From: Lamellibrachia satsuma
Lineage: Eukaryota; Annelida; Polychaeta; Sabellida; Siboglinidae
Length of the DNA: 64,000 nt
Assembly: GCA_033239005.1 (NCBI GenBank)
Contig: BSQZ01000034.1
Location: 2,109,001 to 2,173,000 of the forward strand
Reading direction: 5' to 3'
A program made the position numbers and the translations under genes. Shown here piece after piece: positions 1 through 64,000 of this stretch (the first letter of the stretch is position 1; each line of letters begins with the position of its first letter). Under the pieces are notes generated by a model that saw only the letters and a program-made list of their open reading frames with translations, was not told where the DNA came from and ran no database searches.

Positions 1-462
1 CAACAAAATATTACCACCATAAAATCATGTCCTGCTGGATTTGATCAACATTTTATCAATGTAACTGCTCACAATGTATTCACTGCCTGACTGGCATCGA
101 GATTCTTCATTTGAAAAGTTTTCTTCGTCTCTACTTTTACGTGACCAACCTCATCAGACTTCCTTCACCAAGCCATTCTGCCTGCTCTAAAACCCTTTCA
201 AGGGTGTCTACATGTTTCCACAACAGTCAACTAAGTGACATGAAGCACGTGTGACAGGCAATGTTGACTTTTTCAGAGAAAGAGCTTTGAAATGAATATA
301 GAATGACTCCATGAAATTGAAGATTTTATATTCATATATGAACACCTGGAAAAGTCCATCACAGAAACATGTGTGATTTTACTGAATTGACACAAACTGT
401 TACTACACTTCTTCTTCCTTGCTATGAGACACATAACTGGTTTACAATACTGTACTACAATA

Positions 463-555
463 CCCCTCCAATCTGCTAAAGCACCCCCAACCTGCTAAAA
501 CACCCCTCCAATCTGCTAAAACACCCCTCCAACCTGCTAAAATGCCCCTCCAATT
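463..555. repeat. Short ~21-bp tandem repeat
   Basis: Four to five copies of CCCCTCCAATCTGCTAAAA with small variations. The minus-strand ORF over it only reads the repeat. Confidence 0.7.
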
Positions 556-954
556 TCTTACAAGTCACAACACAATGTGCAAACTTTACACAAAAACAGA
601 TGATGATGGCATAAAACATCTGTGAAACTTGTGCCGTATGTACGGTCAGGTCAGAGGATTCACTTGCTATAAAAATAGCAGCACCTGTCAAGGTGGTTTA
701 TTCAAACAGCGTGAATGATTCCCACATAGAACAGTAGTAGGCAAAGGCGCCCTTTTTACACCAGCCCCCAATAATCACCTCACACTTTGTGCTGAAACAG
801 GACATGCAAAACCATTTTTTCTTTCACTGACTGCCACACATGGGGAATTCATGAGTCAGCGACATGCGAAAAACCAATGTTAATTATACTCGAAGGAACT
901 TCATTATCGACGGAACAACAGGCTCCCCTGGTAGTCAATTCCAAAGGCACGCTA

Positions 955-1320
955 TTGGCGACTGGTTGGCTGTATGCAATAGACACACAATAACATTTTG
1001 CTATTTACATGTTCGCTTAATCTTGTGTGCGGATTACAAAGTTACATCTCACAAAAAATTATGAAGATTTCTGGCTGGCTGCATGCTTAAACACACAATA
1101 ACTTTAAACATTTTGTCATGTTCAAATGATCTTGTGTGCAACATACAAAATGATGTCTCCCCATAGATGACGAACACTTGAAGTATTATGCTTACAAGGA
1201 ACCAGCTTTGCGATTCTACTGGTAGCCTATCATTGGCGGCAGTGTGCTCATAAACACAGTATTGTAACTCTAAAACATTTTGCAATTAAAACGTTCGAAT
1301 AATCATATGTCAAAAAAGAC
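955..1320. repeat. Diverged repeat, about three copies
   Basis: Three related segments starting near 965, 1072 and 1231 share a GGCNGCNTGC...AACACA opening, ACATTTTG, and an AATCTTGTGTGC-like stretch. They are clearly related but decayed, so copy borders are approximate. No coding potential. Confidence 0.5.
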
Positions 1321-2350
1321 ATTACAAGGTAACCAACCTGCCCAATCGCCACACCAAAGGCAAAGGGGTTGATAATTTCAATGCTGCCCTATTTTACAGG
1401 AATGTTATTGCACGCAATAAAATATGACATCACGTCTTCAGCAAAGAAAATATCAGTGGATGTACAACGCATGGGGAATTTACATGTGACATGTTTAATA
1501 ATGTGACCTTGATACGTTCACTCCCGCTACAGTGGTCACATTTTAAGAACATAATATATTATTAATGCAGTGTACCGGTAGTAGGCAGGCTATCGTTTCG
1601 TGCCATCTACTATTCTAGACACTGACCTAGATTTTGAAGTAGAAACTGTCAATAATATGATTGTGATTGGGTCATTAAAAATAGTTAAGGGGCAGCTCAT
1701 AGAATTTTGGCTGTATAATTTATACGCAACGATAAATTATCAATAAGTAAGGAATGATCTCAAAATATTGATGCTAGACAGTACACAAAATTTATCCCAT
1801 GGGGGGGTTAGCAGCTACTTTGCTTAGAGTCACACACACCGATGTATTTTCCCAAAGAACACTGTTTATTTGCCTACCACCATCATTCACAAGGACGCTG
1901 ACTTCGAGCGCTTGCAGGCTGTTTTGTGTTCATGACTGAAGCCCCACCTGGTGAATACCAAGTGGCCGATGTTGCCCACAGGTCGATGTAATTCAAAATT
2001 TCGTGTAGCGGGACGGGGGTGTGTGTTTAACTGACATCAATATCGTGTGGTGTCATGTAACAATAAAAAAAATTCCAATCAGCCCAGGTGGCCAGCCCGA
2101 GATTCCTGCCTGGGAAACAGGTCCAGGATACAGGAAGAAACTTGGTTTCCTATCTGACCACATATCCCTCTCCCCACTCTGTCAACTCTGATCTGGGATA
2201 CCCCCACTTGGGGGTCAGCGATACCCATTAGGGACCAATTAAATAACTGACAAACAACTGATATAAGGAATGCGGACTAAATGGTTTATCATTCTTTCTG
2301 TTTCTCACATTTTCCGCAGCCTTCTTCCCACTACTCCGCAGCCTTCCGCC
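1321..2350. other. No gene seen
   Basis: AT-rich sequence without a convincing exon on either strand. No recognisable element. Confidence 0.4.
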
Positions 2351-2351
2351 T

Positions 2352-4076
2352 GCTTCAATTACTTCCCCATGTCATCCCTGCCTCAATTACTTCCCCACGA
2401 TGGCCTTGCCTCAGTTACTTCCACACGATGGCCTTGCCTCAGTTACTTCCCCACGATGGCCCTGCTTCAGTTACTTCCCCACGATGGCCCTGCTTCAGTT
2501 ACTTCCCCACGATGGCCCTGCTTCAGTTACTTCCCCACGATGGCTCTGCCTCAGTTACTTCCCCACGATGGCCCTGCTTCAATTACTTCCCCACGATGGC
2601 CCTGCTTCAGTTACTTCCCCACGATGACCCTGCTTCATTTACTTCCCCACGATGGCCCTGCTTCAGTTACTTCCCCACGATGGCCCTGCTTCAGTTACTT
2701 CCCCACGATGACCCTGCTTCAGTTACTTCCCCACGATGGCCCTGCCTCAGTTACTTCCCCACGATGGCCCTGCTTCAGTTACTTCCCCACGATGGCCCTG
2801 CCTCAGTTACTTCCCCACGATGGCTCTGCCTCAGTTACTTCCCCACGATGGCCCTGCTTCAGTTACTTCCCCACGATGGCCCTGCTTCAGTTACTTCCCC
2901 ACGATGGCCCTGCTTCAGTTACTTCCCCACGATGGCTCTGCCTCAGTTACTTCCCCACGATGGCCCTGCTTCAGTTACTTCCCCACGATGGCCCTGCCTC
3001 AGTTACTTCCCCACGATGACCCTGCTTCATTTACTTCCCCACGATGGCCCTGCTTCAGTTACTTCCCCACGATGGCCCTGCTTCAGTTACTTCCCCACGA
3101 TGACCCTGCTTCAGTTACTTCCCCACGATGGCCCTGCTTCAGTTACTTCCCCACGATGGCCCTGCTTCAGTTACTTCCTCACGATGGCCCTGCTTCAGTT
3201 ACTTCCCCACGATGGCCCTGCTTCAGTTACTTCCCCACGATGGCCCTGCTTCAGTTACTTCCCCACGATGGCCCTGCTTCAGTTACTTCCCCACGATGGC
3301 CCTGCTTCAGTTACTTCCCCACGATGGCCCTGCCTCAGTTACTTCCCCACGATGGCTCTGCCTCAGTTACTTCCCCACGATGGCTCTGCCTCAGTTACTT
3401 CCCCACGATGGCTCTGCCTCAGTTACTTCCCCACGATGGCCCTGCCTCAGTTACTTCCCCACGATGGCCCTGCTTCAGTTACTTCCCCACGATGGCCCTG
3501 CTTCAGTTACTTCCCCACGATGGCTCTGCCTCAGTTACTTCCCCACGATGGCTCTGCTTCAGTTACTTCCCCACGATGGCCCTGCTTCAGTTACTTCCCC
3601 ACGATGGCCCTGCCTCAGTTACTTCCCCACGATGGCCCTGCTTCAGTTACTTCCTCACAATGGCTCTGCCTCAGTTACTTCCTCACAATGGCTCTGCCTC
3701 AGTTACTTCCCCACAATGGCTCTGCCTCAGTTACTTCCCCACGATGGCTCTGCCTCAGTTACTTCCCCACGATGGCTCTGCTTCAGTTACTTCCCCACGA
3801 TGGCCCTGCTTCAGTTACTTCCCCACGATGGCTCTGCCTCAGTTACTTCCCCACGATGGCTCTGCCTCAGTTACTTCCCCACGATGGCCCTGCTTCAGTT
3901 ACTTCCCCACGATGGCTCTGCGTCAGTTACTTCCTCACGATGGCCCTGCTTCAGTTACTTCCTCACAATGGCTCTGCCTCAGTTACTTCCTCATGATGGC
4001 CCTGCTTCAGTTACTTCCTCACAATGGCTCTGCCTCAGTTACTTCCTCACGATGGCCGTGCCTCAATTACTTCCAG
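2352..4076. repeat. 28-bp minisatellite, about 61 units
   Basis: Unit contains CAGTTACTTCCCCACGATGG then CCCTGCTT, with point variants (CTCT, TTAC/TTCA, TCAC). Because 28 is not a multiple of 3, each frame cycles through all three translations, so the long overlapping ORFs here are products of the repeat and not genes. It lies in a TBC1D12/14 intron or beyond the gene. Confidence 0.95.
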
Positions 4077-4298
4077 TGTTGTCGCTTCATCAGTCTTCCA
4101 GGTAGTAGGCAGGCCTCAACATTAAACTGTTGCACCCAGTGGCCTGTTGGGCCAGTAGATTTTAAAAGTGATGGGCCTCCCAAAAAAGTTACTGGCCAAA
4201 ATTTTTTTATAAAAAAAACCACATTTTTGTGATACATTGCATTACAAGTTGATAACGCAGGTTTGGCTGTGATTTCTTTTACCGCTGGTTATTTACTT

Positions 4299-5228
4299 TT
4301 ATGCTTTCTGTCAGTGTTCCGCATGGCAGACAATGTTGTTGCTGGAACCGTTTGAGAATGATAAGCTTTCTGTCAGTGTTCCGCATGGCAGACAATGTTG
4401 TTGCTGGAACCGTTTGAGAATGATAAGCTTTCTGTCAGTGTTCTGCATGGCAGACAATGTTGTTGCTAGAATCATTTGAGAATGATAAGCTTTCTGTCAG
4501 TGTTCCGCATGGCAGACAGTGTTGTTGCTAGAATCGTTTGAGAATGATAAGCTTTCTGTCAGTGTTCCGCATGGCAGACAATGTTGTTGCTGGAACCGTT
4601 TGAGAATAATAAGCTTTCTGTCAGTGTTCTGCATGGCAGACAATGTTGTTGCTGGAACCGTTTGAGAATGATAAGCTTTCTGTCAGTGTTCTGCATGGCA
4701 GACAATGTTGTTGCTGGAACCGTTTGAGAATGATAAGCTTTCTGTCAGTGTTCTGCATGGCAGACAATGTTGTTGCTGGAATCGTTTGAGAATGATAAGC
4801 TTTCTGTCAGTGTTCCGCATGGCAGACAATGTTGTTGCTAGAATCGTTTGAGAATGATAAGCTTTCTGTCAGTGTTCTGCATGGCAGACAATGTTGTTGC
4901 TGGAATCGTTGGAGAATGATAAGCTTTCTGTCAGTGTTCCGCATGGCAGACAATGTTGTTGCTAGAATCGTTTGAGAATGATAAGCTTTCTGTCAGTGTT
5001 CTGCATGGCAGACAATGTTGTTGCTGGAACCGTTTGAGAATGATAAGCTTTCTGTCAGTGTTCTGCATGGCAGACAATGTTGTTGCTAGAATCGTTTGAG
5101 AATGATAAGCTTTCTGTCAGTGTTCTGCATGGCAGACAATGTTGTTGCTGGAACCGTTTGAGAATGATAAGCTTTCTGTCAGTGTTCCGCATGGCAGACA
5201 ATGTTGTTGCTAGAATCGTTTGAGAATC
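4299..5228. repeat. 62-bp tandem repeat, about 15 units
   Basis: Units share AAGCTTTCTGTCAGTGTTCC, GCATGGCAGACAATGTTGTT and GAATCGTTTGAGAATGAT, with C/T and G/A variants. It is inside the probable hAT element at 4110-6051. Confidence 0.95.
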
Positions 5229-5272
5229 AGAAGTCCCTGTCGAAGCCGCAGCAGGTCGCGTTTTGAGAACAA

Positions 5273-5340
5273 CGGGTGATGACGGGTGATGACGGGTGAT
5301 GACGGGTGATGACGGGTGATGACGGGTGATGACGGGTGGT
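5273..5340. repeat. 10-bp tandem repeat (GACGGGTGAT)n
   Basis: About seven uninterrupted copies directly after the 62-bp array. Confidence 0.95.
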
Positions 5341-6605
5341 GCGCAACATCAACATTTTTTGACAATCCGTATCGACCAACAGTTAGTTATACTCAAAAAT
5401 ACGACGGGCAAATCGGACCTGACACTGTATATAACTATAACTATTACAATTGGGTTTTATTTCTTTTGAATATCAACTTTTGGACTGAAGTACAAGTTAT
5501 GGTAAACTTAGCTATCTGCGCCCTAGTGTGTCCTGGATTGTATGTTAGGCACTGTTGTGACACCTAGCGGACAGTCCATGAACCAGTTGGTTTATATAAA
5601 ATTGGTATGTTGAAGGCGTATCACGATAGCCGATACGTATCACGCAGAAGAAAATGCTGTGATATATCGATATACTGGTAACATGGCACAATCCTAGTAA
5701 AATGTAGGTGTCTGCAATGCATGAGCTTCACAAAAAGTCTGCACGTCGTCGCTAGTAGCAATGCCATGCGGACTTGTTATGGGGCTCGTACATACCAAAA
5801 CAAGATGGCAACTATACGAAGCGACAACACGAAAGCAGATGAGATGAAATTGTATTTAATTGTAGCGCTGGGGTGGATGGCAAGAACAAGCAATTAAAAT
5901 GATAGCCTGTTGCTGTGACTAATCGTATAAAAATGATTTGAAACTATGATGGCCCGCTGGGCCAGTAAATATGAAACCTTGTGGCCTGAACTGGCCCGGC
6001 AGCCCCAAAAAGGGCACCGGGCCAGTGGGCCAGTGTTAATCTCGAGGCCTGGTAGGAATACATTTATCTTGTGATTAACAAACAAGTCAGACCATCACAC
6101 ATGCCAACCGTCAGTGCTGTACACCTGTAAGACTGGTAACAGAAATCCATAAAACTTGAAATAAACCCATATCAATCAATCTATCTTTGGCGAGCTAAAT
6201 GCGCTCATCTAAAACGTTTACAATTATCTGTTATTTGCAGTGCCAGACCATCTAACAACCACATCCATAAAACCCTTGTTCAAAATGCATAAAACCATAA
6301 AGAATGTTTTATGTGCCCGTAAAATTTCAGAATATCCATGAGACTATGGGTTAAACTATAAGACTCATATTATGAGTTTGCACCTTGGAATCATTGTACT
6401 GCTGTGAAACTGATGCTTGGTCAAATGCCAAGAAGAGCATTCCTGCAATTACCATGATACCATTCGTAGTAAATCATGTGCCCAGAGGTTATGCACTTTA
6501 AACAATGTTCGTCCAATTAAATGGGTAAACTTGGTTAATTAAGTCAGACAGACGGAACTGTATCAGCGATATGTGCTGTGGGAATTGACTGTCACAGAGC
6601 ACAAG

Positions 6606-6803
6606 ATGTAAGGATGTACACAAAGCAAGGATGTACAAGGATGTACACAAAGCAAGGATGTACAAGGATGTACACAAAGCAAGGATGTACAAGGATGTAC
6701 ACAAAGCAAGGATGTACAAGGATGTACACAAAGCAGGGATGTACAAGGATGTACACAAAGCAAGGATGTACAAGGAGGTACACAAAGCAAGGATTTAACA
6801 AGA
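6606..6803. repeat. 27-bp tandem repeat, about 7 units
   Basis: Unit is AAGGATGTACACAAAGC plus AAGGATGTAC. 27 nt is nine codons, so the repeat is open in several frames on both strands; these ORFs are not considered genes. Two more units occur at 6954-7016, beyond a dispersed-repeat segment. Confidence 0.95.
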
Positions 6804-6825
6804 TTTAACAAGATTTGCCATCCAA

Positions 6826-6905
6826 GCCAAAGGCCCAGATGGCAAATGGACAAGGAAGCCATTGGCTTATCGAGAGTCCAACAATGTTCACCTACTTATA
6901 ACCCG
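6826..6905 (+). repeat. Dispersed repeat, copy 1
   Basis: GCCCAGATGGCAAATGGACA...TTATCGAGAGTCCAACA recurs at 26411-26500 (same strand) and 43295-43350 (inverted). The family is unknown. Confidence 0.6.
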
Positions 6906-6953
6906 CCCTCCTGATATATGTGTCAACCTTGTTTTTAAACATATTCACGCTGC

Positions 6954-7016
6954 TGTACAAGGATGTACAAGGATGTACACAAAGCAAGGATGTACAAGGA
7001 TGTACACAAAGCAGGG
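6954..7016. repeat. Second block of the 27-bp repeat
   Basis: About two units of the same AAGGATGTAC/ACAAAGC motif, separated from the main array by about 150 bp. Confidence 0.9.
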
Positions 7017-7553
7017 ACAATGAAACCATTGACCTTTGTTAAACACTGCAGCCCACAAGACCCCTCTTGGCTGCTAGTTCACTGTGTGTTGAACTGTGAC
7101 AATAGATATATGAGTACAGGGCTGAGCTACCTTGAGAGACCAGCCTTTCATGTGACTCATCTTGGAGACTTCTTACATTGCACAGCTCAAACTGATGTGT
7201 CAAATTTGGACAAATGAACCCATCTGATTCTCTATATCTGCTGGTTTGTATATAAGTATACTCACTGGATCACTTGCAAGACTTTGGCATAGCTAACTGC
7301 GTTCAGCTAAAATATTTACGATCATCTGTTATTTGCAGACCATCTGACAAACACAGGCCAAAAAATTGATGCAGTGATGTGATTGAGCAGTTTGTGTGCA
7401 TTGATGACACTGCTGCTGAATACTTCTGAAGTATTTCTGGATGAAGGCCATGTACGACACTTAATGGCAATTACTGGTTGAACAAAAAATTATCCAATGA
7501 AAATCTTTGTACACTCCCTTTAAAGTCGCCTTGCTGTAGTATCCAACAAGCGT

Positions 7554-7592
7554 GCATGCGTGCGTGCGTGCGTGCGTGCGTGTGTGCGTGCG
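7554..7592. repeat. (TGCG)n microsatellite
   Basis: About nine GCGT units with one variant. Confidence 0.9.
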
Positions 7593-7689
7593 TTGGCGGT
7601 GTGGGTGTGTGTGCATGTGAGTAGGTGTTTCTAGGTGACAAGACAGCCCCAGGTGATAGATGCCAGGATGTGACAGCTCACGGTACACA

Positions 7690-8480
7690 TTGACAATAAA
7701 CCAAATTCATCATCCTGTCCACACATTGGCACATTAATCTACCCATCTATCAGCTATTAATCCAGTTACTGCTGGGTTAATCTCCTCCAGTTGTGTACTA
7801 GGCCATTGAATGAGCAAATAAAAACACACAACAAACAGTTCATTGTTTATGCTAGGCACCCATATAATTTGATATGCTCATAAGGTCATCTAGTATAATA
7901 TACCTTCCGCGCATGTCAATGCAGAAGTCATACAACCAACAAACTCTGACTAAAGTATACCCTGGTTAGAGATAATTTTAATTTCCCCAGTGACATTACC
8001 GCTAAAGTTGTGTCATTTGAATCAGTCCCCTGTCAAGACTGGGTCCCCAATTAAAATAATTCCCATTTAGAATCAGTCCCTCATTGTCTCAGTTTTACAT
8101 GGAACAATTAATTAGTCTAATTAACTGTTCCATGTAAGACTGACAATAAAGTCTTACATAGACCAATTCTCATGTCCTGTATCATGACAATCCCTTTTCC
8201 ACAAACCAATTCTCACATTTCATATCATGACGATAGCATGGACCATTTCTAATGGATCGTCCAGGTCTCCAGGTGCCCATGATGAGTATTGGGATCCACA
8301 AATTCTAGACAAACTTACCACAAACTCAACACACTGTACCAGTTCGCCTTATGATGCTTGGAAATTCAGTGCATGGACTAACGAATATGTATGAGGGTCT
8401 GTGAGGCTTCAGTCTGCGCAGGAAAATCAATCACCAGAAGTCAGAGATGCCTGACTAAATAGTTACTCAACAAGCATTCA
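7690..8480. other. No gene; one short inverted repeat
   Basis: Nothing coding was seen. An inverted repeat (8089-8142) has arms around TTTACATGGAACAATTAATTA with one to three mismatches and a 3-nt centre, possibly a small MITE or hairpin. Confidence 0.5.
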
Positions 8481-8579
8481 CATACTTCTATTGTGTCAGA
8501 TTTCCCTGGCATTTCTACCAGTCATCTACTTTGACAACTTGCCTACAAATGTCCACATCAAATCAGTGGCGTATCTAGG

Positions 8580-9240
8580 ATGTCGGCAAGGGGAGGCCAA
8601 AGGAGGAGGCCAAAGGGAGGCCAAAGGGAGGCCAAGGAGGCCAAAGGAGGAGGCCAAAGGGGAGGCCAAAGGAGGAGGCCAAAGGGGAGGCCAAAGGAGG
8701 AGGCCAAAGGGGAGGCCAAAGGAGGAGGCCAAAGGGGAGGCCAAAGGAGGAGGCCAAAGGGAGGCCAAAGGAGGAGGCCAAAGGAGGAGGCCAAAGGGAG
8801 GCCAAAGGGGAGGCCAAAGGAGGAGGCCAAAGGGGAGGCCAAGGAGGAGGCCAAAGGGCAGGCCAAAGGAGGAGGCCAAGGGAGGCCAAGGAGGAGGCCA
8901 AAGGGAGGCCAAAGGGGGAGGCCAAAGGGGAGGCCAAAGGAGGAGGCCAAAGGGGAGGCCAAGGGGAGGCCAAAGGAGGAGGCCAAGGGGAGGCCAAAGG
9001 AGGAGGCCAAAGGGAGGCCAAAGGAGGAGGCCAAAGGGGAGGCCAAAGGAGGAGGCCAAAGGGGAGGCCAAAGGAGGAGGCCAAAGGGAGGCCAAAGGAG
9101 GAGGCCAAAGGGGAGGCCAAAGGGGAGGCCAAAGGGGAGGCCAAGGAGGCCAAAGGGAGGCCAAAGGGGAGGCCAAGGAGGAGGCCAAAGGGAGGCCAAA
9201 GGAGGCCAAAGGGGAGGCCAAAGGAGGAGGCCAAAGGGGA
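8580..9240. repeat. Purine-rich GAGGCCAAAGG minisatellite
   Basis: Irregular 11-13-bp units of AGGCCAAAGG(G)GAGG grouped in higher-order doublets. The plus strand is almost all purine except GGCC cores. Indels of 1 bp move the frame, so the ORFs on both strands (GGQREAKG and WPPLAS repeats) look artefactual. Confidence 0.93.
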
Positions 9241-9461
9241 TACTATCATGTGGCAGCGCAATGAAAAAATAGGGAATAACAAAAATGTTAAGTCACAGGG
9301 GAGCCATGGCCCAATGCGCCAATGCATCAAATTAATTAATTTCCGATTTCTGATATTTTAGATGATTATTATTAGCTGTGCTAAATGTTTTTGTGAAAAT
9401 ACTGTTTAATAATTCTTCTATAGGTTTTCTTGGGTTTTCTTATTGTTTTCTGATTTTACTA

Positions 9462-9558
9462 ACACTATCAATACCAGTCTATAATACTATCAATACCAGT
9501 CTATAATACTATAATACTATCAATACCAGTCTATAATACTATCAATACCAGTCTATAA
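9462..9558. repeat. 22-bp tandem repeat
   Basis: About four copies of ACTATCAATACCAGTCTATA with a small internal partial copy. Confidence 0.9.
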
Positions 9559-9559
9559 A

Positions 9560-10480
9560 TACGTCAAACCAGGGACAGTTGCCACCGGAGATACAGATAA
9601 AAGTATGGAGAATGGGGCGTAGTCTTTGGCCAACCTTATAGTTTCTCTGCCTGCTAAACTAAGCTATAGGGAGCGGTGGAAAACATAGTACCACCGAGGG
9701 TTTACCCCCCAGGGCTGGGAGCTTGAGCTGCCAGGTGTAGCATATAGGTTGACTGGGCAGAAAAATGTAATGCGTAAGGTAGGTAAATTTGTGTGCTGAT
9801 GTAATAAAAATTGAGCATGCTATAGTTATAGTTGTTGGCTTTTATACATCAGTATGCCCATTGTCATAGCATCATCACAACACAATGATACGTCCTGGAC
9901 CGAACCTCGTACCGGCCTGACATTTTATACCGTGACCTGTATTGGCAGCCTACACTAGTCCAGTTGTCACATGCAATACGATAAAGCAGATTACGTCTTT
10001 CATTTCCAAATGTCATGATCCACTGTGTCATTTCATCTGACTAGAACAGCCGACTGAATCTATTACATTCATCCATATGCATGACTGTCCTAGACTTGGA
10101 TATCACATGGCCAACATGGGCACAGATCACTATTTTCCCATTGGCAACATTATTAACGGTTTTAATGTTGTTCGCAATTTTTTTTATACACTGGAATCAA
10201 TTATGTTAATATTTATTCTTTCATCAACCTGCAGGACAAAATTTTTCAAATTCTGACACGCATATGTTGCCAGCCGTCTGATAGAAATGTTAATCTCGAC
10301 ACAGCATAAGTTTCTTAATCTTCACATATGGCCATATCCATGTCCAGAAATAATTTTCTAGGCTGCAAAAATTTTCAAAAGGGGCAACGTCTCAAAATCA
10401 TTGATGACATCAACCAGGAAGTAAATTAGTGATCTTTCCTGGTATTTAATTATCCAAGACATGGCTATCATGTGGCCAAT
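9560..10480. other. No gene seen
   Basis: AT-rich, no exon recognised. A perfect 14-bp inverted repeat (CACTGACCTCAATT, 2-nt spacer) lies just after it at 10481-10510. Confidence 0.4.
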
Positions 10481-10554
10481 CACTGACCTCAATTAGAATT
10501 GAGGTCAGTGTGGACAACACATTGTCCAAGGCTATCACACATGCATAAAGGCAC

Positions 10555-10830
10555 ATTCTTATATAGTGCTGTATCTAGTCCTTGGGACTGTTCAAAGCGC
10601 TTTACACTTCACCCCCTGGCAGACCTGTTCATTCCAATGCCATCTCGACTTCTCTGGGATTCAGCCATGCTGCAATTACTGTGCGAAGACTATCCATTCA
10701 CATATCCACCACTTTCTGAAGCCAGGTACTAATTTATACAGCTGAGTGAGGTATGGCAACGAGGGATGAACGAAATTGCTGAAGCTTCGAAACGGCAGCA
10801 AGATGATTCGAACCCGGGTTCTCTCGATTG
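10555..10830 (-). mobile_element. tRNA-derived SINE
   Basis: On the minus strand a box-B-like GGGTTCGAATC (about 10806-10816) is followed by TTGCTGCCGTTTCGAAGCTT and AATTTCGTTCATCCC, then CAGTAATTGCAGCATGGCTG, ending in AAAGCGCTTTGAACAGTCCC...GCACTATATAAG. The AAAGCGCTTT...TATATAA tail is a common 3' end of marine invertebrate SINEs. Confidence 0.65.
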
Positions 10831-10999
10831 TTCCCTGCTATAACTATATGGAGTAATTAGGAATGAGCAGGCTTTATTGGACACTGTCCTGGTAACCCAG
10901 GCTATAAACAAGGTAAGGACACTGGCATCATTATCCCACACATAGATGGCATCATGCAGTGGTTGGTGGATTTTAGTTTGTAATGGCTGCAGCCAGAGA

Positions 11000-12300
11000 C
11001 TACAGAGTACAGTTGAGGGTCTTGTCTCCAGCTGGCTGCTAGTGCTACCAGATGTATTCTAAGTCAACTAGGCCGATTGTGTGAGAGAAATTTGGTTTGT
11101 AAGGCAGGTAAATATGTGGGCAGATGTAAGTAAAGTTAAGATTGTGTAAGCAGAGCATTGTTTTTTTGTCAGTTGGCTTTAATGCACCGGTCCCTTCATT
11201 GTCGTAGCATTCAAGCGTCACAATACAATGAGCCATCCTGGACCAAACCTTGTACCAATCTGAGACATTTTGTGGATTTAATCCATCTTTTTTAGTTGAA
11301 AATCTGCATATAAAGCCACAAAACATAACAGCCTACAACATTCCGATCAAGTGTTGCCATCTATAAGGCTAATAAATATGCCTACATCAAACGAAATCTG
11401 CTTTGTATGACCATAGCCATGCAAGGCCAGATGATTGTCTGAATTTTCCGTTCGGTTCTCAATCTGGGGTAGGAGAACCCCGGGGGGGATATGCAAGAGG
11501 TTTCCCAGGGGGTATGCAGAGGTTGGCTGAAACTAAACTGTCCTGAATTGAGACCTTCGTCGTGACCAAGCAAGCGCAGCCCTCACACTGAGTTCCTCGA
11601 ATAGATTATCTGACTGCAAACACTCATGTGAAGATGTCTACCTCTTTAATAAAGTGGATATCATTGAACTGATTTCTGAAAGTAGTTATGTGTATAATTC
11701 TATATCCTATGTCCCGATGTCGTGGGTACCTGGCCGATCATCTCAGGACTCCAGGGGATGTGGAGAAATAACATTGAGAACTCTTGAAACATTTAAAATT
11801 TCAATGCTAAGATTGCAGTGGTGCGCTCACAAATTGCGGCAAATTCTGTTGCATAATCATAAATGTAAGCTGCTGACAAATAACTCAGAGTTGTGGCCCG
11901 GTCGCACAACGACAGCACAGAAAAATGTTTTGCTAGTCATACAAATACGCCAAGTTTAACACATCCTCTTCATATGACAGCATCTGTTTGTTCACCCTGA
12001 CGTTGTTTCACTGTTTCTGTGCCATTGTTCAGTGCGGGTCTTGCCCCACACAGCTAAAGCAAATATTGCACAATAGACAAACGTTCTCTAAGGATGACTA
12101 CTCTGACCTATGTCAGGGGTAATTTGGTAAACATGCCACGGCTGTGAAACGAGATCTTAGATCAGGTTCACCTTTTTGTTAAGACTGGTGGCGTTCATTC
12201 TAGATAGATGTGCTAGTTATTACTATTTATTTATAATTTGTTGTGCTAAAATCCTGTACTTCCCCTTGCATAAACACCAGATACACATAGTAGAAGGGTC
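11000..12300. other. No gene seen
   Basis: Several short ORFs (60-101 codons) on both strands lack splice signals or recognisable motifs. Confidence 0.4.
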
Positions 12301-12309
12301 CAACAGGTT

Positions 12310-12405
12310 TTAGTGTACCTTCTGAAAGACACGGAAAGTGGGGTGAACAAAACTGCCCAAGTTTCAAAACAGCAGCAGGTGGGCTGAAATCCTGATCAAC
12401 AAAAT
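12310..12405 (-). mobile_element. SINE fragment
   Basis: Plus-strand GGGTGAACAAAACTGCCCAA...TTTCAAAACAGCAGCAGG matches the minus-oriented SINE at 10755-10800, indicating a decayed copy of the same family. Confidence 0.5.
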
Positions 12406-13998
12406 TAACATCACATCTGTAGGTTACCTAGGAGAGGAGTTATAACTCCTGAAAGGTCATGAGATAGTCAAGGTCAGGTCAAACTTTGATGACCTCTATC
12501 TGTGGAAAAAGAAGGTCAGATTGAACTGAAATTTGGTTGGTAACATGGACTCATAGACACAAACCAACACACCAAGTTTCATAAAAATCGAAGAAAGTCA
12601 TGTAAATTCTTGACTGACTTGATATGGAATGCCCCAAATATTTCAGAAGGGCGCCTTACACACAGATATGGGTGTTCTGCCTTGGATGGCAATCTTTCTA
12701 AATCTCGATTGACAGTCCTGTGTTTTAACCGAGCCACTGCACCTTGCAGATCTTGAATCAGGTTGTCCGGTACATCTTTTTTTGTTAAGACTGGCCGCAC
12801 TCAATCAAGGTTCAGCTAAACAATGGTGACATCAGAAGTAGGCAAGAGAATAAACACTGCAGCAGGGCCAGAAAGCAGTCATGCAGCCTTCTGGTCTACC
12901 ACTAAAAGATTCAAAGCAACCAGTGCATGACGTTCACTCAAGCGCGACCAGTAATTAATGCTCAGCATTCTGCATGCAAGATTCTGCCTGGCTGGTGCAT
13001 TTGTAAACACAACTTACGGCAGCGGGTAATGAGGCTCCGATGGATAATATCAATATTGATTGCATCTCCACCCATCACCCGAAAAACTGCCCATCCCCAA
13101 TGGGCAATCTGGACCCAGTTTATAACACCCAGAAGCACAGCCTGTCGATCAGCACATTTGCAACTCGGGGATAATGTGGATGTTACGAGAAACAAGGTCT
13201 CAGAAGGCTCGTAGTATCTGATCCGATAGATGTTCTAATACAGATCTACAGGCAGACATACAAATTGAAAACCTTGGCAATCTTTCAGGCATTTGTAGCA
13301 TGTCCATGGACCAGGCGTGACAGAACTACACTTTTACTGGATTTGTGACAATATGTATTACTATGGCTAATGTTCCAACCTCATGAATTTATTCACAAGC
13401 ATTTAAAAAACATATTTGCCCTACCTACAGCATCACCAACAAAACACCAGTTACAAGAGTAACAAACCGCATACCAGTTAACAAGACAGAAGACCCAGCG
13501 GCGTAACAACCTAAACGGACAACTCTCAAACAATGACAATAGTCATGAAACCACTTCACCACAGAATAGGGAGCTTTGTAGAGTCAACAGCGGCCTAGTA
13601 GACATCGACCGGTCAAACTTTTACCACCATTCTGACCCAAGAACGACTCTGTACTAAGAACACGGCCACCACCCAGCTCTTTATCATTCATTCTTCCCCT
13701 GAATTCTTCACCATCACCCGGCCTCCATCACCTCCGTTTGAATTGTTCTTGAAACTTTCTTAAATAGACTTGGCGGTAGTAGCCACAATCTGCAGCCCGG
13801 GCAACTGCAACCTCTTGAACACCACGTCCATGCATATATTACACTCTGTATCTAGCTTTCACTGTTTTTAACTACCCCTGTTTTAATCTCATTTTAATTA
13901 TTTTAGCTTCGATCGCTATGCCCCATTATATGGCTAAATACACTCACAATAGCCCAGCCCTTCAAAACGAAGAAGATGTTTCAAAATGTAAAACTCAC
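12406..13998. other. Intron 2 of TBC1D12/14, no gene seen
   Basis: No exon for the expected NLPAK/coiled-coil segment was recognised on the minus strand. Confidence 0.4.
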
Positions 13999-14265
13999 CT
14001 AGGTCTCTGTTCCAGAATCAGTGCGGTTGTTGATAACACCTCAACGTCACCCTTTCGTACTGACCCTGATGTCGTTGATGACGCCAAAGATGGTGTCGGT
14101 GATGACTTCTGCTTATTGAGGAAATCACGCGAGATTTGTTCGGCGTTCTTCGACGATGATGACTGTTTCGGTGGAACTCTGCCAAAGAACTTCCAGCCAA
14201 GCAGTCCGCTGTCGCAGGGCAGCTCCTCTGGCTCTTGCTGCTTTGGCTTTCTTGAGAAGAAACCT
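13999..14265 (-). CDS. TBC1D12/14: TBC1D12/14-like exon 2
   Basis: Internal exon of 267 nt, phase 2 on both sides. The acceptor is TTCCACCAACAG just left of position 14265 on the minus strand; the donor is CCTAG followed by GTGAGT at 13998. It encodes GFFSRKPKQQEPEEL, then LLGWKFFGRVPPKQ, a Ser-rich linker, and LSTTALILEQRP. This order and wording match the region of TBC1D12/TBC1D14 immediately before the NLPAK segment. The plus-strand ORF over the same bases is a shadow. Confidence 0.88.
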
Positions 14266-17200
14266 CTGTTGGTGGAACCACAAAAAAACATGAATATTTT
14301 ATGTATATTTAAAGAATTTAACTTGTGGCTGAAAGAATAACACATTGGGGGAAACCTTCTTGCATGGCTTCTCGTGCCACAGGCCACCCGATGTAATAAC
14401 ACATCGGGGGAAACCTTCTTACATGGCTTCACGTGCCACAGGCCACCCGATGTTATAACACATCGGGGGAAGCCTTCTTACATGGCTTCTCGTGCCACAG
14501 GCCACCCGATGTTATAACACATCGGGGGAAGCCTTCTTACATGGCTTCTCGTACCACAGGCCACCCGATGTAATAACACATCGGGGAAGCCTTCTTACAT
14601 GGCTTCTCGTGCCACAGGCCACCCGATGTTATAACACATCGGGGGAAGCCTTCTTACATGGCTTCTCGTACCACAGGCCACCCGATGTAATAACACATCG
14701 GGAAGCCTTCTTACATGGCTTCTCGTGCCACAGCCACCCGATGTTATAACACATCGGGAAGCCTTCTTACATGGCTTCTCGTGCCACAGGCACCCGATGT
14801 AATAACACATCGGGGAAGCCTTCTTACATGGCTTCTCGTGCCACAGGCTACCCGATGTTATAACACATCGGGAAGCCTTCTTACATGGCTTCTCGTGCCA
14901 CAGGCCCGATGTTATAACACATCGGGGAAGCCTTCTTACATGGCTTCTCGTACCACAGGCCACCCGATGTAATAACACATCGGGAAGCCTTCTTACATGG
15001 CTTCTCGTGCCACAGTGCCCGATGTAATAACACATCGGGAAGCCTTCTTACATGGCTTCTCGTGCCACAGGCCACCCGATGTAATAACACATCGGGGGAA
15101 ACCTTCTTACATGGCTTCTCGTGCCACAGGCCACCCGATGTAATAACACATCGGGGGAAACCTTCTTACATGGCTTCTCGTGCCACAGGCCACCCGATGT
15201 AATAACACATCGGGGGAAACCTTCTTACATGGCTTCTCGTGCCACAGGCCACCCGATGTAAGAATATCGTTTCTGCATTGAAACCAATTCTAAAAGCGAA
15301 TCAGACAATTCCCTACTTTGAGTTGGCACAAAATTACAATTCAGTACTAATAATAATTGTACTTTGATTTTTGTCTTGCCACTAAGTTCGACACTAACCT
15401 GCAATTGCAATAAAAAATTTTAAAAATTTGCTGTACAAATGTCGTAGTCTGAAATGTACCCTTTTTTTGTTCATAGCAACTTTTCTCAGGGTGCTAAAAA
15501 AATTTTCAAAGTGGCTACTGTGTCAAAATACAGGAACTTTATTTGTATTCCATGAACTTGGAAGTAAAATAGTTATCTCCTCTGCCCCTTTGCCAGACAC
15601 CATCTTGCCATGAAGCAAATAAGGTTTTCCCATAATAATTCGCCCATTTACAAGAGACCATTCCTCCTATAAACATAAAGCCATTGTACATTTACAGAAG
15701 TGGTGGCCCTATAATAAGGGCACTGTATTGGCTTTTTCAACTCTGGTAAAAGCACCGGTGTTGCAGAAACATCAAAAGAATTGCGGTGCTAAACATAACC
15801 TAAACACGCAAGTAAATAACATTTCTTTTTTGACCTGACAACTACACAATATCAAACCTAAGACTCTATGGTTACAAGCAGATAGTGTTTATCATCCTAG
15901 ACAAATATCCCAGTTCGACCTCGATATCTATGGTATTTTGTTTACGGGGGGGGGGGGGGGCAGTATATGAGCAACATTCACCCAATGCATGATACACCAA
16001 CCACTATTTCCAACTGACTGTATTATTATTAAAATAATACTGCCTTACAATTTATACTTTGCACTATGTTGATAATACCACACTCAAGGGATCGATTACA
16101 TAATCTGGCATTTGTATTCTTGGAAGCCAGGTTGACTTTGCCCTGCATCAGAACCTTCAAATATGCCTATCAAGAGTTGTCAACAATGTCATTCAGATTG
16201 TTCTTGCTCTCATTAGGTGTGATACGTTATTGTTGTGTTGTTCTGGATAATCTCCCAGCTGTGGAAATAGTTCACGTGTGCGTTATACATTTTCTCTTGG
16301 AAATTGAACACATTTTTAGTAAAAAACCTGATTTAGGTTACCAATTACCTCATGGCTCTGGTTTCCAAGTATTTGGGTGCAACAGAAGTTGAATTTGTAA
16401 ACTTAGGATATGACATTAAATGCCCAACGATAAAGCACGACAAGAATCAAAAACATTTTGTGTTAAAAAACTTTCCAACTGCGCAAATTCACAGATTTTC
16501 TAACGTGACAACAAATCTGAACAAATTATCTAGTATTACTATCAGAAGTATTTGACATCTGTTTCTAGGTGGTTAACCAGTGATATACTTAACATCTTAA
16601 CCAATGTAATTCTCATCCATTTGGGTCAAGAAAAACCTGAATTCTATCACTAGCCCTACACAACAACAATTGCTCAGAAAGAACTGTCAAAACCTTTCTA
16701 AATGATGTAGTTGCGACAAGTTCCATTAGAAATACATAACAGAATCTGACAGAATGTTCAAAGGAGGGCAAAATCATCGATGTAAGGGAGAGCAACCACT
16801 CACTAGCCAGCTGTAAGGGAGAGCAACCACTCACTAGCCAGCTGTAAGGGAGAGCAACCACTCACTAGCCAGCTGTAAGGGAGAGCAACCACTCACTAGC
16901 CAGCTGTAAGGGAGAGCAACCACTCACTAGCCAGCTGTAAGGGAGAGCAACCACTCACTAGCCAGCTGTAAGGGAGAGCAACCACTCACTAGCCAGCTGT
17001 AAGGGAGAGCAACCACTCACTAGCCAGCTGTAAGGGAGAGCAACCACTCACTAGCCAGCTGTAAGGGAGAGCAACCACTCACTAGCCAGCTGTAAGGGAG
17101 AGCAACCACTCACTAGCCAGCTGTAAGGGAGAGCAACCACTCACTAGCCAGCTGTAAGGGAGAGCAACCACTCACTAGCCAGCTGTAAGGGAGAGCAACC

Positions 17201-20200
17201 ACTCACTAGCCAGGTGTAAGGGAGAGCAACCACTCACTAGCCAGCTGTAAGGGAGAGCAACCACTCACTAGCCAGCTGTAAGGGAGAGCAACCACTCACT
17301 AGCCAGCTGTAAGGGAGAGCAACCACTCACTAGCCAGCTGTAAGGGAGAGCAACCACTCACTAGCCAGCTGTAAGGGAGAGCAACCACTCACTCGCCAGC
17401 TGTAAGGGAGAGCAACCACTCACTAGCCAGCTGTAAGGGAGAGCAACCACTCACTAGCCAGCTGTAAGGGAGAGCAACCACTCACTAGCCAGCTGTAAGG
17501 GAGAGCAACCACTCACTAGCCAGCTGTAAGGGAGAGCAACCACTCACTAGCCAGCTGTAAGGGAGAGCAACCACTCACAAGCCAGCTGTAAGGAAGAGCA
17601 ACCACTCACTAGCCAGCTGTAAGGGAGAGCAACCACTCACTAGCCAGCTGTAAGGGAGAGCAACCACTCACTCGCCAGCTGTAAGGGAGAGCAACCACTC
17701 ACTAGCCAGCTGTAAGGGAGAGCAACCACTCACTAGCCAGCTGTAAGGGAGAGCAACCACTCACTAGCCAGCTGTAAGGGAGAGCAACCACTCACTAGCC
17801 AGCTGTAAGGGAGAGCAACCACTCACTAGCCAGCTGTAAGGGAGAGCAACCACTCACAAGCCAGCTGTAAGGGAGAGCAACCACTCACTAGCCAGCTGTA
17901 AGGGAGAGCAACCACTCACTAGCCAGCTGTAAGGGAGAGCAACCACTCACTAGCCAGCTGTAAGGGAGAGCAACCACTCACTAGCCAGCTGTAAGGGAGA
18001 GCAACCACTCACTAGCCAGCTGTAAGGGAGAGCAACCACTCACTAGCCAGCTGTAAGGGAGAGCAACCACTCACTAGCCAGCTGTAAGGGAGAGCAACCA
18101 CTCACTAGCCAGCTGCAGTGTTAATGCAAACAATGTAGTGTGAGAACTTTAGCCAGGGATTCCAGCTGACACTCAGATTTTAACGGGCATGAATAGGAAT
18201 AAATACATTTGTTGTTCAACTGTATAGCCAAGAGCAGTTCTTAGGGTCCACCACTAACCCAGCGCAGTAGAACCAGAATGACAGTTGTGTGCTAAATATA
18301 GCATGCATTTTGCAAGGCGGCATCAGGCATAGAAATCAATAGCACAGGTACATCTACAGGTACATACGTACTTGGATTCGGCCAACAATATATGGGGTAG
18401 GGTGAACAATAGGCGAATGGGGTATGAGTCAGATCATATCTTTGTTGTCTGGATACATTTTATCACAATGAGGTACCGTGCAGCTAACTGAGCCAACAGA
18501 GGGCTCCACTTACATATATGTTCTGCCACATGCATCCAAAACTGCTATTTTTTGTGCAAAGTGTATTTTGGCTACAAAATACAGCAAAAGGAATTGAAAG
18601 CTTGTAATAATACCTAAACATACAAATGAATGTTGTGTCACGCAGTGCATTTATGATTTCATAATCGGACTGTCAGACATGTCTGATTACGATGGAACTA
18701 ACTGTTATGACATGGTCGTCACGTACAAAATTGAGCGTGCGGAAGTATTGTTTACGGCATGACAAGGTCATTGTGTACAAAACTGCACGTGCGATGACAA
18801 TGCAAGTGTTGTTTACATCATCGAAATGAACATATAGACATGTTAAGTGCTGTCAACTATAAGTGATGGTTCCTCATTAAACAGCCAAAAAATGATTATT
18901 AAAATAAAATGTCACAATAATAGATTATGATTACATCATCTTCTGGTGAAGTTGCAAATACATCTTTTCTAAATTGCTCTGAATTATCACTATCTGTATT
19001 CAAACAGGAATTAGTGCTTAGACCCTAGTGCAGGGCATCTGTGCTGAATGTGTTGGCCGAATTACAATGTAAATGTGTATCATAAAACACTTTACAGTCG
19101 ACGAAAGCATGGGTCAAATACAGTGATTATGGGATGGTAATTATGATTACACTCTTTCCATGATTATAACATAATATTATGGTATAACTGATTGTAATAA
19201 ATTATGATTAAGTTCCCATGACATTAAATTAATAATATAACTCCAACACTAGCAATAAGAAGCATAAAATAGTATAACGGTTTAAATTTGTGGATGGGTC
19301 AACGGCCCCACAGACTGATCAATCAAAGGTAAACCCCTTTCTGGGATCCACAACCCTGATTCAACCACCTCCCACCCTGCATCCTGGAAAATGCCACCAT
19401 AGTACCACCCGGAGTACTATCACACTACCTACACGTGGCCACTGCATGTTTACAAAGCCTTCAAAGCAGACTGCTATCAGGCTTCAAGGGTCCAAAGATA
19501 TGAGGGTCGTAAGTCAAGTGACTCCACAGGTTAAGAAAGTACCCCTTATGTAGTAGGTGTGACAACTGATTATAACACTGTTCTTATCTAAGGACCAAGT
19601 AAACATCAGCATGATGGCGAGTCACTACATAGGTCCAGGAATGTTGACCAGGAGAGGGGACACTTTAGACACACTCTTGAGAAACTTACATAACTACTCA
19701 ATCACTGATCAGAATGTGTCAGTTCCTGTTGAGTACTGTAACTGTTCCTTATTCACAGGAACAATGTGTAACTTTTTGATTGACAATATTATGCTAGATT
19801 ACCATCCACAGCAACAGATTCCAGATACCAAGTGGGTAAGGAAGCAAATGACTTTGGTCCCTGATCAATTATTACATGGTCAAGCAATCTTTGTACATTT
19901 TGCTAGTCCCAGGAAGTGGACACCAGAAAATAGCAGATAAACATTGAAATCTGTACTAACCCAGCTCTAAATGACCTGTTACTAAAAATTACTAGATACC
20001 TGCATTAATTTCTCTTTCTGAGTCTGAGAAGGTTTACTACTTTATAAATATTACATCCATCTTGTACAGTGAGAAGAGATATAACACTGTAGTTATGCAA
20101 TAATGCTGCTGTTGGTCCGTTTATTTCCTTACCGTTAGACATTTATTAGTCTGTCAAATATTGATCGAATAATTGCCTATGGCAACCATTAGTAGCTGCC

Positions 20201-21593
20201 ACTGGATCAAGTAACAAACACATTCTTACATGATAGTATTACCTTTCACAAATACAGATGTCTCAATATAGTTTCTTCTGCGTGCTTCTCTTAATTTCAT
20301 GGTCTTTTTCTCTAACATTACTTGTATGAAGGCTGGCATTAACACTGTGTGCCTTTAGAAAAGACTTGCTGCCCAAGTTGCTGGGGCACTGTGGCACAGT
20401 GAGAGGCAGTTCCACGGTATCAGACATATATTTCAGACACTTTAGCCATGTACTGCATGCTGGGATAGAAAGTACAACTTTTTACTGCCATATACTGTAG
20501 GAACCATGACATTATTGAATCATTGTCATAAACTTCCTTCCATCCTAGTCATTCTAGACATACAATGAAAAACATGCGTGATGTTGGACGTACTCACACG
20601 AACCTGAATTTTCCACCTGAGTAAGGTCATGTTCAAATCTCTGTGATGTTTGAGGACATACTATAAAGTTTATGTTATATGCTGATAGGGCAGGAGTTAA
20701 TCACTAGACTAGATCTAATAAAATGTGTCTGTGGTATACTGAAGAAATAGAGAATCGTTTGTCTGGTGACAGACGTACATTTATTTGGTGTCGGACGTAT
20801 CCGTGTGAAATACAACATAACAAGTAGATAAAATGATGCTTGTGATGCTTAGTTGGGCAATTTTGTACATTCCAAGTTAACAAAGCAAGGCTGGCTCAGG
20901 TGGTCAAGCAGGTGGTCAAGCAGGCGGGCAAAATGGTTGGTACCAAACAACTGCAGCTGTGTGATCTTTGAGATGAAAGCTGTTCAGATTCACCATGATC
21001 CGTCATGGATCAGATTCACCATGATCCGTCATGGATCAGCTGATTTAATTGGCAACTGTGTGTGTGTGTGTGTGCGTGCGTCCGTGTGCACTGAAATTGA
21101 ACTGGTAACAATGATGTACAGTATTAACAAGCATGTTTTATGTTTTACTTGTCTCACATATTAATCATTTGTATTATTGTTATATACCCTAACAGTGTGA
21201 GCCCAAAGGAAAATGTCCATTTTATGTGTAACATTTAATGGACAATAAAGGTTTTTCAATTCAATTCCAATTTAAATTTAAGTTGCCTCAGTTCACTCAG
21301 CATTATAAATGAGTATCTTGCTATAGACGCTAATTAATAGATGTGTGAATGAATAATCTCTGAGCAGTGATTGCAGCATGGCTGAATGCTTCTCAGACAA
21401 GTCAAGTTGGCGTTCGAATGAACAGGTCTATTGTTATTTTGTGATGTGATTTTGATTTGACAGGACTGGATATAGTGTTATACAAGAAGTTACCATAATC
21501 TGGTTTTTAAATGCTAGCTTTGTACTTCCCAAGTGACAGAGAAAATCTTACATCATTTTGTAACCTTGGGTTGTAAGGTTGGGCTTTTTGTAT

Positions 21594-21626
<33 letters not shown>

Positions 21627-24600
21627 GTACATTTCCTATGCACAACCACAGTATATATATATATATAATTGTTCATGTTGAAAACTCTGCTTTACTTTTG
21701 CTAGTCATTTTAGGAGTGCAGAATTATCAATCAACACCAGGTATTTATAAACCTGCTACATATCTTGTGTAGATGTCCCCACAATGTACGGTAAACATGA
21801 CTCAAGAAGTGGATGATCTTCAACAATCTTCGTGTCTGAACCCTTGTAGGATGTATGCATGATTATATATATAATTATTACATACATACACGTGGACAGA
21901 GTTATTGACGTCATACAGACTCGACAGCTTCGAGATTCACACTCGAACCGAGCTTATGTCAACAATTTATTTACATGACTTAAACGTGTCAACTGGCTAA
22001 CAAGTAACAAACATTCAACTAAACTTACACAACATCTGACTAAGCATCTATTCCGAAGCAGGTTTTGGCTAGTATTATTTGAGCCCATACAACAATAGGC
22101 ATGCCAGTTAGAAATATTTTAATTCTTGAATTATAATAATAATAAAAACTGAACATTGTATTTCAGTATTTTTTTACTTTTAATTTTTAATTCTGATAAT
22201 AGTTTTGTGACAACATTTTGCAAAGGTCCAGTTTAAATTTAATAAGAATTGTTTCCAGCCATCTTGCCCCACATTATATATATATATTGTTCCACTCACT
22301 GAATACTGCAGGAAGTCTAACTTAATGTCTTTCATGAATGCAATGATGACGCATCAGAGCCACATACTCAAGTTACTCAACAAATTATAAAATCACCTGA
22401 GCAGCTAAAAACTCACAAATTCTAATAAATTAAATATTTGCATGTGTTGAAGACTTGAAGAAGTTGAAGTACCACTGTTCAGTACACACAAATCATCAAG
22501 GAAGACCAGAAGACAGAGATTTATGTAATTGATTTATGGACAGAGAATTGTCAAGACACACATGTATTGACACGACATGTATTAGTATTACGACAATCTC
22601 AGTTAAGACACCTGATATTTAATTGCTCTGTGAACCAGAGAGGATATGCTTACAGAATTCCAAATATATTTACCATAGATATCTAATATCATCAGTTATT
22701 TACAAGCAACTTTAACAATCTACTTGTCTTGACTATTACTGTAAATATGATTAAAAAAACGTGAATGATTATTTTAACTACAAACGTTTAAATACATAAT
22801 AGGCTTAATAGCTTATTTTCATGTGGACGTGGCTTAAAAAATATATACACTTACATACAGCTTATAAGGCTACCTGTCTACCTTGATGCAAACTTCAATG
22901 TTTGATAAATATGACAGAAGACCAAAGTTTGATTTTTACATAACCTGGTAATTTTCCAAACACTCACTTTCACCCTATTTACTACAAACATACTTCATAC
23001 TGAATTTATTCATAGATGGCACTTCAATTTATAGATGACACTTCAGACCAGTCAGACACAGCCAAATGTGTTTGGCTTAAGATACTGCAGCAACAGCCAA
23101 CTATATATATCTCTAATAGGGATAAAACATGCTTAATGATTTTTTACAATATGTTTATCTACAAAATCAACAATGTCTAAGAATAACCCAACTGTTGCAC
23201 ATAAATTTGTAACAATGCCCAATGTCTGAATCAAGTCATTTGGATTCAAAGAACTAGTCTATTTTGACTTTCCTCTTAGTGTTATTGGTGTGTTAACTAA
23301 ATTAAAATCTGCCTCCATTCTAACTGCGCCATATGTACAGGTAAGAACAGTCATTTACATTTAGTCACTAAGTAGTTACACAGGCTACTAGTTAGCTATT
23401 TTTAATGTGGAGCTATACCCTAACAATTTCACTTCAGTGGCAAATATGTAATACACAAAATTCTACGTTGAGCCCTGATTATAAGGAATGACATGTTCTA
23501 TAACTCCAAAACAGGCTGGTCATTAAATCCACAATTTTACATGGGAGCTATCCCCCAACAGTTTACCTTTAGTGCCAAATATCTAACAAACAAATTGAAC
23601 CCTGACATTTATTTTGACAACTAATTACTGACCATTCTATAACCCCAAAAGATGTTGGTCATTAAGTCCACACTGGACATCTGCAAGCAACTGGCTAATG
23701 AGGACTATATATCATGACATGGGCAGGGTAAGGTCAGAGTGGAAGATACACATCGGCTTGGTCAAGGTCCTCCCTGTAATTTTAGACTGCTCATGTTCCC
23801 AAGGTCTTGAGATAAACATTATCCTGACAACACTCTGCCACCTTTATCACTGGTCTGTGCTATCAGTAGAATGTCAGTGTGAATAATTTGTGAGGTCAAC
23901 AGTGTTCAATACATAATACATAGTTGTAGAGTCTAACATGCTGCCCTACTGACATAAACCATATGATTACCAATATGATGTTTATTGCCGTGCACCCAGG
24001 CTATACAATGGATAATCTACTCCAGATTCATGTTAATCATTACAATACCGGTCTATTTAAATGTTCAAAGTAACGTTTTTTCACTGGCCATGGCATATGG
24101 ATGGATTCCAAGGAGTCAATTATAATAATAAATTAATTTTATTTGCAACCATAGAAGTTGAATTATTAATTTATCATTAAGATGTGTGAACCAATGATGA
24201 ACTACAATTACATAAAACTGGTGTAGATTATGATAACTTTATTCTGGATTAAATAAAATGTCTATATAGAGTCATAGATTGATAGGTTACAACAACTGTT
24301 TATGATAAAAATGCAAAGGTAAACAAACAGCGTAACTGCCAAAATATAAATTAGTGTAATAAAATACAAAATATATTGCATATTCCCAGGGGTGGGTTCA
24401 ATTACACATAATTATATCAATTACAATTACATTTCAATTTTTAGTTCAATTACAATTACACTCATAATTTTTCAATTCAATTACAATTACAATTACACTG
24501 TTTCAATTTCAATTACAATTACAATTACATTATGCGGAACCAAATATATTCAGCATTTGTTAATTATATAGTTTTGCACTTTTGCTGAATTTCAATATTT

Positions 24601-26545
24601 TGTACACAATTGATAAACAAAAATAACGGTAATGATTGTAAATTGTTGAAGAATTGTGGCTTGAATTTTGAATTGTACTAAATAAAAAGACAGCCGTTTA
24701 AACATATTTTTATTATATAAATATATATTTTAAATCTGGTATACAGACATCAGAGGGTACATGATTTTTGCTTATATAAAGACATTAGACAATGTCCACA
24801 AGGCTTCACCTCCTGTAGTTGCATAATCTGTCTTGGAAAGGAAAGCATGCTGTGTGTCTGTGGCTGTAGCAGTGCTAATTATTGTTTGCTGAGAGGGTGG
24901 ATTAGCACCTGTCCATGGCCCTGTGTACTCTAAGGGTCTCTAACCAGACTGCAAACTGGTATGATATTAAACAATGGTAGCCCAGACTGTCTCACTTGAG
25001 TCAACATACTGAATTGAGAACAACTAGCACAAGCTCTAAGTGGACTTTAACTCAGGGCTTCTGACTTGAAAAGATACTTCCTCTGGAAGATAACTTTGTG
25101 TAGCTTCACTGCATTCAAAAAGGGAATAGCTCAGACATACACAATGTCATAAAATATTTGACTGTCAGGCTATCTGGTGTCAATACAGCTACACAAGTGT
25201 GCACACTTTGTGCTTTTGTATTAAAAGACATACAAAACTCTGTTGATCTCAATGCTTGTAAACAATTATTTGTGCTAAATTCATATAAATTACCGATTAC
25301 AAAAATCAGAAGTAAAAAAAATCATAAATCAATGATTTTTTGGAGTGATTTAAATCATGATTTAAATAAAATGATTTAAATCAAACAACCCTGAACCTGT
25401 ATGAGACTTAAATTATATTTTATTGACAGTTTGTTCAGGTAGTTTGTGATATGAAACGTACTGTAATTGATTGTAATTGATTGTAATTGAAATAAATTTT
25501 CAACTATACAAAATATAACAATTACAGCACAAATTTGAAACAATAATCAATTACAATTACAATTACACAATTTTGCTGTAATCAATTACAATTACAATTA
25601 TGTAATTGGACCCAGCCCTGCATATTCCAATATTATGTGTTTATAGTTTTAATTAACTACACAATATAATCATTTGTAACTGACACTGCGTACTGCATTA
25701 TCCACCTATTAATCATACAGAACAATCTTTAGCGATGCCATTGTGGTAGCAATGAACTTCAAAGGTTAAACATTTCAGGCAGTTGGAGCTCACCTTTCTA
25801 AATAAATAATGTCCTGATTGAGCTGCTTCTACTGATGAAATGACTGCCAGATATAATATGTGTAACAACATTAATGCCTGACAACGAAACTGTCCTGGCA
25901 CTCTATGACATGATACTGACTTGTCATACAAAACAACTGACCAATTAATCTCAGTTCAAACTACATAATGGAAAAGGTCAGATAACACTGTATACCTGGA
26001 AACAGTTTTTGTTTTACAAGGAGACACTTGTCACTATTTGCAGAGATTCAATTTTGCAGATTTGCCAAAACCTAACAAGAAATGCAATACGTCAAAACTG
26101 GAAAGTTTTCAAGCCAAAAAATGCTATGATTCTGTATAAAACAAGAAAAGTGTGAACTTCAAATGTTTGCAAACACTTCCAGGTGTACAGTAAATTATAA
26201 ATATGATTAAACCTACTTTAGACCTCAGCGTTGTTTTTGGTAGACACTTGTTCACTATTAGTTATTTGCTGTGTGCTACATATATGGCAATTTATCACAC
26301 ATATCCTGAAAAATTATTCAAAATTTCAAACTATATAATATAGCACCTAGATGTATTTCAGGTTTTGGCCTATTTCCTGTATATAAATTAACAAGTCTGC
26401 CATTGAAAACAACAAGCCCCAGATGGCAAGTGGCCTAGGAAGCCACTGGGTTATCGAGAGTCCAACAGTTTTTCATCTGAATGACCATGACCGGCCCACG
26501 CTTATCAGGTATATTATAGATAAGTCTATTTTGTTTTTTAACAAA

Positions 26546-26577
<32 letters not shown>

Positions 26578-28277
26578 ATATTGACAATGTTGGCGTTTAC
26601 ACAATCAGTAGATCATTTGTTCTATTAATTTATCGCTCTCTGTGAGAATAAATACTTATATCCAATCAACAGTGTCATTTCACTAATTAGCAAAATGGCA
26701 AGTGGTAATTCATGTCCTCAATGGTTAATTGACACTTTTCCCACGTCCCACCCGAATGTTGTCCTGATGAAACAACCACTGCCCCCTTACTCAGTATGAC
26801 ACCCTATGTTCTACTGCAAACTGGTGTTAAACTCTATCTAAATTTCAATTATGGAAAATATCCTTCCAGTTCCAATGTAAAATATATTGATTATTACAGG
26901 TATGCAAGGAAGCAGCAAGCCAGTGATAGGCAACAGCTTAGATTCATATCAAGACTCTAATTAGTATATTATTATGACTTACCTTGTCAAAAACTCTGTG
27001 ATTCCTCTCCGTTTTGGCTTCGTATCAAATTGGTGCATCTGCTTCTCATCAAAGCCGCTGTCTTCGGACCCGAGCGTCTTTGATCTCTCGTATGTGTTAC
27101 CTGGATGCAGGTTAATATCGACAAATCGGTCATCAGGAAAATCAGCCGCTGTTTCCAGGGAGTCACCAATATCATCACTACAAGAATTAGCTGACACTGA
27201 TAGGTCTGTGCCCGTACCAAGACTAGAGATACTGGAAAACGATGATGCATCTGTCTTTGACAACCGATCGCAGCACTGATCATTGGCCATGATGTCACTC
27301 CGGCGTACGTCAAACGTCGTTGTTTCATCGACACAGCTGTCATCATAACTGTCATTCTGTAACGATTCTGTCATGTTTGGTGATGTTTGCTCCTGTTCTA
27401 CGTCAACCACAGTTTGACAGCTGCTCCGGTTGGAAACGTCCGATTCCTGGCTGAGGGTGGTGCCAGACAGACCGTCTTCGGTGTCGATATTGGCGCGCCC
27501 TGCTGGAGTCCGTAGTGCCACACAATGGGTGTTACCCCCAGTGGCAGACGATATGTTCCCAGTCTGAGTTATCTGACATGAGTGATTCTCTGTTATCATG
27601 ACAGGTGACAAGCCATCACCGTCACAATCACCTAACGAATTCTGTTGCCCTGTTGACTCTGTCCGTGTGTGTGAAATACTCTGCAACACACCTGACAGGT
27701 GGTTGTGGTTTGGACTATTATTTACAGTTTCTTGGGCGGAACACAAATGCTGGCTGTCTTTCCCCTGGTTTGCAAAGCTGACCTCATCCAGCGTACTCTC
27801 AAGGGCTTTCAGTTCCGACAGTGATCCATTTTTTCCAGGACAGATTGTGACCTGTGAAAAGCCAAATTTGTCGGGCTTGCTGAAGATGTCCGACAGACTA
27901 TTCCTGATGTTGGCTTCGTTCACTGTATGTACTTGATCTGTGTCGATACTAACGTTAAGATTCGGCAGGCTGGTTGACAATTCGTGTGTCGAACGCAGCG
28001 ACACATTATCACCCTGCATCCTACTGACACGGCATTCGCAATCGAACTCTGATAATGGGGTGTCGTTGTAGCTTACCTCATCGCCGGGTACCGATTTGTA
28101 TTTCCTCGTCTCGTTTTTAAATGTTTCTGACAAATCGCCGATATCAAGAAGTCTGTCCATGGGCAGTTCCTCACTGATCACATCCACGCCAACGTTCAGT
28201 GGTGATTCAGTGGACGGGTGTTCGTTCGACATAACGGGCATCAATTCTGCACCCCCGAATCCGTCACGCACCCCCAT
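13999..28277 (-). CDS. TBC1D12/14: TBC1D12/TBC1D14-family Rab-GAP gene, 5' two exons (gene span in window)
   Basis: 5' part of a gene of the TBC1D12/TBC1D14 family. Known family role: TBC-domain proteins acting on Rab-dependent membrane traffic; vertebrate TBC1D14 binds RAB11 and ULK1 and restrains autophagosome formation from recycling endosomes. Seen here: exon 1 (28277-26983) ends in phase 2 at a GTAAGT donor, and exon 2 (14265-13999) begins with the single base that completes the codon, giving a continuous ITEFLTR-GFFSRKPK junction. The predicted N-terminus has ISSLGTGTDLSVS (family: VSSLGTELSTTLSVS), LGWKFFGRVP at about residues 454-463 and LSTTALILEQRP at 509-520, all hallmarks of the segment before the coiled coil and TBC domain. 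The TBC catalytic part was not found, so it presumably lies left of position 1. The single invertebrate gene probably predates the TBC1D12/TBC1D14 split. Head to head with UIMC1, 2.4 kb apart. Confidence 0.85.
14333..15258. repeat. ~59-bp hairpin-forming tandem repeat, about 15 units
   Basis: Each unit begins ACATCGGG and ends CCCGATGT, and carries CTTCTTACATGGCTTCTCGT. Unit junctions therefore read CCCGATGT-TATAAC-ACATCGGG, an 8-bp stem. Units vary by loss of G's and of GGCCA. The array starts about 67 bp upstream of the TBC1D12/14 exon 2 acceptor. Confidence 0.93.
15260..16778. other. Intronic, no gene seen
   Basis: Intron 1 of TBC1D12/14. Contains a poly-G run (about 15947-15960) and a 108-codon ORF (16066-16392) with no recognised motif. 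Confidence 0.4.
16780..18115. repeat. 31-bp minisatellite, about 43 units
   Basis: Nearly identical units GTAAGGGAGAGCAACCACTC plus ACTAGCCAGCT. Variants are rare (ACAAGCC, ACTCGCC, CAGGTG), showing recent homogenisation. The plus strand carries a donor-like GTAAGGG in each unit, but the host gene is on the minus strand. Confidence 0.96.
18116..24378. other. TBC1D12/14 intron 1, no gene seen
   Basis: AT-rich intronic DNA with a (TG)n run near 21058-21074, (TA)n near 21590-21670 and a 25-bp CAGATTCACCATGATCCGTC duplication at 20987-21040. The ORFs 19290-19553 and 19611-19940 have no recognised motif. Confidence 0.4.
21362..21436 (+). mobile_element. SINE fragment
   Basis: GATTGCAGCATGGCTGAAT...GAATGAACAGGTCT matches the inner part of the SINE at 10555-10830, in the opposite orientation. 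Confidence 0.5.
24387..25620. mobile_element. Complete hAT-type non-autonomous DNA transposon (1,234 bp)
   Basis: Left end CAGGGGTGGGTTCAATTACA and, on the opposite strand, right end CAGGGCTGGGTCCAATTACA form 20-bp TIRs with two mismatches. The element is flanked by a perfect 8-bp target duplication, CATATTCC, at 24379-24386 and 25621-25628. Subterminal regions are packed with AATTACA repeats on both sides, as hAT transposase-binding regions often are. No transposase ORF remains. Confidence 0.92.
25629..26400. other. Intronic, no gene seen
   Basis: A 72-codon minus-strand ORF (25713-25931) is Cys-rich at its end but has no recognised motif. Confidence 0.35.
26411..26500 (+). repeat. Dispersed repeat, copy 2
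   Basis: CAGATGGCAAGTGGCCTAGG...TTATCGAGAGTCCAACAG, homologous to 6826-6905 and, inverted, to 43295-43350. A (GT)n run follows at 26548-26569. Confidence 0.6.
26983..28277 (-). CDS. TBC1D12/14: TBC1D12/14-like exon 1 (start codon to donor)
   Basis: Coding exon of 431 codons plus 2 bases. The ATG at 28277 has A at -3 and G at +4, and the exon ends in ACAAG before GTAAGT. It encodes a low-complexity, Ser/Thr/Asp-rich, probably disordered N-terminal region with many SxS and SDD clusters, as in TBC1D14. The end reads KRRGITEFLTR, comparable to the FxxFFARNLLARK stretch of the vertebrate protein. Ignoring the donor, the frame meets a stop within the intron at once. Confidence 0.85.
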
Positions 28278-28558
28278 TGTTTTGGTGCCAAACTCAAAGG
28301 TGATGACCGGACCTCAAATGAAAGGCTGTTGTTACACATAACGGCACAGTTAAGCCCCTGCGCGAAACACTTCGTGCCCTTTAAAGAACAAACACAGAAC
28401 GCTGTACATTGTACACATTCCTACGCGAGTACTGTCCTGTCTAGCAGTTGAAACACTTTTCGGAAAGACGATTTCTGTGACGCGTTTGTCGTAAATAATG
28501 CTTCTACCTCCACCCGCCGGACGGCCATTACCACATATGCAAATGGTGAGGGGGGATG

Positions 28559-28566
28559 CTATATAT
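28559..28566 (-). promoter_or_regulatory. Possible TATA-like element upstream of TBC1D12/14
   Basis: The minus strand reads GGATATATAGC about 285 bp upstream of the start codon. It is the only TATA-like site in the near upstream region; a short 5' UTR would have to begin about 30 bp on. Weak, position-based inference. Confidence 0.2.
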
Positions 28567-28639
28567 CCCACAATTCCGCGGCAATGAACGGTACTGGCTA
28601 GCATTTATGTACATCGGCGTTCACATCCTTTACGTTTTG

Positions 28640-29265
28640 TAAGATAAGATAAGACAAGAACATTTGTATAGCGCCGTAAATCTAGATAAATCCATTCGGA
28701 GGTGCTTAAAATACATTTATATGCACAACTTAAGGTATCTTAAGGTAAGGTAAGGTACAACTTTAATAAGTTATGTAAATGATGATGATAAATTAATTCA
28801 GATAGAAGATACTATATTAAATTTAAATAATAAGTTGTCTAGAAGATAATTATTAAATATATTTCATAATAAATAACTAAAAACATGGTATAAAATGATA
28901 TAAAAACATGTAAAGATAATAATAAAAAATTAATATCGATATAATTAAGTACTGAACAAACAAACAAATTAAAATAAATAAGTGGTGCTTATAATGCGTA
29001 TTGTCTTGCTGTGCGATCTTGTTCAATTTAATTTTATAAATTTAATATAAAAAACAATTAATTGTAATTGCTGCATAAATACGAGAGTCTATTAATTTGG
29101 GTACCGGTCAAAATGGCGAAATATCTAAAACGGCGAAAAGTGGGCAATTAAAAAATTATATAACACCACATGGTTCCGATTATATATGCCTAAATGTTAC
29201 GGTGCGTTACGATGGGAAGGGGTGTTTACAATACTGTTACGTAACACCGCTGATGTATGTATTTC
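28640..29265. other. Intergenic, AT-rich; possible SINE tail
   Basis: ACATTTGTATAGCGCCGTAA near 28660 resembles SINE 3' ends. The rest is A/T-rich low complexity without genes. Confidence 0.35.
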
Positions 29266-29540
29266 GGGTGCGGTGGTCGTGTGGTAGAGCGTCGGGCTTT
29301 GATCGGTCAAAGGGACCGCGGGGTTCGAAACCTTCTGCTGCAATTTCGTTCACCCTACTTTGCCCGTGTCTTTCGGAAGAGACATTATAAAAGGTGTTGG
29401 TCCCTTCTACCTGGTGTTCATGACAGCGGAAGTAAAAGATCCCACACAGGGAAATGGAAAATACCTGTTGTGGACTCAGTGCGCCTCATAGAGCAGGTGA
29501 TCTCGATCTCTAAACTCACTACACTGTAAAGGGAGTAGTG
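29266..29540 (+). mobile_element. tRNA-derived SINE
   Basis: The tRNA-like head has a box-A-like TGTGGTAGAGCGTCGGG and a box-B GGTTCGAAACC about 40 bp on, followed by TTCTGCTGCAATTTCGTTCA shared with other SINEs here, then AAAAGGTGTTGGTCCCTTCT and GGAAGTAAAAGATCCCACAC, conserved body words of invertebrate SINEs. Confidence 0.75.
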
Positions 29541-29859
29541 TATCTCACCAAGCATCAAACAAGCGATCACTGACAAATTAATTCAATTGATGAAAGCGAA
29601 ACTTACAACTCATGCATGCGCGCTTTCTGTTCGATTTTTAAGTAACACTGAGTCAGTCCATTGATCACGGGGAGTAGTTGCTGATATAATAATTATTAAC
29701 AAATTGTCCCGGTATTACTGAAATTAGAATATAAAATAAAACATACATACACCATACATTTACCATACACAATATACGAAAAAGCATGGTTTACCACAGT
29801 TTACCATGTAATGTCATGGTATGCCATGGTTTACCATGCTTTGAAATGGGCAACACCTT

Positions 29860-30033
29860 GAAAAAAACAGAAGAAGCAGACCACTGGGCACCTGGAGAAG
29901 AACTGTGGAAGACGGAATTAAGCTGGGTATGAAGACCTGGAACGATCAGCTGCATGGCTCACCAAAGCCTGTGCTGGCCGGCGGAGATTTGTTGGCGCAT
30001 TTTGCTCCAGTGGGAGCGAAGACGATTGAGTGA
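29860..30033 (+). mobile_element. LINE 3'-end fragment (frameshifted)
   Basis: One frame reads RRSRPLGTWRRTVEDGIK and, after a shift, another reads GRRRFVGAFCSSGSEDD before TGA. Together these are the usual C-terminus of AP-endonuclease LINE ORF2 proteins (GRPxxTWRR...RWRxFVGALCSSGSEED). Only the last ~55 codons remain. Confidence 0.65.
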
Positions 30034-30676
30034 GTCGATCGAGGGGGCAGGCATATGGTGAGATTACCAGGCTGAAGTTAGACGTCGCTGATGCGAAAAT
30101 TCACATGTCACTCCACATGAAAGAAGGCAATAATCATCAGATGAATTATAACCCGTGTGGGCCGTTGATATCCTCCTGCCTCCTCGTCACCTCCCATGCA
30201 ACTCGCTGGCGTCCGCCTGTCCACTGCCTCATGCCTTCGTCCAGGGTTAATTCTTCTTCCCTCTCCATGTTGTCCGACCCAGACTTTTCTCATCGACCTG
30301 TCGCTCCAGCTAATTCGGGACACACGTACAGTGTTACACCCACATGTCACACTTCAAAGGCGTCGGAATTATATTCACAATCCAACTTGCAGGACCTTTC
30401 TAGCGTGCGCGTGGGGTGTGAGGACGCCCGCGAGAAACGTCCGGGGGAAATGCCCATATCCCGTTTGGGGTAGACCATCTAGACAATCACTTCAGACTGA
30501 ATTGACAGTTACAGTTTATAGACAAATCGAAGGTCACAACGCTAGAGGAACACGAAGAATAAAATACACAAATAGTCTAGACAACTGGCTTGAAAGATCA
30601 ACCAATGACACCCAGCTGCTGGTAACTACACATGACAGATATGTATACGCGGACATGGTCGCCAATGTTATCAAAC

Positions 30677-30694
30677 ATGGCACCTAAAAAGAAG
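30677..30694 (+). CDS. UIMC1: UIMC1-like exon 1 (start codon)
   Basis: ATG GCA CCT AAA AAG AAG followed by a GTAAAA donor encodes MAPKKK, matching the very basic start of RAP80. Kozak context is good (A at -3, G at +4). In-frame ATGs also lie upstream at 30632, 30641 and 30665, so the start may be up to 15 codons earlier; an out-of-frame ATG at 30655 gives a 10-codon uORF overlapping the main start. The phase 0 end joins directly to 34932, a 4.2-kb intron. Confidence 0.55.
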
Positions 30695-33600
30695 GTAAAA
30701 TATACGGTAATTAGAAAACGTACAATTTTAGAATATTGATCATTGATAGACACGCTATTGTGTATGCCCGTTATCATGTACAAACGAGATGTCTATGGTA
30801 AGCCTTTTATAATAAATGTATTAATCTTTTATGACAATTAAAAAGTACCCATGGTACATGTCATATGTTGCCGCGACGCGCTTTCGTTTCAACGAAACGG
30901 GAAATTTATAACTAATACTATTTAAGTATTTCTGACTGTAAAAATAGTGTCACATATTAAATGAGATCCACTACGATACACTGGTAATGCTATACAATGA
31001 GCACCTTTCGGGCGATATGACGTTGTAAACTAAGTCGGTATTAGGCGGTGGAGTTGCAGCATAGTGGGCGATAATGCAACGTTATTGCATACATGTCACT
31101 TTCCGTTTTACTAGTCGAGGCTTGAAGACGGATCACTATTTCCCTTACAGGTTCATGGTTTTTAAATGAAGTGTCGGTGATTTTGAGACAGTGCCCACTT
31201 TTAGCGATTTTTGCTGCTCGAAAAATACACAGACATTGTCATAGTTTCTGAACAGCGATATGGCATATTTGAGCCAATATGACTGTATGTGGGTAACCCA
31301 TAGACATAAATAGAACACCCGTTAGTAAAACAAGACCGCTGAGCCCTTATCAGTTGACACATGATAAAGCGATGCAGGCATGGACATAGTGACATTCACT
31401 GGAGGCCCAGTGTTTATACAGTACAGCACCCAGTCTTCATCATACATCTATAGATATACAGTACTAATAAGAGATTATTACTATATAGCTATAAATACCT
31501 AATACCTTATTACGTGCACAATCTATCCATGCACTTTGTATATCAAATATCGTAACATATTAACTATAACAGTAGCACCACTAAACATGATCGAAACTGA
31601 ACTTTCTGAAGTGCTCTATACATGTATTAGCTAATGACTGCAAGTGGTCAAAATCTCATTAAACCCTGTTGGACATTCTTCTCGATCTAAGGTCCCAAAA
31701 ATATTCTTTTCCCATCTTCCAACACATTCCCCAGCTGCTCCATCACAGCCATTTCCACCTGCAAATCAAGATCTTTCTCGCCAACTTGCCCAAGGACATG
31801 CCTTATGTAAAGAAATGTTCTCTCTTATTTAAACTGTCAATTGTTTTAGTAGGTAACCTTTCACATGGTTTGTCAAACAAATGCATAGAATGCAATGAAT
31901 GTTGCAATGTGTACAGAATGAGTTACATGATAGTGGTTCATACAATGATGAAAAGGCAAACAACGACCAAAAAGGGGAGAGCCGCATTAAATGTAGATGA
32001 CTTAATAAAGAAAAAAATTTTTATTAATGAGCTGACATATAGTAGAGTTTTAAAGAAGAGTTACAAATATGCATACACGCACGCACACATTATTTATAAA
32101 ACTGAATCCTACCCCTATAACATTTTATGTTGCACCCAATCAATGTGACTACTGGGAAACACTTAATGTACGATGCTCACTCCAGTATGAACAACCCAAC
32201 TGCCCACACTTGTAACACAACTGCTGGGACCACCCTCACCCAAATTATAAATCAGTCTGGTGGCCATGCCCCATTAAGAACAAATGACTGACAAATCTTC
32301 AAGTTAATTGGTTCCTAGTGTCATCTTCACGTCGTTTATACTTCTCTGGTAGCCACCTCATCTTCATTGCTTTTGTTTGCCTTGTATTGTACATGATGAT
32401 GGTGATGAGGAAATAAATTTACTTACATATATTAGACAACTATCTGTAACTTGCTATGTTCACACTATAAACAGTACTACCCTATGTGTCATGCAGTGGA
32501 TGCAACTGTTTCTGCCGTGCATTGAAATGCTGGCCAGTGGTCCACGCCCGCTTCATTGCAGTGAGCTGGCTTATCGCTCTTGTTTATAGGGGGATGATTA
32601 ATGATGTAACTCTATGGGATAACCCTGTCAGTGTCACTGACACTATTACTGACTGTCAGTAGGGAGATCAAGTGAAATTTTATTTTTTTTTATTGAGCCT
32701 TCTGTCATACACCATTAGATAGCTGTTTTAATATAGTGATACAGGCTTTTTGAATAAAAAATCTTTTGTAGAAGTTAAGTTATGGTCATTCGAGTACCTA
32801 TGGCTATGACTGTTGCATTTTTTGTTGGACAGGTTCTATGATACTTTGCAAATGGCACCAGAATTGGCACTTTTATGGACAGTTAGAAACTGTTTTTGTT
32901 CACAACTCATAAACTGCTGAACATATTGCCCTCAAGCTTGGCAGATTGTGTACTCGTTGTAAACAGATTTCTAAAGTTAAGTTATGCTCAACTAATTAAT
33001 GTTAATGAATTAACTAATTAATTTAAATTACTGTATAAATGAACAAGATTATGATGCAGTAGTTATATTGTAAAACATATATATTTTTTATTTAGAAGTA
33101 CAAATGTTAATAGTACATAATATATTAACTATATTTGTTAAATCGGAAGTTTATGATATTTTACATAATTTACATCTGAATTTCTGTATTTAAAAAATTA
33201 ACCAATTCAATTTACCCATAATATACATTTTGTATGCTATTTTTATAACAGGAGTTATGTAATGAAACACTGTCTCATTTAAAAAAATGCATTTTGTCAC
33301 GGCGATCCTATCACGGGACTGGGACCACCCTGCTACTGTGCGATGCTTAGTGATGCCATGTGCTCTGTCTGCATTGGCGAATAGGCCTTTGCGTGGCAGA
33401 GGGTGCATGACTTTGAGAACAAATCAGCGTGTTCTTGCGCATAAAATATTATTGAAATTAATTCATGTGTAGTGATTAAATATCGTAGAAACTAAATTTG
33501 TAACTATCACTTTCATGTGTATTTAACTTTTTGTAATAAATTAACTTTGAAACCTTTAATAAACAGTCGCTCATATTATCATACTTTCACATAGTTTATG

Positions 33601-36600
33601 ATTTATCTTATGATTGAGCATGTCAAAAGGAAATTGTGCTCTTTTAACGAGTTGGTAGAATCAAGCACTTTGTCCAACGGGTCATGTGACATTGTTGACC
33701 TCCCTAGTGTCAGTGAGTGTCAATGCAGTGACAGTGGCAAAGTCTGAGGATGGGTTATACATGAAGACACAATGCATTTGTTTTGAACAACATACATGAT
33801 CAAACCAAGCAATAGCATATTTGATTCTCAGAAGATTCAAAATACAAATTTGCATAGGTCCCCTACAACATCAACAATTTTTAACATTGTCTCCAATAGA
33901 GAAATAAATAGTGATTCATCCCCCGTTACAGCTTACGGAAGTTACATGATAACACAATGCACAATATTCAGTCATTAGAATAATCATGTGTATGCCCGTT
34001 ATGACATTTGTGTTGAACTACAATCTTGTAATCTTTTTAAGTAACTTAGTAAAAAATGTGTTTAACGATTAAAATTAAGCAGTGGCCTAAAAAGTTCTGA
34101 TGTAAAAAAATGTTTTTCCCATAATTTAGTGTTGGATGTTAATGTACATATTCTATAATGTGATGTACAGGTGGCAAGTTTATTAATATGAAATGCCACC
34201 ACAAGATACTGCGCATACCTTAGATAATGCGCTATGCCAATGTATTGGTATTGAGCATGCTACAAATACCACAAAACTGGTTGTATAATTTTGTCAAGCA
34301 CTAAAAACTGAAATATTTTGGCCACATTAAAATAGATAGATAAATACATACATTTATTTTTCCACATTAACATTTAAGGCCAAATTAGGATGAACAATGG
34401 ATTGCAACAAAAATTATACTGGAGATAACAGTGACAGGAAATTGATGCACAAGCAAGCTGTAGATTTTGCTTCATGATATGTTGCCACGGCATGCTTTCT
34501 TTGCAGACATAGGTTGCCATGAAGCGTACGAAGAAGAAGTTGGTAGTTTTACGCCAAAATGATAATATACAAGCAAGCAAGAATGACTCTTCATCAGAAG
34601 AGGTTCGTAACTAATGGTACTGGTGAAAAACTGAAAGCACACATATTCAGTAAAGCTTACTTGTCGATACAGTATGTTTATAATTTTATGAATGTCCATT
34701 GACAATTTGAGAGCCACAAAAGCCAACAAAGAAAAATCCTAACTGAATTCATTGCTGCATTTACTGGATATACTTTTGTTATACTTTCTAAAGTTGAGTT
34801 GAACCTGCGTGCATCTAAATACAAATGTCAATAGCCATGAGGCAGAATCAAGTGTGCAGTGAATGTTGTGTGATGACTGACGGCATTGAGATGATTATTG
34901 TTATTGTGAATAAGCCTTGTTTTCATTGTAGTTTGAAGTAGAGAAACCAGAGCCAAAGTTGCTGCCCCTGAGGAAGAGACAGGGTGAAATTGCGAGAGGA
35001 GAGGAACACTTGGAAGATGAAGAAGAGAAGAAACTGGATGAAGAACTGTCTGGTTCACATCTTATTACTGAAAACTCCCTCCTCAGTTGACTCAGCCCAT
35101 TGTGAATCACGTTCATTAATGTTCAGATTCATAGTATGCACAGTCGATTTAATAAAAGAGTGCGTCCTTTCATTAAAATCATCGAAAAAATTAACTTTGA
35201 TCGTTAGATATCTTGCGAAAGGTGAAGAATGTATTTATGTTATTGTACATAGAACCAGATCAGTTTTGCCAGATTCTGTCAAAAATAATTTAATGGTTTG
35301 TGGGGTGAGAAAAATTTAGTGATGGAAGAACCTTAAAGAAACAAATATAAAAATTAACAATTATTTTAACAAAGTTATTATTTTGTCTACGTTTCTTAAC
35401 TGGTACAGTAATGATCATAACACATTAAGCTGTATAATTATGTTGCAAGTGCTTGGAATGTACGATAATAAGGCCGTTTGACACAACATTTTCTTGTATA
35501 TTGGTTTTGTGTTTTATGTAAACGTATTGACAGTTTTCTGAGTATGACAGAATTTAATTTATATTATCCATTGTAAAAAATATTTTAGGACTTGAATCTG
35601 AGATGTTCAGTTGTAATGTATGTCGTAGGGTGCGGGACTGATTTTGCTGACATGACTAAAGAAGAAAAACATGAACTACTCGTAAGTTACATGCAGCATT
35701 TCCTGTGCATGAATATCCAACACCCAGATTAATTTAAGTAATATTAAGTAATGATATATGTTATATGTAAGTGAAATTGTCACAGTGAAAATGTTGGTCA
35801 ACATCAGTGTGGTTTTTGCTGGTGATCTGTTCTTCCTTCAGGGGTATGTGAAAGTAAGTGGGAGTTTGGAGCTTAGTCCTAAACAATGGTGGGAGGTTTA
35901 GACCCCTACCGCGTCCCTTCTATTTGTGCTGTTTATCATACTGACCAGCCAGGATGATCTATATTTTTCATAGACATTATTTACGGTGACCTTCGTGCAC
36001 TTTTTAAAGTGTTATACTGCTTTTTATAGGAAGTGATTCGGGCGTCAAAGCAGGAATATGCACAGGAAGAACTTCTGCACAACCTCCGCCAGTCGCAGGA
36101 GACAAACATCACCGTTACAACTCGACTGAGGCGATTTGACAACAAGAGCAACACCGATGGAAACCCCCTTCTTACGCAGAACGGCAAAATACACTCTCCA
36201 CCAGATGGCTCTGGTGACTGCACCAAGAAGCTATCAGATGTCGCCAGTGGTACAAAAACACCAAAAAAGCTGCGCCTTCGAAGAAGACCACAGCTTCAGA
36301 TCACAACTGAAAACGAGAGGTGCGACAGTGTCAATAATTCCACCAGAAAGCGAACTAGTGCAGTAGAGTTTTCAAGACCGGCAAAGGTTTCAAAGAGAAG
36401 CGATGAATCCGGTGTAAAATTAGAGCAAAACCAAAATATCCTGCCTGGCACTGAAAAACTTGATTGTGTCGTTTTGCTTGAAACAACTGATGTAACACCA
36501 AAGCGTGATGATGTAATTCATACATCATCCACTGCAACACAACATGCTGACTTAAACCTGACACAAGACAATGCTACCATCGAAGAAGACACACAAAGTT

Positions 36601-39600
36601 CGGATGACAGCTCGGTGATATTTGAAAAGATGGAGACTCCAAATCCGAAGTCCAACAAAAGTCAACCTCAGGTCAGATATTCATATAACAGTTGGCCATT
36701 AGTAACACTAACAGGTAACAGCACTGAAATTAAATATTTGGATAATCTGTCTTTGCAGTTTTTACATGATCAGTACACATTGTATTACATCTAGTGTCAT
36801 GTTACTCCTGTAAACAACATATGTTGGCATAACCTCTCATTCCTATGACATTCCTAATGAACATGAAATGAAAAATGCACAGCCATACAGTTGGCCGTCT
36901 GACATCTGAATAAAAGAATGAAAGCTGGTACTACGAATACTGTATTTCGCTAAATAATAAGTTCACGTTAAAAATGTAAATTCTGGAATTATACAATTTA
37001 TCTTCATATTGCTGTCATCATCAAATCATTCGTTAAATTACCCAGTGTTCTAATATTTGTGTAATGGTTAAAGGTCATTTCTCAATAATTTTTTTTCTCA
37101 TCTTGTTAAGGTGGCTCGGGCAGCTAGCTTGTCAGTTGAATTTTTTCTTCTTTATAACATGCTAGGTTATACTGAACTAAACGTCGACACCACAAAAAAT
37201 CACCCGACACTATCATTATATTTCGCCAATCCATCCTTTAAAAATATAGTCCTTTTGGAAATCCCCTTGAGTTCCCGAAAAAGCAACAATGTTTCCATAG
37301 TAACGACCGCATGTGCTACGATGTTCGAACCAGGTATATTCATTCGCCTTGAAAGCGAACCATATCGTCTTGTTACTATAATGCTAGTACACATCAGTAT
37401 TATATCTACTTAACTAAATCATGTACTCAAACCAGCAAATATCAGCGTTCAGTAAGCATTAATGTAGTTTATCGTGCCTTTGACACGAAAGGAAATGCCA
37501 ACGCGTATGTGACCTGGTGACCCCGCAGGATAATTCATTCAAAATTAAACACATCCTACCATGTGTTTGTTAGATGGCTGGCGTAACCTGACACAATAGA
37601 CGACACCACTTTACAAGTACAGATTCAAGGGCTATTGTGGCAGCAAATTAAAGGGACATGTTAATATTACAAATGGCCATTATGTTTTGTCAACAAGGCA
37701 TAAAACGCCAGTGAAAAACCATAAATTTCAACACAAAAACAAGCACCTGTTGAGATAGTGTTTTCATTAGTAACCAGGAAATGATGTTTAAAATATTGTT
37801 TGAGAAAAACTACAACACTCACGATGTTGCAATTTTGCATATGAACGCATCTTACGTGCACGCAACGTAACACAGCAGCAAATTATGATTGGAGAAGGGT
37901 TTGTGTCAAAAATACACTGCCACTTTAGGCTGTCATTCAACGTTTGCTTAATTCATTCATGGTGGTGTAGCAGGAATAATTGGTTTATGTTAACCAAAAT
38001 GATTAAACTCTCAAAACGATTAAACTTTGTTTTTAGTGGCCATTTTTTTACATTTACAAAAACGGCTTTTAAAAACCTTGTAACACAACCAAATAAATGA
38101 AAAACTCCAATTTTTTTTAATCTGGTATATTATATAGTATTCCAACTACAATCTATGAAGAAATGGTTAATCTATCTTTAAAATTTCTACTGAAACTAAT
38201 CAATTCAAGACAAGCATATAATAGCCACCCTAGCTACCTTAATAGATTAAATAGGTTAACAGAATCATTTCACGAAAAATCAGACCTATCTAGTATCCAC
38301 TATGACAATCTAGCTTAATTGCTTGTAACTGAGTGAATTATACCAATTTGTTCTTATTTGGCTGTGATCTTACAGGAGAAGCTATCACAGAACGTTGACT
38401 CTGACGAAACACAAGATTTATTTAGTAACAATGACTCTCCTAGTGGTGGCGCCACCAGCCAGACCTCAGCGAAGGGTTACCATGGAAAAAGTAATGAAAA
38501 TGAAGCATCGCAAGGCAGCAACAGGTATTTTTGTGGTGTAAAAACATTTCTGACCTCTGCAGTTGAACATGTTGCTGTATTCTTTGTAATTGTTTTTACT
38601 ATGAATATTTTTTGTAATCTTATTCATATTAGGTTAACTATATATTTAAAACTAATTTTGACTATAAGTATATTTTTTTATTGTTTATATTATTTTGCTA
38701 TGTCGAGCTATATTTAATGTATGTGTTATTAGTATTTTAATCTATTTGTTTAGTTAGCAAGTCTACTAGTCTAGACGATATTACTAATTTTTAATATAAG
38801 TATTGTGAAGCACCACATAAATTTTTTTATCTGGGGCTACATCAGATAAAAAATATTATTACTGACTTTACAATGTCTAAAATGTTTATATTTTTGATAT
38901 ATATTTATATTTGTGTAATAATGTGGAAGCACCCATGTATTTGCAGTGCTCCAAAGGATGTTGCCACCGGTCCACAGAAAAGGAAATTGGACCTAGAAGG
39001 AGATGGACCATCTGCTAAGAGACCAATCTTCTGGGCCTGGGACTACTGGCAGGTTGGGATCATTGTTAGTTTCGCTGAATTTTGGAGGGGTTTCTTGAGT
39101 TTTCCTTGTACTGTGTAGTGGCGATGTTTTCAGCAAGTACCACTTTCAAAGTAAATAGCGAAGCTAAAGTGGCGCCATCTGGAGAGTAGCTGACTACTCA
39201 ATTCATCCACTGTTTCCATCTTTTTCCGACAGGTAGAAATGCATGTCTTGTGAACAGCAAACACATGAGTAAATAACTCTAAATAACCACGTTTGCAGTT
39301 TTTTAATGCACCCCCAAACATTAGATCAGAGAGCAATGGTCGAAAGAGACGAAGGAACATAGAAAGAGGAGAGTGGAAGTGAGCGCCTGGGAGGAGACAC
39401 TGCCAGACTGGCCCCAATGTTAATATATAGATACTAATGCAACTGAGTGTGAGGTTTTTACAATAAACGTACCATGTCTGGTGCGGGTCTCGAACCCAGC
39501 ACTCTGGCGGGTAATGCACCTATTGTCCTCTCGTCTTTATGATAGAATCAGGTGCCGGTAATTTTGAGGCGAGTCCAACTCTCAATGTTGGGGACTGTGT

Positions 39601-42384
39601 ATCCCTCGTGGCTCGGATGGTCATGTTGATGTCATTTTTGCAAAACTTTTATTAGGAAATTTGCAATATTTATGGCATTGTGAGTATTTGCAATTCTTCA
39701 AAACTATTGCAGTGCTGTTATTTTTTTCTCAATAAAAAAATACTTTGTCCTAAGAATCAATAATATCATAAGAGTATTCATCATGTATATCTTTTTGAAA
39801 GTATTGTATGTATGTAGAGGTGTACAATACTTTAAAAAGTATTTTGTCCATCCGTGAATTTGCTGTACACAGGTGTTTAGTTTGGGAATTTTCTTATTCC
39901 ATTTCAGGATGACAAGATTCTTGGGAAAATTGCACCCGAGACGCCGACACGAAAACTAATCAATAAAAGGTATGTCTTGTACATAGATGTGCCAACATTT
40001 CTTTGCAGAACCTTCAAAAGACTTGTTTATTAAAGGCTAAATGTGAGGATCTATGCTGTTAATAACATGGCGCAAAGCATTTTTCCGAAGCTAAAAAATC
40101 ATTAAGGTAAATTTTCTATATTAAAAAATAATTTTCATAGGATTTGTTTTGTTGTTGAACTTAAAAAAGTTATGTTAAGCAATCTGTGTTTATGTCCCTT
40201 GCAAAAAGATTAATATTTGAATTGATTAAAATGTTAGTTTCTGATTAGCTGTTTTAAATTAGAATTTGTGTCACAGCTCATCATAAACTGACAATAAATT
40301 ACTGTCATTTTAATGGGTTTACAAAATTATTTTTATTACTAAAGATTGTTCTATAATATTATAACATCCCAATGACATACATATGCACTATGATTGTCTT
40401 TGTTTCAGGGCACTGAAGAGAAAGGTATGTAAGATCTTTACAAAAAAATTAAAATTATTAAAATTTCTTGCTTCCATACCTCTCGCCCTACTCTAAGTGA
40501 AATTTCAGAAATTTTGGAAACATGATTAAAATAAAAAATGGAATTTATTATAATATTTTATAAAACATGGATGCCTGCTAATACGGTGTGTGGTGGAAAA
40601 CTTGAAATCAACAAGGCCGGTGTAATGTTTCTTACCGTCTTTTATTATGTATATTTAAGATAACGACTTAATTCATAGTAAAAAATATCTTCTAAATTTC
40701 CATGTGCTTCGTTTTTGCGCAAAGAATAATTAGTACTGTAAATTTATTTAGCAGTATATGTAATTTTTTTTGCATCATTAGCAAGTAAATTTACGTTTAT
40801 TCTGCCGGTTCTTTTTTCCATTCAGCGCATTGAGAGTCGTCGCTACTTCACTCCACCAGGTGTCTCCACTGGTCATTGTACACAGCGAATCATAGAGTTC
40901 TTCAGGGAGGAACAGACGAATATGCGACGCCTGCAGGATCGCTCTGTCATCATGGTTCCGTGGGGCCCCCCGGTAAAAGCAGGCTGTCACATGACCAGTA
41001 CTATCGAACTTCGACGAGCTGAAGAGGAAACGTCTACTGGCACAGCAAGATGTCTCCGAGATCACAATGTCAAAGTTGAGGGCCCAAAAAGTGACGAAGA
41101 ATTTTGTACGGTTAGACAGAACATGTCGCCCAGGATACTTTCAGACACTGATAGTGACAATATAGATAAAGATGTTGATTGGCTGCCCGACTTGAAAGAG
41201 CGTTCAAAAAAGCCAGTGCAAGCTCACACACGAAAACCTGCAAATAAAAGTGCAAAATCAACAAAAACTAAGGAAAAGGTTCCACAGGATGAGAATGAGA
41301 ACATTGAAAGTATCCCAGACACGCCGCCTGGTGGATGGCTGAAATCGCCCACTGCGCAGAAGGTGCAGTCTACTGGAAAGACCAAGAAGCAGCTGGATCA
41401 CGAAGAGACATTAAACAGCATCTTGATGCAAAGTCAAGCAAAGGTCGAGGGTGTGGTTCCTGGCAAAACCACTAGGCGGCTTGGTGTAACCAGGCGGCGT
41501 GGAACAGGGAACCGGAAAACTGGGCGTGATACCAATAGGCAGGGGAGATTAAAGTGTCCGAAAGAAGTCCCACGGAATCTGTTTACAGATGATGAAAATA
41601 GCAGTGGAGATGATGGTGGTGTGAAAACAAAAATAAAATGTGAGCATGGTGGTACGAACCGTCAAGAAGACACGGGAAAGAAGGTTTGGAATGTGCATTT
41701 GGAAGAACATTCAACAGCCGCTAGTGATTATTTAAAACCGACAGCTAAAGTTCAACGGAAACCACCAGCAAGACAGCCGGGTGATAGGGTTGAGGGCGAG
41801 GGAAATTTGGTTGAATCCAAGGCGGTTGCCAAGGAGTCCGAGGCGGTTGCCATGGAGACCAAGATGGAGACCAAGGCGGTAGTTGTGGGGACCAAGGTGA
41901 GGCCTCGAGGACGTGTGGTTTCGGCTGTTGCTAACATTGCGCAATCAGTTGTTGCTGGGGCTGCCTCTTTGTTCCGGGGGAAAGCCACGCGAGGGAGAGA
42001 GGAGGGAACAGATGGGACTAAGGGAATGTTGATGGAGATAAGCAGTGATGAAGAAGAAGACACCGGGGAACCAGAACAACAGCAGCAGAGAGAGGAGGGA
42101 AAAACAGCTGATTTAGAACAAAAACAGGCGTCACAGCAACAGGTACGTTTTATATTTGAATATGGAGACTATTATGTTCAATTTCATTTATTATAATTTT
42201 AGGGGTTTTTTGCAGCAAAATTTGAATAGTAATTTTTGCCACACCTGGTATGTTTCATCCAATTCTTCAATTTCCCTGGCTCATCTATATAATAATAATA
42301 ATACAGCATTTTAAAAGCGTTAATTCCCGCTATATGGATATAAAATACTATTCACATGGTATAAAATACTATTTAAATATAAAA

Positions 42385-42433
<49 letters not shown>

Positions 42434-45400
42434 TATATGTTGAAAGCTAACTCTCGATATAAGTGGTAGATAAAGCCACAATAAATAAATTAATTAAATT
42501 ACTTTAAAAATAAATAAAATAATATTTAGAAAAACTTAAAATCTGGTGAGAATCCTAATGCATCATTAATGTCTATCACAAATAGTCCATCCATAGTGTC
42601 CATCACATATTCTATTCATTTACGTATATTTGAAGTGACTAATAAAAAGGTGAGTCTAAAGACCGTCTGACTTCCCTAATGCAGTCTGAGTCATCCACCA
42701 TCTGACTTCCCTAATGCAGTCTGTGAGTCGCCTCACTGTTTCCACTTTGTTGCCCGGCACATCTGGATTGTAAGATGCATATAGCTGAATGTCATCCGCA
42801 TATTTGTGGTAATGTACTCTATGTCTTCTGAATATGCGCTGCAGTGATGTGGTATACAGAGTAAATATAATTGGCCTATATAAATATAAATATTCCTTGT
42901 TTGAAGCTGTTATTTATTACGGCCACCAAATAGGGAATGTGGATATGCAGTGTTCTCTTCAGGAGTTTGGTTGTACATTTACTGCTGACAAGAAGTCATA
43001 TGACGTTAAACGTTAAGAATTCCTATTAGGCCCTGCCAGTCTCAGCAAAGTATGTACAAGGAATTGATTTCTCCACTCATTTAAACCTCTCAATACTTGT
43101 GAGATTGACATTTTCAAACACTTTGAAACCTCAAAACATATAAAATATTTGAAACCTTCAGATAGTTTGCAGATTAAAACATTCACAAACTTTACCACTA
43201 ACAGAGGCAGTAGATGGAACAAATGATCTACTGATTATGTAAATGCTAGCAGCGTGTATGTTTAAAAACAAAATTAAAAAATATCCCAGATGAATAATCA
43301 TTGGCCTCTTGATAAGCCAATGACTTCCTTGTCCACTTGCCATCTGATTTTTTTACTTTTGATAGCCATTTTGTTAAATCTTGCATTCATGGCTACCAGA
43401 TCAACATGATGTCTCTTTCTATTACCTCAGAAACAAGCCGAATGTCCTATGTGCTTCAAGTATTTCTCACTAGATGGCATCGAGGAGCATGCATTCAACT
43501 GTCAAGGAGAGACTGTTTCGTCCAGCCCTCAGCACGAAGGTTGGTTCATTTCTCAACAACTGTTTCATGGGTATTTAAATTTTCTACCTATTACGATTCA
43601 TACAATTATGTATTTTTAAATACCTCATGATTATTATGGAATTGCATTTGATGTTTTTCAGTGTAAAAATTAAAAAGCATGTTAAAAAAATTTTCAGTGT
43701 AGCCCCAAAGAACCGTAAAACTCTGTCCTCAATTCATTCGAATCAGGACCGTAGATTGTAGCGTTGTAGCACAAATTACTGTCATATTCTAAATGAATGT
43801 GATACAATGTATGACGTGTCTGTGTATGACATTGGCCGTGTGTGGCAAGCTGGTTTGTCTAACGTAACAATTTCAAATGTGAACATTTTATCGGAAATGT
43901 TAGACATCAGAAATGGTTTTAAGACATGTAATATTTTAGACGATGATGATATCAACTGTATTATTACAGACATTACTGTATTTTAAAGAATATACAATTG
44001 CCATTTTTAATGTGCAAAAATAAAGATTTTATTATAGATGATCAAAACTTTAGTGTGTGAATTGTTTAAGTAGTCTGCAGAGTCGGTTTAATAAAAGATT
44101 GCTTGCTTTTGTTAAAATCATCGATCGAAAGAATTGACTTGATCATTAGATCAGATAACTTGCACAAGTGTAAATAGCCTTAGGCTGTTGTATAGAGCCA
44201 GACTACAGTTTTTACTGGATTCGGTAAAAAAATTATTTTATAGTTTGTCTGATGATATCACCAAAACTAAATAACAAATTTGTGCAAAAACATATCATGG
44301 TGGATAGGTAAATTTTTTGCGAAATGATTCTGAAATGAGACTAGGGAAAAATCGAATTGAGGAAGGACCTTTAATTCACTACAAATTCTGATGAATATAA
44401 TTTTATCTTTTTAGTTGCCTCATGATTATGACCGATTTGCATTAGTTGTTTTTCAGTATTAACATTAAAAAGCATATTAATATAATACAGATTTGTAATT
44501 CGTTGTGAACATTATGGAATAGTAAAACATTGACGTCTGTTCAGTAGGTGGATTAATATGTTATGTTTTTGAAACTTGTCGACTTATGTTTTCTAGCCGT
44601 GTTTTGTAGGAGCTCCACCAGAGGGAACCACTGTTGCACATGTGTTGCCAGTAGGAAGGTATGTATGGGAGTATGGTACAGGGCACGGACCACAGTCAGA
44701 ATCCATCCGCCATTACATACATAAAGAGTCCCAAGGAAAAAATTCATTGTGCAGATAGGGTTTATTTGTGAGAGCAGAAATTGTGTGCATGAGTGAGTGG
44801 AAGTGATGTTTTTGTGCACAGTAGCATCTAAGCTTTGAAATGATGCCATTTGTCAGTTGGTATACCGGTTGCGTAAGGACACAGTGGCTGTTAGGCAGGA
44901 TGTACTCATATTTGAGAAACCGGGGAATTTCATGGCAGAAATGCACGGGCCTCATGCTTTGAAGCAATTTGTGCGAAAAGGAGGTATGTCATTTTCACGA
45001 ATTTCGCACACCAGGTGTCTTAGTGGGTCTGTCATTTTCTGTGAATTTTTAAAAAAAATTGTAGGATAAATTTTCAATGTAGGCGCAAGAATGTTATAAT
45101 GGTCGTCTATGGGAAAAGTGACTGTGGTCCGTGCCCAATATGAAATTTTGACTGGCTTGTTACCAAGGCAACGCATCGTGGTAAAACAAGCATGGATGAA
45201 ATTTTTTGTGAGAAAATATAGGTGGAGAATCAAGTTTTACACTGTCTTGTCAAGAAATGACAGTTGCATGTTATGGACTGGGTGTTTTAAAGCATATTGT
45301 ATAGGCTAGCTAGCCCAGTATGGTGTCATATGTGTGAAATTTCCAGCTGGGAAATGGAAGACAGTTCTTGTACATAGATTAATGTATATGCTACACCATA

Positions 45401-48400
45401 ATTTATGAAAGATTCCTAGACATCTAAGTTGTAGCCATATTTGCAATGTCAGCTTGTGTGTTAATCCACAGCATATGATACTGGAGCCACTGCATGTAAA
45501 CAACAATAGAAGACAGTGTGTGAGAGAGCAGCATTGTTTTGGTCATGGTCATTACCCTCAGTGTATTTAGAAATTGTGCAGTTGAACAGGTGAGAGACAA
45601 ATCAAAGAATTAATTAAGCCAGTCTTATCATTACTCACCAGTTTGTGTGTTTTTGCATGCTCAGCTGCTTGCCTGTCTGTCTGTGTGTCCATGCTTCATT
45701 GTGCTCGCAGGGCTATGAGGTAATCCTCTCTTGAACTCCCCTCACATACATGTGGGGAGAGTGTGTGGCACACTTCCACCTTTACTAATAGAAGCTTTGC
45801 TTGTCTCCAATTTCCACAGTAGAGTGTCCCCCGCTCCATAATTCAGCCTGTCAATGGTTGCACAGGCACATCCCTTGACATTGCGACTGAAGTTCACATT
45901 TTTTGGTAGAGAAGCACCCAATCCTCTGTTCAGGCCATCATTTCGGTTTGTGTTAAGACACAGTTTTGTTAACGCTTGTGCAGTTCCCCCTTATCTTAGA
46001 TGCAGAATCTTTCTCAGTGTAATCCTGTCTCTACTGGTCATGTTGAGATAGTGGAGAGTACCTGTCTGCAGGTACATTGATTTTTTCCACCAGTTTCCCT
46101 TCCCACCTGAGCAGGCTATAGAGGAGTACCTGCATATCTTGCAGTCACCTCCATAGCAATCCAATGTCAATGTTGCTGTGCAGTTATCATGCCCTGGACA
46201 GGTGACATAAAATCCTCTCCTTCAAAATGAAGCCCCCAAGGTGCACAATTTATTCTGTATGTGTAGAACCACAATATCCTGGCACAGTGTGCCCCTTCTG
46301 AAAGCCACATCTCCTCTCATGTTTGGCTATTTGGAACTTCGCCACACCTTCACTTTTCCTCTCCATGCTGATATCTGTATCAGAGTCAAAAACTTTTCCT
46401 ATCTGACTGATCTGGGAGCAGTCAGTCCAACTGACATTTAAGCAATGGCCATAATTTTAGTGGGGTAAACCACTTGTCTGTCATGCTGCACAGCTATTGG
46501 CTGAGAAAATGCCCCAATGTAGATTCTGAATAGAATTTACAACCCCCTGTAGTTGAAATCTGAGCAAAAAGTAGGCTTATCGTCACTGTAGTTGCAACAG
46601 GAGACACTCAAAAGCCCCAAACAGGCAGCATTCCATTCTATCTCGTTGACAGGCAGTTGGCACCTTCACTGACTTGAAATTGGGTCATCCGTGTCAGAAA
46701 TGCCAAATGTTCACATGAAAACTTGTCAGATATATAGCTTGTTTTCACACATACCATAATTCGTTGTAGTTTGAACGCTCAATATTATCTATCAATGTTG
46801 TGAAATACACAGAAATGCCTGCTTTTTGCCCAAAAACAGTGCATATTAAAAAAAAATTAAAAAAATATTTTAATACAAAATTAGTTGACAATTTTAGTGT
46901 TGTATTGATGAAAATACCCCATATTTTGTGAAACACTTGTAAGATTTTCTATATCTCTGGCACAGCAAGCAGTGTGGGCTTTATGACTAAAGTGCATATG
47001 TGCAACTCAACCCACTTGAAATTCTTCCCCTCACATACGGGGGCATGTCTTGGTGACATATCAATTAATGTGTTGCATTGCGATGTGGATTTCCTTCTGT
47101 GATTTATCGAGATAAAGGTTTTTCTTCGATTTGGTATAACTTTCGTGACGGTTTGTAAGATGTCGGAAATTAATTAGGGCACGGACCACAGTCAGAATCC
47201 ATCCGCCATTACATACATAAAGAATCCCAAGGAAAAAATTAATTGTGCAGATAGGGTTTATTTGTGAGAGCAGAAATTGTGTGCATGAGTGAGTGGAAGT
47301 GATGTTTTTGTGCACAGTAGCATCTAAGCCTTGAAATGATGCCATTTGTCAGTTGGTATACCGGTTGCGTAAGGACACAGTGGCTGTTAGGCAGGATGTA
47401 CTCATATTTGAGAAACCGGGGAATTTCATGGCAGAAATGCACGGGCCTCATGCTTTGAAGCAATTTGTGCGAAAAGGAGGTATGTCATTTTCACGAATTT
47501 CGCACACCAGGTGTCTTAGTGGGTCTGTCATTTTCTGTGAATTTTTAAAAAAAATTGTAGGATAAATTTTCAATGTAGGCGCAAGAATGTTATAATGGTC
47601 GTCTATGGGAAAAGTGACTGTGGTCCGTGCCCTACAGCCTGGAATATTCTATATGACCTCTACAGTATGTGTATGTCAGACCACTAGATAGCACGATTTA
47701 GACTCACTGAGAAGGGCACAGACCACAGTCGGTATTTATCTGTTGTTACCCACAGTTACTAGGAAATGGTGGATTGCATGTGATGGGTGAATTTTAAAAA
47801 AAACTTGCATCAGATGAGCGAGTGTTTAAAGTGAAGGTTTCCTGTACCACTGCATTAGAGCTTTCAATTGACGGTAATGAACCACTGACCACTCGCATAA
47901 TAACAGAAAATGCTATAAAGGCACCAGTGGCATAAGTGACAGTTTTTTAAGTTTGTAACCCCAGAATCTCTATTTAGGTCTAGAAAAACATTAATTAAAT
48001 TTAATCTGTTAACATATTGCTTGTAGACTCGCACGGAAGCCATTGAGGCAGTACGGGAGACAGCGCATAGCAAGAGGACAAACTGACGAAAAATTTGACT
48101 CTATCCTCTGTACGTCCAGCGATGCAGGTAGGGTGGAGGGCATAGTCATTAAAATTGATGCCATTTATGAGAGCTTGGATGCTTCCACAACACTTTTTGC
48201 TGATGCTTTGACTGGAAGAAGGTGTTGGTGATGCAAAGACCATGAAACGTGCATAACTCCAATAATCTTTGTCCGTTGTCGTTCATCCTCCCAGTGCCGT
48301 GGTGTCCAATGCAGGACGGCCATGATTGATGGTCTGAGCCTACTCTGGCATTAAAGTCGCCAAGAAGGATGAGCGGCTCAACTTTGGGAATCTTGCCAAT

Positions 48401-50806
48401 CAGGCTGTCAAGCTCATCATAGAAATGGTCCTTGATATCTTCAGAGGCCCCAGTGTAGGGGCATAGATGCTGAAGATGTGGACAAACCCTGCAGCAGTGG
48501 CGAGACGGATAGTTAGAATGCATTCAGTGCCACCAGTGGGAGGCTCCACTGTATCAAGGAGAGAGTTCTTGACAGCAAAACCAACCCCATACAAGCAGGG
48601 ATCCTCGGGCTCCTTCCCTTTCCAGAACAAGGTGAAGTTCTCTTCCTTGAGACATCCGCTGGAGGCACTAAGCTCCAAGCACCCATTGAAGCAGGCAGAT
48701 GTTCGCGAGTCAGCACCTTATTGACGGGGGCTGCCCAGCTTAGGCAGGCAGTAGCTGACCAGTGAGATATGATGATCTCTCCCACCGTCAGAGACAACCC
48801 GTAGCGCCCGTACTCTACGCCAATCGAGTTGGGCTTATCACTCGTAACTGCTGTCTCCCGTGTTAGTTCCACACTGTGAAGTGAGGCTGGAGTAGCCTCT
48901 CCAGGGCGCAAGCCTGGGCAAGAGTGTACGAGATCCTGGGTTGCCCAGTCATCAGGATCCCGCTCTCGGCCTTACTGGTGGGATCCAAAGGAATGCGAAG
49001 CAAGGTTAACAAGCCCCATCTGCCCGTAGCTTCTGGTTTTAAGGCGCCAGATGTCCGCCTTTGCCCCTTCTCCTGTCAGTAAAAACAGTTCTGCCGCAAG
49101 AAGGCCAGGAGCTGGACTGGACTATCAGAGGCTTTATGAGGCGCACGCCGTTGGGGCATTTTATAAGTAGTGAGAGCTTATCCTCACACACCCACCCCGG
49201 CTTAACAGTCTTGGAGCCAACAATACAATATAGAACAATACAATACAATACAATATAGAACACTTTTATTGCGTTAAAATCCTCCGGAGACCTGAGATCA
49301 GCAGTGCCCAAAAACGAAAAGGTTAGGTAGTTTCTAATTGATTAGCAATTCCCATCGTGAGCAGTTGGATTTGTACGCTGAGGAGCAATATGCAGACAAA
49401 TTCGTTAATTTTATTGTATTTAATGTTTTACACATATTTAAAAATCATTATTCTAGTGGTATAGCCAACCTCTATGGTTGCAAATCGAATAAGCTTATTA
49501 TATTAATATCTTTTAAAGATTTCCCATGTTTCGTTATTTTAGATGATGACGCTGTGGCTGGCAGACTGAGACAACCAACAGGTGGCGCTGATACCAGTGA
49601 TAAAAAGTGAGGACAATTCACTTCTCTATTGGGACAGACCTGCCACTTTTTTTGGTTGAAATCCACATTTTTGACTTGTAATTCTGTATAGAGCCGTATA
49701 AAACCGTATAACATTGTCGTAGATTAACCGGCCTATAGAATTCCTATTGCAATGGTTTGTTGCCATCTCACCATCAGTAACATCAAACGAAATCCACTTG
49801 GTTGTGATGGAAATCTGCCCTGCAACAAAAGTATCCGCTGTTTGACTGCTATATTTGTCATTTGATATTATACTTTTGTGATGAACACAACGAAAGTATC
49901 TGCTCTTTGACTGCAATATTTGTCATTTGATATTATACTTTTGTGATGAACACAACAAAAGTATCTGCTGTTTGACTGCTATATTTGTCGTTTGATATTA
50001 TACTTTTGTGATGAACACAACGAAAGTATCTGCTCTTTGACTGCTATATTTGTCATTTGATATTATACTTTTGTGATGAACACAACAAAAGTATCTGCTC
50101 TTTGACTGCTATATTTGTCATTTGATATTATACTTTTGTGATGAACACAACGAAAGTATCTGCTCTTTGACTGCTATATTTGTCATTTGATAATATACTT
50201 TTGTGATGAACACAACAAATATGTTTTTTTTTCACGATTTTCCATTTCACGCAAATCCATATCCATGGATATGGCTATATTCCTCCTGAAAATCTGTATT
50301 GTATACAGGAAACACATGATACAGCAGGTCTGATTGAGCAATGTTAAATTGTATAGTATAAACTATAGTCACTGGCATCAAATTTGAGTCACTCCTAAAT
50401 TCAACCCTTTTTAAGATCTCACTCGTTATCATATTACAGATGTCACTAGTCGAATATATATATCTAACAACGTTAATTGCTTCAAAGAAAAATGACACAA
50501 AAAAATTTTTTTATACATATTTTGGGGTTTCATAAGGATAATGGTCACTAGATTTAAGGCAGTTCTAACGCACCACATTGGTGATGTTGGTGGCCTTGAT
50601 GTAAATATGCCATATTTCACTTTATCAGATGAAAATGTATATATATATATATATACATTTTCTTCTGATAAAGTGGTGCGATAGAATTACCATAGATCTA
50701 GTGACTATTGTCCTTATGAAAAACCAAAATACGTCTAAAAGATCTGTTTGTGTAATTTTTCTTTGAAGCAATTAACTTTGTTAGACGCTTACAATACCAA
50801 GGGTCG

Positions 50807-50849
<43 letters not shown>

Positions 50850-53715
50850 TAACATCATGACCTTGCAGACGCTCGGATAGCCCAGAGAATGTGGAGATTC
50901 TTTCTGACTCTGAGCTTCCTGCCTCTCCTACTGGGAAGAGAAGAAAGAGGGCTGGTGGCCCAAATGAGGAAGGAGAGACTGTAAAACGGTGAGTTGTTTG
51001 TTTTTTTGCAATTCTAGGTATCAATCTCCTAGCAGACTCATATAGTATCTTGCCTTTGATATGACTCCTTACACAAAGCATTCTATTTTAAGCTATCTGA
51101 GTTCAGCTTTATCCCGTATCAACCTCCTCTTCCTCCCTCCCCTCTCCCCCTCTGTATCTCCTCTCTTTCCCCTCAGTAACTTCCCTTTTTCCCTTCTGTC
51201 TCTCCCCCTCCCTCCGTCTCTCCCCCTCCCTCCCCTCTTCCCCCTCTTTCACTCTCACATTACCTCTCTTCCTTCCTCCCCCTCGCTATCTCCCTACTCT
51301 ACCCTCTTTCCCTCCTCTCTCCCAACCCTTTATTACATTTTATTTATAGTTGTGTTAAAAGCACTTAGAGTATATTCATGTTATTCACCCATGCCCCATC
51401 TGTTCCAGTCACCCATGCCCCATCTGTTCCAGACACCCATGCCCCATCTGTTCCAGACACCCATGCCCCATCTGTTCCAGTCACCCATGCCCCATCTGTT
51501 CCAGTCACCCATGCCCCATCTGTTCCAATCACCCACGCTCCATCTGTTCCAGTCACCCATGCCCCATCTGTTCCAGTCACCCATGCCCCATCTGTTCCAG
51601 TCACCCATGCCCCATCTGTTCCAGTCACCCATGCCCCATCTGTTCCAGTCACCCATGCCCCATCTGTTCCAGTCACCCACGCTCCATCTATTCCAGTCAC
51701 CCATGCCCCATCTGTTCCAGATACCCACGCCCCATCTGTTCCAGTCACCCATGCCCCATCTGTTCCAGATACCCATGCCCCATCTGTTCCAGTCACCCAT
51801 GCCCCATCTGTTCCAGTCACCCACGCTCCATCTGTTCCAGTCACCCATGCTCCATCTGTTCCAGTCACCCACGCCCCATCTGTTCCAGTCACCCATGCCC
51901 CATCTGTTCCAGTCACCCATGCCCCATCTGTTCCAGTCACCCACGCTCCATCTGTTCCAGTCACCCATGCCCCATCTGTTCCAGATACCCATGCCCCATC
52001 TGTTCCAGTCACCCATGCCTCATCTGTTCCAGTCACCCATGCCCCATCTGTTCCAGTCACCCATGCCCCATCTGTTCCAGTCACCCATGCCCCATCTGTT
52101 CCAGTCACCCATGCCTCATCTGTTCCAGTCACCCATGCCCCATCTGTTCCAGTCACCCACGCTCCATCTGTTCCAGTCACCCATGCCCCATCTGTTCCCG
52201 ATACCCATGCCCCATCTGTTCCAGTCACCCACGCTCCATCTGTTCCAGTCACCCATGCCTCATCTGTTCCAGTCACCCATGCCCCATCTGTTCCAGTCAC
52301 CCATGCCCCATCTGTTCCAGTCACCCATGCCTCATCTGTTCCAGTCTCCCATGCCTCATCTGTTCCAGTCACCCATGCCCCATCTGTTCCAGTCACCCAT
52401 GCCCTATCTGTTCCAGTCTCCCATGCCTCATCTGTTCCAGTCACCCATGCCCCATCTGTTCCAGTCACCCACGCTCCATCTGTTCCAGTCACCCATGCCC
52501 CATCTGTTCCAGATACCCATGCCTCATCTGTTCCAGTCACCCATGCCCCATCTGTTCCAGTCACCCATGCCCCATCTGTTCCAGTCACCCACGCTCCATC
52601 TGTTCCAGTCACCCATGCCTCATCTGTTCCAGTCACCCATGCCCCATCTGTTCCAGTCACCCACGCTCCATCTGTTCCAGTCACCCATGCCCCATCTGTT
52701 CCCGATACCCATGCCCCATCTGTTCCAGTCACCCACGCTCCATCTGTTCCAGTCACCCATGCCTCATCTGTTCCAGTCTCCCATGCCTCATCTGTTCCAG
52801 TCACCCATGCCCCATCTGTTCCAGTCACCCATGCCCTATCTGTTCCAGTCTCCCATGCCTCATCTGTTCCAGTCACCCATGCCCTATCTGTTCCAGTCAC
52901 CCACGCTCCATCTGTTCCAGTCACCCATGCCCCATCTGTTCCAGATACCCATGCCCCATCTGTTCAAACCTGTTCAGTCAGGCACTCATTGAAGCACATG
53001 TGTTGAGATGTCTCGAGAGCACAGAGACTGACAAACGAGTGACAAGGACCAGGAGGCATCCTGACCGCAACGGCATCCACACCATCTCCAGTCTCGGCGG
53101 TGAGTAATCAGAGTTTTGTTTTTGACAGGACAGTTTCTGACCCTATTAAATTAATTTATCTCTTAGGATTCCAGATTATATTTGGAACAAGAAACATACT
53201 CTACAGCACAATTTCAAAATAATATTAGCCGAGTTGCCCAGCATTGCATGATAGAAAAAGCCAGCAACTGCAAGAACCTATGAATCCTTGCACCACCCAG
53301 TCATGTTTTTGTAGGGCAATGGCAGTGGCAATGATGGCTTCTACATCATGCCTCAAACATCGTGTACCACTGCCGGTTTCACAAAGCATTCGTACCGTAC
53401 AAAGGACCTTATGTGTACATTTGACATAGATCACGTAACTGAGCAATCATAGAAAACACGCATAGCGTTGTGAACAATTGTACATAAGTGAAAACCACCA
53501 TTGTTCCAAGTTACATAATCTACGTCACACATTCACGTAAATTCCTTTGTAAGATGTCCACCCCCAGGAATTTTTAATATATGAACCATCCCCAGGGCCC
53601 CCGAGAACACCTACAAAATGTCAGCCCCATACATGCAAGACTGATGGAGATATGAGGGAACATACAAACAGACATGCATACAGACAGATATGTATGCATG
53701 CATGTAGGCTGGCAG

Positions 53716-53746
<31 letters not shown>

Positions 53747-55255
53747 GGCAGGCAGGCAGGCAGGCAAACAAACACACAAACTGTTTTATAGTAGAGTTGT
53801 AACTTTAATTAAATAAATTAAATGGAATGCTGTAAGCTGCTGCAATATTTACATTGAAGACAATGTGTTCATCTGATCAGAGGCAACGTATTGTCATCCA
53901 GGTTATAATGTTTTTTGTGTTATTAAAATGAAAACAAAACTAAATTTTTGTGAGACTGCCATATCCATACTCTACTGATGCTGTTGTCTTGGCATCCATC
54001 CAGATGATGACTTTGATGAAAATATGCCGATAAATCCGAAGAAGAGGCAGACATAGTGAGTAAGTTACAAGTCCTACTTCTGCACTGTTAGTACCGTATT
54101 CTACCTAATACGCACACAGTATGCTTGACAAAAAATTGGGCCACGGAAAAATGTCATGGAATCTGTTCTTCTAAGTGTACACCAAAATAAGTTTCTCTAG
54201 ACAATAAGGTAATGGCTTAACACTAGTGGTGTCATTTGGTGACTAGTGTAGAACAACTAAAAATTGGTGCCAAATGTTTAACGCCAAATGTTTAACACCA
54301 GATGGCGACACTTTTCAGTTGTTCCACACTAGTCAAATTACAATAATTATGGATCCTGCTGATTAAAAAAAGGGGTGTATGCTAATTAGGGCTTGTACAC
54401 TTAATAAGTCGAATATGGTAATTTGAAAGTTGAAATTCACAAACGCACCAAGCTTTGAACGTCTTCTTCTGTGAAACTGGGATTTAGAAGCCAAAACTAA
54501 TATGCAAGTCTCACAGTGTGTAAGGAACCCCGTCAGTGTATTGTATCTTCATACAGGTAGGTTAATTTTTACAAAACTGTTTTTGTCTTAGGTTGGTTTC
54601 ATTATTAAGCCAAACTTTGACTTTTTTACTCAAATATTGCATGTTCATTTGCTAAATAAGAGATGTTATAAAGATTTGTAGCAGAACAACTAATTTAATC
54701 TTGTCACGTACATGTGTATGATTTGTTTGTAAGTGCATATTCTTCCAGCAAACTACAGTGCACATAAAGATTAAAGTTATATATATATCTTGCAGCTTGG
54801 ACAAGAAACAGATGCAGCCTCTTATCACATCCAAGCTAATGGTGAAAGACCTGCCCTCGACAAGCAACAATTTCAGAAAATACTCAACTGTCGTGAACAC
54901 TTTACAATCTTCCTCTGATAACGAATCTAACAGCGATTCGGACGCAGAATCAAGTGATTCAATTTCTCGAAACTTCTCCGATGGTCCAAATGATGTGAGT
55001 GACAACCGTCGGGCTGCAGTGCATTCTGGGATGCCTACACCAAGAGCCTCTCCATTTCGCACTTTCAAACGTATCTCTGACCAGGGAAATGCTGTTCTTG
55101 ATTACCATAACCAGTTCCGGAAAGGAGACGTTGAAAAGGCACAGAAGAAGAGCGAAGCAAGAGCCAGCAAATCAAAAAAGAGGACTTGGAAGCGGAAAGG
55201 GAAACGAAAGAAGAACGGAGGAGCCCCAAAGAAGAGAAGGAAATTAACCAGATAG
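30677..55255 (+). CDS. UIMC1: UIMC1/RAP80-like ubiquitin-interaction protein (gene span, ~15 exons)
   Basis: Ortholog of RAP80, the nuclear subunit that brings the BRCA1-A complex (Abraxas, BRCC36) to K63-ubiquitin at DNA breaks. Proposed exons: 30677-30694, 34932-34983, 35629-35681, 36030-36671, 38376-38524, 38947-39052, 39908-39969, 40409-40424, 40826-42142, 43431-43539, 49543-49606, 50869-50988, 52945-53099, 54004-54055, 54796-55255. All junction phases agree, total 3375 nt, 1124 residues (human about 719 from memory). Order of parts: basic MAPKKK start (human MPRRKKK), UIM-like pair at about 34-66, Abraxas-interacting-like segment at about 373-402, two UBZ-type fingers C-x2-C-x11-H-x3-C at 810-829 and 906-925, SPFRTFKRIS...LDY at about 1057-1075 (human SPVKSFVSIS...LVDF), Lys/Arg tail. 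No clear SUMO-interaction motif was found. Exons 1-3 are the least certain. Confidence 0.88.
30695..34931. other. UIMC1 intron 1, no certain exon
   Basis: 4.2 kb. The only exon-like piece is 33659-33712 (see rejected items). ORFs 31644-32148 and 33287-33472 have no recognised motif. Confidence 0.45.
34932..34983 (+). CDS. UIMC1: UIMC1-like exon 2 (tentative)
   Basis: After TTTTCATTGTAG the frame reads FEVEKPEPKLLPLRKRQ and leaves one base before GTGAAA. The basic LRKRQ run just before the UIM region resembles LAKRKIAQ of RAP80. Only this frame is open directly after the acceptor. The donor is non-ideal, and the ORF continues with an acidic stretch, so the 3' border is uncertain. Confidence 0.5.
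35629..35681 (+). CDS. UIMC1: UIMC1-like exon 3, first half of UIM 1
   Basis: Encodes CGTDFADMTKEEKHELL before a perfect GTAAGT donor; MTKEEKHELL corresponds to MTEEEQFALAL of RAP80 UIM1. The acceptor chosen (GTCGTAG) gives phase agreement with exon 2. A better-looking acceptor at 35588 (TATTTTAG) would start the exon at 35589 in phase 0 and would need a different upstream exon. Confidence 0.6.
36030..36671 (+). CDS. UIMC1: UIMC1-like exon 4, UIM-like motifs and disordered linker
   Basis: 642 nt, phase 0 to 0. Acceptor TTTTTATAG, donor CAG followed by GTCAGA. It begins EVIRASKQEYAQEELLHNLRQSQE, completing the first UIM-like helix and supplying the second. The rest is charged and Ser/Thr-rich with KKLRLRRRPQLQ and acidic SSDDSSVIFEK stretches, likely disordered nuclear sequence. 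Confidence 0.8.
36672..38375. other. UIMC1 intron 4, no gene seen
   Basis: Short ORFs at 37111-37413 and 37667-37873 have no recognised motif or paired splice sites. Confidence 0.4.
38376..38524 (+). CDS. UIMC1: UIMC1-like exon 5
   Basis: 149 nt after GTGATCTTACAG, ending AACAG before GTATTT, phase 0 to 2. Encodes EKLSQNVDSDETQDLFSNND and a Ser/Gly-rich stretch. The phase fits both neighbours; no domain is recognised. Confidence 0.75.
38947..39052 (+). CDS. UIMC1: UIMC1-like exon 6
   Basis: 106 nt between TATTTGCAG and a GTTGGG donor, phase 2 to 0. Encodes a basic stretch QKRKLDLEGD and then RPIFWAWDYWQ. The FW pair may correspond to the NYFWG part of the human Abraxas-interacting region, but the alignment is loose. 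Confidence 0.75.
39455..39545 (-). mobile_element. tRNA-like SINE head fragment
   Basis: On the minus strand CCAGAGTGCTGGGTTCGAGACC followed by CGCACCAGACATGG has a clear box B with 5-bp T stem. The upstream box A is degraded. A SINE head inside UIMC1 intron 6 is likelier than a working tRNA gene. Confidence 0.45.
39908..39969 (+). CDS. UIMC1: UIMC1-like exon 7
   Basis: 62 nt between CATTTCAG and GTATGT, phase 0 to 2. Encodes DDKILGKIAPETPTRKLINK. Both splice sites are strong. Confidence 0.75.
40409..40424 (+). CDS. UIMC1: UIMC1-like microexon 8 (16 nt)
   Basis: Only 16 nt lie between TTTGTTTCAG and GTATGT, encoding (R)ALKRK. It takes phase 2 from exon 7 and returns phase 0 to exon 9. Without it, exon 7 would enter exon 9 out of frame, which is the main argument that it is real. 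Confidence 0.7.
40826..42142 (+). CDS. UIMC1: UIMC1-like exon 9, largest exon with Abraxas-interacting-like segment
   Basis: 1317 nt (439 codons), phase 0 to 0, between TTTTTTCCATTCAG and CAG-GTACGT. The N-terminal part reads YFTPPGVSTGHCTQRIIEFF followed by REEQTNMRRLQ, which follows the human FCPDGV...KVILCQLEVYQKSLKMAQ of the region that binds Abraxas. The remainder is charged, disordered-looking, with acidic DSDNIDKDVDWLPD, many Lys-rich runs, a degenerate VAKESEAVAMETK repeat and poly-Q near the end. Confidence 0.85.
42380..42436. repeat. (CA)n(TA)n microsatellite
   Basis: Nine or so CA units pass into a TA run. Confidence 0.9.
42661..42877 (-). mobile_element. LINE reverse-transcriptase fragment (CR1/L2-like)
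   Basis: The minus strand reads IIFTLYTTSLQRIFRRH, VHYHKYADDIQLYASYNPDV, then ETVRRLTDCIREVR and WWMTQTALGKSD. The YADD catalytic box and DCIxEVRxWM motif are typical of CR1/L2-type RT. The end contains a ~40-bp tandem duplication of CATCTGACTTCCCTAATGCA. Intronic remnant in UIMC1. Confidence 0.75.
43295..43350 (-). repeat. Dispersed repeat, copy 3 (inverted)
   Basis: The minus strand gives CAGATGGCAAGTGGACAAGG...CATTGGCTTATCAAGAG, homologous to 6826-6905 and 26411-26500. It ends about 80 bp before the UIMC1 exon 10 acceptor. Confidence 0.55.
43431..43539 (+). CDS. UIMC1: UIMC1-like exon 10, UBZ-type zinc finger 1
   Basis: 109 nt, phase 0 to 1. Encodes CPMCFKYFSLDGIEEHAFNC, with ligands Cys (43443), Cys (43452), His (43488) and Cys (43500): C-x2-C-x11-H-x3-C. 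This is the spacing of RAP80 finger 1 and of RAD18-type UBZ fingers. Confidence 0.88.
44681..45136. mobile_element. 456-bp TIR element (MITE), copy 1
   Basis: Perfect 18-bp terminal inverted repeats, GGGCACGGACCACAGTCA at the left and its complement at the right. Same length as the copy at 47177-47632, with only a few substitutions seen between them. No TA target duplication is visible here (CA left, AA right). The 70-codon ORF inside is simply shared by both copies. Confidence 0.88.
45742..46221 (-). pseudogene. Cys-rich coding remnant of unknown origin
   Basis: The minus strand frame of 160 codons has one internal stop. First part: FYVTCPGHDNCTATLTLDCY, GGDCKICRYSSIACSGG; after the stop: NDGLNRGLGASLPKNVNFSR and NVKGCACATIDRLNYGAGD. 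The CxxC/CxxxxxC spacing suggests a secreted or zinc-binding protein, but no family is recognised. It may be a retrocopy or part of an element, since it lies between the twin MITEs. Confidence 0.3.
47177..47632. mobile_element. 456-bp TIR element (MITE), copy 2
   Basis: Same 18-bp TIRs as copy 1, flanked by TA on both sides (47175-47176 and 47633-47634), which fits Tc1/mariner-type insertion. A third, diverged left end (GGGCACAGACCACAGTCGG) starts at 47714, but its other end was not found. Confidence 0.9.
48028..49210 (-). mobile_element. Degraded LINE, 5' region and AP-endonuclease domain
   Basis: Minus-strand pieces read FTLFWKGKEPEDPCLYGVGF and AVKNSLLDT, then SIYAPT, LILLGDFNARVGSDHQSWPS and LCITNTFFQ...LWKHPSSHKWHQ. 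SxYAPT, GDFNARVG and TW(K)HPRSxxWHQ are AP-endonuclease motifs. Frameshifts separate the pieces; the RT part is absent. A 5' UTR-like stretch extends to about 49210, next to a (CAATA)n run. Confidence 0.8.
49543..49606 (+). CDS. UIMC1: UIMC1-like exon 11
   Basis: 64 nt after TCGTTATTTTAG, ending AAAAA before GTGAGG, phase 1 to 2. Encodes DDDAVAGRLRQPTGGADTSDK. The 6.0-kb intron before it is filled with transposable elements. Confidence 0.75.
49830..50222. repeat. 65-bp tandem repeat, about 6 units
   Basis: Units share TTTGACTGCTATATTTGTCA, TTTGATATTATACTTTTGTG and ATGAACACAACRAAAGTATC. Located in UIMC1 intron 11. Confidence 0.93.
50462..50788. mobile_element. Foldback (long inverted repeat) element, ~327 bp
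   Basis: Left arm CTAACAACGTTAATTGCTTC...AAGAAAAATGACAC pairs with right arm GTGTAATTTTTCTTTGAAGC...ACTTTGTTAG. The arms also share the CACTAGATTTA / ATCTAGTGAC and CTTTATCAGATGAAAATGTA segments and meet at a TA core near 50637-50657. It is a MITE-like or foldback insertion 80 bp before exon 12. Confidence 0.75.
50869..50988 (+). CDS. UIMC1: UIMC1-like exon 12
   Basis: 120 nt between ACCTTGCAG and GTGAGT, phase 2 to 2. Encodes RSDSPENVEILSDSELPASP then GKRRKRAGGPNEEGETVK. The acidic NVEILSDSE stretch resembles a SUMO-interaction core, though not at the RAP80 position. The next exon completes the split codon as Arg. Confidence 0.78.
51111..51345 (+). other. Long polypyrimidine tract
   Basis: About 230 nt almost purely C/T, ending ACATTTTATTTATAG. 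It precedes the 24-bp array. The AG at 51348-51349 is a good-looking acceptor, but its frame hits a stop after six codons. Confidence 0.8.
51384..52966 (+). repeat. 24-bp minisatellite derived from UIMC1 zinc-finger 2 exon start, about 65 units
   Basis: Unit: CCCATCTGTTCCAGTCACCC followed by ATGC. 24 nt is eight codons and no frame-breaking indel occurs. In the UIMC1 frame each unit reads C-P-I-C-S-S-H-P (variants CLIC, SIC, RYP, SLP) with no stop from 51359 on, and the last unit continues directly into the second UBZ finger. Each TTCCAG is an acceptor-like site in phase 2. The ATG-containing ORFs in the other two frames and on the minus strand are side effects. Confidence 0.92.
52945..53099 (+). 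CDS. UIMC1: UIMC1-like exon 13, UBZ-type zinc finger 2
   Basis: Starting at the acceptor CCAG (52941-52944) in the last 24-bp repeat unit, phase 2 gives RYP and then CPICSNLFSQALIEAHVLRC: ligands Cys (52952), Cys (52961), His (52997), Cys (53009), the same C-x2-C-x11-H-x3-C as finger 1. It ends GGCG before GTGAGT in phase 1, as exon 14 needs. A start at 52978 or 53020 also keeps phase but cuts the finger in half. Earlier repeat units are equally in phase, so the exon may be longer (see findings). Confidence 0.75.
53715..53766. repeat. (GCAC)n/(GGCA)n microsatellite
   Basis: About seven GCAC units followed by five GGCA units. Confidence 0.9.
54004..54055 (+). CDS. UIMC1: UIMC1-like exon 14
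   Basis: 52 nt between CATCCATCCAG and GTGAGT, phase 1 to 2. Encodes DDDFDENMPINPKKRQT, acidic then basic. Confidence 0.75.
54233..54343. repeat. Small inverted repeat
   Basis: ATTTGGTGACTAGTGTAGAA...CAACTAAAAA pairs with TTTTCAGTTGTTCCACACTAG-TCAAAT about 50 bp on. Probably a short MITE in UIMC1 intron 14. Confidence 0.55.
54796..55255 (+). CDS. UIMC1: UIMC1-like terminal exon 15
   Basis: 460 nt from TATATCTTGCAG to TAG at 55253. Encodes YLDKKQMQPLITSK, an acidic Ser-rich stretch (SDNESNSDSDAESSDS), then SPFRTFKRISDQGNAVLDYH, which matches the C-terminal SPVKSFVSISEATDCLVDF of human RAP80 in position and pattern, and a Lys/Arg tail resembling a nuclear localisation signal. Confidence 0.87.
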
Positions 55256-55349
55256 AATTGCATTTTTATTTTGTTGAATTTTTTAGCATTTAACGTTATG
55301 CCTGCAGACATTGAGCGTGATATCTAGGTATTTGTGGTAGGTCCATACA

Positions 55350-55355
55350 AATAAA
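55350..55355 (+). promoter_or_regulatory. Candidate polyadenylation signal of UIMC1
   Basis: AATAAA about 95 nt after the UIMC1 stop codon. It is the first good hexamer downstream. Use is inferred only from position. Confidence 0.45.
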
Positions 55356-55359
55356 TATA

Positions 55360-56455
55360 CATATATATACTCTTAGATGCTACATACACACACCGATTAT
55401 GCATACATAGTGCTATGCATGGCAGACCGCTGCTGTGTCGCTGTTTTAAGTAGACTGCAGCCATTTCTAATTGTTAGTGCATGACCAGAATCTGTGTCCT
55501 TATTTGTATCAACAAATATTTTGTGTGAATTTGAGTACATTTCACAACATTGATGAAGTGATCTGCATGTATGGATAATCAGTCTAAATATGCTGCGCCT
55601 AGACTATGTTATGTATATCGTCATCGCAACCTGTACAGTTTATAAATCCTTGAAAACAGTGGAATGTTTGGATACATAAATTTCTGCCCTTTTTTTAATG
55701 AATGTTGACCGTATGTGATCTTTAATAGTTTGTCCAATGATTCCACCTAAACTAAATAACAAATGCAAACAAGGGTAGTGGATGATAGGTTCAAGACAAA
55801 TCTGAAAGAAGTCGAGCAAAAAATTTAATTGAGGATGACCTTTAATATTGAATAGTTACTAGAGTCGATATCATTTCTTTTTCATGTAACTGATTTCTTT
55901 ACATTAATGTGAAAGAATACAATATCTTTATTTTGTTCAAAATATTGTGTCTATGTGGACAACTGCTCTCAAAGGTTATGAAAATGGGGTATTTTTATGA
56001 CTGTTACTGCCAATATGTTTGTTACAAGCAAGTATAGTGATGTTTAATGTTAGTTCATAAAATGTTGATGTTTAAAGCCAGTGTTTGTTTGTATACAGGT
56101 GCTGTGTGGAGGTTATTTGGTTGGTTAAAACTCATTTCCCCCCTTAACTTACCTTTATAATTAGTAATTAAAAGCATGTTTCTCCTACTTGTGTAGTTAT
56201 TAATAACTTTGTGCTACATAAAGTTTACAAATACCTTGACAGTTCATTGCTAAATTGCACTTCAATTATATTAAAATTATTGCATTATGCCACGTTACCT
56301 CTGGTGACTAACATAAGTTGTTACTTTAAATATATCTATACCTAATTTTAAGCATGCATAAAAAGCACTCTGAAAACTATTCTGACACTTGCACCAAATT
56401 CAATCCTAGTTCTTCCAGAGTCTATACAGCATCTGGAAATAGCATATCGCATGTG
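55360..56455. other. Intergenic, no gene seen
   Basis: AT-rich DNA after UIMC1; no exon, RNA gene or named repeat recognised. Confidence 0.4.
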
Positions 56456-56459
56456 GACA

Positions 56460-59400
56460 TCTGTCAAATATAGGGCATGCCTGTCCCTAACTCCGCCATG
56501 GACGGTCCCAAGCCCGGCTGAGAAAGGAGGAGGGTTGGGCGTGGGGCTAGCACCCCCACCCTGTAAAGAAACCCAACGCTACAGAAACATTCACAACAAT
56601 TAAAACTACGACGTCTGTCCTGGAAGAGGTAGGGCCTGGTTTACCAGGGCGCATGAAGTGTTGCGGTCAAAGCCGAAAGGAAGCCACAATGCCGACTACT
56701 CTTCTTTCGACCAGGAAAAATTTAAACATCGGCACATGGAATGTGCGAACAATGTACGAGGTGGGGAAAACTGCCCAAGTGGCAGCAGAAATGCGGAGAT
56801 TCAACCTCGCTCTACTCGGGCTCTGCGAAACCCGATGGACCCAGTCAGGACGACTGCGACTAACAACAGGAGAGCTTATGCTATACTCCGGACACGAGGA
56901 AGATGATGCCCCTCACTCAGAGGGGGTTGCCCTCTTATTGGGGAAGGAGGCACAGAGAGCACTTATTGGCTGGGAAGCCAGAGGACCGAGGTGCTTAACA
57001 GCATCCTTTAGAACAAAGAACAAAAAGATTAAAATGAACATAGTGCAGTGCTACGCCCCAACCAACAACAAGACTGACGAAACCAAAGATGAATTCTACA
57101 ACCAACTGCTTGATATCATGAGCAATTTAGGGGATAAAAACATCAACCTGATTATGGGAGATTTCAATGCTAAGATTGGATCGGACAACCAAGGATATGA
57201 AAATGTGATGGGAGTTCATGGGCTGGGTGTGATGAATGACAATGGGGAGCGGTTTGTGAATGCTTGTGCAATAAACAACATTGTGATTGGGGAAGTGTGT
57301 TCACACACAAAAGAATACATAAGGCGACATGGGTATCTCCTGACCAAGTCACTGAAAATCAGATAGACCACATCGGCATAAACAAAATGTTTAGAAGATC
57401 ACTACAAGACGTGCGTGTGAAGAGAGGTGCTGACGTTGCGTCTGATCACCACCTAGTAACAGCCAGGCTAAAACTCAAGCTAAGAAGAAATGGAGTAGAA
57501 CAAGAAAGACAAAAGGCAAGATATAATGTGGATTTCCTGAAGGACCCAAGCACAGCAAAAGAATATAAAGTTGCATTAGCTAATAGATTCAAAGTCCTGC
57601 AAGAACTGTATGATGAAGATGAGGAGTAGACATCAACAGCCAATGGAGTCACATCAAAGATGCAGTAAACAACACATGCGAAGAGGTAATTGGAAGAAGA
57701 AACCCCAACAGAAAGACTGGATTTCAGTAGAAACTATGAGGAAAATACAGACCAGAAGAGACAAGAAGGAAGCAGTCAACAGCAGCCGCACAAGGGCGGC
57801 AAAGGTAACAGCTCAGAAAGAGCACACTGCAGCAAATAGAGAGGTGAAGAAAAGTGTCAAAACAGACAAAAGGAACTTCGTGGAGGGACTTGCACAAGAA
57901 GCAGAAAAGGCAGCAGCTAGCAGGAACATGAAGCAACTTTACGATACAACAAGGAAGTTAGCTGGAAAGTTTAAGAAATCAGAGCGGCCAATCAGAGACA
58001 AAAATGGGATCGCCCTGATGTCGGCAGACAAACAGCTTAACAGATGGGCAGAGCATTTTGAAGAGCTGCTCAACAGTCCAGTACCGCAGAATCAACCAGA
58101 CATCCAACCAGCTGAGACAGATCTCCCAATAGACTGTAATAAACCCACTAGAGAAGAGATAAAAAAGGCAATCGCACATATGAAAAATGGGAAAATAGCA
58201 GGCCCTGATGGTATCCCCGCAGAAGCACTAAAGGCAGATATAAATACTTCAGTAGAAATGCTGTACAGTCTTTTTGAGGAGATCTGGGAAAAAGAAGAAA
58301 TTCCAGCAGAATGGAAGGAAGGTTACCTTATCAAGATTCCCAAGAAAGGAGACCTGAGCCGCTGTGATAACTACAGAGGAATCACGTTGTTGTCAGTACC
58401 TGGGAAGATTCTAAACAGGATAATCCTAGAGAGAATGAAAGGCAAAGTGGACCAAACTCTGCGTGAACAGCAAGCAGGCTTCAGGCAGGACAGATCGTGT
58501 ACTGACCAGATTGCAACACTGCGAATCATAGTGGAACAATCCATCGAATGGAACTCATCCCCTATACATCAACTTTGTTGATTACGAAAGCCTTTGACAG
58601 TGTGGACAGGGAGACACTCTGGAAAGTGCTAAGACACTATGGGGTGCCCAAGAAACTAGTAAACATGATCAAAAACTCCTATGAAGGAATGTCATGCAGA
58701 GTTATTCATGAAGGTCAACTTACAAAGAACTTTGAGGTTAGGACGGGGTGAGACAGGGATGCTTACTGTCACCATTCCTCTTCATTCTAGTCATAGACTG
58801 GGTCATGAAAACAGCAACCAAGGAGAAGCGAAATGGAATCCAGTGGACGATGCTGACCCAACTTGATGACCTGGACTTTGCGGATGACCTTGCACTCCTG
58901 TCTCACAGCCATAGGCAGATGCAAGACAAAACAACAGAACTGGCATTGATTTCAGGGCGGGTTGGGTTGAAAATCAACAAAAGGAAAACAAAGATCCTGA
59001 GAACAAATGCTACTTGCGAAACACCAATCATGCTTGAGGGAGAGACACTGGATGAGGTCAAAGACTTCAGATATCTAGGCAGCATAGTGGATACGCATGG
59101 AGGGACAGAGGCAGACATAAAGAAAAGGATCAGCAAAGCAAGGGTAGCTTTCCACCTGTTGAGAAAGGTGTGGAAGTCAAAAGTAATTGGAGAAACCACA
59201 AAAATACGCTTGTTTAACACAAATGTAAAGTCCGTGTTGCTGTACGGAGCAGAAACATGGCGAATAAACAAGACCACACTGAAAAGGATCCAGACATTTG
59301 TCAACCATTGCCTGAGAAGAATTCTCCGAATACACTGGATGGACAGGGTGAGCAACAAAGACCTCTGGGATAGAACACACCAAGCCCAAATAGAGATAGA

Positions 59401-59672
59401 GATCCTCAAGAGGAGATGGGGATGGCTTGGCCACACCTTGAGAAAGCCAACCACAAACATAACGAGACAGGTCCTGACATGGAACCCCCAAGGCAAGAGA
59501 AAGAGGGGGAGACCAAAAAACACCTGGCGGCGTGACCTCGAGGCAGACATCAAACAAACAGGGAAGGGCTGGCAACAACTGGAGAGGATTGCCCAAGACA
59601 GGAGGCGCTGGAGAAATGTTGTGGATGGCCTATGCTCCAAGAGGAGTTAAGGGCCTAAGTAAGTAAGTAAGT
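56460..59672 (+). mobile_element. Near full-length LINE (RTE-like), frameshifted
   Basis: A 5' leader (TAGCACCCCCACCC, TACCAGGGCGC) is followed by one long ORF with an AP endonuclease (NIGTWNVRTMYEVGKTAQVA; CETRWTQSG; QCYAPTNN; MGDFNAKIGSDNQGYENVMG; later DVASDHHLV), a linker, and a reverse transcriptase ([84 protein letters not shown]), ending [16 protein letters not shown]...[14 protein letters not shown] at 59650. The 3' end is a (TAAG)n tail. Five or so frameshifts kill it. The clade is judged by resemblance to elements mis-named craniofacial development protein 2-like; RTE is tentative. Confidence 0.88.
56653..59650 (+). pseudogene. LINE endonuclease/reverse-transcriptase ORF, broken
   Basis: The coding line moves between frames near 57300, 57622, 57714, 58575 and 58748, judged by where the expected LINE protein continues in another frame. 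Each shift looks like a 1-2-base indel, several in A or G runs (for example GATTACGAAAGCC before AFDSVDRE). The catalytic FADD and endonuclease motifs remain readable. Not a host gene. Confidence 0.85.
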
Positions 59673-60285
59673 GTCCCTCTCACTCTGCTAACATGTTGCC
59701 ACAGATGTTATAGATCCATGAAACATCTTGTATCAAGACGGAACTGACACACTCACTGAATAATTTAAATCATGTTTTATTCATGTTCACTAAACAGCAC
59801 AACAACTGACAGATGTAAATTAAAAATACATGAAAAATAGATAAATGGTAGACATTACATAAATGTTACATGTCCAATACAATTTACGTGTAAAATTAAT
59901 TACCACATGCCATGGTACAAAATAGACGTTTGAATGGGCTCAAACAGTATTGCTTTAATGTGTTGGAAATTAATTTTATGCTATTTAAAAAACAGTACTG
60001 AAGTAAAAATCAATGGTATTGAAATGGTATATGTAAGTAAATTTTTAAGTGTTTTAATAGAACAATAACTGTTGAAAAGTATTGGAATTATGCGTACTAG
60101 TGCAAAATATTTACCAGACAAAAATACTTGCTTAAAACTACTATTCACAGTACCTGCTTTGTGTTTCGTGTTGTTGTGATGTGTGGGGAAATACCTACAA
60201 AACTAACATTGACTGCATTTATTTGTCACAAAAGCAATTAGCAAGGATTGGCAGCAATGCACACTATTGCCATCATACAAATTGT
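59673..60285. other. Intergenic, no gene seen
   Basis: AT-rich sequence between the LINE tail and the LTR element. Confidence 0.4.
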
Positions 60286-61765
60286 GACATAGTCACTTGT
60301 CGGTTCGAGTAGTTTAGTTACCCACCACATGATGGCAGCACCCAGGGTAATGTAATGTAATTTAGAGAATATAGTTAGTGAACTATTATTGCTATGTTTA
60401 TTTGTCCTGTAATTAGTTGTATTTACAGTGTAGGTAGTTGGTCTTATTACTAATAATTCAGTTGTTTAAACATAAATTTTCACCCTAGAGACAGGGGTCA
60501 CGTGTGGTCAGTGGAAGGGGCCCTGCCCCAGTGGGCCAGGCGTGATTCTACAGTTAATGACAACTATGTTTTGGTAAGTCCCTAAATGATGTTTTCTACC
60601 TTATTAAGCAATGTTTTCAATTTATAATTGTATCATACTGTATGATAGGGAATTGTCATCTGTTTATGTCAAGGCATTTACTTTATCAGTTATAATTACT
60701 TAGTGGTGACTTTGATTACTAATATGTGGAAGATCAGGAATAAGTGGTCATTGGACCTTAGGGAAGAATGCCCAACAGGGCTTAATGAGATTTTTACCAC
60801 TTCCAGTCAGTAGCTTGTAAATGTACAGATCCCTTTAGAAAGTTAAGTTTTGATCCTGTTTAGTGGTGCTACTGTTATAGTTAATATGTTATAAGATGTG
60901 ATAGACATGGTGCAAGCATAACTTGTGCATGTATATAGGTATTATGTAACTGTCCCTACAGTTAAGCCAGGATCAGTCTGGTGCCCTCTCTCCCTTTGAA
61001 GTTACATTGATTAATTGCTCTAGGAGGTGGCTGGGAGAGGGCTGATCTTGAGTATTCCCTAGAGACATGTAAGTTGAGCAGTGTCCAAGACTTGCTTGTA
61101 AACAACAGTGGAATGACAGCTAGGCTAGTCAGGGTATGCACATGTGAAATTGACAACATGGTTGACTGTTGAATTTATTATATTAAGGCTGTTTTACATG
61201 TAGAGTACTAGTATTACATTAATACCTACAAGTATGATTATATAATACTACTGACTAAGATAACAGGTATTTTACAGACAATATTGTGAACAACACCAAT
61301 GTGTTGGAACTATGGTATTTAACAGATGTTGATGTGTCATCTTACACTGGACACTATGATATGCAAATAGCTTACTGGTTTGGTTTGTATTTGTACAGGC
61401 GAACGCAAGTCCTGGCTCACTCCTGGTTGTGGCCAGTCGTCTTTTAAGACATTCTTTAAGTCGTCTTTTAAGACTTCTTTTAAGTCGTCTTTTGGGTCGT
61501 CTTTGTTATTGTGTATAGTTCTTTCACCTTTTATTGTTGTTCTTAATGCTCTTGCTTTTGATTGTATTTTGAACTTTCGGTTGACATTTTATACTTTGAT
61601 GAGGTACCGAAGTTAGATCAGTAGTGCAAATTGTGCAAGGACTGAGAGACTTGGTTTTGTATAATTTTAGTAGTTAAACTGTAATAAACGCAATTTTATC
61701 TTCAAATTTGCCTTACAGTGGTCTATTCTTAATTTAGGCATAAGCTAACCACCCACAGCCTACAT
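60286..61765 (+). mobile_element. Probable 5' LTR of Ty3/gypsy element (left border tentative)
   Basis: The right border is supported: CCTACA, then TTTA and a primer-binding-like TGGTACCAGAAGTGGGG at 61771. AATAAA lies at 61683. The left border is placed at TGTGACATAG only because it supplies TG...CA ends; the second LTR is outside the window, so it cannot be tested. Contains repeated AAGTCGTCTTTTAAGACTTC sequence near 61436-61505. Confidence 0.5.
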
Positions 61766-61768
61766 TTA

Positions 61769-64000
61769 TGGTACCAGAAGTGGGGTTAGACCTTTTTAAC
61801 TCAAAAAATTATAGGCAGGACCAAAATTTTAAGTTAATTTTTGATAAGACGACTGGCCATCCAGGTTAAAGAGTATGGACCAGGAGGATATCGAAGAAGT
61901 GCGCGATGAGCTAGAACGAGTATTTTACAACACTGGATCTACAATCAGCGTATAACCAGGTGCAGATGGAACCAGATGACCAGCACAAAACGGCATTTAC
62001 AACACCATTCGGTCTACATGAATTCACCCGAATGCCATACGGCTTATGCAATGCCGCTGCAACGTTCCAGCGCCTCATGCAAATGACCTTCAGTGCTGAG
62101 ATGTTTGAAATATTATTAGTCTACTTAGATGACATTGTCATCTTCTCAAAGAGTATCGAAGAACACCTGAAGAGGCTGGATGCAGTATTCACCAAGTTAC
62201 GACAGTTCGGATTGAAACTGGAGCTGAAGAAATGCAACTTCTTTAGAAAGGAAGTGCTGTACTTAGGTCACCTGATCGGTGCTGACGGAGTAGCAACGGA
62301 TCCGTCCAAGATAGCAGTCGTCGAGAAGTGGCCTGTCCCGAAAACTCTCAAGGACTTACGATCATTCCTTGGCTTTGCTTCCTACTACCGAAGATACGTA
62401 CCTAATTTCACGCAAATCGCGAGTCCACTACATCGAGTGGTAACCGATGCTTGCAAGGCGGGAAAAGGGAAACGAAGAACCAACAAAATGTACGGCTTAG
62501 AGAAATGTTGGACTGACAAATGTGAGACAGCATTCAAGGCTTTAAAGACAGCACTGACGACAACACCAGTACTAGGATTCGCCGACTATAATCTGCCATT
62601 CATTGTTGAGACAGATGCATGTGACAAGGGGCTGGGAGCTGTCCTAAGCCAGATGCAAGATGGAAAACTGCGTGTGATAGCATATGCTAGTCGTAGTTTA
62701 CGGGGTGCTGAGAAGAATGATGTAAACTATTCTGCAATGAGATTGGAGACACTAGCCTTAAAATGGGCTGTGACCGAAAAGTTCCGCGATTACCTGCTTG
62801 GTGGAACATTCACTGTTTACACAGACAACAATCCACTGACGTACCTCAACAAGAAAGTAAAGCTGACAGCTGTTGAGCAAAGATGGGCTGCGTCTTTGGC
62901 ACCATTCAACTTCGACATACGGTACCGCCCTGGTCGCTGTAATGCTAATGCTGACGGATTGTCACGCCTTAGTGAATGCAACAAGACATGCATCAACATC
63001 CCCACTGTCGAAGCTAGCCTTGCAATGGTCACACAGACGTCTCACTTGCCAGTGAATCTGAGGGTAGCGGTGATGGAGGAATCCGCCAATCGTGAGATTG
63101 CTAAGTGTTGTGAATACAAGGTAAATACAGATCCCGCAGAACAGGCGACAACAACATTGCCAGGACTGCCGAAAGAGGCATTGGGAGAATTACAGGCTGC
63201 TGATTCCACCATTGGTAGACTCATCTATTACCGGAAGATAGGAAGACGCCCGACAGTGGACGAGAAATCATCTGAGACAGCAAATGTGATCCAGTTGGTA
63301 CGCCAATGGGATCACATTGTGGAAACAAATGGAGTTCTCTACCGGCGCGTGCTAGACTCTAAAGTTGGCGAAATTGATCAATTGTTGTTGCCAAGATGTT
63401 TGCAAGATAACGTACTAGAAAGTTTGCACAACAAACAAGGTCACCAAGGAGTGGAGAGAACAGAGAAACTGGTGAGAGCACGCTGCTACTGGCCGACGTT
63501 ACACAAAGATGTACAAACATGGATTAATCTGTGTGAGCGTTGTACGCTTGGTAAATTTCCCGCAAAGAAGATGAGAACACCACTGGGAAGGCTCATTGCT
63601 ACACGACCCCTAGAGGTGGTCGCCATCGATTACACAGTATTAGAGCCCTCGTCAGATGGTCGGGAAAATGTACTCATAATCACCGATGTCTTTACAAAGT
63701 TCACAGTTGCAGTAGTAACCCGAAACCAGAAAGCAGAGACTGTAGCCAAGGCACTGGTTACACAATGGTTTGAACCTTACGGTATTCCGCAGAGGATACA
63801 CAGCGACAATGGGCGCAACTTTGATTCAGTGCTAATAAGTGAACTTTGCAAACTATATGGAATTCAGCGTTCTCATACTACTCCCTACCACCCAGCTGGA
63901 AATGGCCAATGCGAGCGGTTTAACCGGACACTGCATGATCTACTGAGAACATTATCGGAGAAGAAGAAGAGAAGGTGGGCTGAGCATGTACATGAAGTGG
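61769..64000 (+). mobile_element. Ty3/gypsy retrotransposon internal region, 3' truncated by window
   Basis: After the primer-binding site, ATG at 61875 opens 15 codons ([15 protein letters not shown]) and then the sequence passes straight into reverse transcriptase at [11 protein letters not shown] (61921) in another frame. RT, RNase H and integrase follow without a stop to the right edge. gag, protease and the first RT blocks are missing, so this is an internally deleted copy. The element continues to the right of the window. Confidence 0.88.
61915..64000 (+). CDS. pol: Ty3/gypsy Pol fragment: RT - RNase H - integrase (partial both ends)
   Basis: 695 codons open from just after TAG at 61912 to the window end. 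[32 protein letters not shown] and the YLDD catalytic box (62122-62133). Connection: [28 protein letters not shown]. RNase [42 protein letters not shown]. Integrase: HNKQGHQG with CERC as the HHCC zinc module, then catalytic Asp (63628), Asp (63805, HSDNG) and Glu (63913, CERFNR), a D-x58-D-x35-E triad. The active-site residues are intact, but the missing upstream part makes this copy non-autonomous. It is not preceded by a usable start in frame. Confidence 0.93.

Follow-up and report, generated by a model that had tools for sequence, protein, structure and literature searches.

The 64-kb stretch of DNA analysed here (the window) carries on its + strand a modelled gene with two C-x2-C-x11-H-x3-C fingers, which a motif scan places at 43443 and 52952. 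The first finger, CPMCFKYFSLDGIEEHAFNC, lies in an exon at 43431-43539 and the second, CPICSNLFSQALIEAHVLRC, in exon H (52945-53099, 155 nt), which has a modelled boundary and the donor gtgagt. Between them is exon G (50869-50988), which encodes about 40 aa, has the acceptor ttgcag and the donor gtgagt, and ends in codon phase 2, with two bases (CG) carried over at its donor, 50988. The model also includes a long exon E (40826-42142, 1317 nt), which suggests that the gene as modelled tolerates a long exon. The likely donor of the 43431-43539 exon is out of phase with exon G, and phase gaps occur in the model from F to G and from H to I; one exon is, therefore, probably unmodelled or misplaced in each of these intervals. 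Exons F, G, H, and I gave four matches when searched in the genome (E up to 0.001), all of which are exons at this locus, and the assembly shows one copy of the locus. Because these exons match only here, the assembly has no intact gene at another place from which this one could have been copied. A retrocopy that could reveal the splice junction is likewise absent from those four matches.

The first-pass annotation identified this gene as UIMC1/RAP80. The finger pair and a weak finger resemblance stand in favour of that identity, and the lack of a significant match stands against it. As in RAP80/UIMC1 of the BRCA1-A complex, two C-x2-C-x11-H-x3-C fingers occur in one gene model; unlike that protein, the model has no significant sequence match to RAP80, and no canonical UIM was found by motif scan on the + strand of the whole window. 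The best RAP80 match is that of exon H to chain 9sqy_I (E = 0.15, third of five PDB matches), in which the RAP80 finger is aligned over the Cys pair and on into the basic stretch behind it. This match is outranked by a designed multi-finger protein (2i13_A, E = 0.00055, a sum of weak pieces) and by a consensus finger. The joined finger region reaches RAP80 at E = 3.7 (tenth of eleven matches), exon E alone and the 838-aa joined model have no match, and candidate N-terminal and middle pieces, including candidates for the Abraxas-interacting region, have no RAP80 match. Scanning both strands of the window for the UIM motif gave one match, on the minus strand, and looser patterns are absent from the + strand between 15000 and 43000. 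The start of exon A is presumably loosely UIM-like, and its sequence search was without a match. Pfam gave nothing above cut-off for the six exon pieces scanned, A, E, F, G, H, and I. RAP80/UIMC1 is, on these sequence comparisons, a plausible but not an established name for the gene.

Exon H is entered by a tandem array of 24-bp units. Tandem Repeats Finder (TRF) counts 65.9 copies between 51385 and 52965, at 92% matches and 0% indels. Cutting it in register yields 66 units of 15 types, and the commonest type, TCACCCATGCCCCATCTGTTCCAG, accounts for 28 of the 66. Sixty-five units with TCACCCATGCCCCATCTGTTCCAG as consensus (51385-52944, + strand) precede the modelled exon; the last unit, ATACCCATGCCCCATCTGTTCAAA (52945-52968), is exonic, is in register with the array (ATACCC...TTCAAA), holds the first half of the finger and continues into CPICSNLFSQALIEAHVLRC. 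Of the 65 in-register acceptor positions, which extend over 1536 nt (64 units) from exon start 51409 to exon start 52945, 62 retain an AG, and each of these AGs fits the phase left by donor 50988. Read from that donor to 53099, all 62 joins are stop-free, and the frame at 51359 is open until a stop that ends at 53107. Because the unit is stop-free and its 24 bp are divisible by three, the other two + frames and one minus frame are likewise open along practically the full length of the array. The first-pass annotation had described about 65 units of 24 bp in a stop-free frame from 51359 to 53099, an AG in the right phase for the donor in almost every unit, a 64-unit span between the first and last acceptors and a last unit that runs into a complete finger, and all of this agrees with the present measurements. 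Its further statement that the units read CPICSSHP again and again was less exact: the second Cys is present in 65 of the 66 units and the first in 53.

An open frame across such an array has no value as evidence of coding because random 24-mers of matched composition are usually open. For random 24-mers with the base composition of the array unit (20,000 trials), the share with no stop in any + frame was 63% and the share with one or more open + frames was 99.9%, and coding inferred from the open frame was rejected against this null. Ten substitution types relative to the consensus occur among the 65 units that precede the exon copy. One of the ten is synonymous in the gene frame, compared with four of ten in each other frame, and this count departs from chance in neither direction (probability of one or fewer, 0.10-0.35). 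Compared with the consensus in this way, the 65 units show no trace of purifying selection in the gene frame; 13 of all 66 units have lost the first Cys, and one has lost the second. We take this as an indication, short of proof, that the octapeptides are not being preserved as a protein sequence. The AG itself is conserved barely above the average position, with three departures over its two positions and 61 over all 24. In single-sequence folds, which are a weak test, a 135-aa piece that includes part of the array has a mean pLDDT of 46; a 51-aa piece folded in the same way has a mean of 57.

Acceptors were scored with a weight matrix built from generic frequencies. On this matrix, the 62 array AGs score between 7.3 and 9.1, and eight further acceptors in the gene model score between 4.9 and 9.3. 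The acceptor at 52945 scores 9.1 on the same matrix, is equalled by six other array sites and is thereby among the best seven of the 62. With array scores so nearly equal, the last acceptor is indistinguishable from the rest, and no sequence feature therefore forces its use. Unit positions 4-22 are 79% pyrimidine, and TCAC, a motif that fits the branch-point core, stands at the unit start in 53 of the 66 units, 20 nt before the AG. Upstream of the array, a CT-rich tract of 242 bp (51104-51345, + strand, 88% pyrimidine) looks like an old intron end that would now lie about 1.6 kb from the exon. Within this tract, a candidate exon start behind an AG at 51177 has the highest score on the generic matrix (10.2) between 51000 and 53040 and is out of frame; an exon starting at 51350 would also be frame shifted, with a stop at its seventh codon. 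Normal mRNA most likely joins 50988 to a 3′-most acceptor, chiefly 52945 or its nearest neighbours, so that the array would be spliced out. We infer the use of 52945 because the resulting exon has 155 nt and an intact finger; the size of exon E (1317 nt) means that length is no argument against a long exon that starts early in the array. Leakage to earlier array acceptors would add eight residues per unit and leave the frame unbroken. A 24-nt period and stop-free units make such leakage frame-neutral, which would weaken selection against array growth, and the gene may tolerate mis-splicing into the array.

The relationship between the array and the exon bears on where the repeat came from. Five of the 66 units, the exon copy counted, have no mismatches to the first 21 bases of the exon, and exon sequence beyond the unit (52966-53031) is absent from the array (none of ten stepped 12-mers found). 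Three array units were searched against the genome (735 Mb in 279 contigs), with very common words skipped so that counts are lower bounds. At least 30 matches were obtained; among those listed, 28 are at this locus and two are in another contig, C156, at 78-81% identity. The array in C156 has a 23-bp unit with a sequence different from that of the 24-bp unit. It occupies L009:3786-4251 and reads TGTTTGTTCACCCACGCCCCTCC; its resemblance to the 24-bp unit appears to be due to chance. A dispersed satellite was rejected as a source, given that the three-unit search found, among the matches listed, only this locus and the different 23-bp array. The other finger of the gene, at 43443, has the same spacing as that in exon H and a similar CPMC start, and no array is present at its exon among the TRF arrays. 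Exon-identical units, locus-limited matches among those listed and the array-free other finger together make it most likely, as far as sequence can indicate, that the array grew out of the exon edge. The earlier proposal that the 3′ splice site and the first finger half were tandemly duplicated to give the array is thus supported by the exon-identical units (five of 66), and by the locus-limited matches listed and the absence of the ten downstream exon 12-mers from the array. The reverse order, in which an intronic satellite donated the CPIC half of the exon, could draw on the exon start being one array unit, but it is very unlikely: the other finger has equal spacing and a similar CPMC start without a TRF array, the exon copy aligns with the RAP80 finger from the Cys pair on (E = 0.15), and no dispersed family is evident in the genome among the unit matches listed.

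Growth from the exon edge could have proceeded as follows. The duplicated block would have run from CAG or TTCCAG at the end of the intron through the opening 18-21 bases of the finger exon. At the last unit, TTCCAG and TTCAAA are 24 bp apart, and the first duplication was probably slippage between these two TTC triplets, one in the intron end (TTCCAG) and the other in the exon (TTCAAA); this step is a reconstruction because the ancestral intron end is not preserved. The exon start (CCCATGCCCCATCTGTTC) is itself pyrimidine-rich, so each new AG would have landed behind a ready polypyrimidine tract, and the TCAC in most units, with its fit to the branch-point core, would make every copy a plausible acceptor. 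Later expansion to about 65 copies would have occurred by unequal exchange or slippage, leaving the old CT tract stranded about 1.6 kb upstream of the exon. A seven-unit block recurs 21 units on, and a lag of 21 has the highest z (3.3) among 49 lags; this is moderate evidence, which fits block-wise growth.

The region is rich in minisatellites: TRF lists 35 arrays of at least 150 bp, 18,762 bases in total, across 264 kb made up of the 64-kb window and 20 nearby stretches of 10 kb each (10,000 bases read N). A 28-bp array at 2349-4074 has 61.6 copies of a unit with TTCAG or CTCAG behind a partly pyrimidine-rich stretch. Further large minisatellites occur between 4303 and 18115 (TRF: 62 bp x 14.9, 25 bp x 27.3, 59 bp x 16, and 31 bp x 43.1). 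Two stretches with near-identical open frames lie between the finger exons (44553-45069 and 47061-47565) and are apparently copies of one repeat. On the minus strand, a 444-aa open frame at 26979-28313 is perhaps an exon of another gene. Downstream of exon H, a LINE-like element lies in pieces at 56551-59650, with endonuclease, reverse transcriptase, and DUF6451 domains above the Pfam cut-off, and frames at approximately 61900-64000 resemble what we take to be the reverse transcriptase and integrase of an LTR retrotransposon.

Repeats of intron-exon boundaries have been called mirages in amphioxus, and Canestro 2002 is said to be the founding paper on them. Amphioxus mirages are minisatellite-like tandem duplications of an intron-exon boundary and have been described in Adh3, TnC, the globins BflGb6 and BflGb9, and PGBD5 (PMC3087553, PMC3902484). 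In BflGb6, the mirage comprises the 3′ end of an intron and the 5′ part of an exon, and many mirage units have AG/GT signals (PMC3087553, PMC3902484). Unit sizes range from 10-72 bp in Adh3 to 150-160 bp in BflGb6, where six and three units occur, and intron gain has been proposed for amphioxus mirages (PMC3087553). Regular splicing is reportedly undisturbed by the Adh, troponin C, and PGBD5 mirages (PMC3902484), and the same is reported of amphioxus boundary repeats that include those of the globins (PMC3087553, PMC3902484). The host group reported is the cephalochordates (PMC3087553, PMC3902484); in the genome analysed here, a scan of seven loci for motifs of mitochondrial proteins, as a guide to the phylum, gave no match. 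Boundary repeats are a kind of structure already described in lancelets.

The present array shares with amphioxus mirages a tandem repeat that spans an intron-exon boundary, here a modelled one, and includes exon sequence, with a splice signal copied in the units (here an AG at 62 of 65 positions). Turnover and homogenisation of the cluster, by which mirages are also recognised, are seen here as 15 types in 66 units and, as moderate evidence, the copied seven-unit block. Differences in length between haplotypes or cells are also expected of mirages; one copy of the locus is present in the assembly. The array differs from the amphioxus cases in its stop-free 24-bp unit, which is an exact multiple of the codon length, in its copy number of about 65 and in its acceptors, of which 62 of 65 are in the phase of the donor. 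Judged from sequence, the array is a mirage by anatomy, and its whole-codon period and 62 frame-neutral acceptors set it apart. No such array outside lancelets was recognised in the literature, among matches listed by title and the start of the abstract, which is no proof of absence. Coding tandem repeats of variable number offer another comparison. Prawn Rlec lectins have a coding VNTR of 30/33-bp units in exon 2, for which an origin by slippage has been proposed (PMC7536079). As in Rlec, tandem units lie in frame in a coding gene; unlike the Rlec repeats, which are described as exon-internal and transcribed, the repeat here carries a splice acceptor, and its coding use is only possible. Rlec was, accordingly, rejected as a precedent for a series of acceptors, its repeats lying inside exon 2 (PMC7536079).

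Taken as a whole, it is probable that the array is a boundary minisatellite, or mirage, copied from the splice site and the finger half, that it is mostly intronic and that leakage into it is frame-neutral. The first-pass annotation went further and saw an in-frame ladder of acceptors that could add 0 to 64 octapeptides, each with a CxxC pair, to a protein whose length would vary with copy number if early acceptors were used. The frame neutrality of such a ladder is confirmed arithmetically, but acceptor use and a metal-binding or length-tuning role of the octapeptides are unsupported: openness is what chance gives, nine of ten substitution types are nonsynonymous, and 13 of 66 units lack the first Cys. 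That many array acceptors are taken, with a series of protein lengths in which most of the added octapeptides have a CxxC, is possible but doubtful. The 62 in-phase, stop-free acceptors with near-equal scores on the generic matrix, the branch-like TCAC in 53 of 66 units and a gene model that includes a 1317-nt exon would all accommodate it; the absence of a sign of coding constraint, the low-confidence fold of the 135-aa piece (mean pLDDT 46 from a single sequence, a weak test) and the undisturbed splicing reported for mirages elsewhere argue against it. A variant of this reading, in which choice among about 62 near-equivalent 3′ splice sites is stochastic, protein length varies in eight-residue steps, most with a CxxC, and copy-number alleles shift the distribution, is improbable; if it were true, one minisatellite would adjust how far apart the two fingers lie in a repair adaptor.

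In a further reading, sites that precede the array, 51177 and 51350 among them, might often serve as acceptors, and the array would thereby lower the functional output from the gene. The site at 51177, in an 88% pyrimidine tract, scores higher than any other from 51000 to 53040 and shifts the frame, and that at 51350 shifts the frame and leads to a stop at the seventh codon. This reading is nevertheless quite unlikely, since the scores come from a generic matrix, which leaves the use of 51177 or 51350 a prediction, and 51177 implies an intron of only 188 nt. It is also very unlikely that the gene is decaying or mis-modelled, with the finger exon unexpressed. The breaks in phase in the F-G and H-I intervals of the model, and the lack of a Pfam domain above cut-off in any of the six exon pieces scanned, are in keeping with decay, but the exons are open and coding-like, have consensus splice sites and, for F, G, H, and I, match here only.

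The locus bears on how splice sites are chosen and how introns change. Splice choice among many near-identical acceptors is, in our judgement, hard to study outside engineered minigenes. Here about 62 nearly equal, frame-neutral acceptors occur naturally in series between a single donor and a single exon, and they can therefore reveal whether the first or the last AG is favoured by the spliceosome, and whether exon length plays a part. The locus also illustrates how slippage by 24 bp at an exon start rich in pyrimidines can yield a new acceptor that is itself open to copying. Such a copyable acceptor would be a step towards intron growth, or towards intron gain as proposed for amphioxus mirages (PMC3087553). 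If the host is not a lancelet, mirages would be more widespread than described in the papers found.
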